Of a DNA stretch of 64,000 nucleotides, positions 1-64,000 are shown in pieces; the stretch's first letter is position 1; every line of letters begins with the position of its first letter. Both the position numbers and the translations under genes were made by a program. The DNA is taken from assembly GCF_029603165.1 (NCBI RefSeq), contig NZ_JAQSVC010000002.1, positions 496,001 to 560,000 on the forward strand. The letters run 5' to 3'. The notes below the pieces were generated by a model. It was not told the origin of the DNA. It worked only from the letters and a program-made list of their open reading frames with translations, and made no database searches. This DNA comes from Galbibacter pacificus. Its GTDB lineage: Bacteria > Bacteroidota > Bacteroidia > Flavobacteriales > Flavobacteriaceae.

Positions 1-76
1 TTCCAATTATGTAATGTACGGCAGTTTTATTATCGGGTTTATCATCAATGCCCGGGAACAACGTAAATTGGAGTGA
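1..76 (+). CDS. C-terminal end of a membrane protein (partial, starts outside window)
   Basis: An open frame enters from the left edge in frame 2 and ends at a TGA at 74-76. The 24 visible residues contain a hydrophobic stretch (YGSFIIGFIIN) followed by a charged tail (AREQRKLE), as expected for the last transmembrane helix and cytoplasmic tail of an integral membrane protein. Too little is visible to name a family. The next gene lies on the other strand, so this would be the 3' end of a convergent neighbour. Confidence 0.45.
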   Translation, partial: SNYVMYGSFIIGFIINAREQRKLE

Positions 77-183
77 AATTGACGGGTTAGTGTGTTTTGT
101 GATTAGGGAAAAACGTAAGGGATAAGTTGTTAGTTATTTGTTAATGGTTAATTGTTGAATCTCTGGACTCTCAACAACATAAC

Positions 184-232
184 AGCGTAGCATGAGACTT
201 CTCCTTACGTCGAAGTGACTAAACGCTATGCT
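184..232. repeat. Palindromic intergenic element
   Basis: In the gap between two convergent genes an outer stem AGCGTAGC (184-191) / GCTATGCT (225-232, one G-T pair) encloses an inner stem ACTTC (197-201) / GAAGT (212-216). The GACTTCTCC...GTCGAAGTGAC core resembles short interspersed palindromes that I have seen in flavobacterial intergenic regions, but only one copy is present here, so repeat status is inferred. It could also simply be a transcription terminator between the convergent genes, although no T-tract follows. Confidence 0.35.
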
Positions 233-257
233 CTACACTTTAAACTTAAAAAACTGA

Positions 258-965
258 CTAATTATAAGCCTCAATGTCTCCCATGTCGATTGTAAAAAAC
301 AAAAACTTGTGTTTTGAAGGTAGGTAAGTGGTGGTTTCCATTACTTTCCAATCGTCCCAAGAGGCCTGTAATCCGCCAATAGGTATAATTTTAACCCACA
401 TTTTAAAGCTTTCGGGAAAGCCATTGTCTTTTAGTATCCACAAATAAGAATCTCCCGGTGTAGTTCCCCCTTCGGTATAGGTTACCAACAATGCCGACTT
501 GCCATTTTCCAGGGTCACTAATTTTCTTTCAACCCCTTTATCCATTATTTTAAACGGTGCAACCAGCCAAAAAGAGTCGTTGTTAAAATACTTTACAGCC
601 TTATCTATAAGTTCTTGGCGGGGTTCGGTATGCATTTTTACGCCGTCTATAAAAACTTCGCTCTTTCCGTAATTTTTTAGGTTGAGTTTTACCTGCTTAT
701 CATCCCACTTTACATCGGCTTGGTGTTCTTGTTTATCCCATTTATAGTGATGCACATTGTTAAAAGACCATTCTATGTACCTAGTTTTTGTATAATTGGA
801 ATAGTTAATGGCTTTTAGCATTTTCTGTGCCAATGCTTCAGCCTCGGGACCTTGCTTTCCAACAGGAACGGGCTCGTTGTACAAAAAATAAACGGCAACG
901 CTTATTATTATTAGAAATAGCAATATTCCAATAAATAGTTTAAGTATTTTACGTAATATGTTCAT
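258..965 (-). CDS. Membrane-anchored conserved hypothetical protein
   Basis: A 235-residue protein with an N-terminal hydrophobic segment (roughly residues 8-28, IGILLFLIIISVAVYFLY) acting as membrane anchor or signal, then a soluble extracytoplasmic domain rich in Trp, Tyr and Lys. I do not recognise a named domain. The start is taken at the ATG at 965 (MNILRK...), because an upstream in-frame ATG at 998 would add a hydrophilic leader before the signal segment and crowd the ggt stop. It is the last gene of a minus-strand run acpH-ggt-this gene, 42 bases after the ggt stop, so it is probably co-transcribed. Confidence 0.7.
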   Translation of the reverse strand: MNILRKILKLFIGILLFLIIISVAVYFLYNEPVPVGKQGPEAEALAQKMLKAINYSNYTKTRYIEWSFNNVHHYKWDKQEHQADVKWDDKQVKLNLKNYGKSEVFIDGVKMHTEPRQELIDKAVKYFNNDSFWLVAPFKIMDKGVERKLVTLENGKSALLVTYTEGGTTPGDSYLWILKDNGFPESFKMWVKIIPIGGLQASWDDWKVMETTTYLPSKHKFLFFTIDMGDIEAYN

Positions 966-1007
966 ATTTAAAACTTTTAAATCCTCTTTTAGGGGCAAGT
1001 TTACGGA

Positions 1008-2675
1008 TTAAAAACCAATAGCGGTATCGTCTCCACGTTTATCGGCACCGCCTTCTAAAGTGCCGTTTTTTAGCACTAAAATTGCATCGACTAAACCAAT
1101 TATCCTAGCTTTTGATTCGTTGATTTGATATCCCAATGCTTTTAGGGTTTCTATTTTTTCTTTTTCAAAGCCATTGGGCTCCATTAATATTTCATCGGGA
1201 AGCCATTGGTGGTGAAACCTTGGCTGGTTAACAGCTTCTTGCATCCCCATATTAAATTCATAAACATTTAAAATGGTTTGCAATACCGAAGTAATAATGG
1301 TAGAACCGCCCGGGGTACCTACAACCATTAACAAGTTACCATTTTTTTCAACAATCGTTGGTGTCATGCTGCTCAGCATACGCTTTTCAGGGGCAATACT
1401 ATTGGCTTCGGTACCAAGAAGACCAAACATGTTCGGTACACCGGGCTTGGCACTAAAATCGTCCATTTCGTTGTTGAAGAAAAAGCCCAGCTCTTCAGAA
1501 TACAATTTTGATCCATAGGCACCGTTGAGCGTAGTGGTTACCGATACGGCATTCCCGGAAGTGTCCACAATGGAAAAATGCGTTGTTTGGTTACTTTCCA
1601 CAATTTCGATTTCTCCGTGCGATACTTCAGAAGAAGGTGTTGCGGCTTTAAAAGAAAAATTGTTCATTCTTTCATTTAAATAATAATCGCTAAGTAATTT
1701 TTTTTCAGGAACTTCCACAAAATCAGGATCTCCTAAAAAATAAGCTCGGTCTGCATAGGCGCGTCGTTCGGCTTCTGTAATTAACTGGATGGCCTTTACC
1801 GAGTTGTGCCCTAGTTTACCAACTTTGTATGGAGCTATCATTTTCATTATTTCGGCCAAGGTAATTCCGCCACTGCTCGGTGGGCCCATAGAGATTATTT
1901 TTAAGTCTTTATAACTGAACACAACTGGATCCCGCCAAACGGCATTGTAACGTGCCAGGTCTTCTTTTGTTATCAATCCACCGTTTTTTTGAATAAAAGT
2001 GGCTATTTTTTCGGCAATATCTCCTTTGTAAAACCCAGCTTCTCCTTTTTCTTTAATAATTTCCAGGATATGTGCCAAGGCCGTGTATTTTATGGTATCT
2101 CCTTCTTTAAAATTATGAGCGAACAAAACGGTATCGCCACTTACTTCTTTAATTAATTTTTGATAATGCTTTAAACGATTGGCCTGCTTTTTTGTAACCA
2201 CAACTCCGCGGTTTGCCATATTTATTGCGGGCTGAATAAGTTTTTCCATGGGGAGGGTGCCAAATTTTTCATGAATTGCAAAAAGACCGGAAACACTCCC
2301 GGGAACCCCAACGGCCGTTGCCCCAACAATGCTTTTATTGGGGATTACGTTGCCGAGTGAATCCAGATACATGTTTTTTGTGGCCGCCAACGGGGCTTTT
2401 TCTCTAAAATCCAGGGACCCATTTCGACCGTCATTAAGCCTGTAGACCATAAATCCGCCACCGCCAAGGTTTCCTGCAAAGGGATACGCTACCGCAAGGG
2501 CAAATTTTGTGGCAATCATGGCATCAAAGGCATTACCGCCCTGTTTCATAATATCCGAGCCTATTTTGGAAGCTTCTGCACGTGCCGAAACTACCATGGC
2601 GCTTTCGGCAACAAGCCCTTTTTCCGGTTTACAACTGATTATAAGTATGGAGAGAAGGAGGAGTAGTTTTTTCAT
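1008..2675 (-). CDS. ggt: Gamma-glutamyltransferase, lipoprotein
   Basis: Gamma-glutamyltransferase/glutathione hydrolase, which cleaves gamma-glutamyl amide bonds (for example in glutathione) outside the cytoplasm. The 555-residue length matches the family precursor, which cuts itself into large and small subunits. The self-cleavage site and nucleophile lie in NQTTHFS near residue 365, followed by the conserved NAVSVTTTLN stretch, and GTPGGS lies later in the small subunit. The N-terminus (LLSILIISC) is a lipobox, so the enzyme is probably anchored by lipid and faces the periplasm. It sits 22 bases after acpH on the same strand. Known family role: nutrient recovery from glutathione and gamma-glutamyl peptides. 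Confidence 0.95.
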   Translation of the reverse strand: MKKLLLLLSILIISCKPEKGLVAESAMVVSARAEASKIGSDIMKQGGNAFDAMIATKFALAVAYPFAGNLGGGGFMVYRLNDGRNGSLDFREKAPLAATKNMYLDSLGNVIPNKSIVGATAVGVPGSVSGLFAIHEKFGTLPMEKLIQPAINMANRGVVVTKKQANRLKHYQKLIKEVSGDTVLFAHNFKEGDTIKYTALAHILEIIKEKGEAGFYKGDIAEKIATFIQKNGGLITKEDLARYNAVWRDPVVFSYKDLKIISMGPPSSGGITLAEIMKMIAPYKVGKLGHNSVKAIQLITEAERRAYADRAYFLGDPDFVEVPEKKLLSDYYLNERMNNFSFKAATPSSEVSHGEIEIVESNQTTHFSIVDTSGNAVSVTTTLNGAYGSKLYSEELGFFFNNEMDDFSAKPGVPNMFGLLGTEANSIAPEKRMLSSMTPTIVEKNGNLLMVVGTPGGSTIITSVLQTILNVYEFNMGMQEAVNQPRFHHQWLPDEILMEPNGFEKEKIETLKALGYQINESKARIIGLVDAILVLKNGTLEGGADKRGDDTAIGF

Positions 2676-2697
2676 ATATTATTTGGTTAAGGCTGGT

Positions 2698-3282
2698 TTA
2701 AAGCGATTTTAACTTATGGACTGCGAATTCTTGCAGTTCTTCAAAAAACGAAGTAAACTCTGCTTCAAATTCAGTATAATATTTTTCCAAGTCCTGTATG
2801 GCAAAATTCATTTTAGATTTATTTTTAGTGCGCCGGTTCATCCCGTCCAATACCTTGGAAATGCCTTCAAGCTTGGCATAATTGAGCAACCAGTTGTCGG
2901 CAATCATATACGGCATCATTTTTTTTACGTTCATGGGGAGTATCTCGTAATATTCGCCCAGTAAATCATAAAAACCGTCTACATAAACTTCCAAGGGCAC
3001 ATCCGAATAATCACTCCAATTTTTTGCCAAAAAATGATCGTAAAAAATGTCAACAATAACCCCGCTGTAATGGCCGTAATTTTTGTGCAGTTTTTTGGTG
3101 CTCTGCCTTACTGTTGGGTGTGCATCGGTAAAAGTATCTATTTCACGGTGCAACAAAATACCCTTTTTAAAATCGGGGGGATAGCGCTCGTAATTTTTCC
3201 CCCGAATGCTATCGGCCATGAAATTGGCCACTTTAATTTTTGGATTGTCTCCGGACAAATAAATATGTGCTAGAAAATTCAT
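2698..3282 (-). CDS. acpH: Acyl carrier protein phosphodiesterase
   Basis: AcpH-family protein (194 residues, usual length) that removes the 4'-phosphopantetheine group from acyl carrier protein. The opening MNFLAHIYLSG and the HREIDTFTD...HP segment, followed by YSGVIVDIFYDHFLA, are typical of the family, with His and Asp residues that make up a metal-binding HD-like site. It is first in the minus-strand run with ggt. The AcpH reaction is known from E. coli; its role in Bacteroidota is less studied, so the physiological function here is by homology. Confidence 0.85.
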   Translation of the reverse strand: MNFLAHIYLSGDNPKIKVANFMADSIRGKNYERYPPDFKKGILLHREIDTFTDAHPTVRQSTKKLHKNYGHYSGVIVDIFYDHFLAKNWSDYSDVPLEVYVDGFYDLLGEYYEILPMNVKKMMPYMIADNWLLNYAKLEGISKVLDGMNRRTKNKSKMNFAIQDLEKYYTEFEAEFTSFFEELQEFAVHKLKSL

Positions 3283-3371
3283 TTTCTAAAATTACGATTT
3301 ATAATGAAACTTTTAAGCGATCGTTTTCATTAAAAAAACATGTAGTTAAACTTTACAACTCCATAAACCTT

Positions 3372-3379
3372 TATATTTG
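3372..3379 (+). promoter_or_regulatory. Candidate -7 promoter element for glmM
   Basis: TATATTTG matches the Bacteroidota -7 consensus TAnnTTTG. It lies 90 bases upstream of the glmM ATG, giving a leader of about 80 bases. No clear -33 TTTG at ideal spacing is visible. Confidence 0.4.
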
Positions 3380-3468
3380 CTGAAAATAACGTTTTTATAT
3401 CCGTTTATGGATAATACAGCGTTATTGATAGAACCTTTTTTAATTTTAATTCAATAAAAAAATAATTA

Positions 3469-4857
3469 ATGACACTTATAAAATCAATTTCAGGAATACG
3501 TGGAACCATTGGCGGAAAAACAGGAGAAAACTTAACCCCGGTCGATGCCGTAAAATTTGCCGCCGCTTATGGCAGTTGGCTTAAAAAGCAGCTTCAAAAG
3601 GAAAATGTAAAAGTGATTATTGGCCGCGATGCCCGTATTTCAGGGGAAATGATTCAAAATTTGGTTTCTTCAACCTTAACCGGGCTTGGAATTGATGTTA
3701 TTGATCTGGGTTTATCCACAACCCCTACTGTAGAGATTGCTGTCCCGTTGGAAAAAGCCGATGGCGGCATTATTCTTACGGCAAGCCACAATCCTAAACA
3801 ATGGAACGCCTTGAAATTACTGAATAATAAAGGTGAATTTTTAAGTGGTAACGATGGAAAAGAAATACTGAAAATAGCCGAAAGTGAAGATTTTTCTTTT
3901 GCTGAAGTGGACAATTTAGGTAATGTAACCATAAACGATTCTTATATCGACATCCATATTGACGAAGTTTTAAATCTGGATTTAGTTGATGCCAAAAAAA
4001 TTAAGGCAGCCAAGTTTAAAGTGGTTGTAGATGGCGTAAACTCCACTGGGGGAATTGCCATCCCTAAATTATTAAAGGAGCTGGGGGTAGAGGTCGTAGA
4101 ATTGTATTGCGACCCGACCGGGCATTTTCCACACAATCCGGAACCTTTAAAAGAGCATTTAACCGACATTTGTGAGTTGGTTGTAAAAGAAAAAGCCCAC
4201 TTGGGCATTGTAGTAGACCCCGATGTGGACCGTCTAGCATTTATAAGTAACGATGGCGAAATGTTTGGGGAAGAATATACATTGGTGGCCTGCGCCGACT
4301 ATGTTTTAGGGAAAACCAAAGGTAACACAGTCTCTAATATGTCATCATCTCGTGCCTTACGCGATATAACCGAAAAACATGGCGGAAATTATGAAGCATC
4401 AGCTGTTGGAGAGGTGAACGTGGTTACCTTAATGAAAAAAAACAATGCCGTTATAGGTGGCGAAGGAAATGGAGGTATTATTTACCCGGAAAGTCACTAC
4501 GGAAGGGATTCTTTGGTAGGCGTTGCTTTGTTTTTAACTCATTTGGCCGAAAAAGGAATATTCGTAAAAGAATTGCGCGATAGTTACCCATCGTATTTTA
4601 TGAGTAAAAAGAAAATTGAATTGACGCCACAGCTAGATGTAGATGCCATTTTAAAAACGATGGAAGAGAAGTATGCCAACGAAAATATAAGCACCGTTGA
4701 TGGTGTAAAAATAGATTTTCCTGAAAATTGGGTGCACTTGAGAAAATCGAACACCGAACCGATTATTAGGATTTACACCGAAGCAAAATCGCAACAAGAA
4801 GCTAATGGACTTGCCGATAAGTTTATTACCGAAATAGGCAAAATAGCCGGGCTGTAG
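3469..4857 (+). CDS. glmM: Phosphoglucosamine mutase
   Basis: Converts glucosamine-6-phosphate to glucosamine-1-phosphate on the way to UDP-GlcNAc for peptidoglycan and lipid A. The 462-residue protein has the alpha-D-phosphohexomutase layout: substrate loop SGIRGTIG at the N-terminus, the phosphoserine loop TASHNPKQWNALK near residue 104, the metal-binding DPDVDR near residue 250, the sugar-binding GEGNGGI, and the C-terminal phosphate-binding RKSNTEPIIRIY. A TAnnTTTG element lies upstream. The downstream DUF1572 pseudogene is on the same strand. Phosphomannomutase is the alternative family name, but the overall sequence fits the flavobacterial GlmM type. Confidence 0.9.
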   Translation: MTLIKSISGIRGTIGGKTGENLTPVDAVKFAAAYGSWLKKQLQKENVKVIIGRDARISGEMIQNLVSSTLTGLGIDVIDLGLSTTPTVEIAVPLEKADGGIILTASHNPKQWNALKLLNNKGEFLSGNDGKEILKIAESEDFSFAEVDNLGNVTINDSYIDIHIDEVLNLDLVDAKKIKAAKFKVVVDGVNSTGGIAIPKLLKELGVEVVELYCDPTGHFPHNPEPLKEHLTDICELVVKEKAHLGIVVDPDVDRLAFISNDGEMFGEEYTLVACADYVLGKTKGNTVSNMSSSRALRDITEKHGGNYEASAVGEVNVVTLMKKNNAVIGGEGNGGIIYPESHYGRDSLVGVALFLTHLAEKGIFVKELRDSYPSYFMSKKKIELTPQLDVDAILKTMEEKYANENISTVDGVKIDFPENWVHLRKSNTEPIIRIYTEAKSQQEANGLADKFITEIGKIAGL

Positions 4858-4920
4858 TTTTAATTTATCGTAAATTGTATAACATTCAAAGCCCACTATA
4901 AAAAGTTTTAAATTTATAGG

Positions 4921-5502
4921 ATGCAAACAGAATACATCAATAGCGTAAAAAAACAATTTGCCTATTACAAAAAACTGGGCGAGTTAACCTTTGGGCAAGT
5001 GCAAGAAAAGGACTTGTTTTGGAAATACAATGGTGAAAGCAATTCTATTGCCATTATTGTTAATCATTTATGGGGGGAATATTTTGTCGCGGTGGACAAA
5101 TTTCCTTATCGAAGATGGTGAAAAAGAATGACGGGAGCGCGATTTGGAGTTTGAAGATGTTATTTCTACAGAAGAGGAGATGCTTAAAAAGTGGAAGGAA
5201 GGCTGGGCATGTTTATTTAATGCTTTAAAAAGAGTCAATGAAAGTAATTTTCAGCAACAAATCTACATCCGTAATCAAGGCCATAGTCTAATGGAAGCCA
5301 TAAACAGGCAACTGGCTCATTATTCATATCATATTGGCCAGATTGTTTTTCTATGAAAAATGATTAAAAATGAGCAATGGAAAAGTTTATCTATTCCTAA
5401 TCGAAAGTCTATAATACAGAAAAGTTTTCAAAAGAAATACATGCTGAACATTTTACCAAAGAATTTTTAAAACCCAATAAAAAGACCAATAAACTTTATT
5501 AA
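4921..5502 (+). pseudogene. Broken DinB-like DUF1572 gene
   Basis: Three frames together spell a DUF1572 (DinB/YfiT-like four-helix) protein. Frame 1 from 4921 gives SVKKQFAYYKKLGELTF...SNSIAIIVNHLWG; an extra G in the G-run near 5073-5078 shifts the frame, and the expected NILSRWTNFLIEDGEKE follows in frame 2. In that frame TGA at 5129-5131 replaces an expected Trp, and TGA at 5354-5356 replaces an expected Gly in the IVFLGK motif. A second shift near 5400 returns to frame 1, where EKFSKE...HFTKEFLKP ends at TAA 5500-5502. Four separate lesions make a sequencing error unlikely. The stop overlaps the ATG of the next gene by one base. Confidence 0.85.
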
Positions 5503-6290
5503 TGAAAAACGTTATTTTATCTTTATTTCTTATCATTTTTATTTCACTTAATGCACAACAATCTCCCGACACACTTCGGGTAATGTCGTTTAATATTCTC
5601 CATGGAGCTACTACTAAGGGCGATTTTAACCTGGAAGCTATTGCTGGTTTTATAAATAAATATCACCCTGATCTTGTAGCCATGCAAGAAGTTGATTTTA
5701 AGACCAACCGTAGTAAAAAATACAATATCCCACTAGAATTAGGATACAGAACTCAATTATTACCTCTTTATGCCAAAGCGATGCATTATGATGGTGGTGA
5801 ATATGGAGAGGCTCTTTTATCTAAATTCAGTTTAATTTCAACTGAAAATATGGCTTTACCACATTTACCTGATTCTGAACCTAGAGCTGCTCAAATTGCT
5901 ATTTTTGAAACTTCAAATGGAAATAAACTTCAATTTATAGCTACACATCTTGATCATCAACGGGATGAAACCGACCGTTTAATGCAAGCTGACGCATTGG
6001 CACAAAGATTTAAAAACGAAGAATTACCCACAATTTTGGCGGGTGACCTTAATTCTCAGCCTGATAGTAAAACTATGAAGAAGTTATATGAAGTTTTTAC
6101 TAAACCTGCTGATAAAAAAGCACTTATGCCAACATATCCATCATCAGGGGCTCGCATTTGTATTGATCATATTTTATTTAATCAACCGGAGAAATGGACA
6201 GAATTGTCTTACGAAGTTGTTTGTGATGAATATATAACCGACCATTGTGTAGTTGTTACAACGTTGGTTTTTAATCCTAACGGAGATTAG
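5502..6290 (+). CDS. Secreted endonuclease/exonuclease/phosphatase-family protein
   Basis: A 262-residue protein with a signal peptide (MKNVILSLFLIIFISLNAQ) and an EEP-fold catalytic domain. Visible motifs are RVMSFNILHG, MQEVD (catalytic Glu), THLDHQ, GDLNSQPDS (Asp/Asn pair) and the terminal DHIL...TDHCVV His pair. Such proteins act on phosphodiesters or phosphomonoesters (nucleic acids, inositol phosphates, sphingomyelin); the substrate cannot be told from sequence. The ATG overlaps the stop of the upstream pseudogene by one base, so it was probably the second gene of a two-gene unit. Its stop overlaps the stop of the convergent acyltransferase by four bases. Confidence 0.85.
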   Translation: MKNVILSLFLIIFISLNAQQSPDTLRVMSFNILHGATTKGDFNLEAIAGFINKYHPDLVAMQEVDFKTNRSKKYNIPLELGYRTQLLPLYAKAMHYDGGEYGEALLSKFSLISTENMALPHLPDSEPRAAQIAIFETSNGNKLQFIATHLDHQRDETDRLMQADALAQRFKNEELPTILAGDLNSQPDSKTMKKLYEVFTKPADKKALMPTYPSSGARICIDHILFNQPEKWTELSYEVVCDEYITDHCVVVTTLVFNPNGD

Positions 6291-7168
6291 TCAGGGGCTT
6301 TATCTCTATGTTTAAAGCGGTTGTGCGTCCATAAATAGTATTCGGGCTGGTTACTTATCTCTTTTTCTAAGTATTCCCAATAAATATCGGTTATTTCATA
6401 ATCGGGAAAATCCTTGGAACTGTCGGTTATGTTTACGATGGTAGTTTCGTAATACCCTCGTTTAACTTTCTTTACGCAAAAGAAAACCACGGCCATGTCG
6501 AATTTCTTTGCTAAGGTCTCGGCGGCAGTAAAAACAGGAACTTTCACACCAAAAAATTCCCGCCAGTATTTTGTATGTTGAACCTGTGGGGATTGATCGT
6601 TTACAAAACCGTATAGCGACAAATGGTTTTCCCGCTGATGTTTTAAAATAAATTTGGCTGTATTGTATCTGGAAACTAGCTCACCGCCATTCCTTTTACG
6701 GGTTTTTTTTATGAGCCTGTCAAAATACTTATTAGTTAATGGTGAATAAATGCCATAACCATTATGTTTTATGTGGTTTCCAAGGGAAAGCACCCATTCG
6801 TAATTGGCATAATGGCCACAAAGCAGGGCAACGCTTTTATTTTCCTCGGCATATTTATCGAGCAATTCCAAATTGTGGAATACTGCCCTTTTGTCCATTT
6901 CCTTACGCGACATGGTCAACGATTTTATCATCTCCAAGAAAAGATCGCACATGTGTTGATAAAATTTCTTCCTAATAACCAACAGTTCGGCTTCACTTTT
7001 TTCGGGAAAGCAAAGTTCTAAGTTTTTTAAAACCAGTTTTTTTCTATATCCAATTACATAGTACAAAAGCATAAAAACACCATCTGAAACCTTGTAAAAT
7101 ATAGGGAACGGAAGAATAGATATACACCATAAAATGGGATAGGTAAGCAAATAAATAAGTAATTGCAT
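6287..7168 (-). CDS. Lipid A acyltransferase, LpxL/HtrB-like
   Basis: A 293-residue member of the lysophospholipid acyltransferase superfamily, of the kind that adds a secondary acyl chain to lipid A at the inner membrane. The N-terminus is hydrophobic (LLIYLLTYPILWCISILPFPIFY) and anchors the protein. The catalytic HX4E motif is HYANYE near residue 118. The sequence QSPQ followed by a Tyr/Trp-rich stretch and a basic C-terminus matches the family. Bacteroidota lipid A is often penta-acylated, which agrees with one such enzyme, but the acyl donor and position are not deducible. Confidence 0.85.
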   Translation of the reverse strand: MQLLIYLLTYPILWCISILPFPIFYKVSDGVFMLLYYVIGYRKKLVLKNLELCFPEKSEAELLVIRKKFYQHMCDLFLEMIKSLTMSRKEMDKRAVFHNLELLDKYAEENKSVALLCGHYANYEWVLSLGNHIKHNGYGIYSPLTNKYFDRLIKKTRKRNGGELVSRYNTAKFILKHQRENHLSLYGFVNDQSPQVQHTKYWREFFGVKVPVFTAAETLAKKFDMAVVFFCVKKVKRGYYETTIVNITDSSKDFPDYEITDIYWEYLEKEISNQPEYYLWTHNRFKHRDKAPD

Positions 7169-7184
7169 CCAGTAAGTATTTTGG

Positions 7185-7192
7185 CAAATGTA
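7185..7192 (-). promoter_or_regulatory. Candidate -7 element for the LpxL-like gene
   Basis: The minus strand reads TACATTTG, matching TAnnTTTG, 17 bases before the ATG at 7168. It forms a divergent promoter pair with the rhomboid gene. Confidence 0.4.
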
Positions 7193-7318
7193 AACAATTT
7201 TTTTTCATGGGAAATTTATTAAAAAATTGGAAAAAAAATTACAGTTCTACTTTTTTAGATGAAACCCGGATTTATATTTTTAGCGTCAAAATCTCATCCG
7301 TTAAAGAGGAAATATAGC

Positions 7319-7326
7319 TATATTTG
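7319..7326 (+). promoter_or_regulatory. Candidate -7 element for the rhomboid gene
   Basis: TATATTTG matches TAnnTTTG and ends 22 bases before the ATG at 7349. This short leader supports the ATG at 7349 over the in-frame TTG codons just upstream. Confidence 0.4.
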
Positions 7327-7348
7327 ATGCTAAACCTTTTTGTTGTCT

Positions 7349-7996
7349 ATGAATTTAAGTATTGCAACCATTGTTATTATTGCCGCCAACGTATTGGTTT
7401 CCATAAAAGGCTTTAATGATTTCTCTTTTTTCGAACGTTACAAATTCAACATAGGCGCCATTCGCCGTGGGGAGCACATAAGGACATTGACCTCCGGGTT
7501 TCTGCATGTAGATTTTACGCATCTGCTGTTTAACATGTTAACGCTTTATTTTTTTGCCCCGATTGTAGTCCGCCATTTTGGCGACCCCAAATTTTTGGTA
7601 ATCTACTTTGTAAGTTTGCTTACGGGTAGTTTGTTGTCGCTTAATTTCCATAAAGAAGAATACCATTACAGTGCGGTTGGCGCAAGTGGTGCAGTAACAG
7701 GTGTGCTGTATGCCGCTATTTTATTGCAGCCCGGCATGCGGTTAGCGTTTTTCTTTATCCCCATTCCCATACCGGCCTATATTTTTGGAATTGGCTATTT
7801 GCTATATTCTATCTACGGGATGAAGGCGCGTATAGGGAACATAGGTCATACGGCACACTTTGGCGGTGCCATTGGCGGTTATGTAATGACACTTCTCTTT
7901 AACCCATCGCTCATTACACAAGAACCTTTAATGGTTGCCTTGCTCGCCATACCGATTATTGTTTTGTTTATACTGGAAAAAACAGGAAAAATATAG
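7349..7996 (+). CDS. Rhomboid-family intramembrane serine protease
   Basis: A 215-residue polytopic protein that cleaves transmembrane helices within the membrane. The catalytic Ser is in GASGAV (residues about 111-116), the catalytic His in HTAHFGGAIGG, and the TM2 motif HLLFNM is present, so the Ser-His dyad is intact. About six hydrophobic segments are visible. The start is placed at the ATG encoding MNLSIATIV; in-frame TTG codons just upstream fall inside or right behind the likely promoter. Substrates are unknown. Confidence 0.88.
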   Translation: MNLSIATIVIIAANVLVSIKGFNDFSFFERYKFNIGAIRRGEHIRTLTSGFLHVDFTHLLFNMLTLYFFAPIVVRHFGDPKFLVIYFVSLLTGSLLSLNFHKEEYHYSAVGASGAVTGVLYAAILLQPGMRLAFFFIPIPIPAYIFGIGYLLYSIYGMKARIGNIGHTAHFGGAIGGYVMTLLFNPSLITQEPLMVALLAIPIIVLFILEKTGKI

Positions 7997-8075
7997 TTTG
8001 GCACCGTGTTTGGTATGGTATGCTATTATAAAAAGAAACCAAATAATTTATAGTAAAAATCAAAAAGCAAGATTT

Positions 8076-8762
8076 ATGAAAAAAATAATCATTTTAGCAA
8101 TCGCAATTATGGGTATTACAAATTTACAAGCACAACAAATGGCAACGCCTTCTATTTCTGTTGAAGGGGAAGGCACCATAAAAGTTGTTCCAGATCAAGT
8201 ATTGATAAAAGTCCGTGTGGAAAGCGAAGGGAATTCGGCACAAAAGGTTAAGGCCGATAATGATGCTGCCATCGACAAAGTTTTAAAATATACAAAATCA
8301 ATGAAAATCAACGATAAAGATGTAAAGACCGAATATATCAACCTGAACAAAAACTACGATTATCAAACCAAGGAATATAAATACGTGGCTAATCAGTCTA
8401 TCTCCATTTTATTGAAGGATTTAAGCAAATATGCCGAATTTACACAAGGGCTCTTGAATGCCGGTATTAATAGGATCGATGGCGTGACTTTCAAGTCCAA
8501 TAAAATAGATGAACTGAACTCCCAGGCCCGCATTGCCGCGATTAAAGATGCGAAAGAAAAGGCGAATGAATATGCTGCGGCCATTGGCCAGAGCATTGGA
8601 AAGGCCATAAATATATCCGAATCGGGATCTATCGCGCCACCACAGCCTATATACAGAATGGAAATGATGAAAGCTTCAGACAGTGGTTCGGCCGAAAACA
8701 CAATTGCAATCGGGGAAATGGTCGTAAAAGCTACCATAAATGCTTCCTTTGAGCTGAAATAA
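8076..8762 (+). CDS. Periplasmic SIMPL-domain (DUF541) protein
   Basis: A 228-residue exported protein: signal peptide MKKIIILAIAIMGITNLQAQ, then a SIMPL/DUF541 domain beginning ISVEGEGTIKVVPDQ, which is the family hallmark. The C-terminal half has the usual Ala-rich helix (AKEKANEYAAAIGQSIGKA). Members form oligomers in the periplasm or outer membrane; molecular function is unknown. The longer open frame upstream (from 7935) overlaps the rhomboid gene and lacks a signal sequence, so the ATG at 8076 is preferred. A rho-independent-type terminator follows. Confidence 0.88.
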   Translation: MKKIIILAIAIMGITNLQAQQMATPSISVEGEGTIKVVPDQVLIKVRVESEGNSAQKVKADNDAAIDKVLKYTKSMKINDKDVKTEYINLNKNYDYQTKEYKYVANQSISILLKDLSKYAEFTQGLLNAGINRIDGVTFKSNKIDELNSQARIAAIKDAKEKANEYAAAIGQSIGKAINISESGSIAPPQPIYRMEMMKASDSGSAENTIAIGEMVVKATINASFELK

Positions 8763-8787
8763 CATCAACTTCATATATAAAAAATAG

Positions 8788-8820
8788 AAAAGGGATTGCC
8801 ATTAGAGTAATCCTTTTTTT
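8788..8820 (+). terminator. Terminator after the SIMPL gene
   Basis: A stem of AAAAGGGATT (8788-8797) with AATCCTTTT (8809-8817), one bulged G, runs straight into a T-tract. It lies 25 bases after the stop codon. Confidence 0.6.
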
Positions 8821-8985
8821 ATTGTGGTGAAGGGTAATCATGTTAAAAAAACAGAAATCAGGACATATTCCATTAAAAAACACACTTTTTTAATATCTTA
8901 GGCTCTTCTTTTTAAAAATGCCAAATGAAATTTGTTTTTCAATATTTCCGCAAAGCGAAGATTTTGCAATACATCTTCTTTAGTA

Positions 8986-9737
8986 ATGTACAATGGGGCT
9001 AAAAAAATATATTTCTTGATACTTTTGGTTGTGGGGTATGGTTATTGCCAAAGCTCGCAAAGCAAATTGATAGACAGTTTAAACCTTACGGAAAACCTTG
9101 AGAGGAGAATTGAGCTAAGCCAGCAAATCGCTTTGGAATTTATGGGCACAGACTAGGAAAGGGCCATTACGTATTAGGAATTGGCCGAAAACGAAGCGAA
9201 GAAATCCAACGACCCCGAGCTTTTTTGACACCTATTTATATTACGGCCATCGAAATGTATTCATCAAAAGATGTTTTGGATGTAACCTTGGATTATTATC
9301 AAAAAGCCTACGCCATTTATAAAAAGCAGGGCAACCATACCGAAATGGCCAAAATGGAAAACAACCTGGCCATTATTTATGCCCAAGGCAACGACAAAGA
9401 CAGGGTAATGGAATATTTTATGCACGTTTATGCGTATCAGGCAAAGAAAAACAATTCGGTGCAATTGGTAAAGATCCTTAACAATATGGGTACCCTTTAT
9501 TTAAGCAATGATATTGATTCTTCTTTGTATTACTTCAAAAAAGCACATTCAATTTCCAAAAAGCTTAAAAACAATTCCCTCAATGTGTATGTATATACCA
9601 ATTTGGCGCGTGCTTATTATTTAAAAAGCAATAGCCTGCAAACAAAAAAGTACTTTGAAAAAGCATTGGCCAATATCAAACTCCCTATTGACAGTTCTAC
9701 CTCGGATAACGTAACCGTGTTATTCAATTCTCGATAG
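8986..9737 (+). pseudogene. Decayed TPR protein gene (sensor/regulator N-terminal part)
   Basis: The ATG at 8986 opens a signal-peptide-like sequence (KKIYFLILLVVGYGYCQ) followed by LIDSLNLTENLERRIELSQQIA, as in the exported TPR regions that precede histidine kinase or LuxR-type output domains in Bacteroidota. The frame is broken by TAG 9154-9156 and another TAG near 9175, then shifts around 9220 into a frame that reads five to six TPR-like helices (YYQKAYAIYKKQGN, MAKMENNLAIIYAQ, LVKILNNMGTLYL, YYFKKAHSI, VYTNLARAYY) until a stop at 9735-9737. No kinase or DNA-binding domain follows, so the 3' part is also lost. Confidence 0.75.
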
Positions 9738-9778
9738 GATATTTCTTTAAATAATAAAAAATTGGATTAGCAAGCAAA

Positions 9779-9816
9779 AACGGGCTGCCGATTAAAATTG
9801 GCAACCCGTTTTTTTG
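9779..9816. terminator. Terminator between the TPR pseudogene and the TlpA-like gene
   Basis: AACGGGCTGCC (9779-9789) pairs with GGCAACCCGTT (9800-9810) with one C-A mismatch, followed by a T-tract on the plus strand and preceded by an A-run, so it can work in both directions. Confidence 0.65.
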
Positions 9817-9840
9817 TTTGAGTTATATTCCGTCTCCCGT

Positions 9841-10950
9841 TTATTGCAATAAACTTGCTATTTTTTCATTTAAAGCTTCACCGCGAAGGTCTTTTGCTAT
9901 AATTTTTCCGTCTTCATCCAAAATATAGGTAGCCGGAATAGAACGAATGTTGTATAACTGGGCTATTGGATCTTGCCAAAATTTTAAATTAGACATGTGC
10001 TTCCAAGGTAATTGATCTTCTTCAATGGCCTTTTTCCAATCTTCGGCTTTTCTATCCAGAGAAACACCTACTACATTTAATCCTTTGTCATGGTATTCTT
10101 TATACAATGCTACCAAATTGGGGTTTTCGGCCCGGCAAGGTTTGCACCATGCAGCCCAAAAATCAAGGATGGTAACTTTTCCCAAAGACTCTTTTAAGGA
10201 AATTGTTTCTCCGTCGGGGGTGGGCGCAGAAAAATCGGGAGCTATGGCTCCAATGGCCAATTTGTCTATATCGCCAAGTTCTTTTGCAATGGATTTTCCC
10301 ATTTCGGTATTTCGTATGTCCTCTGACAAACCTTTGAACAGCGTGTTTACTTCTTCCGGGGTTTTAGACTTGGTTCGCATCATTTGCTGTATAACCAACA
10401 ATGAGATGTACGAATCTTTATTGTTTGCCACAAAATCCTGTTCGTAATCTTTAGCTTCCTGCTGTACTTCTTCAAATGTTTCTTTTAAAGTGTTCAAGGT
10501 AACCGTGTCGCCTTTTTGTTGCGCTTCCATGCCTTGTTTTTGAATATCCATCATTTTTTTGCGGATATTTCTTGAGCTTTGTATAAAGGCCGTAAAATCT
10601 TCGTTAGAAGGGGTTCCTTCAATTTTAGAGAAATTAAGGCTGTCTTTGTATGCCGTAACAGAAATATTTCCTTCTTCTAAAATAATAGGCAGAACACCCC
10701 GAATGCCTTCAAAATATAAGTAATGCATTTCCGGGCCTTCTGTTTCTCCAGAAAACTCAAAAGAACCTTCTTTAACTTCCAATGTATCAAGAACCTCTGG
10801 GCGTTGGCCATCTACCGGTTTTTGTAAATACACTTTCTTTCCGTCTTCAACACCTTCTACGTTTACGGTTACTTTGTATGTGTTATCCTTTGTTTTATTA
10901 CAAGCTACTAATGCAACGAATAATAAAAGAATACTTCCAATTTTTCTCAT
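9841..10950 (-). CDS. TlpA-family thiol-disulfide lipoprotein with DUF4369
   Basis: A 369-residue lipoprotein (lipobox LLFVALVAC) in two parts. Residues about 25-130 form a DUF4369-type beta domain (VTVNVEGVEDGKKVYLQKP...). After an alpha-helical, charged linker, residues about 235-369 form an AhpC/TSA-Redoxin domain with the CXXC active site FWAAWCKPCRAE and the cis-Pro SIPATY. It probably reduces disulfides or supplies electrons to periplasmic proteins. It is a stand-alone gene here, ending at a shared terminator. Confidence 0.9.
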   Translation of the reverse strand: MRKIGSILLLFVALVACNKTKDNTYKVTVNVEGVEDGKKVYLQKPVDGQRPEVLDTLEVKEGSFEFSGETEGPEMHYLYFEGIRGVLPIILEEGNISVTAYKDSLNFSKIEGTPSNEDFTAFIQSSRNIRKKMMDIQKQGMEAQQKGDTVTLNTLKETFEEVQQEAKDYEQDFVANNKDSYISLLVIQQMMRTKSKTPEEVNTLFKGLSEDIRNTEMGKSIAKELGDIDKLAIGAIAPDFSAPTPDGETISLKESLGKVTILDFWAAWCKPCRAENPNLVALYKEYHDKGLNVVGVSLDRKAEDWKKAIEEDQLPWKHMSNLKFWQDPIAQLYNIRSIPATYILDEDGKIIAKDLRGEALNEKIASLLQ

Positions 10951-11021
10951 TAATTTCTATTTATACTGTTTTATTCCCTACAAAGTTAAAATTTCATTCC
11001 AATCCTTAAAGACAATTAACA

Positions 11022-11055
11022 AATAAAAAGCCCTGAACTTTGTATTTTCAGGGCT
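11022..11055 (-). terminator. Terminator after the beta-barrel protein gene
   Basis: AGCCCTGAA (11029-11037) pairs with TTCAGGGCT (11047-11055). On the minus strand the hairpin is followed by TTTTTATTT, so it ends transcription of the beta-barrel gene at 11080-11574. Confidence 0.65.
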
Positions 11056-11079
11056 CTTTGGCTTTTCTTTATTATGTTT

Positions 11080-11574
11080 TTAGAATTGGTATCGGATACC
11101 CAATGCAATATCAAAGTCAAAATCATCATCGAAATCTCCAAAGCCAAGTTCAGGCCTAAAGTCCAACGACAATAATAACGGAATATTAAAATTGTATTCC
11201 ACGCCGACATCCCCGGCCAAAAAACCAAACATTCCGCTGTCATCATAGTCATTACCATCAATATAATCATCGTCATGATCATATCCGCCTAAACCACCAC
11301 CGGCACCAACGTACCAGTTAAAGTCGCCTTCAATAGGGAATACCCATTGGTACAAGCCCGTAATTTTAAAAGCATCGTAATGGCTATTGTCTTTCCATCC
11401 CAAATCAAATTCCAACCGGTTGCTGGCCGCAATGGCTCTTTGATACGAAATTTCCGCACCAAAACCGTCGCCTTGTCCTAAACGAAGACCGAGGGCATTT
11501 TTTGAAATTTCCTGGGAAAACCCACTTGTTGCAAATCCTATTGCTAAAACACTAAAAAATATTAGCTTTTTCAT
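11080..11574 (-). CDS. Small outer-membrane beta-barrel protein
   Basis: A 164-residue exported protein with a signal peptide (LIFFSVLAIGFATSGFSQ) and alternating hydrophobic/polar strands ending in the C-terminal Phe (GIRYQF) expected for outer-membrane barrels. Two regions are strikingly Asp-rich: a loop near residues 97-112 (YDHDDDYIDGNDYDD) and one near residues 147-156 (DFDDDFDFD). The length suggests an 8-strand barrel. The acidic loops could bind divalent cations, but that is inference only. No functional partner is evident. Confidence 0.75.
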   Translation of the reverse strand: MKKLIFFSVLAIGFATSGFSQEISKNALGLRLGQGDGFGAEISYQRAIAASNRLEFDLGWKDNSHYDAFKITGLYQWVFPIEGDFNWYVGAGGGLGGYDHDDDYIDGNDYDDSGMFGFLAGDVGVEYNFNIPLLLSLDFRPELGFGDFDDDFDFDIALGIRYQF

Positions 11575-11655
11575 AAATTTAGTTTTTGATTTGTAATAAA
11601 TACGGTACTAATTTAACTTAAAGTTGACACAGTCTTGTTAAATATTCCTAAAAAT

Positions 11656-14547
11656 ATGTTAACCGATTTAGAATCAAAGCTTAACGGAAAGCTTTTTTTC
11701 GATAATCTTCACAGAACAATTTATGCAACCGATGCATCGGTATACCGCGCTATTCCTTTTGGAGTGGCTTACCCGGCAAACCTTGAAGACATCAAGCTAC
11801 TTATTGCGTTTTGCAACGGTAATAATTTGCCAATTATACCGCGTACCGCAGGAACTTCACTGGCGGGACAATGTGTAGGCGAGGGCCTTGTGGTGGATGT
11901 TTCCAAATTTTTTACCAAAATCCTTTCACTCGACGAAAAACAAAAGACCGTTACCGTTGAGCCAGGCGTGATCCGAGATGAGCTCAACTTGTACTTAAAA
12001 CCCTACGGCCTTTTCTTTGGGCCCAATACATCAACTTCCAATAGATGCATGATAGGGGGTATGACCGGTAATAACTCCAGTGGCACAACATCAATAAAAT
12101 ATGGTGTTACCCGCGATAAGGTTTTAGAAATCGAGGCTGTTTTAAGTGATGGGAGCGAGGCTGTTTTTAAATCTTTGTCCGCAGAAGAATTTCAGCAAAA
12201 GCTTGGGCTTAAAACATTGGAAGGAGATATCTACAGAAAAATATATGATGAATTATCTACTGAAGGCATTAAGGAACAAATACACGAAAATTTTCCGAAA
12301 CCGGAAATTCACAGGAGAAATACAGGATATGCAGTTGATGAATTGTTGAAACTACAGCCTTTTAGCTCCAATGCTGGTCAGTTTAACATGTGCAAACTTA
12401 TTGCCGGAAGCGAAGGAACCTTGGTCTTTATTACCAAGCTTAAATTACAGCTAGATACACCCATGCCCAAAAAGGCGATAATGATTGCGGCGCATTACAA
12501 AAGCGTATCCGATTGTTGCTGTTCTGTTTACGAAGTAATGCAGCACGATCTATTTACTTGCGAAATGATGGACAAGGTGATTTTGGACTGTACAAAAAAT
12601 AACAAATCGCAATTGCCCAACCGGTTTTTTATTGAAGGTGACCCACAAGCCATTTTAATGTTGGAATTAAGGGATGATGATAAAAATAAACTTGAAGAAA
12701 AAACCGCGGCATTGCTGAAAACACTCGACAATAGCCTAAGTTATGCACATCCGTTGCTTTATGGTGCCGAGATTGACCAGGCACTGGAATTGCGAAAAGC
12801 GGGACTGGGCTTGTTGGGTAATATCGTGGGCGATAAAAAAGCAGTTGCCTGTATTGAAGATACCGCCGTAAATATTGAAGATTTAAGCGCTTACATCACA
12901 GAATTTTCGGCCATCATGGAAAAATACAAACAAAATGCAGTGTATTATGCACATGCGGGGGCAGGAGAATTGCATTTACGACCCATTTTGGACCTGAAAA
13001 AAAGCGAAGACGTACAGCTTTTTAGGCAAATTACTACCGATGTAGCCCATTTGGTAAAAAAATATGGAGGATCCATGAGCGGAGAACATGGCGATGGAAG
13101 GGTGCGGGCCGAATTTGTGGAGTTGATGATAGGCGAGGGGAACTACCAATTGTTGAAGCGTATTAAAAAGGCTTTTGACCCCAATAATATATTCAATCCG
13201 GGGAAAATTGTGGATGCAGCCCCCATGGATACATCGTTGCGTTATGAAGCGGACAGGGAGGAACCCGAAGTTGAGACCTTGATGGATTTCTCTGATTCCC
13301 TTGGGATTCTCCGGGCTGCCGAAAAATGTAATGGAAGTGGCGATTGTAGGAAAACACACTTGTCCAACGGGGCAATGTGCCCAAGTTACCATGCTACCAA
13401 AAATGAAAAAGATACCACTCGGGCACGCGCCAATGCATTACGCGAGTACTTAACAATTTCTACCAAACAGAATAAATTTAACAACAAAGAACTAAAAGAA
13501 GTTTTTGACTTATGCATAAGCTGTAAGGCCTGTGGAAGTGAATGCCCCAGCAATGTTGATGTGGCCACTTTAAAAGCTGAATTTTTATACCAATACTACA
13601 AAGATAATCCGCCGTCTTTGCGCGACAAAGCCTTTGCCTTTAATACGCGTTTGAACAAGTTGGGAAGCAGCTTTTCTTTATTAGCAAACAACAAATTTTC
13701 TAGTGTACTGTTAAAAAAAATGTTGAATATCGCTCCCGAAAGAACGTTGCCTGAAATTAAAAGTTTTAATTTTGATAAACACATTCAAAGCATTAAAAAT
13801 GAATTATTTAAAAATAATAAGGTTATTCTTTATATTGATGAATTCACCAATTATCTGGACGCAGATGTTGGTAAAGATGCCATTGACTTATTAACAGCTT
13901 TGGGATATAACGTGAGTTTGTTTTATGGAGAAAGCGGACGCACATTCATATCCAAAGGCTTTTTGAAGCAGGCCAAAAAACTGGCCAATGAAAATATAGC
14001 CGAATTAAAAGCTTTGATTGGCAAAGATTGTCCTGTTATTGGCATTGAACCGTCGGCTATTTTATCATTTAGGGACGAATACTTAAGGTTGGCCGATAAT
14101 GAACCTGATGCAAAAAAAGTAGCACTAAACAGTTTTATTGTCGAAGAATTCCTTTCAGAAGAAATAAAAAGAGGAAATATTACCGCGGACCCGTTTACTG
14201 AAGAAGCAAAAAACATTAAATACCATGCACATTGCCATCAAAAATCGCAATCCAATACCAAAGTTACTTTTGATGTACTCAACCTTCCAAAGAATTACAG
14301 CGTTACCATGATTAATTCTGGGTGTTGCGGGATGGCAGGTTCTTTTGGGTATGAAAAGGAGCATTACAACGTAAGCATGCAAATAGGGGAGTTACGACTT
14401 TTTCCGGCCGTGCGCAATGCAGACCCAGATACAATTATTGTTGCCAATGGCACCAGTTGCCGGCACCAAATAAAAGACGGAACCAAAAGAGAGGCCATAC
14501 ACCCGGTTACATTGTTGAAAAATGCATTAGAGGATGCTTCAAAGTGA
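11656..14547 (+). CDS. FAD- and Fe-S-containing dehydrogenase (GlcD-GlpC fusion, YdiJ-like)
   Basis: A 963-residue fusion. Residues about 20-220 are a PCMH/FAD_binding_4 domain (PRTAGTSLAGQ, MIGGMTGNNSSGT), residues about 260-530 a FAD-linked oxidase C-terminal domain (SGEHGDGR), then two [4Fe-4S] motifs near residues 557-575 and 619-630 (CISCKACGSECP), and C-terminal CCG domains (HCHQKS, SGCCGMAGSFGYE). This is the layout of D-2-hydroxyacid dehydrogenases such as E. coli YdiJ, which feed electrons from D-2-hydroxyglutarate or D-lactate to the respiratory chain. The exact substrate is not deducible. Start chosen at the ATG 11656 rather than an upstream TTG. Confidence 0.88.
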   Translation: MLTDLESKLNGKLFFDNLHRTIYATDASVYRAIPFGVAYPANLEDIKLLIAFCNGNNLPIIPRTAGTSLAGQCVGEGLVVDVSKFFTKILSLDEKQKTVTVEPGVIRDELNLYLKPYGLFFGPNTSTSNRCMIGGMTGNNSSGTTSIKYGVTRDKVLEIEAVLSDGSEAVFKSLSAEEFQQKLGLKTLEGDIYRKIYDELSTEGIKEQIHENFPKPEIHRRNTGYAVDELLKLQPFSSNAGQFNMCKLIAGSEGTLVFITKLKLQLDTPMPKKAIMIAAHYKSVSDCCCSVYEVMQHDLFTCEMMDKVILDCTKNNKSQLPNRFFIEGDPQAILMLELRDDDKNKLEEKTAALLKTLDNSLSYAHPLLYGAEIDQALELRKAGLGLLGNIVGDKKAVACIEDTAVNIEDLSAYITEFSAIMEKYKQNAVYYAHAGAGELHLRPILDLKKSEDVQLFRQITTDVAHLVKKYGGSMSGEHGDGRVRAEFVELMIGEGNYQLLKRIKKAFDPNNIFNPGKIVDAAPMDTSLRYEADREEPEVETLMDFSDSLGILRAAEKCNGSGDCRKTHLSNGAMCPSYHATKNEKDTTRARANALREYLTISTKQNKFNNKELKEVFDLCISCKACGSECPSNVDVATLKAEFLYQYYKDNPPSLRDKAFAFNTRLNKLGSSFSLLANNKFSSVLLKKMLNIAPERTLPEIKSFNFDKHIQSIKNELFKNNKVILYIDEFTNYLDADVGKDAIDLLTALGYNVSLFYGESGRTFISKGFLKQAKKLANENIAELKALIGKDCPVIGIEPSAILSFRDEYLRLADNEPDAKKVALNSFIVEEFLSEEIKRGNITADPFTEEAKNIKYHAHCHQKSQSNTKVTFDVLNLPKNYSVTMINSGCCGMAGSFGYEKEHYNVSMQIGELRLFPAVRNADPDTIIVANGTSCRHQIKDGTKREAIHPVTLLKNALEDASK

Positions 14548-14552
14548 TTTCA

Positions 14553-14852
14553 TTAAACATAACTTTTTAGTAGTTTTATCAAGTCATTTTTAGAAACTAC
14601 TCCCGAGCCGCGCCATACCGATGCCCCGTTTTTAAAAACCATAAAAGTAGGCACCCCACGTACTTGAAATTTGCTGGCCAGTTCTTTGTTTTTGTCCACG
14701 TTTATTTTAATAATGTTGATATGCTCACCCAAGCTCTCTTTTACTTCGGTTAAAATAGGCATCATTGTTTGGCAGGGGCCGCACCAATCGGCATAAAAAT
14801 CTATTAAAACAGGTTTATTTACGTTTATTATATCTTTAAAACTACTTTGCAT
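14553..14852 (-). CDS. trxA: Thioredoxin
   Basis: A 99-residue single-domain thioredoxin with the active site FYADWCGPCQ near residues 19-28 and cis-Pro RGVPTFMVF. No signal peptide, so it acts in the cytoplasm as a general disulfide reductase. It converges on the large FAD/Fe-S gene with five bases between the stops. Whether it is the main thioredoxin of the cell or an accessory copy is unknown. Confidence 0.93.
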   Translation of the reverse strand: MQSSFKDIINVNKPVLIDFYADWCGPCQTMMPILTEVKESLGEHINIIKINVDKNKELASKFQVRGVPTFMVFKNGASVWRGSGVVSKNDLIKLLKSYV

Positions 14853-14981
14853 CTTGTTTTATAATTATTTGTTATAGGGTAAATAATTGTTGGTCAATAA
14901 TTTGTAAAAATAAGCTTGTTACGCACAAAATATGTACGAAAAATTAGAGGATTTTGGTTGTCCGGAAAAAGTCTTTTTTCT

Positions 14982-15263
14982 TTATGCGGGACGTAAATAA
15001 CGGCGTTCCATCCAAAATGTACCGAACGGAACGACAGAACACATTAAAATGATGAACAAGGTAGCATACGACCAGTTTTGTTTGCGTTGAAGTACCAAAG
15101 CCATGGCTACATATGTAATGAAAAGGATTCCATGAATCATTCCGATAATTTTATTCGGGCCATGAAAATCGGCCATATACTTGAGTGGCATGGTTACCCC
15201 AAAGAGTAACAAATAAGAAATTCCTTCCAATATGCTGATAAGTCTAAAATTCTTGATGTTCAT
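14982..15263 (-). CDS. DUF3817 integral membrane protein
   Basis: A 93-residue protein with three hydrophobic helices. The sequence ISILEGISYLLLFGVTMPLKY, the HG...IHG pair and the end VVPFGTFWMER are the hallmarks of DUF3817. Function is unknown. It lies upstream of trxA on the same strand with a 129-base gap, so common transcription is uncertain. Confidence 0.85.
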   Translation of the reverse strand: MNIKNFRLISILEGISYLLLFGVTMPLKYMADFHGPNKIIGMIHGILFITYVAMALVLQRKQNWSYATLFIILMCSVVPFGTFWMERRYLRPA

Positions 15264-15281
15264 AACATTTAATTTTCACGC

Positions 15282-15317
15282 AAAAATAAAGCACCGAATT
15301 GATTTTCGATGCTTTAT
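15282..15317 (-). terminator. Terminator after the dipeptidase gene
   Basis: ATAAAGCA (15286-15293) pairs with TGCTTTAT (15310-15317); on the minus strand the hairpin is followed by a short T-tract. It separates the dipeptidase gene from DUF3817. Confidence 0.5.
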
Positions 15318-15363
15318 AATTGTTAAAGGTATGTTTAAATCCCTTTTTGTATGTAAAACGTGC

Positions 15364-16716
15364 TTAGCTTACATTATCTGCTTCAGTTGTACTTTCAGCT
15401 TCGGCCTGGATTTTTTTACCAATGGCTTCAACTTCATCCAGAACGTGTAAGAGGTTTCCGCTCCATAATTTTTCAATTTCTTCTTCGGTATAGCCTCTTT
15501 TAACCAGTTCTTTAGTTACGTTTATGGTTTCAGAAGCATCGTTCCAACCGTAAATTCCACCACCACCATCAAAATCGGAGCTAATACCAACATGGTCTAT
15601 GCCAATTTTTTCAACTAAATAATCAATGTGGTCCACAAAATCGACAACATTTACCGGGTCTGCAACTTCACTCAGGGAATCCAGTTTTGGTTTTGCAGTG
15701 GTTCGCATGGCTATATATTTTTCGTAATAGGCTTTGCGTTGATCCCCCGGCATTTTCATAACGCTGTCACGTTCTAAAAGTGGAAAACCTGCCTTTTCGG
15801 CTTCCATAGCAAGTACCTTTTTAACTTCTTCATCAAAAACACTGTCTTTTTTAACGTTTACATATGGCGAAAAAGCCACGGTTTGTATTATGCCACCGTT
15901 TTCTTTTAACCATTCCAGTTGCTCGTCGTCCAGGTTCCTGCTGTGGTTGCTCAATGCTCGGGCAGAGGAGTGGGAAGCAATGATCGGGGCTTTGGTAAGC
16001 TCTATAATTTGGCGCATGGATTCTTTGGAAGGGTGCGAAACATCGATCATCATACCGTATTTGTTCATCTCGGCAATTGCCTGTTTGCCAAGTTCGCTCA
16101 AGCCATTGTTTAGCCAAATACTGTCTTTTTCCCCGGTATTGGAGTCGGCCAGTTGACTATGGCCCTGATGCGCCAACGACATGTAACGGCCGCCAAGGTC
16201 GTAGAATTTTTTAACATTGCCAATGTCTGTCCCGATTGGGTACCCGTTTTCAACACCGATCATTGCCACTTTTTTGCCTTCGGAATGAATTCTCCGCACA
16301 TCATCGGAGGTTAATGCCAGACCGATTTTATCGGGGGCTATTTCTTCGCAAAGTTTATGGATGGCCTCGAATTTGGAAATGGCATTTTCATAAGCTTTTT
16401 TGTAGCCTTCGGCATTTAACGAATCCTGCCCCGTGTATACAATAAGCCAGGCAACATCCAAACCGCCTTCTTCCATTTTAGGGAGCGTTATTTGGGTGTC
16501 CAGGTCTTGAGTGTAGTTAATGGAGTCGGTAAAATTGTCAACATTAATGTCGCAATGCGTGTCGAGCGTAATAATGTGTTGCTGAATTTCTTTTGCCTTG
16601 GCAATAAGCTGGTCGTTGGTTAAAGAAACTTCTGCAATTTCTTTTTTTTCGGTTTGTTTACAGGAGAACATGGCCATTGCTGTAATAGCGAGCAGGCCGA
16701 ATTTAATTTTTTGCAT
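15364..16716 (-). CDS. Membrane dipeptidase (peptidase M19), lipoprotein
   Basis: A 450-residue renal-dipeptidase-type zinc hydrolase with a lipobox (AITAMAMFSC). Metal ligands are visible: HXD in LDTHCDIN, the bridging Glu in IGVENGYPIG, and later His residues in LAHQGHSQ and SHSSAR, with DHVGISSDFDGGGG near the end. It cleaves dipeptides, probably including D-amino-acid-containing ones, at the cell envelope. The monocistronic context adds no more. An acidic/Glu-rich tail (AEAESTTEADN) ends the protein. Confidence 0.92.
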   Translation of the reverse strand: MQKIKFGLLAITAMAMFSCKQTEKKEIAEVSLTNDQLIAKAKEIQQHIITLDTHCDINVDNFTDSINYTQDLDTQITLPKMEEGGLDVAWLIVYTGQDSLNAEGYKKAYENAISKFEAIHKLCEEIAPDKIGLALTSDDVRRIHSEGKKVAMIGVENGYPIGTDIGNVKKFYDLGGRYMSLAHQGHSQLADSNTGEKDSIWLNNGLSELGKQAIAEMNKYGMMIDVSHPSKESMRQIIELTKAPIIASHSSARALSNHSRNLDDEQLEWLKENGGIIQTVAFSPYVNVKKDSVFDEEVKKVLAMEAEKAGFPLLERDSVMKMPGDQRKAYYEKYIAMRTTAKPKLDSLSEVADPVNVVDFVDHIDYLVEKIGIDHVGISSDFDGGGGIYGWNDASETINVTKELVKRGYTEEEIEKLWSGNLLHVLDEVEAIGKKIQAEAESTTEADNVS

Positions 16717-16870
16717 GGGTTTGAGTTATAGATTAGAAATTAGTTCTTGTAATTTATAACTATTAAGCTGATTCTACAAAAACTTGCATTAATTTTAAGT
16801 GAATGCCAATTTTGATGCCCCATAAATATAAAAGTTGAAGTTTATGCACATAAAAATTATACATCTTGTA

Positions 16871-18682
16871 TTACCCCGGAATCATTTTCCCCAAAAGGAG
16901 GGAAGCAGTAACCCAAAGGATTATGGACAGTATACCGCCAATAATTAAAAAGTGCTTAAACTTATAAAGCCCCAAACCGTAAATAAGCGTATTGGTTTGA
17001 TACCCCAAAGGAGTGAAAAAACTAAAGTTTGCCGAGAACAAAACTGCCAAAATAAACGGTTTTAGCGGTAAATTGCTGGCCGTTGCGAGCGATATGGCAA
17101 TGGGTGTCATAATAATTGCGGTAGCATTATTGGATATAATCCCGCTTAGCAACATGGTAAACAAAAATAAGAGCGCAATAATAATTACGGGCTGTTTTCC
17201 CGAAATAAGCTCCAGTAAATGCGATGAAACCCAAGCATCGGCACCGCTGTTGTTCATGGCTATCCCGAGCGGGATCATCCCGGCAAGCAAGAAAATGATT
17301 TCCCAGTTAATGTTTTGGTATACCTTGCTAAGTTCTATACAGTTAAAGAACAACAATAAAAAACATCCGGTAAGCGAGCTGGCAAGAATAGAAAGTACGC
17401 CGAAAGCCGCAAGGCCTATGACTGCCAGCATGATACAAAAAGTAAGCATTTTTTTTGTTTTGGATACCTGAGCATACGATGCATGTTCCTGCAAAACGGT
17501 CATATTTTCGGTGGTAGAGAGTTCGCTTAGCTTTCCTTCGGGAATTTCCACCAACAAGCGGTCGCCAACACGGAGCTTTATTTTATCTACGCTTATGTTA
17601 AGCAATTTATCCTTTACATTGGTAATATTTTTACGCCGTTTAATGGCCAAGGGCAAGGCACCGTTTATAGTGCGCCCTTTAAGCTCGTCTATAGAATATT
17701 TCAATAATGGTGCACCGGGAAGCATCAACAGTTCTACAATGGTATTCTGTTGCGGGTCTATTTCAATATTATCATCAACAGAAACATCAGAAACATCGTA
17801 CTCGTTTATAACCAGTCCTTCGGTACCTTTTATTTTTACCAGGTTCTCCATATTGCAAGAGAGTAGGAGCTTATCGTTTTTTTTAAGGGTGATGTATTTT
17901 CCGGGGGATTTATTGGAAATGCCTTTCCTGGTAAGCTTTAACAGCGTAATGCCCAAATCGTTGTACAGAAAGGTATCGACAATTTTTTTATCGATCAGGC
18001 CGGAATTGTCGCCAATTTCAACATTGGTGAGGTATTGGTCCAGTTCGTATTCAGAGTTTAAGTTTTTAGAAGTATCCCACGGAAGTAAAAAAGATGTAAG
18101 GGTAATAAAAACAATACCAATGCCCAGAAATATAAGCCCATAAAATGAAAATTCAAAAAAAGTAAAGCGCTCGGCACCAAATTTGGTAGCTACCGAGTTA
18201 ACAATCAGGTTGGTAGAAGTACCCATTAACGTACAACTACCGCCCAAAATACCGGCAAAAGAAATGGGCAACAGCAATTTGGAACGCGGAATATTGTATT
18301 TGGCAGACAATTCTGTCAAGATTTTAATAAAAACAATAACTACCGCCGTGGTACTTATAAAAGCCGAGATACTGCCCGAAATAACCATAAATGCAGGAAT
18401 AAGCAGTAAAATGGGCAATACTTTAAGCTTTTTTAGGCCATTTGCCAAAATATTTATAATTCCGTTCTGTTCCAGTGCAATGGCAATAATCATGAGGCAG
18501 AGCACCGTAATGGTAGCACTGTTGGAAAAGCCGCTAACGGCTTCTTCGGGAGATACCACGCCAAACAACAACAAGCTTACAATAATAAAGAATGCAATTT
18601 TATCTACCGGAAAAACCTCGAACGCAAAAAATAGTACGACCAAGAATAAAACGGAAAACACATATATAATTTCTACAGACAT
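16871..18682 (-). CDS. SLC13/DASS-family permease with RCK_C domains
   Basis: A 603-residue transporter with two membrane halves around two cytoplasmic RCK_C (TrkA-C) domains. The first half includes SGSISAFISTTAVVIVF and GGSCTLMGTSTNLIVNS (the SNT-type substrate loop), the second half SGIISNNATAIIMTPIAI and the paired loop near FFTPLGYQTNTL. The RCK_C pair spans roughly residues 210-380. Members with this layout transport dicarboxylates, sulfate or related anions with Na+. The substrate is not given by the sequence or by neighbours. Confidence 0.88.
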   Translation of the reverse strand: MSVEIIYVFSVLFLVVLFFAFEVFPVDKIAFFIIVSLLLFGVVSPEEAVSGFSNSATITVLCLMIIAIALEQNGIINILANGLKKLKVLPILLLIPAFMVISGSISAFISTTAVVIVFIKILTELSAKYNIPRSKLLLPISFAGILGGSCTLMGTSTNLIVNSVATKFGAERFTFFEFSFYGLIFLGIGIVFITLTSFLLPWDTSKNLNSEYELDQYLTNVEIGDNSGLIDKKIVDTFLYNDLGITLLKLTRKGISNKSPGKYITLKKNDKLLLSCNMENLVKIKGTEGLVINEYDVSDVSVDDNIEIDPQQNTIVELLMLPGAPLLKYSIDELKGRTINGALPLAIKRRKNITNVKDKLLNISVDKIKLRVGDRLLVEIPEGKLSELSTTENMTVLQEHASYAQVSKTKKMLTFCIMLAVIGLAAFGVLSILASSLTGCFLLLFFNCIELSKVYQNINWEIIFLLAGMIPLGIAMNNSGADAWVSSHLLELISGKQPVIIIALLFLFTMLLSGIISNNATAIIMTPIAISLATASNLPLKPFILAVLFSANFSFFTPLGYQTNTLIYGLGLYKFKHFLIIGGILSIILWVTASLLLGKMIPG

Positions 18683-18809
18683 GGCAACGGGCTGGTTTTG
18701 ATATACATTCTAATATATTTAGAATTTTTAGTATCTGTTTTGTATTTGTATGTAATTTAACATGTAGTGGCATAAAACCGACATTATTATATGAACAAGA
18801 GGGGTTTTA

Positions 18810-18841
<32 letters not shown>

Positions 18842-18876
18842 TGCAAATCATTAATATAAAAATACTTTAGAAATTA

Positions 18877-19058
18877 ACGCCTTTTCCTTTAAACCTCTCT
18901 CAGTCCGTCAATATTAAGCTAAAAGCTTGTCGCACCCGGCACATACACCTTTATAAAAGTTTTAAACGTATTTTGGAATTCATACGCCTATGTCAGTTTA
19001 GAAAAAAACCTTGTTTATCTTGAAGAAAAGAGGATTTTACAAACCCTCTCTTTTTTGT
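18877..19058 (+). ncRNA. Candidate structured RNA, 6S-like layout
   Basis: A gene-free stretch begins after TACTTTAG (18863-18870, one mismatch to TAnnTTTG). AAACCTCT near 18891-18898 can pair with AGAGGATTT (19030-19038, one bulge), closing the whole element. Inside lie AAGCT (18916-18920) / AGCTT (18924-18928) and CGTAT (18967-18971) / ATACG (18982-18986). AGAGG (19030-19034) / CCTCT (19044-19048) followed by TTTTTT forms an alternative terminator hairpin at the 3' end. A long closing stem shared with a terminator is reminiscent of 6S RNA. No coding potential is apparent. This is a structural guess without covariation. Confidence 0.3.
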
Positions 19059-19099
19059 TTTTTCAATACCATGCATAAATCGGTGTCCGACGGGGTTCC

Positions 19100-19205
19100 G
19101 AATATGTCCAGATACGTTAGTGGACGTATCCCGAGCAGTATATTACCTATACAGATGGTTATTCTACGTATGCGGTTAAGCCCGTAACGTATCTACCGGG
19201 CTTTT
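19100..19205 (+). ncRNA. Candidate structured RNA with competing helices
   Basis: GATACGT (19111-19117) / ACGTATC (19124-19130) form a 7-bp hairpin. AAGCCCG (19178-19184) / CGGGCTT (19197-19203) form a second hairpin whose 12-base loop holds TAACGTATCT (19185-19194). That loop is a perfect 10-base complement of AGATACGTTA (19110-19119), so the two hairpins can form a kissing/pseudoknot contact or switch between alternative pairings. A strong terminator follows at 19213. No plus-strand gene is downstream for over 4 kb, so a cis-regulatory role is unlikely on that strand. Confidence 0.3.
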
Positions 19206-19212
19206 GAGCCTC

Positions 19213-19246
19213 AAAAAAAAGCTGCCCAAACGGGCAGCTTTTTTTT
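19213..19246. terminator. Strong bidirectional terminator
   Basis: A perfect 15-bp stem: an A-run plus GCTGCCC (19213-19227), loop AAAC, then GGGCAGC plus a T-run (19232-19246). The symmetric A/T flanks make it usable in both directions: it can end the minus-strand AraC-fragment operon and any plus-strand RNA from the gene-free stretch. Confidence 0.85.
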
Positions 19247-19331
19247 CATTAAATGTACAGCTACTATAAACAAGATATTTTGTACATAACTGCTAACTAA
19301 TTTATATGTTCAAATTTAATTTTTGTTTTTC

Positions 19332-19748
19332 CTATAAACATACATCCATCAAACAATAACATACAACATTCAAACATTTTCTAAAACCCTGTGGCGTTAT
19401 ACGGGCATGTTTCTTGAAAAAATTGCTGAAATGTGTAGCTTCTTTAAAGCCCAGGGCATATGCAATCTCGGCAATGTTCCAATGTTTTTCTTTTAATAGG
19501 TATTTGGCTTCTTTTAAAACCTTTTCTTTTATTAATTGACTGGTTGTTTTTTGTGCCGTCTGTTTTAATACGCGGTTTAAATGGTTTACATGGATGTTTA
19601 GTTGTTTTGCAAAATCGCCAGGAGTTCTTAACCGAGGGCTGTTTTTAAGCTCCTTGTTAGAAAACTCATTGTTTAAAAGGACAAAAAAGGCATTCGAAAT
19701 ACGCTGGTTTGCTATGCTTGTGACTGTATGGTGATTACTGCCCTTCAT
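19332..19748 (-). CDS. N-terminally truncated AraC-type regulator
   Basis: A 138-residue protein that contains essentially only the AraC DNA-binding region: FAKQLNIHVNHLNRVLKQ (first HTH) and WNIAEIAYALGFKEATHFSNFFKK (second HTH), preceded by about 45 linker-like residues. Family members in this group usually have about 290 residues with an N-terminal cupin effector domain, which is missing. The C-terminus runs on past the usual end (CLNVVCYCLMDVCL). The ATG touches the flavodoxin stop directly (TAGATG), so it is the last gene of the cluster operon. It may be a remnant or a constitutive DNA-binding fragment. Confidence 0.7.
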   Translation of the reverse strand: MKGSNHHTVTSIANQRISNAFFVLLNNEFSNKELKNSPRLRTPGDFAKQLNIHVNHLNRVLKQTAQKTTSQLIKEKVLKEAKYLLKEKHWNIAEIAYALGFKEATHFSNFFKKHARITPQGFRKCLNVVCYCLMDVCL

Positions 19749-20354
19749 CTAGTATAACTTTAGCTGCCGTAGCCATTTTATAACTTCTTCTTCGACTTTT
19801 GTTTTCTTGGCGCCCTCCATTACAAAATAAATGCCGTCCCTTTCAATCCCCCCTTTGGTCGAAAACCCTTTTAAGATTGTTGCATTTGGGCACATGCTGT
19901 GTACAGTTTCAAAACTATTGCCAACGCCATAACCGGCATTGGTATTGAAAGGAATTACGGTTTTACCACTCATATCATATTGATGTAAAAAACTCTTTAT
20001 TGACGGTGGTAGCTGCATGCCCCACGTAGGAAATCCTACAAATACAGTGTTGTATGCGTTAAAATTGTCTATTTGCGTTTTTAATGGCGGCTGGTAACCC
20101 GATTGGTTTTCTTCTGCTACTTGTGCCACTATGGCTTTATAGTCTTCTGGGTAAGGTTTTTCCAGTTCAATGGCCACCAGCTCCCCTCCTACTTTTTTTT
20201 GAATGATTTCTGCCAGTGCCTTGGTATTGTTGGTACGCGAGAGGTAAACAATTAAAGTGTTTTCTTTTTTTGATTCTTGGGCATTACAACTACAATAAAA
20301 CACAGGAGTGATTATTATTAGTAAAAGAAAATATATTTTGAATGTTTTATTCAT
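19749..20354 (-). CDS. Exported flavodoxin-like lipoprotein
   Basis: A 201-residue flavodoxin with a lipobox (ITPVFYCSC), so it faces the periplasm rather than the cytoplasm. The FMN phosphate loop is VYLSRTNNTKALAEII, followed by GFPTWGMQLPPSIKSFL and PFNTNAGYGVGNSF. Start set at the ATG at 20354, since the upstream 17 residues are not signal-like and overlap the preceding gene; even so it overlaps the cupin-SnoaL stop by eight bases, indicating translational coupling. Its role with the neighbouring aldo/keto reductase and cupins is probably redox, but the partner is unknown. Confidence 0.83.
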   Translation of the reverse strand: MNKTFKIYFLLLIIITPVFYCSCNAQESKKENTLIVYLSRTNNTKALAEIIQKKVGGELVAIELEKPYPEDYKAIVAQVAEENQSGYQPPLKTQIDNFNAYNTVFVGFPTWGMQLPPSIKSFLHQYDMSGKTVIPFNTNAGYGVGNSFETVHSMCPNATILKGFSTKGGIERDGIYFVMEGAKKTKVEEEVIKWLRQLKLY

Positions 20355-21180
20355 TATTTGTAAGTAGTTTAACAAAAGATAAATTGGCCAATTTCCAGCT
20401 GCCATTTTGCTTTTTATAAACCTCGGTTACCATAAAAGGATTGGTTACTTCGTTACCCCCTACTTCTGCCAACAGGGTAATGCGGTTTAAAAGAATTGCC
20501 GTATCTCCTATTACATCCACGTTTACTTCATGGATGTCTGCCTTTTTATACCATATACCGCCACTTTCTATAATGGCAAGTTCTCTATCTGTTCCCCAAG
20601 CGCCTCCCATGTGTACAAATTGTGCGTCTTTATGGAAAAGTTTGGTTAATTCCTTTACATTTTTATCGGCCATCCATTGCCATTTCTTTTTAGAAAGTTC
20701 TTTGATTTCTTCTCTGGTAACCGAGGCAACATTTATATTTTGATACGTTTCTTCGGAAATACTTTTCAACCATTGTGTAGGTTGATTGGCCGTTACAGCC
20801 AAATATGCAAAAGATGTGGTTGGGGTTGACGCATGCCAGTGTTCTACCCCTGGACCGCAATTAATTACATCGCCTTGTTTTACTATTTGCACTGGTTTGT
20901 TTCGCTCCTGATAATATCCGGTTCCTTCGGTAATTAACAACTGTTGTCCGCCCGGATGCACATGCCAGTCCAATTTGGCATTGGGCGCAAAAGTAGCAAC
21001 AACTACATTGTAGTTATGGGTATTGTTGGCACTGCTTATATGATTGAGCCATACATCTCCCGTATGGTGCACATTGGGGGCTTTTTCTCCTTTTGAAAAA
21101 ATAGGGGTTTCTTGAGCTCTTATTTGAGTGGTTGAAGCAATACACATTGCTATTAATAATAAATGTTTCATCTTTTTCAA
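20347..21180 (-). CDS. Exported cupin fused to a SnoaL/DUF4440-like domain
   Basis: A 277-residue protein with a signal peptide (LLLIAMCIASTTQIRAQ). Residues about 35-155 are a single cupin with metal-ligand motif LDWHVHPGGQQ and later HWHAS, very close to the cupin type annotated as (R)-mandelonitrile lyase-like. Residues about 160-277 form a SnoaL/NTF2-like domain (WQWMADKNVKELTKLFHKDAQFVHMGG ... WKLANLSF in shorter words). It is a paralogue of the cupin at 22188-22664: both end the cupin with a WLKS(I/V) segment. The combination in one secreted chain is unusual. Confidence 0.8.
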   Translation of the reverse strand: MKKMKHLLLIAMCIASTTQIRAQETPIFSKGEKAPNVHHTGDVWLNHISSANNTHNYNVVVATFAPNAKLDWHVHPGGQQLLITEGTGYYQERNKPVQIVKQGDVINCGPGVEHWHASTPTTSFAYLAVTANQPTQWLKSISEETYQNINVASVTREEIKELSKKKWQWMADKNVKELTKLFHKDAQFVHMGGAWGTDRELAIIESGGIWYKKADIHEVNVDVIGDTAILLNRITLLAEVGGNEVTNPFMVTEVYKKQNGSWKLANLSFVKLLTNNE

Positions 21181-21191
21181 TTGTTAGTTAA

Positions 21192-22187
<996 letters not shown>

Positions 22188-22664
22188 TTATTTATTGCCA
22201 GTTGCATATTCTTCATCGGTAACAGATTTCAACCATTTCGTGGGCCCTTTTTCCCTTCCTGTAATGGCTATCTGTACAAACTCATTTTCTGCACTTGCAC
22301 CGTGCCAATGCGGAATATTGGCAGGACATTTTACAACATCTCCTTTGCGTAATATTCGTTTGGGGCTTCCTTTTTCCTGATAATACCCAACACCTCCGGT
22401 TGCCAACAAAATTTGTCCACTTGGATGCATGTGCCAATTAGATCGGGCACCGAGTTCAAAAGTTACATTTCCAACACTGTTTTTATTAATGCTATCTGCT
22501 ATTATCAAGCCTGTTAAATAAGCAGTCCCGACAAAGTTGCTATTGTTTATTTTTTCTCCTTTTGGATAGAGCGATAATGTGTTTTTTGAATTTTTATTTT
22601 TTGTATCCGTACAGGATGTTAACCCTATTAAAAAACTTATAATTAAAACGAATTGGACTTTCAT
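22188..22664 (-). CDS. Cupin lipoprotein, mandelonitrile-lyase-like
   Basis: A 158-residue lipoprotein (lipobox ISFLIGLTSC) with one cupin domain: NWHMHPSGQ metal motif, GGVGYYQE, GDVVKCPANIPHWHGAS and the C-terminal WLKSVTDEEYA. This matches small cupins related to the Mn-dependent (R)-hydroxynitrile lyases of Granulicella. Hydroxynitrile lyase activity is not implied; most members are uncharacterised. It is the second gene of the operon after the CMD-like gene. Confidence 0.83.
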   Translation of the reverse strand: MKVQFVLIISFLIGLTSCTDTKNKNSKNTLSLYPKGEKINNSNFVGTAYLTGLIIADSINKNSVGNVTFELGARSNWHMHPSGQILLATGGVGYYQEKGSPKRILRKGDVVKCPANIPHWHGASAENEFVQIAITGREKGPTKWLKSVTDEEYATGNK

Positions 22665-22715
22665 GGTTCTATAATTTTTGGGTTGCTGATGAATGGCAAT
22701 AAACCCGTTTACTGC

Positions 22716-23453
22716 TTATTTTTTTGATTGTAATAATTCATTCAATACAGTTTGGGCATCATTTCCTTCTTGCTTTCCAACACGATGCTTAATTATTTTA
22801 GTAAAATCATGAAGCTGAGCTTCTGTCCAGCCTTGTATCAAACAGATATTCATATGCGAGCGCAGCATGGGCTCGGCCTTTTGTATACTTGCAATAACAG
22901 AGATGGTTACCAATTCCCTTTCTTTATAGGTAAGCACATCACGCTCAAAAATATCGGCAAACAAATGTTCTTTTAAAAATACTTCGATTTCTGGAGAAAA
23001 CTGGGCATATCCCTTTTTTGGCCCATCCAGTTTTGTGCCCACCAATTTGTAAAGGTTTGCTTTTCCCCTGTCGTATTTAGCTCGTTCATCTTTTATTGGG
23101 GATGCTTTCGGCCCCCATATATCTTTAATCCCTTTTGCCTTTCTGTCGTCAAGCACGGTAATAAAAGTTTGAAGGCCTCTTATGCTACGCGGAAATCCAC
23201 AATATGTATATAAATACACAATGGCCTCCTTTAGCTCATTTACGGTCCATCCATTATCAAGTCCATCATTTAGAGCGCTTTTTAGTTTTTTTAAGTTGCC
23301 ATTGGCCGTGTAGGATGCTACCAATATCAACGATTTATCTTTTTCGGTAAGTGTTTCTTGAAACCACGTTCCTTCTGAAGCATTTACAGGGTTTATAACC
23401 CCTACTGTAAAAAATAAAAAAGAAAAGGCTGAGAAAACTATAGGTATGTGCAT
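22716..23453 (-). CDS. Exported carboxymuconolactone decarboxylase-like protein
   Basis: A 245-residue protein with a signal peptide (IVFSAFSFLFFTVGVINPVNA) and two tandem AhpD/CMD-like helical domains (residues about 35-110, LKEAIVYLYTYCGFPRSI; and 150-230, LVTISVIASIQKAEPMLRSHM...GWTEAQLHDF). The AhpD CXXC pair is absent; each domain keeps at most a single Cys, so peroxidase-type chemistry is not expected. First gene of the minus-strand cluster, divergent from the AraC regulator at 23635. Confidence 0.83.
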   Translation of the reverse strand: MHIPIVFSAFSFLFFTVGVINPVNASEGTWFQETLTEKDKSLILVASYTANGNLKKLKSALNDGLDNGWTVNELKEAIVYLYTYCGFPRSIRGLQTFITVLDDRKAKGIKDIWGPKASPIKDERAKYDRGKANLYKLVGTKLDGPKKGYAQFSPEIEVFLKEHLFADIFERDVLTYKERELVTISVIASIQKAEPMLRSHMNICLIQGWTEAQLHDFTKIIKHRVGKQEGNDAQTVLNELLQSKK

Positions 23454-23535
23454 GATTTATTTAATTTATGTTTGTACTTTAAAACTAATTCTTAGTACTT
23501 GTTACAAATATCCGAAGTCATGAAGGCTATTCATG

Positions 23536-23563
23536 TATACCAATTACTGTTATACTAATACAG
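23536..23563. promoter_or_regulatory. Tandem near-repeat, candidate AraC binding site
   Basis: TATACCAATTACTG (23536-23549) and TATACTAATACAG (23551-23563) are near-identical direct repeats 15 bases apart in the 181-base divergent region between the CMD-like gene and the AraC regulator. AraC proteins typically bind direct repeats; the spacing is short, so this is only suggestive. Confidence 0.3.
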
Positions 23564-23579
23564 ATTACTTTTTAAGGTA

Positions 23580-23587
23580 TATATTTG
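23580..23587 (+). promoter_or_regulatory. Candidate -7 element for the AraC gene
   Basis: TATATTTG matches TAnnTTTG, 47 bases upstream of the ATG at 23635, directly after the tandem near-repeat. Confidence 0.4.
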
Positions 23588-23634
23588 ATTTTTAATGAAT
23601 AACAAGTATTATATTTAAAAAAAATTACAAAAAA

Positions 23635-24528
23635 ATGGACGGTATTATCACTTTCGACACCATAAAACAATACTGCGATTTTAACAATAACGAAGCACTG
23701 CATCCGCTTGTGGGTATTATTGACCTATCGAAAGCTAAACCGAGACAATTTACCCGTTTTCGTTATAATTTTTATGTAATTTTCTTCAAGGAAATAAAAT
23801 GTGGCGATCTTCGCTATGGCTGCAATTATTACGATTATGAAGAGGGAACACTTGTTTTTCTTGCCCCTGGACAGGTAATTGGCGAAAACAAAGCCGAGTA
23901 TTACCAACCTAAAGGAATTGCTTTGGTTTTCCATCCCGATTTTATTCTTGGAACCGCCCTTGGGCAGCATATACAGGAATATACATTTTTTAATTATGAA
24001 GTAAGCGAGGCTTTGCATCTTTCGGTGCCCGAAAGAGACATGATTAAAGATATATTTACAAAAATCAACCATGAATTGAAGCAACTTATAGACAAACATA
24101 CCAAGAGTCTGGTTATTTCTAATATAGAATTATTCTTAAATTATTGTGTGCGGTTTTACGACAGGCAGTTTATTACCCGAACCAATGCAAACCAAGATAT
24201 TATAGTCCGTTTTGAAAAGTTACTTAATGATTATTTCCATTCGGAGAAGCCTGAAAAGCTGGGATTGCCGTCTGTAGCTTATTGTGCTGAACAACTATTT
24301 ATTTCTCCTAATTATTTGGGGGATATGATTAAAAAAGAAACAGGTAAGTCACCGCAGGAGCATATTCAATTAAAGCTAATTAGTATTGCTAAGGAGCGTA
24401 TTTTCGATCCATCTAAAAGTATTTCTGAAATAGCCTACGAACTTGGTTTTAAGTACCCGCAACACTTTAGTAAAATGTTTAAGAAAATTACAGGGGCTTC
24501 ACCTAATGATTACCGGTTGATGAATTGA
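23635..24528 (+). CDS. AraC-family transcriptional regulator
   Basis: A 297-residue regulator of usual length. Residues about 30-160 form a cupin-like effector-sensing domain (GTLVFLAPGQVIGE). Residues about 200-297 contain the two HTH motifs (AEQLFISPNYLGDMIKKETGKS and ISEIAYELGFKYPQHFSKMFKK) and the closing GASPNDYR. It is divergent from the cupin/AKR/CMD operon and is the likely controller of it. A degenerate copy of its 3' end is found at 26351-26453. Confidence 0.92.
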   Translation: MDGIITFDTIKQYCDFNNNEALHPLVGIIDLSKAKPRQFTRFRYNFYVIFFKEIKCGDLRYGCNYYDYEEGTLVFLAPGQVIGENKAEYYQPKGIALVFHPDFILGTALGQHIQEYTFFNYEVSEALHLSVPERDMIKDIFTKINHELKQLIDKHTKSLVISNIELFLNYCVRFYDRQFITRTNANQDIIVRFEKLLNDYFHSEKPEKLGLPSVAYCAEQLFISPNYLGDMIKKETGKSPQEHIQLKLISIAKERIFDPSKSISEIAYELGFKYPQHFSKMFKKITGASPNDYRLMN

Positions 24529-24567
24529 ATATTCTAGAAATTGCCTCCCCATTTTTAAAACACTAGC

Positions 24568-26250
24568 CTAGTTATTATTGAAAGACCAATTATAAGTAGT
24601 CTTTAGATCATTTATTTTCTCGGTGGTGGTACTATTTATGGTATTAGAACCAGGGTTGTTGTTAAAATCTATATAACCATCAAAAATTGAATTTAAAACT
24701 GCTCGGTCATAAATTAGGGATATTAATTCATCAAGTTGAGTGTCGTTAAATTGATTTCCGCCAATATGAAGATCAAAAATTTTAGGATTATTGGTGATAT
24801 CTAACGCTGTAAGATTATTATTCTCAATAATTAAACGGTCTATCTCTGGATTTTTAGATAAATCTATGTCATTTAAAAGATTGCTGTCTATATATAGGTT
24901 TTTTAATTTAACATTTAGCGATAAATCAATAGCAGCTATTTGATTTCCATATAAATCAATACGTATAAGCCCCGTATTCTTTGAAACATCAATACCGGTA
25001 AGTAAATTTCTCCCAATGTTTATTTCTTCTAAACTTGTGTTTTTTGAAATATCTAACTCTTTTAATTTATTATCAGATAGATCGATTCTTTTTAAGCTTA
25101 AATTTTTTGATAGGTCTAAAGTGTTTAATTGATTTTCGCGAGCTAATAATACTTTTAAGTTTGTATTATTAGAAATGTTTAAACTGGAAATAGAATTTCC
25201 GGTTACCCATAAAAACTCTAAATCTAAATTTTTAGAAACATCAATATCAGCTAATTGATTATACCTTAGGAATACATTTTTTAATTTAAGATTGTTCTCA
25301 AAGTTCAAATTGGTTATTTGATTGTATCCTAACGATAATTGTTCTAGAGCAGGATTCTTCGAGGTATTTAAGGTTGTAAGTTTGCCGGCATAAAATTCAC
25401 AATAATTAAGCAAGCTTAACTTACTTATATCTGCCGAAATTAAATTACTTTGATAATCGTTTTGCCCGTCATTGCAATTAAATCTTAATTCTTGTATGGC
25501 TTCTAGCGGCCCACTTATTTTTATGGTATAAACCCCCTTAGTTGTATAGGTATGGTTTTGTTCACTATCTTCTGTAGTATTGCTTATTACAGAAAAATAA
25601 TCATCAGTAGTTCCATCTCCCCAATCTATTTTAAAATTTGAATTTGCAATTGATTTTATAACAATAGTCTTTGTCGTGGTTATGATTGATTCATCAACAA
25701 TCAGGCTGAAAAAATCTGTAGCTTCAGGGAAGTCTATATCTAACTTTTCATATCCAAAATCTGCCTCAGTATACCCCTCCGTACTTATATTTTCTGTAGA
25801 TGTAATAGTCAGTTTTTCTTCTTTTACATTAAAACTAAATGGCAATGTATTTTGAGCTGATTTAGACAAAGCCGAATTTGCCTTGGGAGTCATGGCAATT
25901 ACTATATTATCGGCATTAATCAAGATAAATTCAGTTAAGTTGTAACTTCCTGATTTAAGTATTATTTCTTCGGTTATATATTTTTCCCCTTGCTCAAAAA
26001 CTTCAACTTTTTCCCTTGTAAAAACTGCGTCGCCGTTAGCATCGTTAATGCTGATCAATGCAAAGAAAGTATCGGGGCTGCTTGTTGCTTTTTTTGATTC
26101 ATTTTTTTGATTGAAAGTTGTAAAGTCAATTTGAAATACTTGCCTCCCTTCTACTTTTGTAGTTATTTTAGGCGTATTAATTTCTTCGTTGTCCTTATTA
26201 CATGAAATAGTAACGATGGCTGTAAATAGTAGGTAGAAAAAGATTCTCAT
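24568..26250 (-). CDS. Leucine-rich-repeat lipoprotein with PKD-like domain
   Basis: A 560-residue surface-type lipoprotein (lipobox FTAIVTISC). Residues about 45-190 are beta-rich, residues about 200-255 look like a degenerate PKD domain (FKIDWGDGTTDDYF ... HTYTTKGVYTIKISG), and from about residue 290 there are ten back-to-back 21-residue leucine-rich repeats of the form xLxxLDLSKNxxLxxIxLxxN. The regular unit length suggests recent expansion or strong constraint. LRR proteins of this kind usually mediate adhesion or protein binding. The gene converges on the AraC gene and sits between it and an AraC remnant, in AT-rich DNA. Confidence 0.85.
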   Translation of the reverse strand: MRIFFYLLFTAIVTISCNKDNEEINTPKITTKVEGRQVFQIDFTTFNQKNESKKATSSPDTFFALISINDANGDAVFTREKVEVFEQGEKYITEEIILKSGSYNLTEFILINADNIVIAMTPKANSALSKSAQNTLPFSFNVKEEKLTITSTENISTEGYTEADFGYEKLDIDFPEATDFFSLIVDESIITTTKTIVIKSIANSNFKIDWGDGTTDDYFSVISNTTEDSEQNHTYTTKGVYTIKISGPLEAIQELRFNCNDGQNDYQSNLISADISKLSLLNYCEFYAGKLTTLNTSKNPALEQLSLGYNQITNLNFENNLKLKNVFLRYNQLADIDVSKNLDLEFLWVTGNSISSLNISNNTNLKVLLARENQLNTLDLSKNLSLKRIDLSDNKLKELDISKNTSLEEINIGRNLLTGIDVSKNTGLIRIDLYGNQIAAIDLSLNVKLKNLYIDSNLLNDIDLSKNPEIDRLIIENNNLTALDITNNPKIFDLHIGGNQFNDTQLDELISLIYDRAVLNSIFDGYIDFNNNPGSNTINSTTTEKINDLKTTYNWSFNNN

Positions 26251-26607
26251 AGTTAGTTGGTTGAAAAGTAATTTATTGTTTAGGCTATGTGAATATACTA
26301 TAAATAATTATATATTTTCAATATGTTCTTTTTTTTAGTGTGAAACATTTTTGAAATAGCATCCAAACTCGGTTTTAAGTACCCGTAATATTTTAGCCGC
26401 ATGTATATAAAAGTGCCGGATACAGCCCAAAAGAGCACCGGTTGATGAATTGATTTTTAATTGTCCCTCCCTAATTACTTATTTGAAGCAATATGTATTG
26501 ACTATTTAGCCAATAACATTTCTTTTTTTCAACAATTACCCATTGCCCATCTTTTTAACTAATAAAATTACAAACCATACTTGCTTCCCTTTTACCACTT
26601 AAAATCG
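26251..26607. other. Intergenic stretch with AraC remnant
   Basis: The 381 bases between the divergent LRR and uvrA genes hold the AraC fragment (26351-26453) and the uvrA promoter; otherwise only AT-rich sequence without convincing structure or ORF is seen. Confidence 0.5.
26351..26453 (+). pseudogene. Degenerate duplicate of the AraC gene 3' end
   Basis: About 100 bases align with the end of the AraC gene at 23635-24528: EIAYELGFKYPQHFSKMF there corresponds to EIASKLGFKYP-stop-YFSRMY here, and both end with the same ACCGGTTGATGAATTGA. TTTTAAGTACCCG is identical in both. An in-frame TAA and changed residues show that it is dead. It flanks the LRR lipoprotein gene on the side opposite the intact AraC gene. 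Confidence 0.8.
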
Positions 26608-26615
26608 TAACTTTG
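26608..26615 (+). promoter_or_regulatory. Candidate -7 element for uvrA
   Basis: TAACTTTG matches TAnnTTTG and ends 16 bases before the uvrA ATG, implying a very short leader. TTGC at 26581-26584 could be a -33 element at slightly long spacing. Confidence 0.45.
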
Positions 26616-26631
26616 TGGTTTTGCATTTTGT

Positions 26632-29484
26632 ATGACAAATTTTGAGGAAAATATAGAGGTTAAAGGCGCCAGGGTCCATAACCTTAAAAATATAGATGTT
26701 ACAATTCCCAGGGAAAAATTGGTGGTTATCACGGGGCTTTCCGGAAGCGGGAAATCCTCTTTGGCCTTCGATACCATTTACGCCGAGGGGCAACGCCGCT
26801 ATATTGAAACCTTTTCGGCTTATGCCCGGCAGTTTCTGGGCGGTTTGGAGCGCCCAGACGTAGATAAAATAGACGGGCTCTCCCCTGTTATTGCCATCGA
26901 GCAAAAAACTACTTCCAAGTCGCCACGGTCTACTGTTGGCACCATTACCGAGATTTATGACTTTTTAAGATTGTTGTTTGCACGCGCCGCCGATGCGTAT
27001 AGCTATAACACCGGAGAAAAAATGGTGAGCTATAGCGACGAACAAATACGAGATTTAATCCTTGCCGATTTTAAGGATAAGCGCATTAATGTTTTGGCAC
27101 CCATAATACGCAGTAGAAAGGGGCATTACAGGGAGCTATTTGAACAAATTTCCAAACAGGGCTTTGTTAAGGTTCGGGTGGATGGCGAAATAAAAGACCT
27201 GGAAAAGGGCATGAAACTGGACCGTTACAAAACTCACGATATTGAAATTGTAATAGACAGGCTACAGGTAGACAATAGCGAAAATACGGCCAAGCGTTTG
27301 GGCGAGACCATAAATACTGCCATGTACCACGGCGACGACGTTTTAATGGTAATCGATAATGACAATGGCGATGTACGCTTTTTTAGTCGGAATTTAATGT
27401 GTCCTACCTCGGGGATTTCGTACCCCAATCCAGAGCCCAATACGTTTTCGTTCAACTCCCCCAAGGGAATGTGCCCAACATGCAGTGGCTTAGGGCGTAT
27501 TTATGAAGTAAACCTTGAAAAAATTATTCCCAATGAAAATTCAAGTATAAAATCGGGCGGGATCTCCCCCTTGGGAGAATATAAAAAGTCATGGATTTTC
27601 AAGCAACTGGAGGTAATAGCCCAACGGTTTGATTTTAAATTGACCGATGCCATTAAGGATATTCCAAAGGAAGCAATGGAAGTCATTCTTCACGGTGGAA
27701 ATGAAAAATTCTCGATAGAATCCAAAACACTGGGCATTACCCGCGATTATAAAATAGATTTTGAAGGGATTATAAGCTTTATAAAAAATCAGTTCGACGA
27801 AAGTGGCTCCAGTTCCATCCGCCGTTGGGCAAAGGGCTATATGGACAAGGTAGATTGCCCAACTTGTAACGGCACCCGTTTGCGGAAAGAATCGCTTTAT
27901 TTTAAGGTGAACGAAAAAAACATTGCTCAACTGGCCTCTTTGGACATGATAGAGCTGGCAACTTTTTTTAAGGAGCTTCCAAAAAGTCTTTCAGAAAAAC
28001 AATTAAAAATAGCCGAAGAAATTTTAAAGGAAATCAATGCTCGCATCAGTTTTTTACTGGATGTTGGCCTGGATTACCTGTCGCTTAACAGAAGTTCTAA
28101 ATCCTTATCGGGGGGCGAGGCACAGCGTATACGTCTGGCCACGCAAATAGGTTCTCAACTGGTAGGGGTTTTGTATATTTTGGACGAACCGAGCATCGGG
28201 CTCCACCAACGGGATAACGACCGGTTGATTAAATCATTGGAATCTTTAAGGGATATCGGGAATTCCGTTATCGTGGTAGAACACGACAAGGATATGATAG
28301 AACGAGCCGACCATGTAATAGACATTGGCCCGAAAGCGGGAAAAATGGGCGGCGAGATCATCTCAGAAGGCCCACCGGCTGCATTGAAACAATACCATAC
28401 CCTTACCGCAGATTACATTACCGGGAAAAAAGAAATTGAAGTCCCCAAAAAACGTAGGAAGGGAAACAAAAAATCCATTGTTTTAAAAGGATGTACGGGC
28501 AATAACCTAAAAAAGGTAAACGTAGAGTTTCCACTTGGCAAAATGATTGGCGTTACCGGGGTCTCGGGAAGCGGCAAATCTACTTTAATCAACGAGACGC
28601 TCTACCCTATTTTAAACGCACATTTTTTTAATGCAGTAAAAGTCCCAATGCCATACAAAAGCATTAAGGGGCTGGAGCATATAGACAAGGTTATCGACAT
28701 TAATCAATCGCCCATTGGCCGTACACCACGGTCCAACCCGGCTACATATACCGGGGTGTTTAGTGAAATACGCACGTTGTTCACGCAAACCCCAGAAGCC
28801 ATGATACGCGGGTACAAGCCGGGAAGGTTTAGCTTTAACGTAAAAGGCGGCCGTTGCGAAACCTGCCAAGGTGCCGGCGTAAGGGTTATAGAAATGAATT
28901 TTTTGCCCGATGTTACCGTGGCTTGCGAAACTTGCAATGGAAAGCGCTTTAACAGAGAGACCCTTGAAATACGCTACAAAGGAAAATCTATTGCCGATGT
29001 GCTGGAAATGACCATTAACGAGGCTGTTAATTTCTTTGAGAACATTCCTAAAATACACCGCAAATTGGCTACATTGCAAGATGTTGGTTTGGGCTACATT
29101 ACGCTTGGGCAACAGTCTACTACCCTTTCCGGAGGCGAGGCGCAACGCGTAAAATTGGCTACCGAGCTATCCAAAAAAGATACGGGAAATACTTTTTACA
29201 TCTTGGACGAGCCTACAACAGGGCTACATTTTGAAGATATCAACGTATTAATGGGCGTATTGAACACCCTTACCGATAAAGGAAATACAGTACTTATTAT
29301 TGAGCATAACCTGGATGTAATAAAAATGGTAGATCATATTATTGATATTGGCCCCGAAGGCGGTAAAAGTGGTGGAAAGGTTATTGCAACGGGTACACCA
29401 GAAGAGATTGCCAACAACAAAAAAAGCTATACGGCCACCTATTTAAAGAAAGAGCTCATGGCCAATAGTATGCAAGAAGGCTAA
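26632..29484 (+). CDS. uvrA: Excinuclease ABC subunit A
   Basis: DNA damage-recognition ATPase of nucleotide excision repair. The 950 residues include both ABC modules: Walker [10 protein letters not shown] (35-43) and GVSGSGKST near residue 645, signature motifs LSGGEAQR twice, Walker [13 protein letters not shown] and [12 protein letters not shown], and the zinc-binding CPTC...CPTC and CETCQG...CETCNG sets. Followed after 61 bases by a LOG-family gene on the same strand. Full length, no anomalies. Confidence 0.98.
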
Positions 29485-29545
29485 AAATGTTCCTGCACCC
29501 AAAACATGCAGGAAAATAGAATGAACAAACAAAATATTTTGATAT

Positions 29546-30235
29546 ATGAGAAAAGAACAACACAGCAAGGGTTGGAACGAGATTAAAACAAACGACTCAT
29601 GGGCCATATTTAAAATAATGGGCGAGTTTGTTAGCGGGTATGAAAAACTAAGTCGGATTGGCCCCTGTGTATCTATCTTTGGATCGGCCCGTACAAAACC
29701 CGATCATGCATATTATCAACTAGCAGAAAATATAGCAAAGAAAATTGTAGAAGCCGGTTATGGCGTTATTACTGGTGGCGGACCGGGAATTATGGAAGCC
29801 GGAAACAAAGGGGCACACCTTGCCGGGGGAACTTCTGTGGGGCTAAATATAGAACTCCCTTTTGAACAGCACGACAACCCGTATATTGACAGTGATAAAA
29901 ATCTGGACTTTGATTATTTTTTCGTGCGGAAGGTTATGTTTGTAAAGTATTCTCAAGGCTTCGTGGTCATGCCCGGTGGCTTTGGTACCTTGGACGAACT
30001 TTTTGAGGCCATTACACTTATACAGACCAAAAAAATAGCCATGTTCCCTATAATTTTAGTGGGAAGCGATTTTTGGGGCGGATTGATGGACTGGGTAAAA
30101 ACAACTTTATTGGAGGCAAACAACAATGTAAGCCCTAAAGACCTCGATTTGGTCAAAGTCGTAGATACCGAAGATGAAGTGGTAGAAGTGCTCAATGCAT
30201 TTTATAAAAAATACAATTTGAGTCCGAATTTCTAA
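29546..30235 (+). CDS. LOG-family (TIGR00730) Rossmann-fold protein
   Basis: A 229-residue protein with the lysine-decarboxylase-like/LOG motifs GGGPGIMEAGNKGA and PGGFGTLDE. Characterised members hydrolyse the ribosyl bond of nucleoside 5'-monophosphates, including cytokinin riboside monophosphates (phosphoribohydrolase activity); the old name lysine decarboxylase is wrong. Cytoplasmic. It is probably cotranscribed with uvrA. A nucleotide-scavenging role is plausible but inferred. Confidence 0.9.
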   Translation: MRKEQHSKGWNEIKTNDSWAIFKIMGEFVSGYEKLSRIGPCVSIFGSARTKPDHAYYQLAENIAKKIVEAGYGVITGGGPGIMEAGNKGAHLAGGTSVGLNIELPFEQHDNPYIDSDKNLDFDYFFVRKVMFVKYSQGFVVMPGGFGTLDELFEAITLIQTKKIAMFPIILVGSDFWGGLMDWVKTTLLEANNNVSPKDLDLVKVVDTEDEVVEVLNAFYKKYNLSPNF

Positions 30236-30254
30236 CTCAAAACGGTCAAAAAAA

Positions 30255-31133
30255 TTATACCTGTTCTTGCCCTACGGCCGGAACAGGTTTCTTTTTATTT
30301 TTTTGGTGCTCGGAATACACCATGGTAAATTCTGCCCCCATAAAAAATATCAATCCCGTATAGTATACCCATAATAATATAAGCACTACAGAGCTTGCGC
30401 CACCATATACCGAGGCCGGGGCTGTCTGCCCGAAATAATATCCCAATAATGTTTTTCCCAGTAAAAACAACAATGTTGTTATAATGGCCCCAATAAAAGC
30501 GGTTTTCCAACGCACCCTCCTATTTGGCAAAAACCTGTATACAGCTGCAAATAAAACGGTTATTATGGTCAAGGAAATTATAAAATTGAAGAAGGAGACC
30601 AATGCTACGGTTATTTCGGGAAAATAATTTTTAAGGTAGTTGTTCAATACCGAAATGCCGGCCGATATTATCAAGGAAATTATAAGTAGGAAACCAATGG
30701 CCATAATCATACCGAAAGAAATAAGCCTGTCTACCACCATCTTTTTAAAATTGGTATTGTCTTCTGCTGCTTCAAAAATAATATTGAGGGTTTTTTGAAG
30801 TTGATAAAATACGCCCGTTGCACCAAAAAGAAGCGTACTGGCACTTATAACAATATTCAGCGTAGAATTGCTGTTGATGCTGGCACTGGTAATCATGCTT
30901 TCTATTGCTTCAGCGGGACCACTACCTATTAGACCGGAAAATTCAGAAGTAATATGGCCCTGTACGGCTTCCCTTCCAAAAAATATACTGCTCACCCAGA
31001 TTACAATCAGTAATAAAGAAGGCAGGGAAAACAAGGCATAATAGGCAATTATGGCGCTTTTTGCAAAGGGGTCAAGGTCTAACCAATGCTTGAATGTTTT
31101 TTTTATGATGGAAAAGCCCGTTTTTAATTTCAT
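30255..31133 (-). CDS. YihY/BrkB-family inner membrane protein
   Basis: A 292-residue protein with five to six transmembrane segments and the family signatures AKSAIIAYYALFSLPSLLLI, ATGVFYQLQKTLNIIF and ASSVVLILLWVYYTGLIFFMGAEF. Start taken at the ATG at 31133 (MKLKTGFS), since the longer upstream reading is not conserved-looking. The family was once annotated as ribonuclease BN in error; its function is unknown, possibly transport. Convergent with the LOG gene. Confidence 0.88.
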   Translation of the reverse strand: MKLKTGFSIIKKTFKHWLDLDPFAKSAIIAYYALFSLPSLLLIVIWVSSIFFGREAVQGHITSEFSGLIGSGPAEAIESMITSASINSNSTLNIVISASTLLFGATGVFYQLQKTLNIIFEAAEDNTNFKKMVVDRLISFGMIMAIGFLLIISLIISAGISVLNNYLKNYFPEITVALVSFFNFIISLTIITVLFAAVYRFLPNRRVRWKTAFIGAIITTLLFLLGKTLLGYYFGQTAPASVYGGASSVVLILLWVYYTGLIFFMGAEFTMVYSEHQKNKKKPVPAVGQEQV

Positions 31134-31251
31134 AAAAAGACAATTTAATTTGCCCACCAAGATGAGCCCTGAATAATTAATGTTTGCCTGCCCGGTATTG
31201 GTATAATGAACTACGGACAATCTTATTTTAAATATATCTTTTATATAAGAA

Positions 31252-31293
31252 AAAAGCTGTTAAAGTATCCACAAAAGATATTTAACAGCTTTT
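31252..31293. terminator. Terminator between ppc and the YihY gene
   Basis: AAAAGCTGTTAAA (31252-31264) pairs with TTTAACAGCTTTT (31281-31293), a perfect 13-bp stem with A/T flanks. It ends ppc transcription on the minus strand. Confidence 0.75.
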
Positions 31294-31322
31294 AAATTAT
31301 TCAAACTTTGTCAAAAACGCTT

Positions 31323-33911
31323 TTAAGCCGAGTTCCTACTCGCGTTAATGTTACCAAACAAAGAGCGGGTAACCATGCGTTCGTATATTTCCAACAATTC
31401 TGGGTCTACTTCTTTTTTGGACGCCTGTAATTCTTGGATCTGCCTAAGTGCAAACTGCTGAATGGTAAGCAACGGTAATACTATTTTCTCCCTTACTTGA
31501 ATAGAAGCCCGCATGGAACGCGTGTCTTCCATCAGTTCGGAATATCCGGTTACCTTGAGCAGCATTTTTTTGCTTCGCTCGTATTCTTCATGGATAATTT
31601 TCCAGAAAGCACCAAACTCCTTGTCTTTTTCCATATAGGCCGTAAGCTTAAAGAAAGATTTGGTCAAACTCATCATACTGTTTTCCAAAAGGGTCCTGAA
31701 GAATGCCGAATTGTTGTATAACGATTGTACTTTGTCGAACTCCTTATTATCGACAAATGCCTGTATGGCAATGCCCACACCATAGAATCCGGGTACATTT
31801 TGTTTTAATTGGCTCCAGCTTCCCACAAATGGAATTGCCCTTAAATCGGAAAAGACCAACTTATCGGACTTCCCTCTTTTGGAAGGCCTACTTCCTATAT
31901 TGGTTTTGGCATAATATTTCAAGGTGCTCATCCGCTCTAAATAAGGTAAAAACTTAGGATGCTTTTTAAAGTCAACATAAGCTTTGTAACTTATTTCGGC
32001 CAGGCGGTTCATAGTATCGCGGTCTACATCGCTCAATCTGTCTTTTTCATCTGCAAAAACGTTGTTGGCAATACCAGAGCTTATAAGTTGCTCCATATTA
32101 TACTGGCAGGAATCCAATGTTCCAAAATTAGAACTAATGGTCTGGCCCTGAATGGTTAATTGTACTTCTTCGTTTTCAATAGTTGGCCCCAACGAAGCAT
32201 AAAACTGGTGTGTTTTTCCGCCTCCACGTGCTGGTGGGCCTCCCCTACCATCAAAGAACACTACTTTCACATTATATTTACGGGAAATTGCCGTAAGTGC
32301 TTCTTTGGCCCTGTAAATACTCCAATTGGCCATTAAATAACCGCCATCTTTTGTTCCATCGGAAAAACCGAGCATAATGGTCTGTTTGTTCCCGCGTCTT
32401 TTTAAGTGTGCCGCATACGATTTGTTGGTATACAGGGTCTCCATAACATTATGGGCATCTTCTAAATCGTCTACGGTTTCGAACAATGGAATAACATCTG
32501 CCGTTGGCTGTTCCCAATCGCACATGCGTATCATGGCAAATGCTTCCATAACATTGAGAACGCTTCCGTTGTTGCTTATAATGTAGCGGTTACAGCCCAG
32601 CTCTCCATTATTTTGCTGAATGGTTTTCATGGCATAAATGGATTCTAGCGTAACGCGGCTCATTTCGTGTTTAAAAAGGCTCGGGTTTACTTTCCCGACA
32701 ACTTTTCCAAGGGCTTTTATTTGCTGTTCTTCTGAAAGCTTTTCGTAGTTTTTAGGGAAGATATCCAGCCCCATTTCAAGTGATTCTTTAACAATGTTGG
32801 ATAATACATTGTGATGTACCCTGGAATCTTGACGTATATCCAAACTTGCAAAATGGAACCCAAAGAGTTTCATTTTATTAATAAGGTCGTTAATTTCTTC
32901 TACAAACAACGATTGGTGTTTGGCCACAAGAATCTCCCTAATTTCGAGCAGAGTATTCATGGTTTCTTCCGCAGAAATGGTAGTTCTTCCACTCTCTAAA
33001 AAGATATTTTCGTACAGTTTAGACTCCAGATCTGTTATAAGTTTGTCCACAAACTCAAAAGTAATCCTCCTGCGGAGCCTTCTTACGTCCCTGTAGTAAT
33101 TTTTTAGAACGGTACTACGGAGCCTGTCGGCAACTTTCAGGGTAATGTCTGTAGTTACAAACGGGTTCCCGTCCCTGTCGCCACCTGGCCAAAAACCTAA
33201 GTTTAATACTTGGTTGTTGAGTTCTTCATCGCTAAAAATATTGTTTTGTATATAATTAAATATCTGGCTTGAAGATTGGTAGAACACATGTTCTAAATAC
33301 CAGATTAAACTAACGGCTTCATCAAATGGAGTTGGTTTTTCCTTTTTAAAGAAAGGAGTTTTCCCCAACTGCGCCAGTAATTTTTTTATGTAATTGAGAT
33401 CGTTGTTACGAATGGCTTCGGCCAGATCGGTTATAATTCCCAAAACAGAACCCGGGTAAAATTGAGTAGGGTGTGCCGTTAAAACGGGACGTACTTTAAA
33501 ATGTTTTAAGTACGACTTTAACTCGCCCATTTTGTTTTTGGCCTCGGCTTCTTCTTTTACATTTCGCAGGGTTCCCCTGCCATCCATATTGTTTACCACC
33601 GGAAAGGTTGCGTCTTCAATGGCGTCAAATAACACAACCTGTCGTTCTATGTATTGAATAAACCTAAAAAGAAGGTCGAATTTATCAGCATCCGAAGGTT
33701 TTTCGTAATATTTATCAAAAAAACGACTTACAATTTCTGAAGGGTTTTTGTTTTCCTCATAGCCTTTTTCACATGTTTCAGAAAATAACGGCAACAAAAC
33801 CCCAGTATTTGTTATTTCATCAAATGGGAGCGTGATGAAAATACTGTTGTAAATTTGATATCTGGATAATACACTTTCATTAAATCGGTCTATTTTCGGT
33901 TTTCTTAGCAT
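31323..33911 (-). CDS. ppc: Phosphoenolpyruvate carboxylase
   Basis: Carboxylates phosphoenolpyruvate to oxaloacetate, refilling the TCA cycle. The 862 residues carry the catalytic His motif VLTAHPTQ near residue 146, the substrate segment FWPGGDRDGNP, and the second signature FFDGRGGPPARGGG near residue 557. The C-terminus NINASRNSA resembles the conserved QNTG-type end only loosely, which may mean altered allosteric control. Monocistronic, flanked by terminators. Confidence 0.96.
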   Translation of the reverse strand: MLRKPKIDRFNESVLSRYQIYNSIFITLPFDEITNTGVLLPLFSETCEKGYEENKNPSEIVSRFFDKYYEKPSDADKFDLLFRFIQYIERQVVLFDAIEDATFPVVNNMDGRGTLRNVKEEAEAKNKMGELKSYLKHFKVRPVLTAHPTQFYPGSVLGIITDLAEAIRNNDLNYIKKLLAQLGKTPFFKKEKPTPFDEAVSLIWYLEHVFYQSSSQIFNYIQNNIFSDEELNNQVLNLGFWPGGDRDGNPFVTTDITLKVADRLRSTVLKNYYRDVRRLRRRITFEFVDKLITDLESKLYENIFLESGRTTISAEETMNTLLEIREILVAKHQSLFVEEINDLINKMKLFGFHFASLDIRQDSRVHHNVLSNIVKESLEMGLDIFPKNYEKLSEEQQIKALGKVVGKVNPSLFKHEMSRVTLESIYAMKTIQQNNGELGCNRYIISNNGSVLNVMEAFAMIRMCDWEQPTADVIPLFETVDDLEDAHNVMETLYTNKSYAAHLKRRGNKQTIMLGFSDGTKDGGYLMANWSIYRAKEALTAISRKYNVKVVFFDGRGGPPARGGGKTHQFYASLGPTIENEEVQLTIQGQTISSNFGTLDSCQYNMEQLISSGIANNVFADEKDRLSDVDRDTMNRLAEISYKAYVDFKKHPKFLPYLERMSTLKYYAKTNIGSRPSKRGKSDKLVFSDLRAIPFVGSWSQLKQNVPGFYGVGIAIQAFVDNKEFDKVQSLYNNSAFFRTLLENSMMSLTKSFFKLTAYMEKDKEFGAFWKIIHEEYERSKKMLLKVTGYSELMEDTRSMRASIQVREKIVLPLLTIQQFALRQIQELQASKKEVDPELLEIYERMVTRSLFGNINASRNSA

Positions 33912-33950
33912 ATACTATTTTTGTAATATTTTGGTTTCACGTAAAAGTAC

Positions 33951-33982
33951 AAAAAACCCTCTCAAAATAAGTATTGAGAGGG
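33951..33982 (-). terminator. Terminator after the Lrp/AsnC gene
   Basis: CCCTCTCAA (33957-33965) pairs with TTGAGAGGG (33974-33982). On the minus strand the stem is followed by six T. It separates the Lrp gene from ppc, which must start from its own promoter in the next 40 bases. Confidence 0.75.
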
Positions 33983-34009
33983 CTTGATTATAGATTTTAA
34001 ACAGATATT

Positions 34010-34489
34010 TTACAAATCGTTAAAAATAGTGTGCATTAACCTACGTTTATCATTGATACTTTCTTCCAATGAAATCATGGTCTCTGTCCGGGATACACCG
34101 TCAATATCGTCTACCTTGAAAATTATCTCTTTGGCATGTTTTGTATCTTTTGCCCTTATTTTACAGAAAATATTGAATTTCCCTGTGGTAATATGCGCCA
34201 CTGTTATGTAAGGAATTTGGTTTAGCCGCTCTAAAACAAACTTGGTCTGATGCGTTTTCTCTAAGAAAATTCCAACATATGCTATAAAAGAATACCCTAA
34301 TTTAACATAATCAAGAGTTAGTGAGGAGCCTTTAATAATGCCGGCATCCTCCATTTTCTTCACCCTAACATGAACTGTACCCGCCGATATCAAAAGTTTT
34401 TTTGCAATATCCGTAAAGGGGGTTCGGGTATTTTCAATCAACATGTCAAGAATTTGATGGTCTACCTCGTCTAATTTAAATTTCGCCAT
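34010..34489 (-). CDS. Lrp/AsnC-family transcriptional regulator
   Basis: A 159-residue regulator. Residues 5-60 form the winged HTH (LDEVDHQILDMLIENTRTPF...ISAGTVHVRVKKMEDAGII) and residues about 70-150 the RAM/AsnC ligand-binding domain (ITVAHITTGKFNIFCKIRA). The ATG at 34489 (MAKFKLDEVD) is chosen over an upstream in-frame ATG because the extra residues are Phe/Lys-rich leader translated from AT-rich DNA. It lies 100 bases downstream of the M14 peptidase gene. Confidence 0.92.
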   Translation of the reverse strand: MAKFKLDEVDHQILDMLIENTRTPFTDIAKKLLISAGTVHVRVKKMEDAGIIKGSSLTLDYVKLGYSFIAYVGIFLEKTHQTKFVLERLNQIPYITVAHITTGKFNIFCKIRAKDTKHAKEIIFKVDDIDGVSRTETMISLEESINDKRRLMHTIFNDL

Positions 34490-34589
34490 AGTTATTTTAT
34501 TATCTTTAAAGAATAAGCAAAAAAAATAAAAAAAATTGAATAATCCATAATCGTTTGCTAAATATTTTTTTAACAAAACCTTAATTTCT

Positions 34590-35723
34590 TTAAATTTTCT
34601 TTAAAAATTCTGTTAAATAACTATTGTTTAACCTGTCAATTTCAACAGGCGCTACTTCTATTTTACTCATAGTTAATTCCTTATGCCCATAAAAGTGTAA
34701 ATGTGGCTCTATATGCTCCACAGAAGGGATAAACTCTATTTTATCATTTAATAATGTTTCCTTAAAGAACACTGCTATGTCTTTATATTCAATACCATTT
34801 TTAGTTTTGACAGGAAATTTCCTTAAAATGACATCATAAAACAGCTTATCGTTTTCAGGGATTTCAAAATAACCATGATATTTTTTGCCGGTTATTTCGG
34901 TTTCACCAATATAATTAATAGCTGCAACCAATGCATATGCTATGTATTTTCGGGTTTCTTCCCGTTCGTAATCGTCTGGGAAATGGCCAGATTCAAATAA
35001 AATGGTTGGAACACCCATCGATTGAAACGTATCCCCCACGCAATTAAGGTTAAAACCGTCGTCGTACCTTCCTACTTGTTTTGGAATAAATTTTTGCAAT
35101 ATTTTATCTATGGCTGCAATGACTTCCATACTTTTCCTTCTGTTGGCGGTAACCTTTCTTTCTTTGTCTTCAGCAGGCGTTAAAAAAGAAACCGTTGCCG
35201 GGTGCCTGGATTTTCCCGCACTAAATATGGTACGCTGATCGTGCAGATTAAAGCAGAAATGAGGCTCAAACTCATTAAAAACATTGCGCAAAAGTCTGCT
35301 TTCGGGTTGCGACAAGTTTTGTGCATCCCTGTTAAGGTCCACTTCATTACTGTTTACCCGTGTATATGCAGCAGCCCCATCTGGATTGAGCATCGGGATG
35401 ATGCACAAGGTAAAGTTGTTTATAATATAGGTGCGAAAAGCTTCATTGTTTTGTATAAAGCAAAGCAAATCCAACACGGCTTTTGTCGTGGTCGATTCGT
35501 TTCCGTGCATTTGCGACCACATTAAAATCCTTTTTTTACCATTGCCTATATATATGGTGTGAATGGGTTTTTGTAAAACAGAATTGCCAATATGCGAAAT
35601 TTTAAAAGCCGCCTCATATTTTTTTAAAATAGGTTCAATATCCAGTTGGGTAAGATATCTACCGGTAATTTTTGTCTCTTTATAAGTTGAATATGCTGTT
35701 GTGTAAAAGGTAATTAAATCCAT
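34590..35723 (-). CDS. M14-family zinc carboxypeptidase-like protein
   Basis: A 377-residue cytoplasmic-looking peptidase (no signal peptide). Zinc ligands are in HGNES (HXXE) near residue 74 and in LHDQRT; NPDGAAAYTRVNSNEVDLNRDA carries the Asn-Arg substrate site, and FESGHFPDDYER holds the candidate general base Glu. It is divergent from the XRE regulator gene and shares its operator-rich intergenic region, so it may be controlled by that regulator. The substrate (peptide, cell-wall fragment or amide) is unknown. Confidence 0.88.
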   Translation of the reverse strand: MDLITFYTTAYSTYKETKITGRYLTQLDIEPILKKYEAAFKISHIGNSVLQKPIHTIYIGNGKKRILMWSQMHGNESTTTKAVLDLLCFIQNNEAFRTYIINNFTLCIIPMLNPDGAAAYTRVNSNEVDLNRDAQNLSQPESRLLRNVFNEFEPHFCFNLHDQRTIFSAGKSRHPATVSFLTPAEDKERKVTANRRKSMEVIAAIDKILQKFIPKQVGRYDDGFNLNCVGDTFQSMGVPTILFESGHFPDDYEREETRKYIAYALVAAINYIGETEITGKKYHGYFEIPENDKLFYDVILRKFPVKTKNGIEYKDIAVFFKETLLNDKIEFIPSVEHIEPHLHFYGHKELTMSKIEVAPVEIDRLNNSYLTEFLKKI

Positions 35724-35736
35724 AGCTACTTTTAAG

Positions 35737-35999
35737 GTTTACAAATGTAAAATTATATTAGTTCACAGATGTAAACTAAATAAAGTAACAAATGTAAACT
35801 ATCCTTATATCATTCCAATGTCAAATTGTTTCCATTTGTATACGGATTAACATGTACATTTCACGATTTTTATATAATTAGTTTAATTTACTATATTTCA
35901 ATTATTTAAATGTAACTATCTAAATATAAAATTGAGTATAAATAGACTAATATTGCATTAATTATTGGATAAATCAGTTATAATGTTTACATTTGTAAC
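35737..35999. promoter_or_regulatory. Array of palindromic operator-like sites
   Basis: Between the divergent M14 and XRE genes the motif GTTTACAnnTGTAAAC occurs repeatedly: 35737-35751 (perfect over 14 bases), 35761-35776 (one mismatch), 35784-35799 (right half perfect), 35828-35843 (two mismatches), 35985-35999 (left half perfect). A further copy overlaps the XRE start codon (36021-36036). The 16-bp dyad with a 2-base centre fits binding by a dimeric HTH protein, most simply the XRE regulator itself. The first site lies only 14 bases from the M14 start codon. Confidence 0.7.
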
Positions 36000-36020
36000 A
36001 TTCGCTACTATCAAAACGTG

Positions 36021-36036
36021 GTTTACAATGGTAAAC
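36021..36036. promoter_or_regulatory. Operator-like palindrome across the XRE start codon
   Basis: GTTTACA-AT-GGTAAAC has one mismatch to the dyad. Its centre contains the ATG (36028-36030) of the XRE gene, so a protein bound here would block both transcription and, in RNA form, could place the start codon in a hairpin loop (GTTTAC/GTAAAC stem). Confidence 0.6.
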
Positions 36037-36456
36037 AAGGAAGAATTTATAGAACGGCTGGAAAAAGTGTTGGATTATTACGATTTATCAGCTTCGGCTT
36101 TTGCAGATAAAATTGGGGTGCAACGTTCCTCTATTTCACATTTGTTATCGGGAAGGAACAATCCTAGTTTGGATTTTATCATGAGAATTCTTCATAATTT
36201 TCCAGAAGTAGAGCTTTACTGGCTCCTTAACGGAAAAGGAAGTTTTCCTGCTGAAGTTGAAGAAAAGGGAGTTTCGTCCACTGCATCAAACTTGTTTGCA
36301 GGTACTGAGGACGAAAATACTGAAATAGATAACCAACAATCCGCAAATGAAGCACCGATTGATACAATATCGGGTCCTGTGCAAAAAAATGAAATTGCCC
36401 GCATTGTAGTCTTTTATAAGAATGGTACCTTTGAAGAATATAAAAATTCAAACTAA
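36028..36456 (+). CDS. XRE-family (Cro/CI-like) regulator
   Basis: A 142-residue protein with an N-terminal HTH_XRE domain (residues about 5-62: LEKVLDYYDLSASAFADKIG, QRSSISHLLSGRNNPSLDF) and an acidic, low-complexity linker before a short basic C-terminus (EIARIVVFYKNGTFEEYK). The start at 36028 gives the usual length before the first helix; TTG/ATG codons further upstream would run through the promoter and operators. Chromosomal, with no phage genes nearby. Its stop abuts the ATG of the next gene (TAAATG). Confidence 0.88.
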   Translation: MVNKEEFIERLEKVLDYYDLSASAFADKIGVQRSSISHLLSGRNNPSLDFIMRILHNFPEVELYWLLNGKGSFPAEVEEKGVSSTASNLFAGTEDENTEIDNQQSANEAPIDTISGPVQKNEIARIVVFYKNGTFEEYKNSN

Positions 36457-36840
36457 ATGAAGTATCCTGTATTGTTTTTATTGTGCTTTTTAATGTTTTC
36501 TTCATGCTACCAGACCGAAAGAAATTGCAGCGATTTTAAAACCGGTGAATTCGAATTTACCTATAAAATTAACGGCGAAGAAAAAACAAGCAGGTTTGTT
36601 AGAAACGATTCTATTGAAGTGGATTATTATGAAAACGAAATAGACTCCAACACAGTGCGGTGGATCAACGATTGCGAGTTTATTGTGAAAAAAATAAACC
36701 CAAAATCGAGAAACGATGCCAAGGCGATACACATGAAAATCCTTACGACCAATAAGAATACCTATCTTTTTGAGTATTCTGCCGTTGGGGATAAAAAAAA
36801 CAAACAAAAAGGTACTGCTATCAAAATTAACGACCTTTAA
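36457..36840 (+). CDS. Small lipoprotein, conserved near topoisomerase IV genes
   Basis: A 127-residue lipoprotein (lipobox FLMFSSC) with a beta-rich soluble part (FEFTYKINGEEKTSRFVRND, EVDYYENEID, WINDCEFIVKK). Homologues in flavobacteria are often labelled DNA topoisomerase IV because they lie near parC; the sequence has no topoisomerase feature, so that name should not be used. It is translationally adjacent to the XRE gene. Function unknown. Confidence 0.8.
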   Translation: MKYPVLFLLCFLMFSSCYQTERNCSDFKTGEFEFTYKINGEEKTSRFVRNDSIEVDYYENEIDSNTVRWINDCEFIVKKINPKSRNDAKAIHMKILTTNKNTYLFEYSAVGDKKNKQKGTAIKINDL

Positions 36841-36930
36841 TAGCCTTCACAGACCTAGGTAATTTCTTCATAAAAACAATTTTGTGCGTATTTAAATATA
36901 TGAATATTAAGAATTTTCATATTTTTAAGT

Positions 36931-37395
36931 ATGATTGGTATTGAATTGATAACGGAAAGCATAAATGCACCCAATTTTATCCTTAAAACAACAGCCGCCA
37001 CTATATCGGGGCTGCTTATTGGTTTGGAAAGGGAGTACAAAGGAAAAAGTGCCGGTTTAAAAACAAATACTTTGGTGGCCATTGGCGCTTGTACTTTTGT
37101 AATTATTTCCTTGCAGTACGAGCACCAGTTCGGGGTGGATATTACTAGGGTATTAAGCCAGGTAATTGTCGGGATTGGCTTTTTGGGTGCTGGCGTGATA
37201 CTTCAAAAAGAAGATAAAATAAAAGGGCTTACAACTGCCGCCACCATATGGTGCAGTGCTGCTGCCGGTTGCTTGGCGGCCGCGGGACTTTATGTGGAAC
37301 TTGCCCTCATGACAATCTTGGTGGTGCTTATAAATGTAGTTTTTGGGTATGTCGACACAAAAATTGAAAAAAATAAAAAAAGAACCGACGATTAA
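36931..37395 (+). CDS. MgtC/SapB-family membrane protein
   Basis: A 154-residue integral membrane protein with four helices and the family core TAATISGLLIGLEREYKGKSAGLKTNTLVAIGA (conserved Glu-Arg-Glu and Arg/Lys) followed by IVGIGFLGAGVILQ and LTTAATIWCSAAAGCLAAAG, typical of MgtC N-terminal domains. The cytoplasmic MgtC C-terminal domain is lacking, as in the SapB form. Some members affect Mg2+ homeostasis or ATP synthase; here function is by family only. The stop overlaps the convergent parC stop by four bases. Confidence 0.87.
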   Translation: MIGIELITESINAPNFILKTTAATISGLLIGLEREYKGKSAGLKTNTLVAIGACTFVIISLQYEHQFGVDITRVLSQVIVGIGFLGAGVILQKEDKIKGLTTAATIWCSAAAGCLAAAGLYVELALMTILVVLINVVFGYVDTKIEKNKKRTDD

Positions 37396-40013
37396 TCAAA
37401 TAATGTTGGGCCATCGTCCCCTTTTTTTGAAGTGTTATTTTCATTGTCGTTTTCGGCACTAACGTTTTCTTCATCATTTACTTCCATATCTTTTGGCTCG
37501 ACTTCTTCGGGTTCTTCAAATGGTAATGGATCTAGAATGTTTATTTGATTTATTTTTTCTTTAGTTAACTGATTTCCAATAGCATTAATGCCTTTTATTG
37601 AAATAAACTCTTCAATATTAACTTCCATGTTTGGTTTACGCTCTTTACCTCTTTCCTTGGTAAATTCCACATCAACCACGGGTCTCCAATCTGTAGAAAC
37701 AATCTCCAATTGAGAGTCTGGGTGTTCCGATATAAAAGATTCTTCCCTTCCTTCGTTTTCAATTAAAAACCGTTTTACGTAAAACAATTCTTTTTCGCCG
37801 TTGTAATAAATGGCCGAGACAGGCTTTTTAGGGTTCCATTTTTCCAAAACAATCATATTGCTTTCAAAATGCATGGTTAATTCTGGGGTCACCGTTTTTG
37901 CTATTCCATTTTGGGTGATTATAAGCAATTTGTCTTCTCCTTTAAACGCTCCCAAAAGGTCGCCTCGCCCATCTACATTTAGCCTTTGCACGGTTTCGTC
38001 GTACCATATTTTGCGCGGTTTTAAGGTAGAAACCCCTTTTTCTTTAAGTTCGATGCGTTTAATGGCATATTTGCTTACGATATTTCCTTTGGAGTTTCGT
38101 CCTTTTATCATAATATCGGCAAAATCCACATCCCATTTTAATTTTTTAATGCTTCCTACCTGACGCAAGAAAACGGTAACAACTTCTGCTTCGCCGTTCG
38201 GGTTGGCCGAAAAGTAATGCACATAAGAACCCGACTTGCCATTTGTTAGGTCGTATTCCTTGTCGCGGGTAGTGCTCGACACATAAAAACGCTTAATATA
38301 AGTAGCGCCACCTTTACCGTCTTTGTAAATCATGTTGTAAATGGTGCGCTTGTCTTTTTTCTTGAACACGGCAACATGGATAATGTCTTTCCCGATAAAC
38401 GTTTTGGTGTCTACCTTGGTTACCATCATGACCCCGGTAGCGGTAAATACAATAATGTCGTCTATATCGCTGCAATCGCAAACATATTCGTCCCGTTTTA
38501 GGGAAGTGCCAATAAAGCCTTCTTTTCGGTTTACGTAGAGTTTTGTGTTTCTTATAACAACCTTTGACGCTTCAATATCGTCGAAAATCCTTATTTCTGT
38601 TTTACGCTCCCGTCCTTCACCGTAAGTTTTTTTCAGATGAGTGAAATAATCAATTGCAAAATCAATAAGATGTCCCAAATGATGCTTCACCTTTGCAATA
38701 TCTTCTTCAAGGGCGTCAATTTTTTGCTGGGCTTTATCGATATCAAATTTAGAAATACGCTTGATCCTTATTTCGGTCAACCTAACAATGTCTTCTTCCG
38801 TTACGGGTCTTTTTAAATGTTTTATATGAGGTTTTAGCCCTTTATCGATAGCACTGATTACCCCTTCCCATGTTTCCTCTTCTTCGATATCGCGGTAAAT
38901 CCTGTTCTCGATAAAGATACGTTCCAGTGATGCAAAATGCCATTGTTCTTCTAACTCGTTTAATTGAATTTCAAGCTCCTGTTTTAGTAATTGTACCGTA
39001 TTGTCGGTAGAGCGCCTTAGCATTTCGCTCACCCCGATAAACAAGGGCTTGTTATCTTCAATTACACATGCCAATGGAGAAATTGATGTTTCGCAGGCCG
39101 TAAAGGCATAAAGTGCATCAATGGTTTTATCGGGGGAGATCCCCGATGGCAAATGCACTAGAATTTCTACTTCGGCAGCAGTGTTGTCTTCAATTTTCTT
39201 TATTTTAATCTTCCCTTTGTCGTTTGCTTTTAAAATGGAATCTATCAGACTGGAAGTATTGGTGCCAAATGGAATCTCGTTGATTACAAGCGTGTTTTTA
39301 TCGTATTGAGAGATTTTGGCACGAACACGTACTTTTCCGCCCCTATTCCCGTCGTTATAATTGGTAACGTCCATAATCCCGGCCGTTGGGAAATCTGGGT
39401 AAATAGTAAAGCGTTTTCCTTTTAAGTGCTTAATGGAGGCATCTATAAGTTCTACAAAGTTGTGCGGCAGGATTTTTGTGGAGAGCCCGACAGCAATTCC
39501 TTCTGCGCCCTGAGCCAATAAAAGCGGGAATTTTACCGGAAGGTTGATGGGTTCTTTTTTTCTTCCGTCGTAGCTAAGTTGCCATTCTGTAATTTTTGGG
39601 CTATAAACTACTTCGAGCCCAAATTTAGAAATACGGGCTTCAATATATCGCGGTGCTGCGGCGCTATCGCCGGTTAATATGTTGCCCCAGTTTCCTTGGG
39701 TGTCTATTAACAGGTCTTTTTGGCCGATTTGTACCATGGCGTCCCCAATACTGGCATCGCCATGCGGGTGGTACTGCATGGTATGCCCGACAATATTGGC
39801 CACTTTGTTGTAACGGCCATCGTCCAGTTCTTTCAAAGAATGCATAATTCTGCGCTGTACCGGTTTAAAACCATCTTCTATGGCGGGTACTGCACGTTCT
39901 AAAATTACATATGATGCATAATCCAGAAACCAGTCTTGGTACATTCCGCCTACGCGCGTTATTGTTTCCTGATTGTTATTTTCTTCCGGATTGAGTTCTG
40001 TATTTTCTTCCAT
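37392..40013 (-). CDS. parC: DNA topoisomerase IV subunit A (DNA gyrase/topo IV A-type)
   Basis: An 873-residue type IIA topoisomerase A subunit, which decatenates chromosomes. The breakage-reunion part has the catalytic Tyr in APRYIEARIS near residue 121 and the preceding VGHTMQYHPHGDASIGDAM quinolone-determining segment. The C-terminal third holds beta-pinwheel repeats without a clear GyrA box, ending in an acidic tail (EPEEVEPKDMEVNDEE). Its partner parE is directly upstream (52 bases), so this is the topo IV pair rather than gyrase. Confidence 0.93.
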   Translation of the reverse strand: MEENTELNPEENNNQETITRVGGMYQDWFLDYASYVILERAVPAIEDGFKPVQRRIMHSLKELDDGRYNKVANIVGHTMQYHPHGDASIGDAMVQIGQKDLLIDTQGNWGNILTGDSAAAPRYIEARISKFGLEVVYSPKITEWQLSYDGRKKEPINLPVKFPLLLAQGAEGIAVGLSTKILPHNFVELIDASIKHLKGKRFTIYPDFPTAGIMDVTNYNDGNRGGKVRVRAKISQYDKNTLVINEIPFGTNTSSLIDSILKANDKGKIKIKKIEDNTAAEVEILVHLPSGISPDKTIDALYAFTACETSISPLACVIEDNKPLFIGVSEMLRRSTDNTVQLLKQELEIQLNELEEQWHFASLERIFIENRIYRDIEEEETWEGVISAIDKGLKPHIKHLKRPVTEEDIVRLTEIRIKRISKFDIDKAQQKIDALEEDIAKVKHHLGHLIDFAIDYFTHLKKTYGEGRERKTEIRIFDDIEASKVVIRNTKLYVNRKEGFIGTSLKRDEYVCDCSDIDDIIVFTATGVMMVTKVDTKTFIGKDIIHVAVFKKKDKRTIYNMIYKDGKGGATYIKRFYVSSTTRDKEYDLTNGKSGSYVHYFSANPNGEAEVVTVFLRQVGSIKKLKWDVDFADIMIKGRNSKGNIVSKYAIKRIELKEKGVSTLKPRKIWYDETVQRLNVDGRGDLLGAFKGEDKLLIITQNGIAKTVTPELTMHFESNMIVLEKWNPKKPVSAIYYNGEKELFYVKRFLIENEGREESFISEHPDSQLEIVSTDWRPVVDVEFTKERGKERKPNMEVNIEEFISIKGINAIGNQLTKEKINQINILDPLPFEEPEEVEPKDMEVNDEENVSAENDNENNTSKKGDDGPTLFD

Positions 40014-40065
40014 ACAAAATTAGCAGGTTCTTTTTTTTATTTTATGAACTATTGATTTTTAATAC

Positions 40066-41919
40066 TTAATCTTCAACTACATCAAGTTCTACTCGAAGAT
40101 TATTTATGATAAATTTTTGCCGGTCAGGGGTATTCTTGCCCATGTAAAATTCCAATAGACTTTCTATGGACATGGCTTTGTCCAGCATTACGGGGTCCAA
40201 ACGGATATCATCGCCGATAAAATGTTTGAACTCATCCGGAGATATTTCACCCAGCCCCTTAAATCGGGTTATTTCGGGTTTCCCCTTTAGCTTTTCAATG
40301 GCCGCTTTTCTTTCGTCCTCGCTATAGCAATAAATAGTTTCTTTTTTGTTTCGCACTCTAAAAAGCGGGGTTTGGAGTATGTATAAATGTCCTTCTTTTA
40401 TCAATTCTGGAAAAAACTGCAAGAAAAAGGTAATTAACAGCAAACGTATGTGCATCCCGTCAACATCGGCATCGGTAGCAATTACAATGTTGTTGTACCG
40501 CAGGTCTTCCATAGATTCTTCTATGTTCAAAGCTGCTTGAAGAAGATTGAACTCTTCATTTTCATACACAATTTTTTTGGACATTCCGTAGGTATTCAAC
40601 GGTTTTCCACGTAAACTAAATACGGCTTGTGTATTGACATCCCTGGATTTTGTAATGGAACCCGAAGCAGAGTCTCCCTCGGTAATGAACAGGGTTGTTT
40701 CCAGTGCGCGTTCATTTTTGGTATCTCCCAAATGAACCCGGCAATCCCTGAGTTTTTTATTGTGCAGGCTTGCTTTTTTAGCCCGTTCCTTGGCCAGTTT
40801 CCTAATACCGGAAAGTTCTTTTCGCTCGCGCTCCGCAGCCAATATTTTTCGTTGTACCTTATCGGCAACTTCTGGGTTTTTATGCAAAAAATTATCCAGT
40901 TGCGTGCCAATAAAATCGTTTATGTAGGTTCTTACCGTTGGCAGGTCGCCGCCCATATCGGTCGAGCCCAGTTTTGTTTTGGTCTGGCTTTCAAAAACAG
41001 GCTCCATTACTTTAATGGAAATAGCCCCTATAATTGATTTTCTGATATCGGAAGCATCGTAATTTTTTCCGTAATAATCGCGCAATGTCTTTACAATAGC
41101 CTCCCGGAAAGCTGCCAAGTGCGTTCCCCCTTGCGTGGTGTTTTGCCCATTAACAAACGAATGGTACTCCTCGCTGTATTGAGTCCTGCTATGCGTTAAG
41201 GCCACTTCTATGTCGTTTCCCCTTAAATGGATAATAGGGTAAAGCATATCGTCTTTATTGGTGGTATCTTCCAATAAATCTTTTAAACCGTTTTCCGAAT
41301 AAAACTTTTCCCCGTTGAATACAATGGTTAACCCCGGATTGAGGTATACGTAATTACGTACCATTTTCTCGATGTATTCATTGCGGAATTTATAGTTTTT
41401 AAAAATGCTCTCGTCGGGCACAAAAGAAACTTTGGTCCCCCTCCTTCTACTGGTTTCATCCAGTTCTTCTTCGTTTACAAGGTTTCCCTGTTCGAATTCG
41501 GCGGCTTTGGATTTGTTGTCGCGGTTAGACTCGACCCTAAAATAGGTAGACAAGGCATTTACCGCTTTGGTCCCGACCCCATTTAATCCCACCGATTTTT
41601 TAAAGGCGCGCGTGTCGTATTTACCACCGGTATTCATTTTAGACACTACATCCACTACTTTTCCCAGCGGGATGCCCCGACCGTAATCCCTTATAATCAC
41701 TTTGTTTCCCTGAATGGAAACTTCAATGGTTTTGCCGGCCCCCATGACAAATTCGTCTATACAGTTGTCAAGCACCTCTTTTATCAGGATATAAATACCA
41801 TCGTCTGCAGAAGAGCCGTCGCCCAATTTCCCAATGTACATCCCAGGTCGCATACGGATATGCTCCTTCCAATCCAACGAACGTATATTATCTTCTGTAT
41901 ACTTAGTAGTTTCTGACAT
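40066..41919 (-). CDS. parE: DNA topoisomerase IV subunit B
   Basis: A 617-residue ATPase subunit of topoisomerase IV: GHKL ATP site [11 protein letters not shown] near residue 51 and RGIPLG, transducer domain, then TOPRIM domain with [10 protein letters not shown] near residue 415 and the [10 protein letters not shown] metal site. Ends at the typical TOPRIM tail without the GyrB insert. First gene of the parE-parC unit. Confidence 0.95.
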
Positions 41920-42019
41920 AAAAATATTAGAAATGGGTTTCGTTGCTAATATAATGTTTCATCGTTTAATATGAAACCCCTTACTGCTAAAGTAATTAAC
42001 AAGCTTTTTACTGAAATTG

Positions 42020-42937
42020 TTAAGAACCTGACTTTTTGTAAGTTGATTTGTTTAATGATATGGCTATTATTCCTACAATTACCAATAATGTGCCTCCCAA
42101 CTGAAGCATTGTTAAACGTTCGCCCAAAAATATGGAAGCCAAAATTATGGTAGAAATGGGTCCCAATCCACCTAAAATTGCAAAATTAGAAGCTCCTATT
42201 TCCTTAATGCAATACGATACCAAATACGAAGGAATAACCGTGGAGAGCAAGGCCATGCCCAACCCCAGCCAATATACGTTTGCGTTGTAACCCAGTAAAG
42301 TTGTATGCTCGAAAATAAGGTAATGCAAAACCACGGCACCACAAGATATTATCATGGCATACGAGGTAAAACGGGTTACCCCGAATTTTGGTATCAGCCA
42401 ATCGCTTCCGGTTAAATAAGATGCATATGTTAATGCGCTTAAAAATATAAACGTAGCCCCTAATAAAAATTGCGAGCCTTCTATGCCCAATTCGTCCCAA
42501 AAAGAAACCACAACCCCAAAATAAGTAAGCAATATGGCCATTAACTGGACTTTGGTGATGGGTCTTTTTAGAAAAATGCGCGATAACAGGACCACTATCG
42601 TTGGATAGATAAACAAAATGATACGTTCTATGCTTGCTTTTATATATTGAAGTCCGATAAAATCGAAATAACTGGCCAGATAATAGCCTATTATCCCAAA
42701 AACAACAAGCCAGAGATATTCTTTTTTTCCCTGTTTTTGTTCGCTTTTTTTGGTAAAGAGCAAAACCAGCACATAAAACGGCAACGAAAATAACATTCTG
42801 AACATAAGTAAATTAACAGCAGTTACATTGTACTGATATGCCAATTTTACCATAACTGCTTTGGCCGAAAAAAGAATTACGCCCAAAATGCCGATTGCAA
42901 TGACGATCCACGTAAAGCCCTTTTTGTTTTTTATCAT
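42020..42937 (-). CDS. EamA/DMT-family transporter
   Basis: A 305-residue protein with ten hydrophobic helices arranged as two EamA repeats (first near residues 10-145, second near 160-300; GLGPISTIILASIFLGERLTMLQLGG is the typical end). DMT exporters carry amino acids, metabolites or drugs; the substrate is unknown. It stands alone between parE and ychF on the same strand. Confidence 0.88.
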   Translation of the reverse strand: MIKNKKGFTWIVIAIGILGVILFSAKAVMVKLAYQYNVTAVNLLMFRMLFSLPFYVLVLLFTKKSEQKQGKKEYLWLVVFGIIGYYLASYFDFIGLQYIKASIERIILFIYPTIVVLLSRIFLKRPITKVQLMAILLTYFGVVVSFWDELGIEGSQFLLGATFIFLSALTYASYLTGSDWLIPKFGVTRFTSYAMIISCGAVVLHYLIFEHTTLLGYNANVYWLGLGMALLSTVIPSYLVSYCIKEIGASNFAILGGLGPISTIILASIFLGERLTMLQLGGTLLVIVGIIAISLNKSTYKKSGS

Positions 42938-43102
42938 TGGTTTATAAATTTTTGGTAAGCGATCTATTGAATTACTGGTAAAATTATAATTTCTTCTTTT
43001 TTTTATCCGTAAACGAAAAATAATCCTACAATATTCAATTCAGCTTAAAACTCATAATCGATTAAAAAACAATAGATTAAAATAGGTTTGAGTTGATGCC
43101 AT

Positions 43103-43145
43103 AAAAAAAGAGGTTTGAACTGTAGGTGCAGTTCAAACCTCTTTT
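43103..43145 (-). terminator. Terminator after ychF
   Basis: A perfect 17-bp stem AAAAGAGGTTTGAACTG (43106-43122) / CAGTTCAAACCTCTTTT (43129-43145) with a 6-base loop and T-rich flank on the minus strand. Confidence 0.85.
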
Positions 43146-43164
43146 ATGTGCTTTTTTGGATGTT

Positions 43165-44256
43165 TTATACATTAAACCTAAAATGCATTACATCGCCGTC
43201 CTTTACAATATATTCTTTGCCTTCCACACGCATTTTACCGGCTTCTTTTACTTTGGATTCACTTCCGTAGTTTACATAATCATCATAACCAATAACTTCT
43301 GCACGGATAAAACCCTTTTCAAAATCGGTGTGTATTACGCCCGCAGCCTGTGGTGCGGTAGCACCGATGGAAATTGTCCAAGCCCTTACTTCTTTTACTC
43401 CAGCAGTAAAATATGTTTGAAGGTTAAGCAATTTATATGCAGCACGTATCAATTTTGAAGCGCCCGGTTCGTCAAGGCCTATGTCCTCCAAAAATAATTG
43501 TCGTTCTTCATAATCTTCCAGTTCGGCTATATCTGCCTCGGTGGCAACGGCCAAAACAATTACTTCGGCGTTTTCGTTTTTTATGGCTTCTTTAACCTTG
43601 TCTACATGCGCGTTTCCAGACTTTGCCGCACTTTCATCAACATTGCATACATAGAGAATTGGTTTTGCGGTAAGCAACTGGAAGCTTTTCATAAACTCCT
43701 CTTCGTCTTCATTAACATCAACGGCACGTGCCGAAATACCACTTTCCAGGGCTGTTTTAAATTTTTGAAGCAATGCTTGCTCCTTCTGTGCATCTTTATC
43801 ACCTGTTTTGGCGGCCCTGTTTACCTTTTCAAGACGTTTGTCTACTGTTTCCAAATCTTTGAGCTGAAGCTCTATATCTATGGTTTCTTTATCTCGAATA
43901 GGATTTACATTGCCGTCCACGTGTACAATATTGTCATTGTCAAAACAACGTAGCACATGAATTATAGCGTTGCATTCGCGTATGTTGCCCAAAAACTGGT
44001 TTCCAAGCCCCTCGCCTTTGCTGGCTCCTTTTACCAATCCGGCAATGTCCACAATTTCTACGGTAGCGGGCATTACCCGCTCTGGGTTTACAAACGACTC
44101 TAATTTTTCCAACCGGCTGTCCGGTACATTTACCACCCCTAAATTGGGCTCTATGGTACAAAACGGAAAGTTGGCACTTTGCGCTTTGGCATTAGATAAG
44201 CAGTTAAATAAAGTTGATTTCCCAACATTTGGCAATCCTACAATTCCGGCTTTCAT
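43165..44256 (-). CDS. ychF: Redox-regulated ribosome-binding ATPase YchF
   Basis: A 363-residue Obg-like ATPase of the TRAFAC class. G1 is GLPNVGKST (7-15), G3 is [16 protein letters not shown], the adenine-specific G4-like motif is NVDES, and the C-terminal TGS domain ends [21 protein letters not shown]. It binds the ribosome and ATP rather than GTP. Start set at the ATG at 44256, since the family begins with [14 protein letters not shown]; an open frame extends upstream but has no family match. Confidence 0.97.
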
Positions 44257-44595
44257 GAATGAGTTTTTGAAATTTGCGAGTGCAAATATAGGTAATAGTT
44301 TTAAGAATCTATGCTGGGCATTATCGATAATATTAGAACTTGTACAAGGAACAAAACCGGTAAGGCCAGCGCTATACCATTTGCGTTGCGAGGGCATTTT
44401 TTCTTTTTTCGGTTCCGTTGATACATAAATCATTTTATGATTATCAAAAAATTGATAGTCAATACATTACACTGTTATTATTTACGTTTAATCGCCCCGG
44501 GCTTAACAAATACTTATCATTCATTGTGAGGGTATTAACATCCTTTGCAATATAAAACACGTATATTATAGTATATAATCAAAACAAAAAAAGAC
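44257..44595. other. Divergent intergenic region, ychF / exported protein
   Basis: About 340 bases with no convincing gene. It contains the ychF promoter and a palindrome TATCAA (44442-44447) / TTGATA (44452-44457) of unknown use. The minus-strand frame upstream of ychF is open for 59 codons but unlike any known N-terminus. Confidence 0.5.
44283..44290 (-). promoter_or_regulatory. Candidate -7 element for ychF
   Basis: The minus strand reads TATATTTG, matching TAnnTTTG, 27 bases before the ychF ATG at 44256. It supports that start. Confidence 0.45.
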
Positions 44596-45126
44596 ATGAA
44601 AAGTTTAATCTTATCAACAGTATTAATTCTGGCAACTTCTTTTGCCTTTGCGCAAAATAAAGATGTGCTGGAAGAAACGGTAACAAAAACTACAACGGTT
44701 AAAGACAACAAAGGGGAAGAACAATCACAACAGAGTGTTGTGGTCCGCAAGGAGCAGAACATTAATTTGAGTGAAGCCGATAGAAACAAAATTAATCAGG
44801 AAAGAGTAGCTTCTCCGGTAAAAATAACAAAACATGAAACCATTATAGATGGAAATGTGCAAACGGTGCTAGACAACAACGCATCTTTTACCTGTGAAGG
44901 GGTTGAGTGCGATTTTTCGCCGAGCAATCAAGGTTTTATTATTGGCGGCAACGACAATACCTTAAAAGCTACCAGTTATAAGTCGTCCAGCAATGATTTT
45001 ATAGTGGAAACCGAAAAAGGTAACGGAATAGGTTATTTTGATAGTAATGCAAATTTTGTTATCGAGTATTACGACAAAGACCAAAATAAAATAGTTAAGC
45101 GCGTATACACAGCTCAACAACAATAG
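44596..45126 (+). CDS. Exported hypothetical protein
   Basis: A 176-residue protein with a signal peptide (LILSTVLILATSFAFAQ), a Thr/Lys/Gln-rich segment (residues about 28-60, ETVTKTTTVKDNKGEEQSQQ) and a C-terminal beta-rich part (NFVIEYYDKDQNKIVKRVY). It has two Cys (CEGVECD). I recognise no domain. Terminated by a hairpin at 45148-45179. Confidence 0.75.
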   Translation: MKSLILSTVLILATSFAFAQNKDVLEETVTKTTTVKDNKGEEQSQQSVVVRKEQNINLSEADRNKINQERVASPVKITKHETIIDGNVQTVLDNNASFTCEGVECDFSPSNQGFIIGGNDNTLKATSYKSSSNDFIVETEKGNGIGYFDSNANFVIEYYDKDQNKIVKRVYTAQQQ

Positions 45127-45147
45127 TATAAAACATACGTAAATAAG

Positions 45148-45179
45148 AAAAAGGCGGTCTACAATGGACCACCTTTTTT
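45148..45179. terminator. Terminator between exported protein and ferredoxin genes
   Basis: AAAAAGGCGGTC (45148-45159) pairs with GACCACCTTTTT (45167-45178) with one C-A mismatch; A-run and T-run flanks allow both directions. Confidence 0.65.
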
Positions 45180-45211
45180 ATATCAATTCATTTTAAAACG
45201 TACGCGTTTAT

Positions 45212-45574
<363 letters not shown>

Positions 45575-45687
45575 TCATTTTATGTTAGCCTTAACTAACG
45601 CTTTATTATGCGAGTCGTATTTTACGGCCTTACCTTTCATTTTATTAAAATTTAAGGAGAAAAAAATACCGCCTCGTTTCAATTCTG

Positions 45688-45695
45688 TAAATTTG
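45688..45695 (+). promoter_or_regulatory. Candidate -7 element for the acyl-CoA reductase gene
   Basis: TAAATTTG matches TAnnTTTG, 42 bases upstream of the ATG at 45738. Confidence 0.45.
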
Positions 45696-45737
45696 CAGTG
45701 TCAAAAATAAAGACAAACAAAATTTTTACCAAATATA

Positions 45738-46799
45738 ATGAGTGACATTCACAACAGAATTAACGCTTTTGTTAAACTTGGGGCTTTTTTAAATCAATTT
45801 TCCAGTCAATCGCCAACAGTTGATGCAACCATAGCGGGCAACGAAATTTTCTTTGATGGGTTTAAGCATCAATTAAAACTGGCAGAAGAAAACAACGCCT
45901 GGTTTACTAAAAACAATTTGCAATTTACGTTAACCACTTGGGGAGAAGCCTTATCTTCTTCAAATTTAAAAAAATGGCTTTCCAATTATTTAATCGAAGA
46001 TGTACACCCCAAAAAAGTTGCTATTATTATGGCCGGGAACATTCCGTTGGTGGGGTTTCACGATTTTTTATCAGTTTTAATTTCGGGGCACGAAGTTGTT
46101 GTAAAGCAATCGTCCAACGACAAGCACCTGCTCCCCTATCTTTCTAAATATTTAGAATATGTAGCGCCTTTTTTTAAAGGAAAAATAACTTTTACCGATG
46201 ATAAAATACAAAATTTTGATGCCGTAATCGCTACCGGAAGCGATAATACCGCCCGCTATTTTGAATATTACTTTGGTGCCAAGCCCAACATTATCCGCAA
46301 AAACCGTAACTCGGTTGCCGTTCTAACCGGAAAAGAGTCCGTAACAGATCTTGAAGCCCTAGGCGAAGACATTTTTAGGTATTACGGCCTAGGCTGTAGA
46401 AGCGTTTCCAAGCTGTTTGTTCCAAAAGATTATAATTTTGATGCATTTTTTAAGGCTGTTTATAAATATGGCGATATTATCCACGAAAATAAATATGCAA
46501 ACAATTACGATTATAACAAGGCCGTGTATTTAATGAGCCTTTTTAATATTTTGGAAAACGGTTTTTTAATGCTGAAGGAAGACGAAGGCTATGCATCGCC
46601 CATTGCAACGGTTTTCTATGAAGAATACACTACTGTTGAAGCTATAAAGGAAAAACTTACAAACGACGCCGATAAAATACAGTGTACCGTGGCAAACGGG
46701 CTTGTTGATGGCGAAGTTGCATTTGGCAAAACACAGCAGCCAAAACTTTGGGATTATGCCGATGGCGTGGATACGCTGGATTTCCTCCTGAAATTATAA
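45738..46799 (+). CDS. Acyl-CoA reductase-like protein (LuxC family)
   Basis: A 353-residue LuxC-type reductase, related to aldehyde dehydrogenases. Visible family blocks include KKVAIIMAGNIPLVGFHDFLSVL, the FDAVIATGSDNTARYF segment and RNRNSVAVLTG (as KNRNSV) followed by the catalytic Cys in YYGLGCRSVSK near residue 218. In luminous bacteria LuxC makes aldehyde from fatty acyl groups; flavobacterial copies have no lux genes nearby and their role is not known. Paired divergently with a ferredoxin gene. Confidence 0.88.
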   Translation: MSDIHNRINAFVKLGAFLNQFSSQSPTVDATIAGNEIFFDGFKHQLKLAEENNAWFTKNNLQFTLTTWGEALSSSNLKKWLSNYLIEDVHPKKVAIIMAGNIPLVGFHDFLSVLISGHEVVVKQSSNDKHLLPYLSKYLEYVAPFFKGKITFTDDKIQNFDAVIATGSDNTARYFEYYFGAKPNIIRKNRNSVAVLTGKESVTDLEALGEDIFRYYGLGCRSVSKLFVPKDYNFDAFFKAVYKYGDIIHENKYANNYDYNKAVYLMSLFNILENGFLMLKEDEGYASPIATVFYEEYTTVEAIKEKLTNDADKIQCTVANGLVDGEVAFGKTQQPKLWDYADGVDTLDFLLKL

Positions 46800-46903
46800 A
46801 CCTGTACATTCCATTAATATTAGTTTCCATGGCATATCATGGTTAAGGCATGATATTGTGAAAAATGGAGTTATTATTGTGACTTTCATTTTGCTTTTTT
46901 TAT

Positions 46904-46911
46904 TAATTTTG
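46904..46911 (+). promoter_or_regulatory. Candidate -7 element for the MNT gene
   Basis: TAATTTTG matches TAnnTTTG, 19 bases upstream of the ATG at 46931. Confidence 0.4.
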
Positions 46912-46930
46912 AGAATTAAAGGCATTTAAT

Positions 46931-47233
46931 ATGAACCCGATAATAGAAAACAACATCGATAAACTTAAAGCGTTGTGCATAAAGTACAAAGTAGATAAAA
47001 TGTACGTTTTTGGATCGGTTTTAACGCCCGACTTTAATCAGAAAAGCGATATTGATTTTTTGGTGAGACTTAAACCTTTTGGTCATAAAGGAGCATTTTT
47101 AAATTATTTTGATTTTAAAGATAGTCTAAAAGAGTTGTTTAAAAGAGAGGTAGATTTGGTTAGCGAAGAAGGCCTTGAAAACCCATACATAATTAAAAGT
47201 ATCAATAAAACCAAGCAATTAATCTATGGATGA
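46931..47233 (+). CDS. MNT-type nucleotidyltransferase (orphan antitoxin)
   Basis: A 100-residue minimal nucleotidyltransferase with the exact GSX10DXD active site (GSVLTPDFNQKSDID) and a third acid in REVDLVSE. In HEPN/MNT toxin-antitoxin pairs such a protein silences the HEPN RNase, in the MntA/HepT case by adding AMP to it. The HEPN gene normally overlaps its 3' end; here only a stub is left (47226-47285), so the antitoxin looks orphaned. Confidence 0.88.
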   Translation: MNPIIENNIDKLKALCIKYKVDKMYVFGSVLTPDFNQKSDIDFLVRLKPFGHKGAFLNYFDFKDSLKELFKREVDLVSEEGLENPYIIKSINKTKQLIYG

Positions 47234-47285
47234 TAGAATAAACGCATATTTATTATGTGTAAGCTCTAAAAAAATATGGAACTAA
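47226..47285 (+). pseudogene. HEPN toxin gene remnant
   Basis: An ATG at 47226 overlaps the MNT stop by eight bases (the usual HEPN/MNT arrangement) and reads MDDRINAYL, like the start of HEPN partners, but leaves any resemblance after about nine codons and stops at 47283-47285. The rest of the HEPN domain, including its RX4-6H site, is absent. The junction is near 47253. The next gene starts inside the stub at 47276. Confidence 0.6.
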
Positions 47286-47854
47286 AAGATTATTTAATTA
47301 TTGGATTAGGTTTAATAGGATGGATTTGGGGAATTATACAATTTAGACTAAACAGAAAATATCAAAAATCCGATAGAGCAATTGACAAAAGATTTGAAGT
47401 CTATTCAAATTTTATGGAAAAAATGGATCAAATGAGTGCAAATATGCGAAGTGATCCAAATGCTATTTATGGCATTCAAATTGATTTAATGAGTGAAATT
47501 ATTTCCGGAGATGAAGAAAGAAGTAATAATGCAATGATAAAATTTAATGAAAAATTATTCGACCTCACAAAAAATGCATCAGAGTCCTTAATGATGGTTT
47601 ATCAAGAATTAAATAAACTAAGGTTAGTTGCTAGCGGAAAATTACTTCCAAAAATTAATGAATATAGAACTTTAGTCCAAGATTATATGAATGAGTATCA
47701 AGGCGCATTAACTCAAATGTCGTCTAGCAATTTAAATCAAAATACAGAAATTTTGCAATCAATAGGTTATGAAAAAAGAAATGAAAGAATGAAGGTTTTA
47801 TGGCAAGATATTGAGGGTTTAATGAGAGAAGAAATTGGGTTTTATAGCAAGTAA
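47276..47854 (+). CDS. Membrane-anchored hypothetical protein
   Basis: A 192-residue protein with one N-terminal hydrophobic helix (LIIGLGLIGWIWGIIQF, residues 7-23) and a long, mostly alpha-helical, charged rest (FMEKMDQMSANM, NAMIKFNEKLFDLT, VYQELNKLRL), probably coiled-coil and cytoplasmic. No known domain recognised. The DNA is distinctly AT-rich compared with the serC-serA genes, and it lies directly at the junction where a HEPN gene was lost, which suggests acquisition by recombination. Confidence 0.7.
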   Translation: MELKDYLIIGLGLIGWIWGIIQFRLNRKYQKSDRAIDKRFEVYSNFMEKMDQMSANMRSDPNAIYGIQIDLMSEIISGDEERSNNAMIKFNEKLFDLTKNASESLMMVYQELNKLRLVASGKLLPKINEYRTLVQDYMNEYQGALTQMSSSNLNQNTEILQSIGYEKRNERMKVLWQDIEGLMREEIGFYSK

Positions 47855-47913
47855 AACCTATATACAAGAACGATATTTTAAAATCAATTAACCATATACA
47901 AGACTATTTGGAG

Positions 47914-47939
47914 GCGGGTAAATTTAAACCCGCTTTTTT
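47914..47939 (+). terminator. Terminator after the membrane-anchored hypothetical gene
   Basis: GCGGGT (47914-47919) pairs with ACCCGC (47928-47933), followed by six T. Confidence 0.7.
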
Positions 47940-48074
47940 AATGTTTTAAAACAAAAACCAATAAACAAAACCGGTTCCAACTTGAAACAGAAAACAGGTT
48001 TAAAAGTAAGTTTGGTTTTAAATTTTTATAAAATTGGCAATTCAAGCCTGCACAATGTAACAACTCTGTTTGTT

Positions 48075-48115
48075 CTGTTATCAATCTAACAAAATAATTG
48101 TACTTTTGATAACAG
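48075..48115 (+). promoter_or_regulatory. Inverted repeat overlapping the serC promoter
   Basis: CTGTTATCA (48075-48083) and TGATAACAG (48107-48115) are perfect 9-base inverted copies, 23 bases apart. The right arm overlaps TACTTTTG (48101-48108), a TAnnTTTG element, and is followed by TTTTT. It could be an operator dyad for serC-serA control, or an early terminator hairpin. No ligand or protein is known from the sequence. Confidence 0.5.
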
Positions 48116-48169
48116 TTTTTCTACGAGAAATTAGCAACTTTGTAAACATAAAAAACACAACTGACATTT

Positions 48170-49234
48170 ATGAAAAAGCATAATTTTAGTGCAGGACCCT
48201 GCATTCTACCCCAAGAGGTGTTAAAGAAAGCTTCAGACGCCATTTTAAACTTTAACGGTATCGATCTTTCGCTTATTGAAATATCCCACCGCAGCAAAGA
48301 CTTTATAGCTGTAATGGACAAAGCGCAGGAGCTTGCTTTAGAACACTTAGGGTTACAAAACAAGGGATATAAGGCCTTGTTTCTTCAAGGGGGCGCCAGC
48401 ACTCAATTTTTAAATGTAGCCTATAATTTGCTAAACAAAAAAGCCGCCTATTTAAATACGGGTACTTGGTCTACAAAAGCCATTAAAGAGGCAAAATTGT
48501 TCGGAGAAATCGTAGAAGTGGCCTCTTCAAAAGACGCCAATTTTAATTATATCCCAAAAGGCTACGCAATCCCTTCAGATATAGATTACTTCCATTGCAC
48601 ATCCAACAATACCATTTTTGGAACGCAAATAAAAGATTTTCCAAAAGTATCGGCTCCTTTGGTTTGCGATATGAGCTCTGATATTTTCTCAAGACAATTG
48701 GATTTCTCCAAGTTTGATATTATCTATGCCGGGGCACAAAAAAATATGGGACCCGCCGGTACTACGCTTGTGGTGATAAAAGAAGAGGTTCTTGGCAAAG
48801 TAGACAGAGCTATTCCTTCTATGCTCGATTACCGCGTGCATGCCGAAAAGGATAGCATGTTTAATACTCCGCCCGTTTTTGCGGTGTATGTGTCCATGTT
48901 AACATTGCAATGGCTTAAAGACCTTGGCGGGATTACAGAAATTGAAAAAAGAAACAATGCAAAAGCCGAACTAATATACAGTGAAATCGACAGAAACCCA
49001 CTATTTAAAGGTTTTGCGGCAAAAGAAGACCGTTCCCCAATGAACGCCACCTTTAATTTGGTAGACGAAGCGCACAAAGATACCTTTGATGCCCTGGCTA
49101 AAGAAGCTGGGCTAAACGGAATTAATGGTCACCGTAGCGTTGGCGGATACCGTGCTTCCATGTACAATGCATTGCCTATAGAAAGTGTGCAGGTACTGGT
49201 CGATGCTATGCAGGAACTGGAAAGAAAGGCCTAA
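48170..49234 (+). CDS. serC: Phosphoserine aminotransferase
   Basis: A 354-residue class V PLP enzyme; converts 3-phosphohydroxypyruvate to phosphoserine in serine synthesis, also used in pyridoxine synthesis. Begins MKKHNFSAGPCILP as in the family; PLP Lys lies in GAQKNMGPAG near residue 191; ends with GGYRASMYNA. It is followed after 38 bases by serA, forming a two-gene serine pathway operon. Confidence 0.96.
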   Translation: MKKHNFSAGPCILPQEVLKKASDAILNFNGIDLSLIEISHRSKDFIAVMDKAQELALEHLGLQNKGYKALFLQGGASTQFLNVAYNLLNKKAAYLNTGTWSTKAIKEAKLFGEIVEVASSKDANFNYIPKGYAIPSDIDYFHCTSNNTIFGTQIKDFPKVSAPLVCDMSSDIFSRQLDFSKFDIIYAGAQKNMGPAGTTLVVIKEEVLGKVDRAIPSMLDYRVHAEKDSMFNTPPVFAVYVSMLTLQWLKDLGGITEIEKRNNAKAELIYSEIDRNPLFKGFAAKEDRSPMNATFNLVDEAHKDTFDALAKEAGLNGINGHRSVGGYRASMYNALPIESVQVLVDAMQELERKA

Positions 49235-49272
49235 AAAATTAAAAGTTTTATACAGAATAAATTAACAGATAA

Positions 49273-50223
49273 ATGAAAGTATTAGCAAACGATGGTATTT
49301 CCCAAAGCGGAGTCGATGCCCTAAAAAGCAAAGGTTTTGAGGTTATTACCACAAAAGTAGCGCAAGAACAACTTGAAAACTACATAAACGAAAACAAAAT
49401 AGATGCACTTTTGGTGCGTAGCGCAACCAAAGTGCGCAAAGATTTAATAGACGCCTGCCCGTCGCTTAAATTAATTGGGCGTGGCGGTGTTGGCATGGAC
49501 AATATAGATGTTGCCTATGCAAAAGAAAAAGGACTTCATGTAATAAATACTCCTGCGGCTTCTTCTGCTTCGGTAGCCGAACTTGTTTTTGCTCATTTAT
49601 ATGGTGGTGTGCGCTATTTATACGATGCCAACAGAAATATGCCCTTGGAAGGAGAATCTAAATTTGGGCAACTTAAAAAAGCATATGCGGCCGGTACCGA
49701 ATTAAGGGGGAAAACCCTTGGCATCATCGGTATTGGTAGAATTGGGCAGGAAACTGCTAAAATTGCCCTTGGCGTTGGAATGAAAGTGGTTGCTTTTGAT
49801 CCTTTTATTGAAAACGTGAACATCGAACTAAATTTCTTCGATGGCCAAAAACTAAACTTCAACATAGAAACCGTTTCTAAAGAAGAAGTGTTGAAGCAAG
49901 CAGACTTCTTAACCCTGCACGTACCCGCCCAAAAAGAATATGTTCTTGGCAAAAAAGAATTTGGATTGATGAAAGACGGCATCGGTATTGTAAACGCTGC
50001 CCGTGGTGGTGTTATAGATGAAGTTGCCCTTGTTGATGCCCTAGACAGCAACAAAGTGGCCTTTGCAGGAATTGATGTGTTTGAAAACGAGCCCACGCCT
50101 GCCATTAAAGTATTGATGCACCCTAAAATCTCCCTTACTCCGCATATTGGTGCCGCAACCGGAGAAGCACAAGACAGGATTGGTGTAGAACTGGCAGACC
50201 AAATTGCATCATTGTTGAAATAA
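49273..50223 (+). CDS. serA: D-3-phosphoglycerate dehydrogenase (short form)
   Basis: A 316-residue NAD-dependent 2-hydroxyacid dehydrogenase; catalyses the first step of serine synthesis. Rossmann loop LGIIGIGRIGQE, catalytic Arg in NAARGGVIDE, Glu in VFENEPTP and His in TPHIGAATGEA. It lacks the ACT serine-binding domain, so feedback inhibition by serine through that domain is not expected. Its position behind serC supports the annotation against other hydroxyacid dehydrogenases. Confidence 0.93.
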   Translation: MKVLANDGISQSGVDALKSKGFEVITTKVAQEQLENYINENKIDALLVRSATKVRKDLIDACPSLKLIGRGGVGMDNIDVAYAKEKGLHVINTPAASSASVAELVFAHLYGGVRYLYDANRNMPLEGESKFGQLKKAYAAGTELRGKTLGIIGIGRIGQETAKIALGVGMKVVAFDPFIENVNIELNFFDGQKLNFNIETVSKEEVLKQADFLTLHVPAQKEYVLGKKEFGLMKDGIGIVNAARGGVIDEVALVDALDSNKVAFAGIDVFENEPTPAIKVLMHPKISLTPHIGAATGEAQDRIGVELADQIASLLK

Positions 50224-50246
50224 GGATGTAATACTTGATAATTTTT

Positions 50247-50278
50247 AAAAGTCTTTCAGAAATGAGAGGCTTTTTTTT
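50247..50278 (+). terminator. Terminator after serA
   Basis: AAAAGTCTTTCA (50247-50258) pairs with TGAGAGGCTTTT (50263-50274) with G-T pairs, followed by a run of eight T. Confidence 0.7.
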
Positions 50279-50321
50279 GTATCTTGATGAAAATATTTAT
50301 CAATTTAAAAAATAAAAAGTC

Positions 50322-50954
50322 ATGTCAGGATTAGCATCTTTATTAGACAGCAGTATTGGCCGCCAGATAATTGGCGGCATCAGTAATGAAACGGGAACTT
50401 CCGAAGGGAAAACTTCAGATTTATTAAGTATGGCTTTACCTTTACTAACTGGAGCGATGAAAAAGAATGCCTCAACACCAGAAGGTGCACAAGGGCTTAT
50501 GGGAGCTATCAACAGCAAGCACGACGGAAGTATTCTGGATAATTTAGGTGGTTTTTTTGGCGGTGGCGTAGACCAGTCGGCCTTAAACGATGGCGCCGGC
50601 ATCTTGGGCCATGTTCTTGGCGGAAAGCAATCTTCCGTAGAAAATGCATTGAGCAGTAAAACGGGAATAGATGCCGGAACGGTAGGTAACATACTTAAAA
50701 TGGCCGCTCCACTTATTTTAGGCTATCTGGGCAGACAAACAAAACAAAATAATATAAGTGGCTCCAACGATATGTCGAGTTTATTGGGAAGCATGCTTGG
50801 CGGCCAATCTCAAGAAAATCAAAGCCTTATCACTTCTTTAATCGATACCGATGGCGATGGAAGCGTTTTGGACGACGTTGCCGATATGGTTATTGGCTCC
50901 AATAAGAAAAAAGGTGGTTTGGGAGGCCTTCTCGGGAATTTTTTAAATAGTTAA
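50322..50954 (+). CDS. DUF937 protein
   Basis: A 210-residue protein with two YidB/DUF937-like halves (MSGLASLLDSSIGRQIIGG ... and LGSMLGGQSQENQ ...), rich in Gly, Ser, Leu and Asp. DTDGDGSVLDDV near residue 170 resembles a calcium-binding EF/dockerin-type loop. Function unknown; family members form extended self-associating structures in some bacteria. No signal peptide. Confidence 0.82.
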   Translation: MSGLASLLDSSIGRQIIGGISNETGTSEGKTSDLLSMALPLLTGAMKKNASTPEGAQGLMGAINSKHDGSILDNLGGFFGGGVDQSALNDGAGILGHVLGGKQSSVENALSSKTGIDAGTVGNILKMAAPLILGYLGRQTKQNNISGSNDMSSLLGSMLGGQSQENQSLITSLIDTDGDGSVLDDVADMVIGSNKKKGGLGGLLGNFLNS

Positions 50955-50995
50955 GAAAAAGGGTTCCATCAATACCGCTTTTAGAAACATTAAGG

Positions 50996-51021
50996 GTCGG
51001 ATGCCTGCATCCGACTTTTTT
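50996..51021 (+). terminator. Terminator after the DUF937 gene
   Basis: GTCGGATG (50996-51003) / CATCCGAC (51008-51015), loop CCTG, followed by six T. Confidence 0.85.
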
Positions 51022-51046
51022 GTATCTTTATATAAAAGAGTTTTAT

Positions 51047-51532
51047 ATGAAGTATGTATTTGCAATTGTTGTTTTATCATTTTTGGCAGGGTCGTGCTCG
51101 GGAACGAAAAGCGCTTCAACTTCAACAAATACTGAAGATGAAATGGAGCTGGATATTTCTGAAGCCGAAAAAGAAGCTTTTAATGCCACAAATGCCGAAC
51201 AGGACACCGTTAGAATAGCAAATGACAGTACAGAATATGAAATTATAGTTATCGATCCGGGTTATTATACTTGGCTCAATAGCATTGCCATGCCCGAAGG
51301 TTACTATTCGCAAGAATATATGGAGACCCGAAACAATATTTATGTTATTAATTGGAACCAAAGAGTGCTAAACCCGCAGCGGTACAATCCCAATTTATAC
51401 GAAATGCAAATAAATTACAGTCCCAACATTGATTACGGTTACGAAGTAAACTACAAACTCTACAACTATTTTTTATATTTCCAAAGAAAGTACAATCAGC
51501 GATTGGGGCCTTTTTTCCCGAGGATCCGGTAA
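51047..51532 (+). CDS. DUF6146 lipoprotein
   Basis: A 161-residue lipoprotein (lipobox SFLAGSC) with the DUF6146 layout: acidic Ser/Thr-rich linker, then IANDSTEYEIIVIDPGYYTWL, YYSQEYMETRN and NQRVLNPQRYNPNLYEMQINY, rich in Tyr and Asn. Start at 51047 (MKYVFAIVV); an upstream TTG frame crosses the terminator hairpin. Function unknown; flavobacterial family. Confidence 0.82.
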   Translation: MKYVFAIVVLSFLAGSCSGTKSASTSTNTEDEMELDISEAEKEAFNATNAEQDTVRIANDSTEYEIIVIDPGYYTWLNSIAMPEGYYSQEYMETRNNIYVINWNQRVLNPQRYNPNLYEMQINYSPNIDYGYEVNYKLYNYFLYFQRKYNQRLGPFFPRIR

Positions 51533-51556
51533 CTTAACAACCAAAAAAACACCTGC

Positions 51557-51958
51557 ATGATTAAAAAGCTGCTTATTTTATCGGGGTTTTTAATTAGCCT
51601 CCCCCTTTTTTCCCAAGAAAGCGAACCAATGATCCGTATCGCAGAAATAGAAATCAACCCTGCATATATTCAATCGTATCATAAAATCTTAATGGAAGAA
51701 GCAAACGCATCTTTAAAGCTGGAGTCCGGTGTTTTATCCATATTCCCAATGTATTATGCAAGCGATTCGACTAAAATTAGGATTTTGGAAATATATGCCG
51801 ATAAAAATGCGTATTTGAGTCACTTAAAAACACCTCATTTTTTAAAATATAAAAACGAAACCCAAAATATGGTAATGTCACTTAATTTAGTTGATGTAAA
51901 AGCAATCGACCCGAAGATGATGCGTTTAATTTTCACCAAAACAGCCCATAAACAATAA
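51557..51958 (+). CDS. Exported antibiotic biosynthesis monooxygenase-fold protein
   Basis: A 133-residue protein with a signal peptide (LLILSGFLISLPLFSQ) and a small ABM-like ferredoxin fold domain (RIAEIEINPAYIQSYHKILMEEANASLKLESG, LEIYADKNAYLSHLKTPHF). Cytosolic relatives are quinol monooxygenases; an exported form is less usual. Catalytic residues cannot be assigned. Follows DUF6146 by 24 bases on the same strand. Confidence 0.8.
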   Translation: MIKKLLILSGFLISLPLFSQESEPMIRIAEIEINPAYIQSYHKILMEEANASLKLESGVLSIFPMYYASDSTKIRILEIYADKNAYLSHLKTPHFLKYKNETQNMVMSLNLVDVKAIDPKMMRLIFTKTAHKQ

Positions 51959-51965
51959 AACAAAG

Positions 51966-52451
51966 CTATTTTAACTCATACCACTCCTCCACTATTAAAT
52001 TTTCACGCCTCCCTTTATCTTCCGGGGCATAATGAGTTGCTAGATAATCCAAAATTATATCTTCTTGGTCACCTAGGTCCCAAAGGTTTTGTGTTTCTTG
52101 CATCCAGCGAATGGTAGCCAACCAACCATCTCGGCTCATTCTATTTTGGGTAACCAATTTTGCCGAGTGGCAATTGGTGCAATTCCCAATTACTTCATCA
52201 AGCCCATCCCCTGCTACAAAACCTGTTTCGGTATGTATGCCATCTTTTATATCATTACTGTTTATATTAACAATGGTGTCTTTTTCAACATCCGCTTCGG
52301 TTATTTCAGGTGATGATTTAAACAGCTTAATATCTGGATTTAAGGCCATAACCAATATAAAAATGCCAATAAAAAGGATTATTGAGCTTAGCCATACCAA
52401 ACTGTTCGATAATGTTTTTAACTGCTGTAAAAAGTCTTCTTTTTTACTCAT
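51966..52451 (-). CDS. Membrane-anchored c-type cytochrome, sulfite dehydrogenase subunit
   Basis: A 161-residue protein with an N-terminal transmembrane helix (residues about 19-37) and a single heme c site CTNCH near residue 90, with candidate distal Met in NRMSRDGW. Periplasmic. The ATG lies two bases from the stop of the upstream molybdenum enzyme gene, so the two form an operon and probably one enzyme, as in SorAB-type sulfite dehydrogenases, passing electrons from sulfite oxidation to the respiratory chain. Confidence 0.85.
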   Translation of the reverse strand: MSKKEDFLQQLKTLSNSLVWLSSIILFIGIFILVMALNPDIKLFKSSPEITEADVEKDTIVNINSNDIKDGIHTETGFVAGDGLDEVIGNCTNCHSAKLVTQNRMSRDGWLATIRWMQETQNLWDLGDQEDIILDYLATHYAPEDKGRRENLIVEEWYELK

Positions 52452-52452
52452 T

Positions 52453-53673
52453 TTAACTAACTTTTACGGCAATTCTATGACAGGCATTGTTTAAATACCC
52501 TTTTGGATTCCATCCAGGAAGCAACATGGGCTGGCTTTTTCCGTTGCTATCGGTGGCCTTTGCCCATACCTCGTAATATCCTTCCTGCGGAAAGGAAATA
52601 TTGGCAGAAAATTGTTGCCAGGCCAAACGGTTCACAGGTGCTTTTAGTTCGCAAGCGTGCCATGTGCTGCCAAAATCAATGGAGTACTCCATTTTTGCCA
52701 CTTCCAACTCCCCGGCCCAGGCATGGCCGTTTATGGTTAATTCTTGCCCCAATGTAAGTAGGGCTCCTGTTTTTGGGTAAGTAATTAAAGATTTTACGGG
52801 CATGGATTCTATAATGCACATGTCTTCATCGGCTACTTTTTCTCCCGGGGCAACAGGTTTACATGGCACACGGTATGCAGTGCCCATCATTTTAGTACCA
52901 TCGTGAACTATGTTTCTTATACTTATCCTTTGCACCCATTTCCCAGAAACCGATGCAGGCCAACCTCCCGCTACCAAGCGCAACGGGTATCCGTGTGCCA
53001 ATGGAATATCTTCCCCATTTAATTGAAAGGCCAGTAATGTTTCGTCCTGATATGCTTTTTCCATGGGGCATCCCCTTGAAATGGGTTCCTTGTCGGGACT
53101 CCTGCTTAAATGGATGTCGGCGGCATGGTAACCAATGTACACGGCATCGTTTTTTACGCCAACATCTTCCAGGACATCGCGTAAACGGATTCCGGTCCAT
53201 TTGGAACAGTGCACGGCACCCACGCCCCATTGATTTCCTTTTGCGGGCGGATTAAACTCTTTACGGCCATTCCCCCCGCATTCCAATGTTAAATGATATG
53301 TATATTGTGGAAAACGGGTTTTTAATTCGTTAAGGGTGTATGTTTTCTTTTGTTTTGCAGATTCTCCGTCAATGGTCAAGGTCCATGTATCAACATCAAT
53401 GGCTTCGGGTAATAATCCATTGTTTCGTATAAACATAAATTTATTGGGCGTTACCGCGTCGTTTAGTAAATGGGCCTTGGATTCTATGTTCCACGGGCGG
53501 TCGTTTAAAACTGTCATGTCCTTGTCGATACTGAACATTTTAAAAGGATCGGGATCCTGCATTAAAAGCGGAACATAGCCTTTTGGCATTAATTCCCCAT
53601 AAACAATGCCAGTTCCGGCGGTTAACGTAAAAGAAGCCAATGCGGCCTTGCCAATAAATTCTCTCCTTCGCAT
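52453..53673 (-). CDS. Sulfite oxidase-family molybdenum enzyme, SorA-like
   Basis: A 406-residue Tat-exported enzyme (RRREFIGKAALASFTL; twin Arg at residues 2-3). Molybdopterin domain with the Mo-ligating Cys in LECGGNGR near residue 131, the GVGAVHCSKWTG segment and LAHGYPLRLVAGGWPA; residues about 290-400 are the dimerisation domain (ITINGHAWAGE-like). It lacks an N-terminal heme b domain, so electrons go to the neighbouring cytochrome. Substrate is probably sulfite; related YedY-type or thiosulfate-handling forms cannot be excluded. Confidence 0.9.
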   Translation of the reverse strand: MRRREFIGKAALASFTLTAGTGIVYGELMPKGYVPLLMQDPDPFKMFSIDKDMTVLNDRPWNIESKAHLLNDAVTPNKFMFIRNNGLLPEAIDVDTWTLTIDGESAKQKKTYTLNELKTRFPQYTYHLTLECGGNGRKEFNPPAKGNQWGVGAVHCSKWTGIRLRDVLEDVGVKNDAVYIGYHAADIHLSRSPDKEPISRGCPMEKAYQDETLLAFQLNGEDIPLAHGYPLRLVAGGWPASVSGKWVQRISIRNIVHDGTKMMGTAYRVPCKPVAPGEKVADEDMCIIESMPVKSLITYPKTGALLTLGQELTINGHAWAGELEVAKMEYSIDFGSTWHACELKAPVNRLAWQQFSANISFPQEGYYEVWAKATDSNGKSQPMLLPGWNPKGYLNNACHRIAVKVS

Positions 53674-53768
53674 GATTTTGATTAATTTCCCTAAAGATAG
53701 AAGTTCTGGAAAACTTGAAATATAAAAATGTAGAAAAATTTGACTTTCATTATGCTAATTATTTGAGT

Positions 53769-53776
53769 TATATTTG
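53769..53776 (+). promoter_or_regulatory. Candidate -7 element for the DUF6787 gene
   Basis: TATATTTG matches TAnnTTTG and ends 18 bases before the ATG at 53795. It argues against an earlier TTG start within it. Confidence 0.45.
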
Positions 53777-53794
53777 CTTTTGAAGAAGGGTTTC

Positions 53795-54091
53795 ATGGAA
53801 AAATTAAAAAAACGTTGGGGAATTACCTCTAATTTCCAGATTGTTATAATATTTATTGTTTTTGCAATAACGGGCACCACATCTGCAAAAATTACAGGTC
53901 CTGTTACAGAATTTGTAGGTTTGCATCCCGATGCACTCCACCCCGTATTGTATTGGGTTGTTAGAATTTTGTTAATCTTCCCCATATACCAGGTTTTATT
54001 GGTTTTCTTTGGATGGATTTTTGGTCAGTTTAAGTTTTTTTGGAACTTTGAAAAGAAAATGTTGAACAAAATGGGAATTAAGATTAAATAA
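53795..54091 (+). CDS. DUF6787 membrane protein
   Basis: A 98-residue protein with two hydrophobic helices (QIVIIFIVFAITGTTSAKI and ILLIFPIYQVLLVFFGWIFG) and a basic end (KKMLNKMGIKIK). Homologues are sometimes mislabelled prolipoprotein diacylglyceryl transferase. Function unknown. Followed by the next gene after four bases, so the two are probably co-translated. Confidence 0.75.
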   Translation: MEKLKKRWGITSNFQIVIIFIVFAITGTTSAKITGPVTEFVGLHPDALHPVLYWVVRILLIFPIYQVLLVFFGWIFGQFKFFWNFEKKMLNKMGIKIK

Positions 54092-54095
54092 CAAG

Positions 54096-54425
54096 TTGAA
54101 GCCGATACAAAACATACTTGTGGCATTTTTTTCTTTTGTGCTTATTACGGCACTGTTACTCCCTTCTGCCTTAAAGTTTTCGCACTTTTTCATAGAACAT
54201 TCGCACGTTGAATGTAACGAACATTTAAAAACACATTTTCATCAAACAGATTTTGAGTGCCAGCTTTTTAAATTTCATCATACCAATCAGCTAAATTATA
54301 CCCCTGAAGAAATAACTTTTCACGTTATAAAATTACCGTCAGAACAAAATTTCAACAACTATTTCTTTTTAAGTGAATTTCAACAGCTTCACTTCTCGTT
54401 ACGGGGCCCCCCGCTTGTTTCATAA
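54096..54425 (+). CDS. Small His-rich exported protein upstream of TonB receptor
   Basis: A 109-residue protein with a hydrophobic N-terminus (ILVAFFSFVLITALLLPSA) followed by a His/Cys-rich segment (HFFIEHSHVECNEHLKTHFHQ ... KFHHTN). It starts with TTG at 54096, as no ATG fits before the signal segment. It lies four bases after DUF6787 and 117 bases before the TonB receptor that also has a His-rich loop. A role in metal sensing or delivery is inferred only. Confidence 0.65.
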   Translation: MKPIQNILVAFFSFVLITALLLPSALKFSHFFIEHSHVECNEHLKTHFHQTDFECQLFKFHHTNQLNYTPEEITFHVIKLPSEQNFNNYFFLSEFQQLHFSLRGPPLVS

Positions 54426-54541
54426 ACACAACTAACATTTTTATATAATTACCCGATATGCATCATATGGGGTACAATTATATTTTTTTCATATTGCTGA
54501 TAACTTCAGCATACATCAATATTATAAACATTAAATAATTT

Positions 54542-56812
54542 ATGAAACAGATTGTATTGTCTATACTTTTTATAAGTATAACATCTATAATATACGCACA
54601 AAACAGCAAGCTTCAAGGAACAGTAACCGATGCCGATAACGGACAGCCAATACCTTTTGCGAACATTTATTTGCCACAATTGGAAAAAGGCACCAATACC
54701 GATGAAAACGGTACTTATGTTTTGGAAAACGTGCCTAAAGGAAATTATAAAATTGTAGTATCTACCATTGGCTATAAAACCTTTTCGCAGGCCATTTCGG
54801 TTGATAATAACAGTACGCACAACTGGACACTGCAACCTTCGGCCATAGAAATGGACGAAGTTATTGTTTCTACCCCCTTCCATAAATTACAAAGTGAAAA
54901 TGTGATGAAGGTAGAACGCCAAAGCTTGGAACAGCTTAAAACAAAAGGAGCCATGACACTTTCAGACGGGATTACCAACATATCGGGTGTAGAGAGTGTT
55001 ACCACGGGTGTTGGCATTGGCAAACCGGTGATACGCGGACTTAGCTCTAACCGTGTTTTGGTGTATACGCAGGGCATCCGGTTGGAAAACCAGCAGTTTG
55101 GCGGCGAGCATGGCCTCGGCATTAACCAGGCGGGTATAGAGAGTGTGGAAGTAATAAAAGGCCCGGCCTCACTTTTGTACGGCTCGGACGCTCTGGGGGG
55201 CGTTTTGTATTTAAACCCCGAAAAATATGCACAGCAAAATAAAACCGATGGCGATGCAAACATTAATTATTTTACCAATACCAATGGGGTAACCGCCAAT
55301 GCAGGGTTTAAAGCCTCGGGAGATAAAATTAAGTTTTTGGTGCGTGGCGCATATGGTTCTCATGCCGATTATGAAGCCGGAAATGGCATTTATACTACTA
55401 ATTCTAGATTTAATGAATACGATATAAAATCGGGGTTTGGTTATCAGGATTCTAAATTTAAAACCGATGTACGCTACAATTACAATAGATCCAACCTTGG
55501 TATTCCCGAGGAAATTGGCGTACAGAACAGGGACCGTGATTTATTATTGCCTTATCAGGAAATAGACAACCATATTATTAGTGCCAAAAACACCTTGTTT
55601 TTTAATAACAGTAGCCTGGATGTAACTTTAGGGTATATTGCCAATAATAGAAGGGAATATGAAGACCATCATCATCATGAAGAAGATGAACACGAACATG
55701 CCGAAGAAGGGGAAGAACACGAGCATGGCGATGAAGCTGCATTGGACATGAGGCTCCATACATTAAGTTATAATGTGTTGTACCACATACCAAAAATGGG
55801 AAATTTTGAAACCATTATTGGCGTTCAGGGAATGCACCAGACCAATGAGAATTTTGGAGAAGAAATGCTAATCCCAGATGCAACAACGGTAGATTTCGGG
55901 GTTATGGCAACCACGCATTACCATATGGAAAAAAGCGATATTCAATTAGGCCTTCGTTACGATACCCGAACTATAGACGGTAAAGAAACCGGGGAAGTGG
56001 GCGGAGAGTCTTATTTCCCTGAATTTGACAAAAACTTTAACAGCTTTAATGCTTCTGCGGGATACAGAGCCACGATTGCAGAAAAAATTATAGCACGTAT
56101 TAATTTTGCTACAGGTTTTAGGGCACCAAATTTAGCCGAGCTGGCATCTAATGGAAACCATAGTGGCGCTAACAGATTTGAAATAGGAAATGTGGACCTT
56201 ACCAACGAACAGAATTTCCAAACGGATGTTTCACTGGAATATGAAAACAAGCATTTTGAATTCTTTATAAATGGGTTTTACAATGCAATAAGCGATTATA
56301 TTTATTTGGAGCCCACAGGCGATGAAATAGACGGGCAGCCAGTATATCAATATGTACAAAACGACAGCAGGCTGTACGGAGGGGAAGTAGGTTTCCACCT
56401 GCACCCCCACCCTTTTGATTGGCTTCATTTTGAGAGTAGCTTTGAAACAGTAACCGGGAAACTGGACGATACCGATGAATACTTGCCCTTAATCCCGGCA
56501 AATAAGCTCACCAATACATTTCGGGTGGAGATGAAAGACGGTGCATTAACAAAAAAATATGCGTTTTTAACATTACAGAATGTGTTCAATCAAAATAATG
56601 TTGGTACATTTGAAACTAGAACTGGTGGGTACTCGCTAGTAAATATCGGTTTAGGGGCTACAATAAATCCCTGGAATCAACCGTTATCCATAAAACTTAC
56701 CGCCAACAACCTACTTGACAAAGAATACATTTCGCATTTATCACGGTTAAAACCTGATGGAATTTATAATATTGGAAGAAATATCAATATAGGCTTAAGT
56801 GTGCCTTTTTAA
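54542..56812 (+). CDS. TonB-dependent receptor with His/Glu-rich loop
   Basis: A 756-residue outer-membrane receptor. Residues about 22-100 are a carboxypeptidase-regulatory-like domain (LQGTVTDADNGQPIPFANIYLP), 115-230 the plug (PVIRGLSSNRVLVYTQGIR, GPASLLYGSDALGG), then a 22-strand barrel ending INIGLSVPF. Near residues 375-400 an extracellular loop is packed with His and Glu (EDHHHHEEDEHEHAEEGEEHEHGDE), as in zinc receptors of the ZnuD kind. Substrate is probably a zinc-type metal, by inference. Confidence 0.9.
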   Translation: MKQIVLSILFISITSIIYAQNSKLQGTVTDADNGQPIPFANIYLPQLEKGTNTDENGTYVLENVPKGNYKIVVSTIGYKTFSQAISVDNNSTHNWTLQPSAIEMDEVIVSTPFHKLQSENVMKVERQSLEQLKTKGAMTLSDGITNISGVESVTTGVGIGKPVIRGLSSNRVLVYTQGIRLENQQFGGEHGLGINQAGIESVEVIKGPASLLYGSDALGGVLYLNPEKYAQQNKTDGDANINYFTNTNGVTANAGFKASGDKIKFLVRGAYGSHADYEAGNGIYTTNSRFNEYDIKSGFGYQDSKFKTDVRYNYNRSNLGIPEEIGVQNRDRDLLLPYQEIDNHIISAKNTLFFNNSSLDVTLGYIANNRREYEDHHHHEEDEHEHAEEGEEHEHGDEAALDMRLHTLSYNVLYHIPKMGNFETIIGVQGMHQTNENFGEEMLIPDATTVDFGVMATTHYHMEKSDIQLGLRYDTRTIDGKETGEVGGESYFPEFDKNFNSFNASAGYRATIAEKIIARINFATGFRAPNLAELASNGNHSGANRFEIGNVDLTNEQNFQTDVSLEYENKHFEFFINGFYNAISDYIYLEPTGDEIDGQPVYQYVQNDSRLYGGEVGFHLHPHPFDWLHFESSFETVTGKLDDTDEYLPLIPANKLTNTFRVEMKDGALTKKYAFLTLQNVFNQNNVGTFETRTGGYSLVNIGLGATINPWNQPLSIKLTANNLLDKEYISHLSRLKPDGIYNIGRNINIGLSVPF

Positions 56813-56860
56813 TATAAACTTCTTTTATATATAGGATGGTAAATCCCCCTAACCTATATA

Positions 56861-56896
56861 TAAACCCCGCAAAATATATTTATTTAGCGGGGTTTA
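56861..56896. terminator. Bidirectional terminator after the TonB receptor gene
   Basis: A perfect 10-bp stem TAAACCCCGC (56861-56870) / GCGGGGTTTA (56887-56896) lies between convergent genes. Confidence 0.75.
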
Positions 56897-56902
56897 ATTT
56901 TT

Positions 56903-57190
56903 TTATGAAGTCACTACTTTTGCCTCTTTCCTTTTAATTACATAAGTATATAGCCAAGTAAGGGTAAATGTAGGAATAATGTCCATACCCGGTACCAGCT
57001 CCTCTATAAAGGTAATCGCCCCTGCCGATTGCCCTATCCGGCCTTTGTACATCCGTGTCATTAACCAACCGGAAATGGGTGCCCAGATAATATCTGAAAA
57101 TTCCCCGATGCCGGGAATTGCAAACGAAAGCATCCCGATGGCATCAAATAAAAGTCCTAAAAATAATTTTTTGTACTTATTGTCTTTCAT
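56903..57190 (-). CDS. Small membrane protein
   Basis: A 95-residue protein with two or three hydrophobic helices (LFLGLLFDAIGMLSFAIPGIGEF, ITFIEELVPGMDIIPTFTLTWLYTYVI). It resembles small flavobacterial membrane proteins of unknown function with the conserved DIIWAPISGW. It is 57 bases downstream of folE on the same strand, so may be cotranscribed with it. Confidence 0.75.
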   Translation of the reverse strand: MKDNKYKKLFLGLLFDAIGMLSFAIPGIGEFSDIIWAPISGWLMTRMYKGRIGQSAGAITFIEELVPGMDIIPTFTLTWLYTYVIKRKEAKVVTS

Positions 57191-57247
57191 AGCTGTTATA
57201 ATTTAAAATACATATGTATAAATAGTAACAATAAAAGTGCCAGAATA

Positions 57248-57844
57248 TTATCCTAAGTCAGCGCTTATTAACTTTAAAAACTCATTCCGGGTCTCTATTT
57301 TCTCAAACTGGCCCCTAAATCCCGAAGTGGTGGTAACCGAATTTTGTTTTTGCACCCCGCGCATCATCATGCACATATGCGAAGCTTCAATAACCACCGC
57401 AACCCCCTGTGGTTTCAAGGTATTGTTTATGCATTCCAGGATATCATGCGTAAGCCGTTCTTGGACCTGGAGCCTTCGGGCATACACGTCTACAATGCGT
57501 GGCAATTTGCTTAAACCTACAATATAACCATTGGGAATGTAAGCTATGTGCGCCTTGCCAAAAAAGGGTAATATATGGTGCTCGCACAACGAATACAGTT
57601 CTATATCCTTAACAATAACCATTTCGTTGTAATCTTCCTTGAACATGGCTGTTTTTAATATTTCGGCCGCATCTTGATGATAACCCTGTGTTAAAAATTG
57701 CATGGCCTTGGCGGCCCGTTCGGGGGTTTTTAGCAATCCGTCCCGCCCTATATCCTCACCAAGATCAGTTATAATGTTTTTGTATTGTTCGCGCACGCTG
57801 TCGGTTACTTTTATATTGTATTCCTCTAAAGTTTTATATGCCAT
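57248..57844 (-). CDS. folE: GTP cyclohydrolase I
   Basis: A 198-residue enzyme making dihydroneopterin triphosphate from GTP for tetrahydrofolate. Zinc ligands are visible in [13 protein letters not shown] (Cys and His) and SHMCMMMRG (Cys); [23 protein letters not shown] is the family signature. Homodecameric, cytoplasmic. Normal length, no anomalies. Confidence 0.96.
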
Positions 57845-58001
57845 TGACGGTAAAATATTGATGTTAAAAAAAAAATCATTTAAAAATAAAAGATACCATT
57901 TTTTATGAAAATATAGCTAAAAATCACGAAGAAACCTTGCAGGGGAATCTACGCTAAATTGAATAAATAGACTTTTAAATTTTAACCATATAGCTGATGG
58001 G

Positions 58002-58863
58002 TTAGTCGCATATATCCCTCTCTGAAAATAAATTAGCCTCCCATTCAAAATAATTATCGTAATAACATTGTTTGTTTATCCCCTCCAAGCTGTAAGCTCC
58101 CACTGTAATAAGTGAGTTAATATCAAGGTATACCCAATCAAAAATTTTGCTGTTAAAAAACCTACTATTATTGTTTAATTTATCCATATAAGAATTAACG
58201 GAAATAAAGTCATCTACTTGATATATATGAACGATTTCATGTGCAATAACACCATTCAGCAAACTATTAGGCATCGTAGAATTATAAATTAATGTCCCGG
58301 CATAAGCCCTACCATAATAATCTAATTCAACACCTTTCTTGCTAGAAAATATCAAATTTCCCGTTCCCACAGATTTGAAAAAATCAAAAATTTCCCTTTT
58401 GTGCTACAATGAATGTTGAAGTAAGCGCAAACGGCATCACTTTAAAATAAAAGTTTCGTTTATCTTTTTTGGGGTGTAGGTTGTATTCAAAGCGGGCAAA
58501 ACCTATGTTTAAATGCCATCTTTCCCAAAAATTAATGTTGGACGCTGCATTTTCGGTAATGGAAGTCTCCGCGGCATTTACCAGTTTACTGCTCCATGCA
58601 TACAGCGGACTCCCGGTGTTTGCGTACCCTTGAATTATATTTTTACTGCCATAAATTACAGTGCCGCCAATGGCCCCTTGCCACAAACCGCGCAAAAAGG
58701 CATGCCCTAATTTTTCGTTTTTCTTTTTGTTGATGGCAGCTCCAACATCGCAAAAAAGAGAACTTCCAGCTACATTGTATGCTATTGCCTTGCTGTGATT
58801 GAAACTTTGCCCATTTAAATAAAATGATACACAAAGTAACCACAAAACGATACTTCTATACAC
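58002..58863 (-). pseudogene. HExxH protein gene with a one-base frameshift
   Basis: Two minus-strand frames, 58863-58384 and 58370-58002, read as one protein. The upstream part begins with a signal peptide (SIVLWLLCVSFYLNG) and ends ...IVAQKGNF before TGA; dropping one T from the T-run (58386-58390) gives KGNFDFFKSVGTGNLIFSS, continuing directly into the second part. That part holds GVIAHEIVHIYQ, an HEXXH zinc-protease motif. So it is a single 286-residue exported metalloprotease-like protein broken at a homopolymer: a real pseudogene, a slippery phase switch, or a sequencing error. Confidence 0.75.
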
Positions 58864-59030
58864 AATGATAATTTTTTCTAAAAATAGAAAATATATTTAA
58901 AACAAAAATTATTTTCGGTTTATTGCTGATTTTTACGAACACCAACTTTATAAATATTCATCCATAAAAATGCGTTACTTTGTTTTTAAAAGGAAAAGAG
59001 GGTAAATTAGCACTCCAATAATTTAAGTGA

Positions 59031-59690
59031 ATGATAAAAGCAACCGGTATCCATAAAACATTTGGCTCTCTTGAGGTTTTAAAGGGCGTAGACCTAACCA
59101 TAGGTAAAGGGGAAATTATTTCCATTGTAGGCACTTCGGGTGCCGGGAAAACCACATTATTACAAATCCTTGGTACTCTGGACAAAGCCGATAAAAATAA
59201 AGCACTGCAACTTTTAATAAACAACACCGAAACCAGCAAGCTCAACGATAAAGAGCTGGCCAAGTTTAGAAATGAGCATATTGGTTTTATTTTTCAATTT
59301 CACCAGTTATTACCAGAATTTACCGCCCTGGAAAATGTTTGCATTCCTGCTTTTATAAAAAGCACTCCGCCCAAAGAGGCCGAAAAACGCGCTAATGAGC
59401 TGTTGGATTTTCTTGGACTTTCGCACCGGGTAAACCATAAGCCAAACGAACTTTCAGGTGGCGAACAACAGCGTGTGGCGGTGGCAAGGGCACTTATTAA
59501 CAACCCGTCTATTGTTTTTGCCGATGAACCCAGCGGAAACCTTGACTCTGAAAGTGCCGATAAACTGCATAATCTCTTTTTTGAACTAAGGGATACTTTT
59601 GGGCAAACGTTTGTAATTGTAACACACAACGAAGAATTGGCAAATATGGCCGACCGAAAGCTTACCATGGTCGATGGGAATATTATTTAA
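59031..59690 (+). CDS. lolD: ABC transporter ATPase, LolD-like
   Basis: A 219-residue ATPase of the MacB/LolD group. Walker A is GTSGAGKT, signature [15 protein letters not shown], Walker [20 protein letters not shown]. It contains the family-typical [21 protein letters not shown]-loop. LolD energises lipoprotein release from the inner membrane with LolC/LolE; the permease genes are not adjacent, which is common in Bacteroidota, so MacB-like partners cannot be excluded. Confidence 0.88.
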
Positions 59691-59713
59691 AACTACTTGC
59701 ATAAAAACAAAAG

Positions 59714-59747
59714 TGTCCGTTCTCGACATTAAAATCAAGAACGGACA
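59714..59747. terminator. Terminator between lolD and pheT
   Basis: A perfect 10-bp stem TGTCCGTTCT (59714-59723) / AGAACGGACA (59738-59747) between the convergent genes. No long T-run, so termination may be weak. Confidence 0.55.
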
Positions 59748-59785
59748 TATAATTTAATTTTATTATTGTAATTAAGGCGTTGGTT

Positions 59786-62212
59786 TTACCTTAATATAGC
59801 TCCCAATTGGTGTTCGAAACTTCCTTGGAGCTTTTTCATTACTTTATCAATTTGCTTGTCTGTCAAGGTCTTGTTGTCGTCCTGCAAGGTAAAGCTCACC
59901 GCATACGATTTTTTTCCTTCCGGAAGTTTCTCGCCTTGGTATACGTCAAACAAATTAATGTCCTTTAAAAGTTTCTTTTCGCTGTTTTTGGCAATGTTGT
60001 AGATTTCTTCAAAGCTAACTTTCTGGTCGATCAACAACGCCAAATCCCTTTTTACTTCTGGGTATTTAGCTATTTCAGTAAAGGAAATATGTTGCTGTTG
60101 TGCCAGTTCAATAACGGCATCCCACTCAAAATCGGCATACAAAACTTCCTGTTTTATATCAAAATGTTTTAAAATGCGGTTGCTTATCATACCAAAGGAA
60201 ACGAGCTTCCTTTTTCCTATTTTATAGTTCAGGCCTTCAGAAAAAACATCGGAGGTAACGGGTTCCGACTTTGGCAATGGTAATCCCAAACGTTCCAATA
60301 CCCGGTTAATGATGCCTTTTAAATAGAAAAAATCGCTTTTTTCGCTTTGCAGACGCCAACTTTCCCCATTTTGATTGCCCGTAATAAGAATGCTTAAATG
60401 TTTGTTTTCAACCCTTTTACCGTCAAATTGATGATATGTTTTACCAAATTCAAACAGTTTTAGGCTGTTGCTCTTTCTGTTGATGTTGTAACTTATGGCT
60501 TCCAGTCCACTAAAAAGCATGGACTGCCTCATTACAGAAAGGTCGTTGCTCAACGGGTTAAGCATATTAACGTTATAATCGGCTTTATTGTCGTTGCTTA
60601 GCTCCATATATTTTGGAGTGGTGAGCGAGTTTGCAAGGATTTCGTAAAATCCTAAAGAGGCCAATTGATTGCCTATTATGTTTTGAAGCTTGTAATCTTC
60701 AAACTTTGATGTCCCTGCAATGGAAGCGTTTAATTTTTGGGTGAATTCAATATTGTTATATCCATAAACACGTAAAATCTCCTCAATAACATCTACTTCC
60801 CTTTGAACGTCTACACGGTACGAAGGAATGGTGAGCCCGATTCCAGTTTCGGTTACATTGTTGATCTTAATTTCCAGGGAACTCAAAATTGACTTGATGG
60901 TTTCCGTGGGAATGTTTTGGCCGATAAGGCTGTTTACCTTTTCGAAGGTGAGAAAAACCTGAAAATCTTCAAATTTCTTCGGATAAAAATCTTCAGCATC
61001 ACTTGAAATGGTACCGCCTGCAATTTCCTTTATCAAAAGTGCGGCCCTTAACAATGCATAATGTGTTGAACCGATATCGATTCCTCTTTCAAACCTAAAA
61101 GAAGCATCGGTATTTAAGCCGTGTCTTTTTGCGGTTTTTCTTACGGAAACAGGGTTAAAATAGGCACTTTCCAGAAATATATTGGTGGTGCTTTGGGTTA
61201 CACCAGAATTTTCGCCACCAAAAACCCCAGCAATGCACAACGGTTTTTCTGCATCACAAATCATAAGGTCGTCTTCGTGCAATGTTCTTTCAATACCGTC
61301 CAACGTAGTAAATTTCGTGCCTTTATCCAGTGTTTGCACAATTATTTTATTGCCGTTTATTTTACTTCCATCAAAAGCGTGCAAAGGCTGCCCAAGTTCG
61401 TGAAGTACATAATTGGTAATATCTACAATATTGTTTTTTGGAGTAATGCCAATGGCTTTTAAACGGTTTTTTAGCCAGCTTGGAGATTCTTCTACTTTTA
61501 TGCCCGAAATGGTAACCCCGCAATAACGCGGGCACAATTCTTTGTTTTTTACATCGATATCCATACGCAGGGTACGGTTGTCTACATGAAAACTACTTAC
61601 CGATGGGGTAATAAGCTCCATGTTGATATCCTTTTGCAACAACCCCGCCTTTAAGTCGCGTGCAACCCCGTGATGGCTCATGGCATCTGCGCGGTTTGGG
61701 GTAAGGCCGATCTCGAACACGGCATCGGTTTCTATATTGAATATTTCTGCGCAGGGCGTTCCTGGAACAAGTGTTTCATCGAGCACCATAATCCCGTCGT
61801 GGCTTTTCCCAAGGCCCAATTCGTCTTCGGCACAGATCATTCCATGTGAAGCTTCTCCCCTAATCTTTCCTTTTTTTATTTCCCAAGGTTCCCCTTTTTC
61901 ATCATACAAAACAGTGCCAATAGTGGCAACGGGTACTTTTTGCCCTTTATCTACATTGGGGGCCCCACAAACTATTTGTACAGGTTCGCCGGTACCGATA
62001 TCTACTTTGGTAAGCTTTAAACGATCGGCATTTGGATGCTTTTCGCATTCCAGCACATGCCCAACTACAATACCTTTAAGGCCGCCTTTAACCGACTCGA
62101 AAGTCTCTACTCCTTCAACTTCCAGCCCAAGATCGGTTAGTAGTTCTGCGGTTTTATCTGTTTCCCAATCAAGTTGAATAAATTGTTTTAACCAATTATA
62201 AGATATTTTCAC
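59786..62212 (-). CDS. pheT: Phenylalanyl-tRNA synthetase beta subunit
   Basis: An 808-residue beta subunit. Domains in order: EMAP-like tRNA-binding OB fold (VVGHVLECEKHPNADRLKLTKVD), B3/B4 editing domain, B5 with Mg-binding, core, and C-terminal FDX-ACB (anticodon binding; LFDVYQGEKLPEGKKSYAVSF). Makes Phe-tRNA with PheS, which is not in this window. A 35-codon ORF with its own promoter precedes it in the same unit. Confidence 0.97.
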   Translation of the reverse strand: MKISYNWLKQFIQLDWETDKTAELLTDLGLEVEGVETFESVKGGLKGIVVGHVLECEKHPNADRLKLTKVDIGTGEPVQIVCGAPNVDKGQKVPVATIGTVLYDEKGEPWEIKKGKIRGEASHGMICAEDELGLGKSHDGIMVLDETLVPGTPCAEIFNIETDAVFEIGLTPNRADAMSHHGVARDLKAGLLQKDINMELITPSVSSFHVDNRTLRMDIDVKNKELCPRYCGVTISGIKVEESPSWLKNRLKAIGITPKNNIVDITNYVLHELGQPLHAFDGSKINGNKIIVQTLDKGTKFTTLDGIERTLHEDDLMICDAEKPLCIAGVFGGENSGVTQSTTNIFLESAYFNPVSVRKTAKRHGLNTDASFRFERGIDIGSTHYALLRAALLIKEIAGGTISSDAEDFYPKKFEDFQVFLTFEKVNSLIGQNIPTETIKSILSSLEIKINNVTETGIGLTIPSYRVDVQREVDVIEEILRVYGYNNIEFTQKLNASIAGTSKFEDYKLQNIIGNQLASLGFYEILANSLTTPKYMELSNDNKADYNVNMLNPLSNDLSVMRQSMLFSGLEAISYNINRKSNSLKLFEFGKTYHQFDGKRVENKHLSILITGNQNGESWRLQSEKSDFFYLKGIINRVLERLGLPLPKSEPVTSDVFSEGLNYKIGKRKLVSFGMISNRILKHFDIKQEVLYADFEWDAVIELAQQQHISFTEIAKYPEVKRDLALLIDQKVSFEEIYNIAKNSEKKLLKDINLFDVYQGEKLPEGKKSYAVSFTLQDDNKTLTDKQIDKVMKKLQGSFEHQLGAILR

Positions 62213-62234
62213 CTGTACTTATTGTTTTTAAATC

Positions 62235-62342
62235 CTACTTTGTTTTGTAAATCTTCCTGTTTAGGTGAATTTTATAAAGCCCTTTTGCTTTTTTGATGCT
62301 TCTTATAGAATCCCCCTTTATCCATAAAATACCCTTCTGCAT
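62235..62342 (-). CDS. 35-residue basic small protein upstream of pheT
   Basis: An ATG at 62342 opens 35 codons to TAG at 62235-62237. The product is strongly basic (GDSIRSIKKAKGLYKIHL then NRKIYKTK) and contains one Trp, with no signal peptide. A TAnnTTTG element lies 26 bases before the ATG, so it would be the first gene of the pheT transcript, ending 22 bases before pheT. It has no Phe codons, so it is not a classic Phe-codon leader peptide. I think it is a real small protein, but conservation has to be tested. Confidence 0.55.
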   Translation of the reverse strand: MQKGILWIKGDSIRSIKKAKGLYKIHLNRKIYKTK

Positions 62343-62368
62343 CTTAATAGGTTATTTTATTTGAAGTG

Positions 62369-62376
62369 CAAAGATA
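62369..62376 (-). promoter_or_regulatory. Candidate -7 element for the pheT unit
   Basis: The minus strand reads TATCTTTG, matching TAnnTTTG, 26 bases upstream of the small ORF and 157 bases upstream of pheT. Confidence 0.5.
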
Positions 62377-62401
62377 ATAATCCGCTTTATAATAGATAAC
62401 C

Positions 62402-64000
62402 TTAACTTATATAATTCCAAATATTCTTGTGTTTTGCCAATTGCTGATATGTATAGCGCAGGATTTTGTTTTTTTCGAGCATTAAATTTTGATCTTCTTT
62501 CAAGGTTTTTACAGCATAGTACCGTGCTGTTTTTAAAATATCGTTATCCTTGACAATGTCGGCTATTTTTAGGTTTAGCACACCACTTTGCTGGGTGCCC
62601 ATCAAATCTCCGGGTCCCCGGAGTTTCAAATCGACTTCTGCTATTTGAAAACCATCGTTTGTGCCCACCATGGTTTCGAGCCTTGTTTTGGAATCGCTGG
62701 ACAATTTGTGCCCGGTCATTAAAATACAATAGCTCTGTTCTGCCCCCCGCCCAACCCTTCCACGGAGCTGGTGCAATTGCGAAAGGCCAAATCTTTCGGC
62801 ACTTTCTATTATCATAACGGAGGCATTTGGCACATTTACCCCAACTTCTATAACTGTTGTGGCTACCATAATTTGGGTTTCGCCCTTTACAAAACGTTCC
62901 ATTTCATAATCTTTGTCAGAGGATTTCATTTGCCCGTGCACGATAGATATTTGGTATTCTGGCTTTGGAAACTCGCGTTCAATACTTGCATAACCATCCA
63001 TTAAATCTTTGTAATCAAGTTTTTCGGATTCCTGGATTAAAGGATAAACAATGTAGATTTGCCGCCCTTTTTTTATTTCATCCTTTATAAACCTAAATAC
63101 TTTCAAGCGATTACTATCGTAGCGGTGTACCGTTTTTATGGATTTTCTCCCGGGCGGGAGCTCATCTATTACCGAAATGTCCAAATCGCCATACAAGCTC
63201 ATGGCCAAAGTTCGCGGAATGGGCGTGGCCGTCATTACCAAAACATGTGGCGGGATGGCGTTTTTATGCCAAAGTTTGGCCCGTTGCGCCACCCCAAAAC
63301 GGTGTTGCTCGTCTATAATGGCCAGTCCAAGGTTTTTAAACTGCACCTTATCTTCAAGCACTGCATGGGTACCAATTAAAATATGTAGTTCCCCATTTTC
63401 CAGTTGATCATGAATTTCCTTCCTTTCGGACGCTTTAGACGACCCGGTAAGCAGTTTTATGTTTACGCCAAGTTCTTTAACCAAAGCTTCAATACCGTTG
63501 TAATGCTGTTGTGCCAAAATCTCGGTGGGCGCCACCAAACACGCCTGAAACCCATTGTCTATGGCCAATAGCATTGTCATTAACCCCACAATGGTTTTTC
63601 CAGAGCCCACATCGCCCTGTAACAGTCTGTTCATCTGTGCATTACTCCCCAAATCGTTGCGTATTTCTTTTATTACCCTTTTCTGGGCATTGGTGAGCTC
63701 AAAAGGAAGGTGCTCGGCATAAAAAGTATTGAACAAAGTCCCGACCTGATCGAAATTAAAACCTTTTATTTTACTTTTCCTGCTTAAATTCTTTGAAATA
63801 AGTTGCAACTGAATGTAAAATAATTCTTCAAATTTTAGGCGGTATTGTGCTTTCGACAGTAATTCCTGACTTTGTGGAAAATGTATATTGAACAATGCCT
63901 TGCTCTTTGAAATAAGTTTTTGTTCTTCCAAAAGCTCGGCAGAAAGGGTTTCGTAAAATTTCCCGTTTGTTTCTACAAAAAGCTGTTGCATCAATTTATT
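62402..64000 (-). CDS. recG: ATP-dependent DNA helicase RecG (5' part outside window)
   Basis: The C-terminal 533 or so residues of RecG, which reverses stalled replication forks and branch-migrates Holliday junctions. The frame stays open to the window edge (an in-frame ATG at about 63991 is internal). Helicase motifs are LLQGDVGSGKT (I), IIDEQHRFG (II), VMTATPIPRT (III) and QLRGRVGRG (VI). The N-terminal wedge domain lies beyond position 64000. Confidence 0.95.
   Translation of the reverse strand, partial: NKLMQQLFVETNGKFYETLSAELLEEQKLISKSKALFNIHFPQSQELLSKAQYRLKFEELFYIQLQLISKNLSRKSKIKGFNFDQVGTLFNTFYAEHLPFELTNAQKRVIKEIRNDLGSNAQMNRLLQGDVGSGKTIVGLMTMLLAIDNGFQACLVAPTEILAQQHYNGIEALVKELGVNIKLLTGSSKASERKEIHDQLENGELHILIGTHAVLEDKVQFKNLGLAIIDEQHRFGVAQRAKLWHKNAIPPHVLVMTATPIPRTLAMSLYGDLDISVIDELPPGRKSIKTVHRYDSNRLKVFRFIKDEIKKGRQIYIVYPLIQESEKLDYKDLMDGYASIEREFPKPEYQISIVHGQMKSSDKDYEMERFVKGETQIMVATTVIEVGVNVPNASVMIIESAERFGLSQLHQLRGRVGRGAEQSYCILMTGHKLSSDSKTRLETMVGTNDGFQIAEVDLKLRGPGDLMGTQQSGVLNLKIADIVKDNDILKTARYYAVKTLKEDQNLMLEKNKILRYTYQQLAKHKNIWNYIS

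Follow-up and report, generated by a model that had tools for sequence, protein, structure and literature searches.

A conserved dyad array beside an XRE regulator gene in Flavobacteriaceae, most likely an autoregulated, looping operator

Known repressor loops come from a small number of model operons, and their phasing was tested there by the insertion of bases. GalR, one of the repressors to be compared here, belongs to the LacI family. In the E. coli gal system, two operators face the same side of the helix and flank an HU site, and repression works at distances of 103, 113, 123 and 133 bp, but fails at 5-bp offsets (PMC4693257). ImmR of ICEBs1 is described as a helix-turn-helix (HTH) repressor of 127 aa that has three sites near each of two promoters, six in all; it has been suggested to form a loop, and a metallopeptidase gene is part of the module (PMC8960796, PMC4207663). 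The HTH regulator RcoLS20 of pLS20 has two multi-site operators at divergent promoters that are joined by a loop, and a 5-bp insertion destroys regulation (PMC4207663). Closer in taxonomy are the non-canonical LexA/SOS regulators of Bacteroidetes, phage-like HTH_3 proteins for which one diverged site, TTAC-AAATT-GTAA, is given (PMC8565304).

Set against these descriptions, the array upstream of an XRE regulator gene that we analyze here would work like the gal repressosome and the ICEBs1 ImmR switch, and by the features tested it is not a member of either system. With ImmR/ImmA it shares the short HTH repressor, the six sites over two promoter regions (four nearer the M14 peptidase gene and two nearer XRE in Galbibacter pacificus, three and three in some relatives, e.g. 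L019 and L184) and a peptidase gene in the module. However, ImmR is encoded on a mobile element, whereas the XRE locus is chromosomal and lies among conserved genes. XRE was found in 283 of 298 family genomes that are at least 95% complete, representing 181 of 187 genera (E 1e-10); Of 107 loci, 106 have M14 divergent from it, and in the series L017-L096 lrp comes next after M14 in 79 of 80; in L081, the flank is too short. Moreover, ImmA is encoded with ImmR and cleaves it, while the peptidase next to XRE is of the M14 carboxypeptidase type, is not known to be linked to the repressor, and in Pfam at E 0.001 matches only Peptidase_M14.

The likeness to gal lies in the natural distances of the array, which step through 203, 213, 224 and 233 bp. 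Yet gal has two single operators, whereas the XRE array has multi-site groups, divergent genes and a putative role for HU/IHF, and the Pfam matches of XRE at E 0.001 or better are HTH families only (HTH_3, HTH_19, HTH_31 and Phage_CI_repr), not those of a LacI/GalR-family repressor. RcoLS20 resembles the array in its type of regulator, its two multi-site operators, its divergent promoters and its loop, which in our case is inferred, but differs in controlling plasmid conjugation, in its 75-bp spacer with a static bend and in its sites. The SOS regulators are HTH_3 phage-like proteins of the same phylum, but as described they carry an S24 peptidase domain and recognize motifs with N5 spacers (GGA-N5-TCC, CTAA-N5-TTAG). 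Because XRE has no S24 domain and its motif is different, we rejected SOS/LexA membership. Literature searches covering titles and the beginnings of abstracts found no paper on the XRE-M14 locus, and we found no existing name for the regulator.

Genes and dyads in Galbibacter pacificus

The window, that is, the whole 64-kb stretch of Galbibacter pacificus DNA that was analyzed, contains the following features of the locus, in window coordinates:

34010..34489, minus strand: Lrp/AsnC regulator gene (lrp), behind M14 on the same strand; the start MAKF was picked by alignment
34590..35723, minus strand: M14 zinc carboxypeptidase-like protein, 377 aa, divergent from XRE
35737..35752: dyad S6, the outermost; the predicted M14 -7 box TACATTTG lies within it at 35749-35742, minus strand
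35761..35776: dyad S5, 24 bp from S6
35784..35799: weak S4-like dyad with 3 mismatches, 23 bp from S5 and displaced from the usual S4 place
35828..35843: additional dyad with 2 mismatches; counterpart at the same place in the same-genus loci L018 and L097
35883..35935, plus strand: conserved middle block of 53 bp, with an IHF-like 13-mer TTTCAATTATTTA at 35896-35908 that agrees with 8 of 9 positions of WATCARNNNNTTR
35965..35967, plus strand: TTG, predicted XRE -33 element, 20 bp ahead of the -7 box
35985..36000: dyad S2, enclosing the predicted XRE -7 box TACATTTG at 35988-35995, with the predicted transcription start at about 36000
36021..36036: dyad S1, over the XRE start codon
36028..36456, plus strand: XRE/HTH_3 regulator, 142 aa, with a five-helix HTH, a disordered linker and a C-terminal beta hairpin
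36457..36840, plus strand: small lipoprotein-like gene behind XRE, without a Pfam family

The HTH_3 domain of XRE scores 33.7 bits, compared with a Pfam cut-off of 23. In the structure model (mean pLDDT 77.6), the five-helix HTH (residues 4-68) is followed by a low-confidence linker and a beta hairpin (residues 125-139) that ends a few residues short of the C terminus. The HTH and the hairpin are conserved across 31 sequences, the linker is not, and the hairpin may serve oligomerization. The PDB folds listed by Foldseek include C.BclI, SinR and 434 Cro, all at E values above 0.001, and a PDB sequence search with XRE and M14 gave no match at E 0.01. Neither the Pfam search nor the structure model revealed a ligand domain, in agreement with the earlier note, which had described a regulator without a known ligand domain, and the Pfam search gave no S24 domain. 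The XRE gene has one match within its own genome at E 0.001. On the M14 side, the motif HG[NDST]E is present in 224 of 224 M14 rows. The lipoprotein-like gene is found behind XRE in 60 of 107 loci; it is conserved, and has no family in Pfam, NCBIfam or PHROGs. Separately, L178 (genome G031) has a lipoprotein-like reading frame of 184 residues at 436-990, between the XRE array and M14.

A mismatch scan identified six GTTTACANNTGTAAAC-like dyads between the minus-strand M14 gene and the plus-strand XRE gene, all at the positions that the earlier note had given. They differ from GTTTACANNTGTAAAC by 1 (35737), 1 (35761), 3 (35784), 2 (35828), 2 (35985) and 1 (36021) mismatches. The first and fifth dyads had been placed correctly, but counted as 15-mers; at the full length of 16 bases, their ends are 35752 and 36000. 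The last one does cover the XRE start codon (ATG at 36028-36030), and the first is indeed close to that of M14 (ATG at 35721-35723 on the minus strand), although the gap amounts to 13 bases rather than the 14 reported. The equivalent of the 35828 dyad has 1 mismatch in L018 and 3 in L097. S3 is not present in the window, and S4 is replaced by the dyad 23 bp from S5 and another one beyond it.

At up to 3 mismatches, the 64-kb window has 12 matches compared with 6.3 expected, and 2 of 100 shuffles also reach 12. The case thus rests on clustering and on conservation in relatives, and not on the count. The cluster goes beyond what chance would give: in the whole 4.04-Mb genome, there are 35 matches at up to 2 mismatches and 19 for the reversed-pattern control, and 5 of the 35 fall within the 300-base region. 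The 35784 dyad, with its 3 mismatches, is unremarkable alone; it lies 23 bp from a neighboring dyad.

Conservation across Flavobacteriaceae

By sequence comparison, the six dyads are part of an operator array that is found across Flavobacteriaceae. In a search of 99 relatives at E 0.001, XRE was present in 80. At least one site with up to 2 mismatches accompanies XRE in 212 of 217 loci, the other five having none at this threshold. Over the 217 loci, the 78.6 kb upstream of XRE contain 745 sites and the other 775.7 kb contain 10, which makes the upstream regions 736-fold denser; the 107 non-redundant oriented loci gave 405 sites in 37.6 kb upstream and 7 in 562 kb elsewhere, again at up to 2 mismatches. 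The earlier note would have been refuted by a motif that is equally frequent in unrelated intergenic DNA of the genome, or lost where XRE is conserved. The searches of the genome and of relatives did not refute it: the motif is not a common genome feature, and within the family it is not lost where XRE is conserved.

In compiling the loci, we dropped L100, L101 and L106 as duplicates, L256 and L272 as too short, L196, L197, L198, L395, L136 and L149 for identical upstream DNA, and L130 for having no XRE. Only exact duplicates were removed, so near relatives stay in the locus sets; a further 20 regions that were examined are outside the 217-locus set.

The sites recur at characteristic positions. 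Relative to the XRE start, S1 lies at -7, S2 at about -42 and S3 at about -77, and on the M14 side S4 lies at about -220/-242, S5 at about -255/-275 and S6 at about -280/-299. The S6-S5 spacing is 24 bp in 150 of 151 loci, under a naming rule that admitted 22-26 bp; S5-S4 is 33-35 bp in 102 loci (rule 33-36), and S2-S1 is 33-37 bp in 132 of 140 (rule 33-37). S3 is rarer, with only 43 sites in 107 loci. The pattern is less strict in loci from outside the family; one of them, L164, has no site.

The first codons of XRE bear a mark of the site that covers them. Where S1 lies at -7, 181 of 182 loci have AAC as codon 3, compared with 32% of Asn codons among codons 9-75, and codon 2 is GTA in 120 of 126 cases of Val (39% elsewhere) and ATA in 51 of 53 cases of Ile (26% elsewhere). 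The DNA site S1 thus constrains the coding sequence.

Promoter boxes, spacing and the middle block

The -7 box of flavobacterial promoters is given as TAnnTTTG at -12 to -5 (PMC9723704). S2 carries this sequence on the XRE strand in 149 of 151 cases, with a TTG 20 bp upstream of the box in 66 of the 149 loci, and S6 carries it on the M14 strand in 182 of 186. Among 183 S1 sites, there is none on the XRE strand and one on the other strand. With the predicted boxes inside S2 and S6, XRE bound to these dyads would cover both of them.

Helical phasing was analyzed in those 143 of the 217 loci that meet the naming rule for S6, S5 and S2, the 74 without all three being left out; they come mostly from different genera. 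The S5-S2 distances cluster at 201-205, 210-215, 220-225 and 232-234 bp, with singles at 178, 190, 193, 209 and 243, and give a Rayleigh R of 0.76 at a period of 10.1-10.2 bp (n=143). For 86 loci hand-picked from an earlier set of 140, approximately one per genus, R was 0.73, compared with a maximum of 0.34 in 1000 normal draws of the same mean and spread. Relatedness was controlled for with a FastTree tree of M14 and XRE, which has 142 tips since one of the 143 loci lacks M14. On this tree, 43 of 72 distance changes are of 1-3 bp, 2 of 4-7, 23 of 8-12, 1 of 13-17 and 3 larger, which within 4-12 bp differs from a flat expectation (p 9e-5). A tree of M14 alone gave a weaker result, with 38 changes of 1-3 bp, 4 of 4-7, 19 of 8-12, 1 of 13-17 and 7 larger (flat-null p 0.006), and in the related M14 tree 91 of 221 inner branches are weak.

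When S5 and S6 are pooled without a naming rule, R drops to 0.28 at 10.3 bp, and the best period becomes 11.5 bp (R 0.64); because the two sites are 24 bp apart and thus out of phase, pooling blurs the signal. The ATG-to-ATG distance gives R 0.39 at 10.8 bp. No such period was found at 10.3 bp in the control spacings from the XRE stop to the lipoprotein start (R 0.18, n=90) and from the M14 stop to lrp (R 0.29, n=89). Since looping repression in gal fails at half-turn offsets, the steps of the natural distances are what a loop needs.

Between the two site groups lies the middle block, the core of which resembles the IHF consensus WATCARNNNNTTR (PMC9820253). In 143 loci, it matches 9 of 9 positions in 39, 8 in 66, 7 in 30 and fewer in 8, compared with 0.4% of shuffles that score at least 8 of 9. 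The block is in phase with both site groups (R 0.88 each) in the 138 loci that remain when the five with a block score of 15 or less are left out; in these, the core is mostly 127-128 or 137-139 bp from S5, with six at 116-118, and mostly 84-87 or 95-97 bp from S2. The genome has two genes of the HU/IHF family, both scoring below the curated IHF cut-offs. A bend by an HU/IHF-type protein is the simplest reading of the block, although another protein may be at work there.

The binding protein and the proposed loop

Fifteen of the 298 family genomes have no XRE match at E 1e-10. Ten of these keep M14 and lrp with a readable M14 promoter, and none of the ten has a site in its locus at up to 2 mismatches; one of them, L288, has a 3-mismatch site beside M14. 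The other five were not counted: in G343, sites remain beside M14 where the contig ends, so that XRE may lie past it, G288 and G223 are cut within M14, and for G311 and G323 no M14 was matched at E 1e-40. On the M14 tree, six changes of XRE state are required, at least three of them forced by starred branches. As the sites are gone in all ten readable loci, XRE is the likely binder of the dyads. The co-loss is strong evidence, but not proof, because the replacement of XRE may have included the intergenic DNA. The autoregulation and the shared control of the peptidase that the earlier note had proposed fit this comparison, with sites in 212 of 217 XRE loci and in none of 10 M14 promoters without XRE. 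The promoter boxes within the dyads, the phasing of the two groups, the IHF-like block and the linkage of lrp are additions to that note.

Together, our data suggest a model which we regard as probable, namely that the array is the operator of XRE, which would repress itself and M14(-lrp) through a DNA loop assisted by an HU/IHF-type bend. On the XRE side, dimers would occupy S1 over the start codon, S2 over the -7 box and, where present, S3 upstream; on the M14 side, they would occupy S6 over the -7 box, then S5 and S4. Both -7 boxes would thereby be hidden, so that XRE would repress its own gene and M14, and probably lrp behind it. The loop would join the two groups, with HU/IHF bound at the middle block. 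The sequences themselves show the sites, their conservation, the promoter boxes within them, the codon constraint, their loss along with XRE and the helical phasing, and from these we infer XRE as the binder, the repression, the loop and HU/IHF on the block; a conserved, autoregulated, looping operator is the most likely interpretation. Among the points against it is the short predicted leader of M14, since the distance from the M14 ATG to the start of S6 is 13-15 bases in 84 of 135 loci.

It is unlikely that XRE acts as a plain repressor at each promoter separately, without a loop, and that the phasing has another cause, e.g. a protein at the middle block that acts on both promoters. Each promoter does have its own site over the -7 box, and since the block is in phase with both groups, a protein bound there could impose the phasing. 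Moreover, the block scores 15.9 at position 2672 of L288 and 13.4 at position 1324 of L289, two loci that have lost XRE; both values are above the 95th percentile of the null distribution (8.5), but not above its maximum (17). This retention suggests that the block may serve M14 by itself. What speaks against the separate action of XRE is that the mutual phase of the two groups has been held across more than 200 bp through the 23 changes of 8-12 bp, and that the sites vanish with XRE, which makes XRE part of the constraint.

We consider it very unlikely that an immunity switch of the phage/ICE type has become fixed here in the chromosome of the whole family, in which M14 would be an anti-repressor that trims the conserved C-terminal hairpin of XRE, breaks the loop and flips a switch with two states, XRE or M14-lrp expression.

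Still less likely is the binding of the dyads by another protein, such as the Lrp/AsnC regulator. Its gene is conserved beside M14, but it is kept in all ten readable loci that have lost XRE and the sites. Furthermore, sites persist beside XRE in L117, though M14 is about 1.6 kb away, and in L131, where there is no M14 match in the locus and lrp adjoins XRE. Lrp as the binder was rejected because lrp is kept where the sites are lost. The least credible reading, that the dyads work in RNA, e.g. as a hairpin at the XRE start codon, draws on S1 in the window, which reads as a short stem with the AUG in the loop, and was rejected because the left arm of S1 is often broken in relatives (first base G in 34% and A in 43% of 99) and the M14-side dyads are outside the predicted transcripts.

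Returning to the looping operator, its targets appear to be local: xre, M14 and probably lrp. The exact two-dyad pattern occurs in 28 of 100 family genomes, compared with 4 for the reversed-pattern control, and of its 38 occurrences 31 fall at the XRE locus; two of the remaining seven were placed by coordinates alone. A wider regulon was rejected, as the other single sites look like background. In seven genomes of the same genus, 11 of 19 sites with at most 1 mismatch are in the array, and the remaining 8 compare with 5 in the reversed-pattern control. In the source genome (G000), 11 of the 30 sites outside the array at up to 2 mismatches were inspected, 8 of them being inside reading frames; the excess of these 30 scattered dyads over the 19 in the control is unexplained. 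In L131 (about 935-2155) and L171 (about 496-1367), XRE is directly opposite lrp with dyads kept, suggesting lrp as a target in its own right; L171, too, has no M14 match in the locus and lrp adjoining XRE, and the sites between the two genes are 3-mismatch sites only.

The spacer between the two site groups has changed mostly in small steps or by about one helical turn, as if evolution had run an experiment akin to the insertion of bases. The regulator is present in nearly all sampled members of the family, its target is apparently local, M14-lrp, and its exact sites are now defined.
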